Part shown: one piece after another, positions 1 to 11,375 of the stretch
How positions within the stretch are numbered: the stretch's first letter is position 1
How the letters are laid out: every line of letters starts with the position of its first letter
NCBI GenBank assembly: GCA_017553815.1
Contig: JAFZJT010000028.1
Coordinates: 1 to 11,375, forward strand
DNA length: 11,375 bases
Direction of reading: 5' to 3'
Source: Clostridia bacterium
GTDB lineage: Bacteria > Bacillota_A > Clostridia > Christensenellales > CAG-138
The notes under the pieces: generated by a model
Told to the model about the DNA's origin: nothing
Database searches by the model: none
Seen by the model: only the letters and a program-made list of their open reading frames with translations
Translations under genes and position numbers: made by a program

Positions 1-35
1 ATTCGGCGGCGCGGTTCTGTTTTTTGTTTGCTAAA

Positions 36-1211
36 TCAGCCGTTTCCGTCAATAAGGGCTTTGACCTCGTCCGCAAAGCGGATCTGAGCGTTCGCTTTTT
101 CAAGGAGCGTTCTGTAAAACGCCGCGACGTCGGCGTCCGCAAGTATGAAGCGCACCTGCGAATTGGCAAGAGCGATCCCGAGCATCTGCTCGATCTCCTC
201 GCGCGTCCAGTCCGAATATGCCCGCATACGCTTGATGACCATATGGGTGTTGGTAAAACTGCGGCTGTTTTCAAGGTCGATGATGCTTTCGAGTTTGGCG
301 CGCTTTTCGTCGTCGATCTCCTTCGCGTTTGCGATCGCCTCGGCTTTGCATCGGTAGGAGTATTCCTCAAGCGCCTCGTTGTCGGCGGTGCGGATGATGA
401 TCGCCTTTATAAGTTCGTCCATCTTCGAGTCTTCGGTATAATCCGCCGGAGCAAAGTATTTGATCCTGTTGTCGCGGATCATCCTGTAGACCTTGGTTTT
501 ATCCTGCGTGTGCGCGTCAAATACACCGATGGAGAACCCACCGTACGAGTTCACGAGTTTCATACAGGGTATATCGGTGTCGCTGTCCCCGATGTAGACC
601 ATATTACGGAACGGTACGCGCAGTTCTTCGCTTGAAAAATAATCGTTCACGCCTTGATCGTTGATATCGAGGACGCCCTTGCTGATGCGGAACAGGAACT
701 GCGTTTTGTTCGTGTAGTTGACGGCCTGCGCGGGCCAGACGGCTACGCCCTTGTCGTTAAAATAGAACGAACTTGCGTAGATCTTTTCAAACGCGCCGCT
801 CTTGGCGACGGAAGTGCCCTCGATCATCTCTTTCAGACCGGACGATATAACGTAGTGTTCAACGATAACGCCATGCTCCTCTCCGAAGCGGCGGATCCTT
901 TCAAACCAGGACTCAACGCCGGGATAGAACTCGACCTTCGCGCCGTACTCCGCCAGCGTGTCCTTTGTAAACAGCAATTTGCCCGCGGACTCGTCCAGCA
1001 TCTTATACATATAGGCGATATTCTGATCCATCTCGTTGCGCGCCGCCACATCGTTGGACTCCTTCCAAAACGCGGGCACGTCAAAACCGAGCTTTTGAAT
1101 ATAACCCTGCGCCTGCATATCTATCGGCGTCAGCGTTTTGTCAAAATCGTAGCAGATCGCCAAAACGGGTCGATCGCCCTTCTTCTTTCGTATGAATTCA
1201 TTAAACGGCAT
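36..1211 (-). CDS. HAD-superfamily phosphatase (substrate unknown)
   Basis: Predicted cytoplasmic Mg-dependent HAD hydrolase of 391 residues. Motif I is DFDKTLT at residues 22-28, with the nucleophile and acid/base aspartates at 22 and 24. Motif II is the ISSG stretch at 122-125, and motif IV is GDSDTD at 208-213, coordinating metal. Between motifs I and II is a helical cap-like segment (about 30-95). The C-terminal 120 residues are helical, charged and outside the minimal HAD fold. The DFDKT and GDSDTD forms recall phosphoserine-phosphatase-like HADs, but nothing fixes the substrate. I chose the ATG at 1211. The frame stays open to 1292, but that extension would run into the upstream DUF445 gene and reads unlike a HAD N-terminus. 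A purine-rich AAAGGA lies about 12 nt upstream of 1211. The gene follows the DUF445 gene by 53 bp on the same strand, so co-transcription is likely. I see no terminator before the left edge. Confidence 0.85.
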   Translation of the reverse strand: MPFNEFIRKKKGDRPVLAICYDFDKTLTPIDMQAQGYIQKLGFDVPAFWKESNDVAARNEMDQNIAYMYKMLDESAGKLLFTKDTLAEYGAKVEFYPGVESWFERIRRFGEEHGVIVEHYVISSGLKEMIEGTSVAKSGAFEKIYASSFYFNDKGVAVWPAQAVNYTNKTQFLFRISKGVLDINDQGVNDYFSSEELRVPFRNMVYIGDSDTDIPCMKLVNSYGGFSIGVFDAHTQDKTKVYRMIRDNRIKYFAPADYTEDSKMDELIKAIIIRTADNEALEEYSYRCKAEAIANAKEIDDEKRAKLESIIDLENSRSFTNTHMVIKRMRAYSDWTREEIEQMLGIALANSQVRFILADADVAAFYRTLLEKANAQIRFADEVKALIDGNG

Positions 1212-1264
1212 GGCATTTGTCCGTCCTTTCGTTATCTGCGCGCTAAACCCGGCGCAAGAATCGT

Positions 1265-2155
1265 TTACATACCAATCAGCGAGGGTATCCAACCCATCAA
1301 AAAGCCGAGGATCGCGCCAAGATACAGTATTGCGTTGAGTTCCTTGCGCATAAGACCGAAGATCAGTTTTTCCAGTTCCTTGACTTCAAGCGAGTTTATC
1401 TTATCCTCAACGACCTTCTCGATATTGACGCCTTTGAGAATGCGGCCCGTGTTGCTTTTGACGGCGGACAGGTAGAGCTCAACGCCCGTGTCGATCCAGC
1501 GCGGGAGCTTGTCCTCGTTTTTTGCGATGATCGTGCCGACGCGCATATCCATCAGCTTGTCGGCTTCCTCGTTCACAAGATTTTTTACAATGGAATCGGC
1601 ATATTTTGCGACGGTCTTATTGACCATAGCGCCGATACTGCCGTAAAAAGTATCTATCACGCCGATGCGAAAACGGCTTGTCTTGCCGCTTTCGATCACC
1701 TTCTGCTTTACGCCGTTTGAGATAGCCTCGCCGAAATCTATCGCGTACAGACGGTCGCATATGACGGCCGCGATCCTTTCGCGTGCGTTTATGAGCGAAC
1801 TCTCGGCGATCTCCGCGGATACGGCGGAAGACAGCACCTCTTTCAGCGTGGATCCGTTATCGCGGTTGGCTTCCACAAGGCTCGTCATAGCGCCGCGGAT
1901 CTTTTCGACTGTTTCGTCGGACGTCAAAACTTGGCGGAGCGTATCCTCGTTCAAAAGATCGGAACTTATGACTCCGCCGATGGACTTTGCGATATTGCCC
2001 TGCTCCTTGGGAATAAGGCCGGGCGTAAGCGGCACCCGCCATTTGCCGATGTATACGGCCTTGTGCGGATGAAACAGCATCTTTATCGCTATGTAATTGG
2101 TCAAATATCCGATCACTCCGCCGACAACGGGCGCGATCAACATAGTCCATTGCAT
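1265..2155 (-). CDS. DUF445 family membrane protein (YheB-like)
   Basis: A 296-residue membrane-anchored protein of the DUF445 family, related to Bacillus YheB; the molecular role is unknown. Residues 5-24 form a hydrophobic segment running into the family signature GYLTNYIAIKMLFHP (16-30), followed by the conserved VPLTPGLIPKEQGNIAKSIG region. The middle is long, soluble and helical. A second hydrophobic segment closes the protein (about 274-296), giving a two-anchor topology. It is shorter than YheB (about 377 residues), with the difference in the middle. The ATG at 2155 is preceded by GGAG with 5-nt spacing, so the start is secure. An extended -10 promoter lies at 2273-2301 with a leader of about 110 nt. 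The HAD phosphatase gene follows 53 bp downstream, probably on the same transcript. Confidence 0.88.
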   Translation of the reverse strand: MQWTMLIAPVVGGVIGYLTNYIAIKMLFHPHKAVYIGKWRVPLTPGLIPKEQGNIAKSIGGVISSDLLNEDTLRQVLTSDETVEKIRGAMTSLVEANRDNGSTLKEVLSSAVSAEIAESSLINARERIAAVICDRLYAIDFGEAISNGVKQKVIESGKTSRFRIGVIDTFYGSIGAMVNKTVAKYADSIVKNLVNEEADKLMDMRVGTIIAKNEDKLPRWIDTGVELYLSAVKSNTGRILKGVNIEKVVEDKINSLEVKELEKLIFGLMRKELNAILYLGAILGFLMGWIPSLIGM

Positions 2156-2185
2156 ATTATCTCCACTCGTTCCTTGAAACTTTGA

Positions 2186-2251
2186 TCAAAACGACAGGGC
2201 GGGGCTCACGATCATCGCCGGGATCGCCTCGATTAAGGCATTTGCTGCCGT
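2186..2251 (-). other. Possible coding remnant between promoter and DUF445 gene
   Basis: The minus strand reads TAANALIEAIPAMIVSP, then ALSF and TGA at 2186-2188, using codons ending in G or C like the neighbouring host genes. The phrase resembles the last helix of a small membrane protein, for example an S component of an ECF transporter. Upstream of 2251 the frame stays open but becomes AT-rich and unlike protein, and no start codon with a ribosome binding site is seen. It could be the leftover 3' end of a deleted gene or chance. Confidence 0.2.
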
Positions 2252-2272
2252 TTTTTGTAGAGTATCAAAGTT

Positions 2273-2301
2273 ATTATAACATTTGATATAATTAAAATCA
2301 A
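2273..2301 (-). promoter_or_regulatory. Promoter of the DUF445-HAD transcript
   Basis: On the minus strand, TTGATT (2296-2301) and TATAAT (2273-2278) are separated by 17 nt, and a TGT directly upstream of the -10 makes it an extended -10 promoter. It lies about 120 bp upstream of the DUF445 start, and no other gene intervenes. Confidence 0.6.
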
Positions 2302-2528
2302 CTTTGTGTTTCCGCAGAAATGACCGTTGCACAGATCGGTACTTGCGTTGTAATAGCCAAATAACTTTTAACGAAGACCGCTGATATTCTTTGGTTTAGT
2401 TGAATGGCAGTTAGTGTATAAAAAAATCATGCATCTGCTTGGAGCGGTACGTCCGCAGTTTTCTGTATTGTGTTTAACACGCATACAACACCTATTTTAC
2501 GTCGCTATTACTACTTTATGTATCGACT
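2279..2528. other. AT-rich intergenic stretch without a supported gene
   Basis: No reading frame here has a ribosome binding site or a recognisable protein. The only structure seen, apart from the -35 region of the DUF445 promoter at its left end, is a 19-bp sequence at 2454-2472 that recurs inverted inside the neighbouring membrane-protein gene. Confidence 0.5.
2454..2472 (+). repeat. 19-bp inverted repeat, left copy
   Basis: CGCAGTTTTCTGTATTGTG is the exact reverse complement of 3006-3024, which lies inside the membrane-protein coding sequence. The match ends abruptly on both sides. Confidence 0.75.
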
Positions 2529-2554
2529 AAAAGACGCCGCATTTCCGCGACGCC
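2529..2554 (-). terminator. Rho-independent terminator of the membrane-protein gene
   Basis: The minus-strand transcript forms GGCGUCGC / GCGGCGUC (eight pairs, two of them G-U) around a GGAAAU loop, followed by UUUU. It starts about 10 nt after the stop codon. Confidence 0.75.
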
Positions 2555-2564
2555 TGTTAGTTTG

Positions 2565-3278
2565 CTATTTGATTTTGTATTCGGTCGAATTGATTATCAG
2601 ACATTCATCATCTTTCCAATAAATTTGAATATCGTCAAATTCGTCCCACTCTCCATAATAAACCCTTTGAGGCTTCTTTTCAATTTTGAAAAGAATGGCG
2701 TTTATTCCGCTTTTTTCATACACATCAATATGCGTATCTCCGCCGAGCGCACCTTGGTCGCTGTCTATCACTTGGGCATAATACTTTCCGCTTGGGGATT
2801 CAATCGTTTGGACGACCGTATTTTGACCGATATTGCCGAAAACCAAAGATATAAAGCTTATAAAGCAAATAGGTAATGCCATTATGGCATACAGTATTAA
2901 GGCAATTTTTCTAAGAACAAGCGGCTTGACATATTTGATCGTCAAATAAAAACAACATCCCGCAGATATTGATACACCCGCTATCACCGGGATTTCAGGA
3001 TACCCCACAATACAGAAAACTGCGTTAATTAGCGAGAAAAGCGAGATGACAGCCAACAAAATACGTAACGATCTGTTTTCAAGCGTATTTTTATAAATGA
3101 GGTCAAGGACAACGATACATACGGACAATACCGCAAGCGCAACAGCGAAAGCGGAAATACTGATCAATTTAAAACTATAACCAAAACAGGCTGTTATAAG
3201 AACACCTGCAGGATAAAGTGCTGTCAATATAAACAGCAACAATGTTAGAATAAATGCAACCTTTTTTATCCTATGCAC
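2565..3278 (-). CDS. Hypothetical five-helix membrane protein with extracytoplasmic C-terminal domain
   Basis: A 237-residue protein of unknown function. Hydrophobic segments lie at about 7-30, 38-61, 71-91, 96-114 and 123-147. A soluble tail (150-237) begins ESPSGKYYAQVIDSDQGALGG, a phrase I associate with conserved hypothetical proteins of Clostridia, possibly DUF5412-like; that family name is tentative. The start is GTG at 3278: no ATG exists in frame near the N-terminus, and AAGGA sits about 10 nt upstream. The stop is TAG, followed at once by a strong terminator. The gene is clearly AT-rich compared with the DUF445 gene and guaA, and it abuts the left boundary of the guaA-linked element, so it may be older acquired DNA at the same spot. 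No promoter stood out upstream. Confidence 0.75.
   Translation of the reverse strand: MHRIKKVAFILTLLLFILTALYPAGVLITACFGYSFKLISISAFAVALAVLSVCIVVLDLIYKNTLENRSLRILLAVISLFSLINAVFCIVGYPEIPVIAGVSISAGCCFYLTIKYVKPLVLRKIALILYAIMALPICFISFISLVFGNIGQNTVVQTIESPSGKYYAQVIDSDQGALGGDTHIDVYEKSGINAILFKIEKKPQRVYYGEWDEFDDIQIYWKDDECLIINSTEYKIK
3006..3024 (-). repeat. 19-bp inverted repeat, right copy (inside a gene)
   Basis: This is the exact inverted partner of 2454-2472. Here it encodes the AVFCIV stretch of the third membrane segment of the 237-residue protein. Confidence 0.75.
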
Positions 3279-3328
3279 CTCATTCTTTTCCTTGCATTTT
3301 ATTATTTACAAGGCTTTTTAACGCTTTG

Positions 3329-3345
3329 GGATTATTCCCACTCTA
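3329..3345 (+). repeat. Left attachment-site-like repeat (duplicate of guaA 3' end)
   Basis: GGATTATTCCCACTCTA matches 5021-5037 in the same orientation at 16 of 17 positions, 12 of them contiguous (ATTCCCACTCTA). Read on the minus strand it gives Val-Glu-Trp-Glu-TAA, and the real guaA ends Ile-Glu-Trp-Glu-TGA. This is what a recombinase targeting the guaA 3' end would leave as the distal att site. Confidence 0.6.
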
Positions 3346-3443
3346 CTGCACTTAACACTTTTTGTTTATGAATTGTGTTTCGTGCTGCACAGCGTGTCTT
3401 TGACTACTCATATTGTCCGTACTATCCTACCTTGCCGCCGCGA

Positions 3444-3474
3444 TGTTATCAATTTGTTATCAGCGTTGATAACA
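3444..3474 (+). repeat. 31-bp direct repeat flanking the HNH gene, left copy
   Basis: It comprises three copies of an 8-bp unit: TGTTATCA at 3444 and 3455 (11-bp period), then TGATAACA inverted at 3467. It matches 4921-4951 at 28 of 31 positions. The inner 20 bp, TGTTATCAGCGTTGATAACA, is the exact reverse complement of 4932-4951. Candidate binding site for a recombinase or regulator. Confidence 0.8.
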
Positions 3475-3482
3475 GGGATAAT

Positions 3483-3496
3483 TGTATAGGTATACA
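3483..3496. repeat. 14-bp palindrome downstream of the HNH gene
   Basis: TGTATAGGTATACA has 6-bp arms around GG. It sits between the HNH stop codon and the left 31-bp repeat. Function unknown. Confidence 0.4.
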
Positions 3497-3504
3497 CGGT
3501 AACT

Positions 3505-4773
3505 TTACTTGTTCAGTTTATCATATAACTTACGATAGAGAGCAAATGGCTCCTTCCAGTCTTCATAATATTTTAGGATAACACTCATCGATGGTAGCCC
3601 CAGTTTGCTCAATTCCTTTGCTGCTGGTATTTCCTTTCCTGACTTTATCCATTCTGCGACTGCGTCATCCACTTCTTGTTTTGTATATTTTGCTTTTTTG
3701 CTTTGCTTTACAGTAATATTATACTTATTGCAAAAAGCAGGAAAAGAGCCAAATCGTTTATGTATTGTAGACGGCGAATAAGGAAATGATTCAAAGAATT
3801 GTTTCATTGAATCAACTACGCGCTCATTATCTCCGAAATACAAACTAACAGCATTTTCAATTTCTGTCTCTGATATGAAATCATTTTTTTGCGTTATTTG
3901 TGACCCGACCGCTTGCTGATAGGCGGCAAGTGATCCAAAGAAATTATAAACAATTTTCGATGTGGGAAGATTGTTCTCTGCTCGCAAACTGCTTTCAGTT
4001 ATCTTTCCATGCATTGCTACATAGTCTTTTCCTGCCTTTAACACGCTCTGGTAATCCCAATTTGGACGAACAGCCAAGCCAAGCATTTTTTTCTTAATAT
4101 CTGTAAAGTTCTTATACTCCGGAAAATAACTTAAAATGCACGGAAGTGAAGGAAGCTTGTTTTTCTTTGTCAAATCTTTTTGTAATATATCACCGTGTTC
4201 TTCAACATATGTTTCCAAGGTTGTTTTAATTGTCTCTCTATCCCAGTTAGCTGATAAATCTTCAACCCCAAATGTATTTTTTAATGTACGTAAATCTCCA
4301 TAGTACTTTTTTACAAAGTGGATTGAAGGCAAATGATTATACTCCCGACCAAAATCGACCTTGTGAATATCTCCTTTTCTACAAATAAAGTCTAAAATGA
4401 TCTTATCGAATGCCTCTTTTGACATACTGTCTTGCGGTTGTTCGGCACATTCCGACAAAGAATCACCACTCAATTTCTGCCCGGGCATCATATCAGTTAT
4501 ACCTGCAAAGAATCGCTTTGCTTGCTCCTCCAACAAAAAGTCTTGCAACTCTTTATCATTCTTTTTTAGATTGCAGTTAATACAGAGTATTTGGCAGTTG
4601 TCTGCCGTCGATTTTCCGCCTTTTGCAAATGGGAAAATATGATCAAAATGACACTCGTTGATTGATGAAAGCTTCACACCACAGATTGCACAGTGTATTG
4701 CACCATTGTTATTCCTAAGGTTTTCTGTGATTGCACTTAACTTGACAGAATCCGAAAAGCCTCTGTTTGCCAT
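3505..4773 (-). CDS. HNH endonuclease with five homing-endonuclease-associated-type repeats
   Basis: A 422-residue predicted DNA endonuclease. The N-terminal HNH domain has paired zinc cysteines C28/C31 and C64/C67. The catalytic HxDH is at 42-45 (H42, D44, H45), with N59 and a CxxCN-type end at 64-68. After a linker (about 76-118) come five divergent modules of 50-55 residues at about 121-171, 176-233, 238-291, 301-353 and 363-416. Each has a helix, a short acidic or polar turn, then a (L)PS-x3-(I/V)-x-(K/Y)-(Y/F)(F/Y)G-like segment and a closing helix. This matches the homing-endonuclease-associated repeat (HNH_repeat) pattern, thought to bind DNA. I took the ATG at 4773, which has GGAGG 5 nt upstream; a TTG at 4785 lies within that ribosome site. 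A sigma-A promoter lies at 4848-4876. AT-rich and flanked by repeats, it is probably mobile or selfish. A defence role is the alternative. Confidence 0.82.
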   Translation of the reverse strand: MANRGFSDSVKLSAITENLRNNNGAIHCAICGVKLSSINECHFDHIFPFAKGGKSTADNCQILCINCNLKKNDKELQDFLLEEQAKRFFAGITDMMPGQKLSGDSLSECAEQPQDSMSKEAFDKIILDFICRKGDIHKVDFGREYNHLPSIHFVKKYYGDLRTLKNTFGVEDLSANWDRETIKTTLETYVEEHGDILQKDLTKKNKLPSLPCILSYFPEYKNFTDIKKKMLGLAVRPNWDYQSVLKAGKDYVAMHGKITESSLRAENNLPTSKIVYNFFGSLAAYQQAVGSQITQKNDFISETEIENAVSLYFGDNERVVDSMKQFFESFPYSPSTIHKRFGSFPAFCNKYNITVKQSKKAKYTKQEVDDAVAEWIKSGKEIPAAKELSKLGLPSMSVILKYYEDWKEPFALYRKLYDKLNK

Positions 4774-4847
4774 ATAAACCTCCAAATGTTTCCTAATTTA
4801 TATAAACAGCAATAAAACGCAGTATGTTAACAATGCCGATTATAATT

Positions 4848-4876
4848 ACTATATCATTTGATTGATGCGTTGTCAA
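4848..4876 (-). promoter_or_regulatory. Promoter of the HNH endonuclease gene
   Basis: Minus-strand TTGACA (4871-4876), 17-nt spacer, TATAGT (4848-4853). This is a near-consensus sigma-A promoter, giving a leader of about 65-70 nt to the ATG at 4773. The right 31-bp repeat lies about 45 bp upstream of the -35, close enough for a bound protein to affect it. Confidence 0.7.
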
Positions 4877-4920
4877 TGTTTACAGATGCGGTTTTGGATA
4901 ACTCTCGTAATTAACTATAC

Positions 4921-4951
4921 TGTTATCAAATTGTTATCAACGCTGATAACA
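4921..4951 (+). repeat. 31-bp direct repeat flanking the HNH gene, right copy
   Basis: Same three-unit layout as 3444-3474: TGTTATCA at 4921 and 4932, and inverted TGATAACA at 4944. The core TGTTATCAACGCTGATAACA is a hairpin with a 4-nt loop and is the exact reverse complement of the left core. Confidence 0.8.
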
Positions 4952-4956
4952 AGAAG

Positions 4957-4983
4957 TAGCAGGCACTCCGAAGAATGCCTGCT
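4957..4983 (-). terminator. Hairpin downstream of guaA, probable terminator
   Basis: The minus-strand transcript folds AGCAGGCAUUC / GAGUGCCUGCU, eleven pairs closing a UUCG tetraloop, followed by ACUUCUUG. The U-tract is poor, but position and stability fit termination of guaA. It lies inside the putative element, so the element may have supplied it. Confidence 0.55.
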
Positions 4984-5020
4984 GTTTAGGATAATTCAGT
5001 ACATTTCAAGCTGAAAATGT

Positions 5021-5037
5021 GGATCATTCCCACTCTA
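5021..5037 (+). repeat. Right attachment-site-like repeat (native guaA 3' end)
   Basis: GGATCATTCCCACTCTA covers the guaA stop (TGA, 5024-5026) and the codons for the terminal Ile-Glu-Trp-Glu. It is a direct repeat of 3329-3345. Just outside it, 5001-5020 forms an imperfect inverted repeat (ACATTTCA / TGAAAATGT). Confidence 0.6.
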
Positions 5038-6007
5038 TCGTTCCGGTAGGTTTGGGCGTAAGGTCGAACAGGACGCGATTGACGCCTTTGACTTCGTTCG
5101 TGATGCGCTCGGTGATGCGGCAGAGCAGTTCAAAGGGCACGTTTTCCACGGTGGCGGTCATCGCGTCGCGGGTATTTACGGCGCGCAGGATGACGGGCCA
5201 TTCGTCGCAGCGCTTGCCGTCCTTTATGCCGACAGACTTAAAATCGGGGACGGCGGTGAAATACTGCCATACTTTGCCCTCAAGACCGGCATTTGCGAAC
5301 TCTTCACGCAATATCGCGTCGCTCTCGCGCACGGCTTCGAGCCTGTCGCGGGTGATTGCGCCGAGGCAGCGCACGCCGAGACCGGGGCCCGGGAAGGGCT
5401 GGCGGTAGACCATACCGTGGGGAAGTCCCAGAGCCTCGCCGACCACGCGCACCTCGTCCTTAAAGAGGATGCGAACGGGCTCGACCAGTTCAAAATCGAG
5501 ATCATCCGGCAGACCGCCGGCGTTGTGGTGCGCCTTGATGCCGTGATCGCTCTCAAGGATATCTGGCCATATCGTGCCCTGCGCAAGGAAATGGATGCCG
5601 TCGAGTTTACGGGCTTCCTCGGCGAAAACTTCGATGAATTCGCCGCCGATTATCTTGCGCTTGGTCTCGGGATCGGCAACGCCAGCGAGCTTGTCGAGGA
5701 AGCGATCCACCGCGTCAACATAGATGAGGTTAGCATCCATTTCGTCCTTAAAAACGCGGATGACCTGCTCGGGCTCGCCCTTGCGCAAAAGACCGTGGTT
5801 TACGTGCACGCAAACGAGCTGTTTGCCGATGGCCTTGATAAGAAGCGCCGCAACGACGGACGAATCAACGCCGCCGGAGAGGGCAAGAAGGACCTTTTTA
5901 TCACCGACCTGTGCGCGAATATCCGCGATCTGCTCGGCAATGAAGGCTTCGGCAAGCGCCTGGTTGGTGATGCGCTCCATATTTTCGGGTCTTGTAAGAA
6001 TTGGCAT
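5024..6007 (-). CDS. guaA: GMP synthase, ATP pyrophosphatase subunit/domain only
   Basis: Catalyses the last step to GMP: XMP is adenylylated with ATP and aminated. This 327-residue protein contains only the ATP-pyrophosphatase domain (PP-loop SGGVDSS at 44-50) and the C-terminal dimerisation domain (QPFPGPGLGVRCLG motif; end PTGTIEWE). The N-terminal class I glutamine amidotransferase domain of ordinary bacterial GuaA (about 510-525 residues in all) is absent, as in archaeal two-subunit enzymes. The amidotransferase partner is not in this window. I chose the ATG at 6007, which has GGAGG 8 nt upstream; the in-frame ATG at 6022 lies before that site and has none. The clean short N-terminus (MPILTRPENM) suggests a naturally single-domain gene and not a fresh truncation. 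Its 3' end serves as the apparent insertion site of the HNH element. Confidence 0.9.
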   Translation of the reverse strand: MPILTRPENMERITNQALAEAFIAEQIADIRAQVGDKKVLLALSGGVDSSVVAALLIKAIGKQLVCVHVNHGLLRKGEPEQVIRVFKDEMDANLIYVDAVDRFLDKLAGVADPETKRKIIGGEFIEVFAEEARKLDGIHFLAQGTIWPDILESDHGIKAHHNAGGLPDDLDFELVEPVRILFKDEVRVVGEALGLPHGMVYRQPFPGPGLGVRCLGAITRDRLEAVRESDAILREEFANAGLEGKVWQYFTAVPDFKSVGIKDGKRCDEWPVILRAVNTRDAMTATVENVPFELLCRITERITNEVKGVNRVLFDLTPKPTGTIEWE

Positions 6008-6036
6008 AGGTTTATCCTCCATAAAAAATCAGCGTT

Positions 6037-6065
6037 ATTATAACATATTTTGCGCGGGATGAAAA
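6037..6065 (-). promoter_or_regulatory. guaA promoter
   Basis: Minus-strand TTTTCA (6060-6065), 17-nt spacer, TATAAT (6037-6042) preceded by TGT, an extended -10. It lies about 30 bp upstream of the guaA start. No purine riboswitch-like structure fits in so short a leader. The 16 bases from 6037 to 6052 recur upstream of the NUDIX gene at 7844. Confidence 0.65.
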
Positions 6066-6196
6066 GAGCGGCGAACGCTTTTTTATAAACCGGAAGATGA
6101 GATACTGTTTGTTTATGTGCTTAATGTGTATTGTTAACGTTTTGAATTGATTCTCGCATTGAAATCAAAAAGGCTAAAAAAATATTATAAGCCCTC

Positions 6197-6225
6197 TTGA
6201 CAAGAAAACTTGGCGAGGTTATAAT
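6197..6225 (+). promoter_or_regulatory. Consensus promoter of the XRE/membrane-protein cassette
   Basis: TTGACA (6197-6202), 17-nt spacer, TATAAT (6220-6225): both hexamers match the sigma-A consensus exactly. Such a strong promoter usually needs a repressor, and the cassette encodes one. Confidence 0.85.
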
Positions 6226-6249
6226 GATGCTGTGCTAAGAAAACTTGGC
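6201..6249 (+). promoter_or_regulatory. Candidate XRE operators (two 13-bp direct repeats)
   Basis: AAGAAAACTTGGC occurs at 6202-6214, inside the promoter spacer, and again at 6237-6249, just past the start of transcription (35-bp period). The first copy with its preceding C forms the palindrome CAAGAAAACTTG. The placement suits repression by the XRE protein of the same operon. Binding is inferred. Confidence 0.55.
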
Positions 6250-6271
6250 AACACTTCAGGAGGCTTTACGT

Positions 6272-6616
6272 ATGAACAAAGAAGATATTTTAGAAAGAAG
6301 CAGGCAAGAGAACAAAGGCAAACCGGATGAGTTTGAAGTTATGGCTTTTGGTAAAGCTTCACGCATGGGAATGCTTGTTGGCGCAGTAATCTGTATGATA
6401 CTTGTTATCGTTAGCAGATGGGTAATAGATAGACCGGAACTCGCTTTGGCAAGTTGGATGATTTATATGGCTATGCAAGGAGCAAGCAATATCGTCCTGT
6501 ATAAGCATTTGAAGAGACAAGAGAAATTGATTTCTGCAATAGTATGCACGGGGTTCGCCATACTATTCGCTGTTGCTTTTGTGTATGCTATCTATTTGTA
6601 TAAAGCGGGTATGTAA
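6272..6616 (+). CDS. Small three-helix membrane protein, DUF6442-like
   Basis: A 114-residue protein of unknown function, first gene of a three-gene cassette. The N-terminus (MNKEDILERSRQENK) is the charged signature I associate with DUF6442 proteins. Hydrophobic segments follow at about 32-50, 57-76 and 88-109. The start at 6272 has AGGAGG 8 nt upstream; the open frame before it (from a TTG at 6245) has no ribosome site. It ends one base before the XRE start, so the two are probably translationally coupled. In Firmicutes, small membrane proteins paired with an XRE regulator are a recurrent arrangement. Their role is unknown, with sensing or an envelope-linked toxin/antitoxin-like function among the possibilities. 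AT-rich relative to guaA. Confidence 0.75.
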   Translation: MNKEDILERSRQENKGKPDEFEVMAFGKASRMGMLVGAVICMILVIVSRWVIDRPELALASWMIYMAMQGASNIVLYKHLKRQEKLISAIVCTGFAILFAVAFVYAIYLYKAGM

Positions 6617-6617
6617 G

Positions 6618-6824
6618 ATGGAAAACGGACTCATCTTAAAAAACAGATTGAAAGAATACCGAACCGAGGCTGGTCTTTCGCAGCAACAGTTAGCGGATTT
6701 GGTAGGCGTATCTCGCAACACGATCAGTTCTATTGAAACCGGACAATTCAATCCGACTGCAAAACTGGCATTGATCCTATGCATTGCATTGGATAAAAAG
6801 TTTGAAGAATTATTCTATTTCTAA
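6618..6824 (+). CDS. XRE-family helix-turn-helix regulator
   Basis: A 68-residue single-domain DNA-binding protein. The helix-turn-helix lies at about 20-41 (LSQQQLADLVGVSRNTISSIE), followed by the usual helix GQFNPTAKLALILCIAL and a short end, DKKFEELFYF. This is the compact YgzD/Cro-type architecture with no effector domain. The start is ATG 6618, one base after the preceding stop and without a strong ribosome site, consistent with coupling to the upstream membrane protein. Likely an autorepressor acting on the strong promoter at 6197-6225 through the repeated 13-bp sites; this is inferred from layout, since small XRE proteins commonly autoregulate. Confidence 0.85.
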   Translation: MENGLILKNRLKEYRTEAGLSQQQLADLVGVSRNTISSIETGQFNPTAKLALILCIALDKKFEELFYF

Positions 6825-6841
6825 AAAATCGGAGGTTAAAT

Positions 6842-7144
6842 ATGGAAAACATTGTATTACTGCTATTGGGACTTGCTATTTCAGCAATCGGCATTATGAA
6901 TATCAAAGGCAACATCAACACTGTTCATTCCTACAATCGACGAAAAGTTAAAGAAGAGGATAAACCCAAGTACGGAAAAACAATCGGTGCCGGAACTTTA
7001 ATCATCGGTATCGCTCTTATCTTGTCATTCGTTGTTTCGCTTTGGAACGAAAGTGCAATGGCTTATGTTGTGGCACCGGGAATTGTTGTCGGGTTAGTGA
7101 TTATCCTATATGGTCAGTTCAAGTATAACCGCGGCATATTCTAA
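6842..7144 (+). CDS. Small three-helix membrane protein of unknown function
   Basis: A 100-residue protein, third gene of the cassette. Hydrophobic segments lie at about 3-19, 48-67 and 74-92. A basic loop after the first helix reads HSYNRRKVKEEDKPKYGK, reminiscent of small DUF3784-type proteins, but I do not claim membership. The start at 6842 has GGAGG 6 nt upstream, 17 bp after the XRE stop. Co-transcription with the DUF6442-like gene and the XRE regulator is very likely. A functional link between the two membrane proteins is plausible but unproven. No clear terminator follows. Confidence 0.75.
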   Translation: MENIVLLLLGLAISAIGIMNIKGNINTVHSYNRRKVKEEDKPKYGKTIGAGTLIIGIALILSFVVSLWNESAMAYVVAPGIVVGLVIILYGQFKYNRGIF

Positions 7145-7150
7145 TACGAG

Positions 7151-7330
7151 GTGATATGGGAAATAATGCTATGCGGCGATGGCGATCAACAGTATTGTTT
7201 TTCGAATTGCGGGATACAAGCAAGCGGGAAATTCGGTATGCGTCCAATGGACAAAGCTAATGGCTGCGTTGCTTTAACACCGTTCCGAAACCCCAAAAGG
7301 CGACTTATTGAATGTGGGATCATTCGCTAA
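7151..7330 (+). CDS. Questionable 59-codon reading frame after the cassette
   Basis: The frame from GTG 7151 runs 59 codons to TAA at 7328-7330. It includes a cysteine-rich stretch, QQYCFSNCGIQASGKFG, that loosely recalls zinc-ribbon sequences, though spacing and the second cysteine pair are wrong. No good ribosome site serves the GTG. The GAGG at 7148-7151 better suits an alternative ATG at 7156 (34 codons, to 7260) in another frame. The base composition is more like the host than the cassette before it. It may be a decayed 3' gene fragment or non-coding, and I find no other content in 7145-7367. Confidence 0.2.
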   Translation: MIWEIMLCGDGDQQYCFSNCGIQASGKFGMRPMDKANGCVALTPFRNPKRRLIECGIIR

Positions 7331-7367
7331 TAAAACTTGCGCTATAGGATTGTTTTTTGTCGGCAGT

Positions 7368-7844
7368 TCATCTCCGCTCCGTGATGACCTCGACGCCTTC
7401 GGGCAGGTTTTTCAGCCGATCTCTCAAAAATACGGGGTAGAAGTACGCATCCTCAAGCGAATCAACATCGAGCCATTTGAACTCAAGCGTGTGGTGGCGC
7501 TCCTTTATGATAAAACTTTCGCCGCGCGAAACAAGGTCGGTATCCGTGCAGTCGATAAGCAGATAGAAGCAGATCTCGTGGAAGTTCTCTCCGCTGCCCT
7601 CCTCGGTGAAGAAACTTTGCGCGATATAGAGCGGGCGAACGACCTTTGCTTCTATTCCGAGTTCCTCTTTCAGTTCGCGCAGAGCGGCTTCTTCGGCTGT
7701 TTCGCCCAAAGCGATCTTGCCGCCGGGCAGGTAAAAATAGGGCGAGCGTTCGTCTGTCATCGCCAAAACCTTGCCGCCGTCGAGTATGACAGCCGCAACG
7801 CGCAGATTGAAGCGCGCCCCGTCCGTTTTGAATGTGATATCCAT
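7368..7844 (-). CDS. NUDIX hydrolase
   Basis: A 158-residue cytoplasmic hydrolase of a nucleoside diphosphate linked to another moiety; substrate not determinable. The NUDIX box G-x5-E-x7-REL-x-EE-x-G-I lies at residues 42-64, complete with catalytic glutamates E57, E60 and E61, preceded by the usual YLPGG strand. The C-terminal half (FKWLDVDSLEDAYFYPVFLRDRL) is typical of NUDIX proteins annotated as MutT-like or ADP-ribose pyrophosphatase-like. The start at 7844 has GGAGG 4 nt upstream. It has its own extended -10 promoter, just downstream of the terminator of the preceding operon, so it is probably a single-gene unit. No hairpin terminator was seen after the stop. Confidence 0.9.
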   Translation of the reverse strand: MDITFKTDGARFNLRVAAVILDGGKVLAMTDERSPYFYLPGGKIALGETAEEAALRELKEELGIEAKVVRPLYIAQSFFTEEGSGENFHEICFYLLIDCTDTDLVSRGESFIIKERHHTLEFKWLDVDSLEDAYFYPVFLRDRLKNLPEGVEVITERR

Positions 7845-7871
7845 AACGCCTCCCTGTCAGTATAATACTTG

Positions 7872-7900
7872 ATTATAACATATTTTGACGCAAAATACAA
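7872..7900 (-). promoter_or_regulatory. Promoter of the NUDIX gene at 7844
   Basis: Minus-strand TATAAT (7872-7877) with upstream TGT (extended -10). The -35 (TTGTAT, 7895-7900) is weak and overlaps the T-tract of the preceding terminator. The block CAAAATATGTTATAAT is identical to that of the guaA promoter. Confidence 0.55.
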
Positions 7901-7928
7901 AAAAATCGGCGACCGATCTGCGGTCGCC
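7899..7928 (-). terminator. Terminator of the NUDIX/zinc-ribbon operon
   Basis: Perfect 8-bp stem on the minus strand, GGCGACCG / CGGTCGCC, with a 5-nt loop, then GA and seven T. It lies about 45 nt after the zinc-ribbon gene stop. Confidence 0.85.
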
Positions 7929-7973
7929 GCGCTTTGTGCATAGTTGTTTCGGCTTTAACGGCAAGAGGAATAC

Positions 7974-8447
7974 TCAACTTTGGGTGGTCGGGGTTTGCAT
8001 TATAAAGAAGAATGTAAGCCACGCTCCCACAACGATCAGTATCTTTGCCCAGACGGGGAGGCGTTTGGACTTCAAGGCGAGGATCGTAACGGGCACGGGG
8101 AAACATAACAAAAACCCGATGATGTAAAGAAGTATCTTGCCGCGGGACAGTTTTGGAGCGGAGGCGCTTCCGGCTTGATAATACGGCTGATCGCCCCTAT
8201 TTTCCATAGCGCGAAGATGATCGTCGAGCCTTGCCTCGTCCCTTGCGCGCTGGCGGCCGCGTTCAAAGCGGTAGCCCGCCTCCTCCGCGCTTATCAGTTC
8301 GCTTTCGGGCGAAGTAAAGGTATCTATATGGATATAGGAGCCGCAATACTCGCACAGCGCACGCGTGCTGCCGGGCTCGTACTTGAGATTTGCCCCGCAG
8401 CTCGGACACGCCATATCCGTCAGTTGTACTCGCTTGCCTTCATTCAT
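7974..8447 (-). CDS. Zinc-ribbon protein with C-terminal membrane hairpin
   Basis: A 157-residue protein of unknown function. The N-terminal zinc ribbon has CPSCG at 14-18 and CEYCG at 32-36, the four cysteines expected to bind Zn. A charged helical linker (about 50-85) contains many Arg and Glu. Two hydrophobic segments (about 105-125 and 134-150) separated by KSKRLPVWAK suggest a membrane hairpin with the ribbon in the cytoplasm. The start ATG (8447) overlaps the TGA of the upstream NUDIX gene in ATGA, so translation is probably coupled; its own ribosome site is weak. A terminator follows. The combination resembles many uncharacterised zinc-ribbon membrane proteins of Firmicutes, and no specific role can be assigned. 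Confidence 0.8.
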   Translation of the reverse strand: MNEGKRVQLTDMACPSCGANLKYEPGSTRALCEYCGSYIHIDTFTSPESELISAEEAGYRFERGRQRARDEARLDDHLRAMENRGDQPYYQAGSASAPKLSRGKILLYIIGFLLCFPVPVTILALKSKRLPVWAKILIVVGAWLTFFFIMQTPTTQS

Positions 8448-8875
8448 TTGTTTGCCTGCCTTTTGGCCGCTGTGCGGTCGATATACATACGCGCGTGGTG
8501 CAGAACGTCCTTGTCGTTTTCGTAGGTGAGCATGTCGAGCGCGCCTTCATAGTCGCGCCAATGGATGCTGCGTATCTCGCTCTCCTGCGCGACGGTCTCC
8601 ACGCTGTCCGCGTGCGCCACGAAGAAGATGACGTCCTTCAAACAGCCCTCGTAGGGCTTGTACATAACGCCCTTGCGAAAGCCCGTGTCAACGCTGACTT
8701 TCAGCCCGGTTTCCTCGAATATCTCCCTTTCTGCGGTCTGCTTTTCGCTCTCGCCTTCTTCGGTGTGCCCCTTCGGCATACCGTAATGCCCGTTTTTCAT
8801 ACGGACTATCAAATAATTCCGCACGCCGCCTATCTCGGTATAGACCACCGCACCGCAGCTTTTTTCTCGGATCAT
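8444..8875 (-). CDS. NUDIX hydrolase, Ap4A-hydrolase-like
   Basis: A 143-residue NUDIX protein. The box at residues 36-58 (G-HTEEG-E-x7-REIFEETGL) is complete, with E51, E54 and E55. It is preceded by YGMPKGH, a form typical of bacterial diadenosine tetraphosphate (Ap4A) hydrolase-type NUDIX proteins. The N-terminus, KSCGAVVYTE, is also typical of that group. The likely reaction is cleavage of dinucleoside polyphosphates, inferred from the motif style only. The start at 8875 has AGGAG 8 nt upstream. First gene of a two-gene operon with the zinc-ribbon membrane protein, overlapping it by 4 nt, and driven by a strong promoter at 8909-8937. Confidence 0.88.
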   Translation of the reverse strand: MIREKSCGAVVYTEIGGVRNYLIVRMKNGHYGMPKGHTEEGESEKQTAEREIFEETGLKVSVDTGFRKGVMYKPYEGCLKDVIFFVAHADSVETVAQESEIRSIHWRDYEGALDMLTYENDKDVLHHARMYIDRTAAKRQANK

Positions 8876-8908
8876 AACATAAACTCCTAAACCGTATCTT
8901 TAAGTTGA

Positions 8909-8937
8909 AGTATAAGGCTTTTTACGGCGTATGTCAA
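8909..8937 (-). promoter_or_regulatory. Promoter of the NUDIX/zinc-ribbon operon
   Basis: Minus-strand TTGACA (8932-8937), 17-nt spacer, TATACT (8909-8914), about 35 bp upstream of the gene start. Confidence 0.8.
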
Positions 8938-8961
8938 TATTTTCAAAACCCGTCTGCCGAC

Positions 8962-8992
8962 AAAAAAGCGGAGCAGATACCATCTGCTCCGC
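8962..8992 (-). terminator. ftsH terminator
   Basis: Perfect 11-bp stem GCGGAGCAGAT / ATCTGCTCCGC with a 3-nt loop, followed by six T on the minus strand, 14 bp after the ftsH stop. A classic intrinsic terminator. Confidence 0.92.
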
Positions 8993-9006
8993 CTTGGATG
9001 CAAGCG

Positions 9007-11001
9007 TTATGCTTCGTAATCGGGCATTTTTTCGATCAAGGGTTCGTCCTTGATCTCATCGGCGGCGGTATCGCCCGATCCGCGGTTTTCAAACGCGGCA
9101 ACGAACTCGTCGCCCGTGATTTGTTCCTTTTCAAGAAGCAGGTTTACGATGCGCTCGATCGCCTCGCGGTTTTGGTCGAGTATCGTTTCCGCGCGTTTTG
9201 CCTGCTCGGTCAGAATATCGTGGATCTCCTTATCGATCCTTGCGGCGAGATCGTCAGAGAAATCCTGCTGATGCGCAAAACTCTTGCCGAGGAACACTTC
9301 CTGCCCGCCTGAGAGATACACGGGGCCGATAGCGTCGCTCATACCGTATTCGGTTACCATACTGCGCGCGGTGTTGGTCGCGTGCATAAGGTCGCTCTGC
9401 GCGCCGGTGCTAATATCGTCAAGCAGCAGCGTTTCCGCAGCTCTGCCGCCGAGATCGATCGCGATAATATCCAAGAGTTTTTGCTTTGTGATATGGGTAT
9501 AGGTGTCCTGCGGGAGCATTCGCGTATAACCCGCCGCCTGACCGCGCGGGATTATCGAAAGTTCGTGCACGGGCTCGCCCTGCGGGGTGCAGTGCGCCAC
9601 TATCGCGTGGCCGACCTCGTGATAGGCGGTCGTGCGAAGATCCTCGGGCGTTACGGTGCGGCTCTTCTTTTCGGGGCCGTAGAGCACGCGCTTGATCGCT
9701 TCGTCGATATCGGAAACGGTGATGAGGTTCCTTTTTTCGCGCACGGCGAGGATCGCCGCCTCGTTGAGGATGTTTTCAAGATCGGCGCCCGTACAGCCGG
9801 GGGTGAGTTTGGCGACCTTTTCAAGGTCGACCTCCGGCGCAAAATGCTTCTTCCTGCCGTGGACCTCGAGTATCTCCTTGCGGCCCTTGACGTCGGGGTA
9901 GTTTACGGTGATGCGCCTGTCGAACCTGCCCGGCCTCAAAAGCGCGGGATCGAGAACGTCGGGGCGGTTGGTCGCCGCCATAACGATGATGCCGATATTG
10001 CTGGAAAAACCGTCCATCTCAACAAGAAGTTGGTTGAGCGTCTGCTCCCTTTCGTCGTGTCCTCCGCCGAGACCAGCGCCGCGCTGACGGCCGACCGCGT
10101 CGATCTCGTCGATAAAGATGATCGCGGGCGCGCTGCGCTTTGCGGTCTGGAACATATCGCGCACGCGGCTTGCGCCGACGCCGACATACAGTTCAACGAA
10201 CTCGGAACTGGAGATCGAGAAGAAGGGAACTTTGGCTTCACCGGCGACGGCGCGTGCAAGCAGCGTTTTACCCGTGCCTGGAGGGCCGACGAGCAACACG
10301 CCCTTTGGGATGCGCGCGCCCATATCGTTGAACGCCTTGGGATTTTTAAGAAAATCGACGATCTCGCGCAGTTCCTGTTTTTCTTCGTCCGCGCCGGCAA
10401 CGTCGCCGAAGGTGGTTTTGATGCCGAGTTCATCCGCCGTGCGCGCGTGGCTGCGCACAAAGGTCGCGCCCTGCTTTCCGCCGTTGGCGCGGGAGAAGAA
10501 CACCAACAGCAAAACCAGCATACCGATCGAGATGATGTATGGCAAAAGCACGATGTACCACGGCGTGGTGGGTGTTGGGTTAATCTTGTAGTCAAAACCG
10601 TAATCGAGCACGGTAACGTCGTCCGCAGTCGTGTAGGCGTCGGGATATTTCGCCGCGACCATCTTGCTCATTTCGAGTTGGAACGCTTCCGCGGATTCGA
10701 CGGTGGTATAGAAATCGTAGTATTTTCCCTTTTGAAACTTGGCGAGGTTGGCTTCGGTCAGGTTTTTGGCGTACAGACCGTAGAGCGTTTCCGTGGTGAT
10801 CTGCACGGCGGCGACCTCTGTGTTTCTGCCGTTCGAGTCGGCGGACATACCGTCGTAAACAAGGGTATAGAACTCCGCAGTGCGCAGTTCGTCGGGCTTT
10901 TTGCGCATCGATTCGTTGCCGATCGTGATCAGCGCGATCAGCGCGCCGAGTATCAAAATGTACACGATGATCGTGGATATGTTTATTTTTTTGCCTTTCA
11001 A
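9007..11001 (-). CDS. ftsH: ATP-dependent zinc metalloprotease FtsH
   Basis: Membrane-anchored AAA+ protease that degrades misfolded membrane proteins and regulatory proteins. It has 664 residues from the TTG start. TM1 is at about 10-27, followed by an extracytoplasmic domain of about 120 residues and TM2 at 149-169. The AAA domain has Walker A GPPGTGKT (239-246), pore motif [10 protein letters not shown] (268-277), Walker B IIFIDEID (294-301) and the second region of homology with arginine fingers R356 and R359. The protease domain has HEVGH (461-465) and the third zinc ligand D537. I chose TTG 11001: AGGAGG lies exactly 5 nt upstream, and [18 protein letters not shown] is the expected FtsH N-terminus. 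The frame is open to a GTG at 11073, but that lies upstream of the apparent transcription start. The gene is monocistronic, with its own promoter and terminator. Confidence 0.97.
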
Positions 11002-11006
11002 TTCTG

Positions 11007-11012
11007 CCTCCT
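11007..11012 (-). promoter_or_regulatory. Ribosome binding site that fixes the ftsH TTG start
   Basis: Minus-strand AGGAGG, 5 nt before TTG at 11001. No comparable site precedes the other in-frame starts (GTG 11073, ATG 11037). Confidence 0.8.
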
Positions 11013-11063
11013 GCTGCGGTCTTGTGCCGACGGGCATAAAGCCGCATTCAATGTATCCTTCAT

Positions 11064-11092
11064 ATAATACCACAATTCACGCTTTTGAGCAA
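11064..11092 (-). promoter_or_regulatory. ftsH promoter
   Basis: Minus-strand TTGCTC (11087-11092), 17-nt spacer, TATTAT (11064-11069) preceded by TGG, an extended -10. The predicted transcription start near 11057 leaves a leader of about 55 nt. Confidence 0.6.
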
Positions 11093-11174
11093 ACATTTTT
11101 TTAACATTTTACCGCGGGAAAGCAATTTGCAATTATATTAGTTTGTATATTTGCTGTTGCGCGGGGTTTCCCGT

Positions 11175-11203
11175 TGACAGTTTTTACTCAAACGGCTAAA
11201 ATA
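11175..11203 (+). promoter_or_regulatory. Plus-strand promoter pointing out of the window
   Basis: TTGACA at 11175, 17-nt spacer, TAAAAT ending at about 11203. It is divergent from the ftsH promoter. Its gene or RNA must lie in or beyond the last 170 bases. Confidence 0.6.
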
Positions 11204-11242
11204 ATCCGTGAACGGTACGCCGCTTTTATATAAATAAAGACT

Positions 11243-11275
11243 AACTATTAAAAGTCAACCCTTATTTTAGTAGTT
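11243..11275. repeat. AT-rich inverted repeat, operator-like
   Basis: AACTATTAAAA (11243-11253) and TTTTAGTAGTT (11265-11275) are inverted copies at 10 of 11 positions around an 11-bp centre, downstream of the outward promoter. Possible regulator site or RNA hairpin. Confidence 0.4.
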
Positions 11276-11375
11276 GTGTCGATAACGCTCTCCGATTACC
11301 GCCGCCATTGACAAACAGCATTCAAATGCTGAAAAAAAGGATGCGAGGGCGACGGGAGAACAGGAAACAAGGTCC

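Follow-up and report, generated by a model that had tools for sequence, protein, structure and literature searches.

The guaA gene and the adjoining unit

The window (the whole stretch of DNA that was analysed, 11,375 nt; L-numbers denote loci and G-numbers genomes) contains a guaA-type gene of 332 aa on the reverse strand (5024..6022), the 3′ end of which is the integration site described here. Matches to Pfam GMP_synt_C and TIGR00884 confirmed the guaA-type assignment of the original prediction, but only the ATP-pyrophosphatase domain of GMP synthase is encoded; the glutaminase half is missing. A direct repeat had been predicted across the guaA stop codon and about 1.7 kb away, and proved to be real. 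The two 17-bp cores, GGATTATTCCCACTCTA at 3329–3345 (distal core) and GGATCATTCCCACTCTA at 5021–5037 (proximal core, at the guaA stop), are identical at 16 of 17 positions, share ATTCCCACTCTA exactly and lie in direct orientation with a spacing of 1,692 bp, start to start. Two core matches were obtained in none of 200 dinucleotide shuffles. The Glu-Trp-Glu-stop expected at both boundaries could also be read, as GAG TGG GAA followed by TGA in the guaA copy and by TAA in the distal copy.

Only one long frame is present between the cores, as had been proposed. It encodes an intact HNH endonuclease-like protein of 422 aa (3505..4773, reverse strand) with one match to HNH_repeat (homing endonuclease associated repeat), while the other listed frames between the cores are 65–81 aa long and lie on the opposite strand. 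The HNH gene was the only cargo gene recognised in the unit, and the Pfam matches of its product were all of HNH type. By eye, it is preceded by GGAGG and by a promoter-like TTGACA-N17-TATAGT (4848..4876, reverse strand). The GC content was 0.36–0.37 in the 600-bp blocks from 3601 to 4800, as against 0.57 in the block 5401–6000. An Rfam scan at the gathering threshold and a tRNA scan of the window gave no match.

Two further features of the window were observed outside the unit. A perfect 19-nt inverted repeat, CGCAGTTTTCTGTATTGTG, is located at 2454–2472 and 3006–3024, one copy lying within a DUF5412-like frame (2565–3278). Upstream of guaA, a small AT-rich group (6245–7144) comprises a DUF6442 protein, an XRE-type regulator and a DUF3784-like membrane protein, and may be another acquired unit.

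Arm sites and ends of the unit

Inside each core, a 31-bp arm-type repeat, TGTTATCAAWTTGTTATCARCGYTGATAACA, was found that had been missed in the earlier reading. Its distal copy (3444..3474) and its proximal copy (4921..4951), the latter with the code TTGATAACA, are 90% identical, and the repeat contains a perfect 21-nt inverted pair; two matches occurred in none of 200 shuffles. The arms are of the GATAACA type at both ends. Tyrosine-recombinase attachment sites are laid out in this way, with arm sites flanking a core. The guaA-proximal end, LE-B (4921..5020), consists of a hairpin AGCAGGCA..TGCCTGCT at about 4958–4983 (by eye), followed by the arm sites. The distal end, RE (3329..3476, reverse strand), is about 147 bp long and comprises arm sites, 98 bp and the core; ends related to it occur in other genomes. 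The distal flank (3301..3328) carries a degenerate hairpin-like motif, AAAAAGCCTTGTAAATA, which resembles the start of other guaA elements. A 49-bp match to L001 spans the distal core and extends beyond it, and this flank is possibly left over from a second element adjoining the unit.

A hairpin-like motif AAACCC-GCATAAATACT-GGGTTT was observed by eye, in either orientation, just after the guaA stop at L004, L014, L019, L040 and other loci. Many guaA elements begin with this motif, which may act as a terminator or belong to the attachment site.

Ends resembling LE-B were found at L111 and L211–L214. BLAST detected RE-type ends in 9 of 103 family genomes, and a profile (E ≤ 1e-6) did so in 22 of 391 class-sample genomes, the loci of all but three of these 22 (G943, G1046 and G495) being viewed. 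Matches below 20 bits or stopping short of the core were excluded, so that L187 and L192, two of 20 regions, show no RE. Four of 80 guaA loci carry an RE (L001, L040, L071 and L076), many of the 80 having little sequence behind guaA. The left end of L111 gave matches in 11 of the 103 family genomes; most of its length was matched in only four (G209 itself, G857, G016 and G886), the remaining matches being to the arm sites only.

Cargo genes between related ends

The closest guaA relative found, L001, is from a goat abomasum Clostridia MAG (GuaA 96% identical in amino acid sequence). At the same place it carries an 834-aa AAA_13 ATPase (PADLOC PDC-S06, E 2e-40); its distal end is 93% identical to that of the window over 174 bp, and its left end is IME-like with one arm site lost. 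In L111 (genome G209; GuaA 92%), a window-type left end is followed by a frame without Pfam match, which we read as phosphotransferase-like, and then by an RE. G209 possesses both a half-length and a full-length guaA, with the integrase-less element behind the half-length gene (L111) and an integrase behind the full-length gene (L249). Elements were observed behind guaA of both lengths (window, L111, L247, L249 and L250).

Other cargo adjoining an RE included Eco57I-type methylase, GmrSD_N and HEPN genes (L113) and type III restriction-modification genes (L116), the left end not being seen in either case. Cargo that is not defence-like was also present, i.e. a surface-protein-like frame (L117, by eye), a methyltransferase (L071) and a kinase-LRR protein (L176). 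In L117, the left end is IME-like and is followed by no integrase. Tandem arrays were found in L111, L112, L183 and L214.

When nine REs were compared, the RE of the window was 94% identical to that of L001, which has AAA cargo, and 63% identical to that of L214, which has HNH cargo. The RE of L214 was 92% identical to its neighbour's and 89% identical to one in G372. As far as is known, the ends seem to track host relatedness, and the cargo to cross between ends, for which recombination within tandem arrays would be the simplest cause.

Integrase-bearing relatives

No integrase was matched inside the window with a home-made profile. Among nine fetched loci with guaA and a following RE, the same profile, applied to frames of at least 70 aa, showed no integrase between the two in seven (window, L001, L071, L076, L111, L117 and L191) and an integrase in two (L040 and L180); the sample is not random, and seven of the nine REs had trained the RE profile. 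Five RE-to-RE segments of arrays (two in L183 and one each in L176, L185 and L111) were also devoid of an integrase, some of their REs being weak (22–47 bits). Integrases on the guaA strand, 0.9–1.8 kb behind guaA, were full-length in 9 of 80 guaA loci (L004, L022, L034, L040, L042, L057, L065, L069 and L072) and partial in two (L019 and L080); opposite-strand matches (L015, L031, L047 and L062) were not scored as guaA-linked. The best 60 pairwise identities among guaA-linked integrases, including the copy of L112, ranged from 56 to 84%. The guaA-proximal arm pairs read GATAACA (L019, L042), GGCAAC(A/G) (L040, L057, L065, L072, L080), GATAGCA (L034, L069), GACAACA (L004) or GGTACTA (L022).

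The 8.7-kb element of L180 has GATAACA arms at both ends. Besides its integrase, it encodes a Mob_Pre relaxase and an AAA_25 protein; further frames, assigned by likeness only, are a regulator, an HTH frame of excisionase type, a NikA-like frame and cargo that resembles resistance genes. Mob_Pre is found in L040 too, along with NikA-like and HTH genes. The arms of L040 are GGCAACA on the left and GATAACA on the right, indicating that mixed ends exist. Judged from their genes, the autonomous members of the guaA-specific family are predicted to be IMEs that carry mobilization genes and a tyrosine integrase. The RE is common to the window and the integrase-bearing L180 and L040; a window-type left end was accompanied by an integrase in none of the six cases viewed, one of which ends at a contig edge. 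Matches to the integrase of L180 at E ≤ 1e-40 were obtained in 21 of 37 genomes, which had been chosen for RE or arm matches; some of these are fragments or only 40–54% identical. The other 16 genomes, all draft MAGs, gave no match at this threshold, G001 with its two RE ends among them.

Two side observations were made by eye. Between the relaxase frame and the RE of L180, ABC-F-like and nucleotidyltransferase-like frames resemble antibiotic-resistance genes. In the few integrase sequences compared (L042, L180, L040, L057, L065, L072 and L080), those with the N-terminal arm-binding domain KQKCKRGF pair with GATAACA arms, and those with KQ(T/S)(Q/S)KRGF or RQTQKRGF mostly with GGCAAC arms, L034 being an exception.

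Empty and occupied sites

A GNAT gene follows the RE core in L114/L217, L115/L221 and L214/L229, and lies directly behind guaA without an RE in L218 and L219 and likewise, at about 105 bp, in L224. The GNAT proteins of L217 and L218 are 99% identical; L217 reads RE-TCGAATGGGAGTAACGC-GNAT and L218 reads guaA-TCGAGTGGGAGTAACGC-GNAT, a contrast that indicates insertion exactly at the core. Of the 30 loci viewed, the remaining 24 showed neither arrangement right beside GNAT; one of these, L220, lacks an RE and has guaA about 1 kb upstream. No empty site was found for the distal flank of the window itself, and three neighbour proteins gave no match among the loci searched. The empty site called for by the original prediction was obtained elsewhere in the family (L218 and L219 compared with L217), but not for the flank of the window. 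L003 was considered as an empty site and rejected; behind its guaA lies a stretch that shares 97% identity, over 78 bp, with the one following the RE core in L112, so that L003 looks like the start of another element.

The HNH protein and a second HNH element

Of 7,998 scored candidates, 508 were relatives of the HNH protein at E ≤ 0.001; the 120 best of these are mostly 415–428 aa long. Homologues were present in 1 of 6, 1 of 396, 0 of 47 (a search run without positive control) and 5 of 394 genomes. Six of seven homologues were viewed, mostly by eye (L081–L086; 49–73% identity), and none was seen at guaA: L083 (73%) is located behind an aspS-like gene, L081 near tRNA-Leu, L084 and L086 near rRNA and tRNA genes, and L082 and L085 elsewhere. 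The seventh, L087, contains two internal stop codons. Direct repeats of at least 11 bp around the homologues were absent from L083, L084 and L085, and only 11-bp repeats were found in L081 and L086. A 25-bp direct repeat flanks the homologue in L082, which is possibly another kind of element.

With PADLOC, no full-length match to a described defence protein was obtained. The matches were confined to residues 28–80, i.e. the HNH motif, and a known defence system was rejected as the identity of the protein. IMG/VR viral contigs, searched with close relatives and two profile patterns, contained no relative; phage records gave one match and plasmid records two, all at 19% coverage and to the HNH motif only, and a phage satellite was likewise rejected. 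The AlphaFold2 model (mean pLDDT 78.8, pTM 0.33) had no PDB match at E ≤ 0.001 in Foldseek, HNH nucleases being among the weak matches.

A second HNH element was found in L214 of genome G890, on a contig from which guaA is absent. The order is the neighbour's RE and core, a window-type left end (34.7 bits) with a degenerate arm site, HNH, RE, core and the GNAT gene. It is 82.8% identical to the window over 1,454 bp, an alignment that opens shortly ahead of the HNH start and runs to the RE core, and the HNH gene ends about 30 bp from the RE in both known copies. The two HNH proteins are identical at 361 of 422 residues (86%), with dN 0.078 and dS 0.80 (dN/dS about 0.1), indicating that the gene has been kept by selection. 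The HNH protein is maintained cargo, most simply a nuclease of restriction or defence type. G890 also contains two matches to the integrase of L180, both 77% identical. One of them, with the arms TTTGATAACGAATTGATAACA (GATAAC-type) and an XRE-like gene, lies behind a guaA that is 90% identical to the window's; relaxase-like and RepA-like frames, named by likeness to L180, come after it. This integrase element lies on a different contig from the HNH element, and might belong to the same array or be located elsewhere. The home of the sister HNH element supplies a candidate helper integrase.

Interpretation of the unit

The unit is flanked by predicted attL and attR sites, with core repeats and arm sites at both ends and related ends elsewhere, and no recombination or transfer gene was recognised in it: HNH is the sole frame kept at 60 aa or more, there is no integrase match, and the own integrase and relaxase of an autonomous IME are both lacking. 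We regard it as an integrase-less integrative element, CIME-like, within a guaA-specific IME family, with a probability of roughly 0.7. The original prediction had suggested that an element had integrated at the 3′ end of guaA and, more specifically, that it is a satellite mobilised in trans or a remnant; both suggestions gained support from the other cargo between ends of the same kind and from the empty sites in the family. A guaA-type integrase would be borrowed from another element (in trans) or from an adjacent integrated one (accretion, in cis), and would recombine the two cores to excise a 1.7-kb circle. The circle would then insert at a guaA end, with restoration of the Glu-Trp-Glu-stop, while passage from cell to cell would need the help of a neighbouring IME or conjugative element, and HNH would ride as maintained cargo. 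We infer that mobilisation occurs, or once occurred, by accretion or in trans.

An immobile relic, i.e. an IME that lost its interior and retained its ends and one cargo gene without moving at present, would have the same anatomy and differ only in present mobility. It is a serious though less probable alternative, and the confidences of the two readings overlap. The lost arm site of L001 and the left end of L117 without integrase speak against the CIME-like element and show that plain decay occurs in the family; G001 has no match to a guaA-type integrase, and CIMEs are described as decayed elements in PMC5704250 and PMC7563491. In the window, however, arm sites and cores are retained at both ends, and the same HNH unit occurs in another genome with a different end background. 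The strong purifying selection on HNH points the same way, although selection on cargo does not require mobility. It is unlikely that HNH with a short flank is itself a module hopping between elements and landing beside RE ends, with the guaA unit merely as carrier. Such a module would fit the RE of the window resembling that of L001 far more than that of L214, and the latter resembling its neighbour's; the pattern would equally arise if tandem elements recombined in the ordinary way, the two HNH elements share one type of left end, and no empty HNH insertion point was identified.

Homing, in which HNH would cut empty guaA ends and repair would copy the unit in, is highly improbable, even though the protein combines an HNH domain with a homing-endonuclease-associated repeat and its gene ends close to the RE in both copies. 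A homing nuclease should be present wherever the site is occupied and be specific to that site; L001 and L111, which lack an HNH gene, occupy this site with the same kind of ends around different cargo, and the homologues of 49–73% identity lie at other loci. The junctions are explained by arm sites and integrase-bearing relatives. Entry by cutting of the empty guaA end, as originally envisaged, is thus unsupported. Relatives with both cores and no HNH gene had been named as evidence against the original prediction, and L001 and L111 are such relatives; they argue against HNH as the driver, but the element itself stands, its junctions being clean.

The CIME-like element offers a minimal case, open to testing, in which an att-bounded unit would depend on a borrowed integrase, and it places a selection-kept family of HNH-repeat nucleases in a guaA-island setting. 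The adjoining restriction-modification, GmrSD/HEPN and AAA_13 genes suggest that short cargo units accumulate at the guaA ends of these Clostridia. Rather speculatively, the integrase-less guaA cassettes of gut Clostridia might form a self-perpetuating class with conserved ends instead of mere decay products. They would be moved in trans by guaA-type integrases with a matching arm code (GATAACA and others), swap individual cargo genes, of which several are defence-like, and form arrays at half- and full-length guaA ends.

Comparison with known systems

Both CIMEs and guaA as an IME site are already in print, in PMC5704250 and PMC7563491. No guaA-targeting integrase-less element of gut Clostridia was named in the literature searched (titles and abstract openings, subscription journals lying mostly outside the search). 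ATE-1, GIsul2 and an IncP island are listed in PMC5704250 as IMEs with tyrosine integrases and the guaA 3′ end as target. The present family likewise has a tyrosine integrase and targets the end of guaA; the listed elements differ from the window unit in having an integrase, and their likeness to the integrases found here is by type and target only. The Dehalococcoides ssrA islands are in tandem, bounded by the repeat of one gene end, and have an integration module in 16 of 31 cases (PMC3146451). They differ in using a serine recombinase and a tmRNA target. In CALIN arrays and MITEs, attC sites or transposon ends are present instead of core and arm sites. Both are units without their own integrase or transposase that are moved in trans by a related enzyme, according to PMC11389934. 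The CIMEs of Streptococcus lack integration and transfer genes, have kept attL and attR, form tandem arrays and, in the classical cases, measure 1.2–13 kb, as given in PMC5704250 and PMC7563491. The unit in the window also lacks integration and transfer genes and has kept attL and attR, and arrays occur in its relatives. It differs in its host group and in its type of left end, which never came with an integrase in six cases viewed, one of them truncated by the end of a contig. In contrast to the Streptococcus CIMEs, the cargo here changes between similar ends, and this exchange of cargo between conserved ends is the interesting part.
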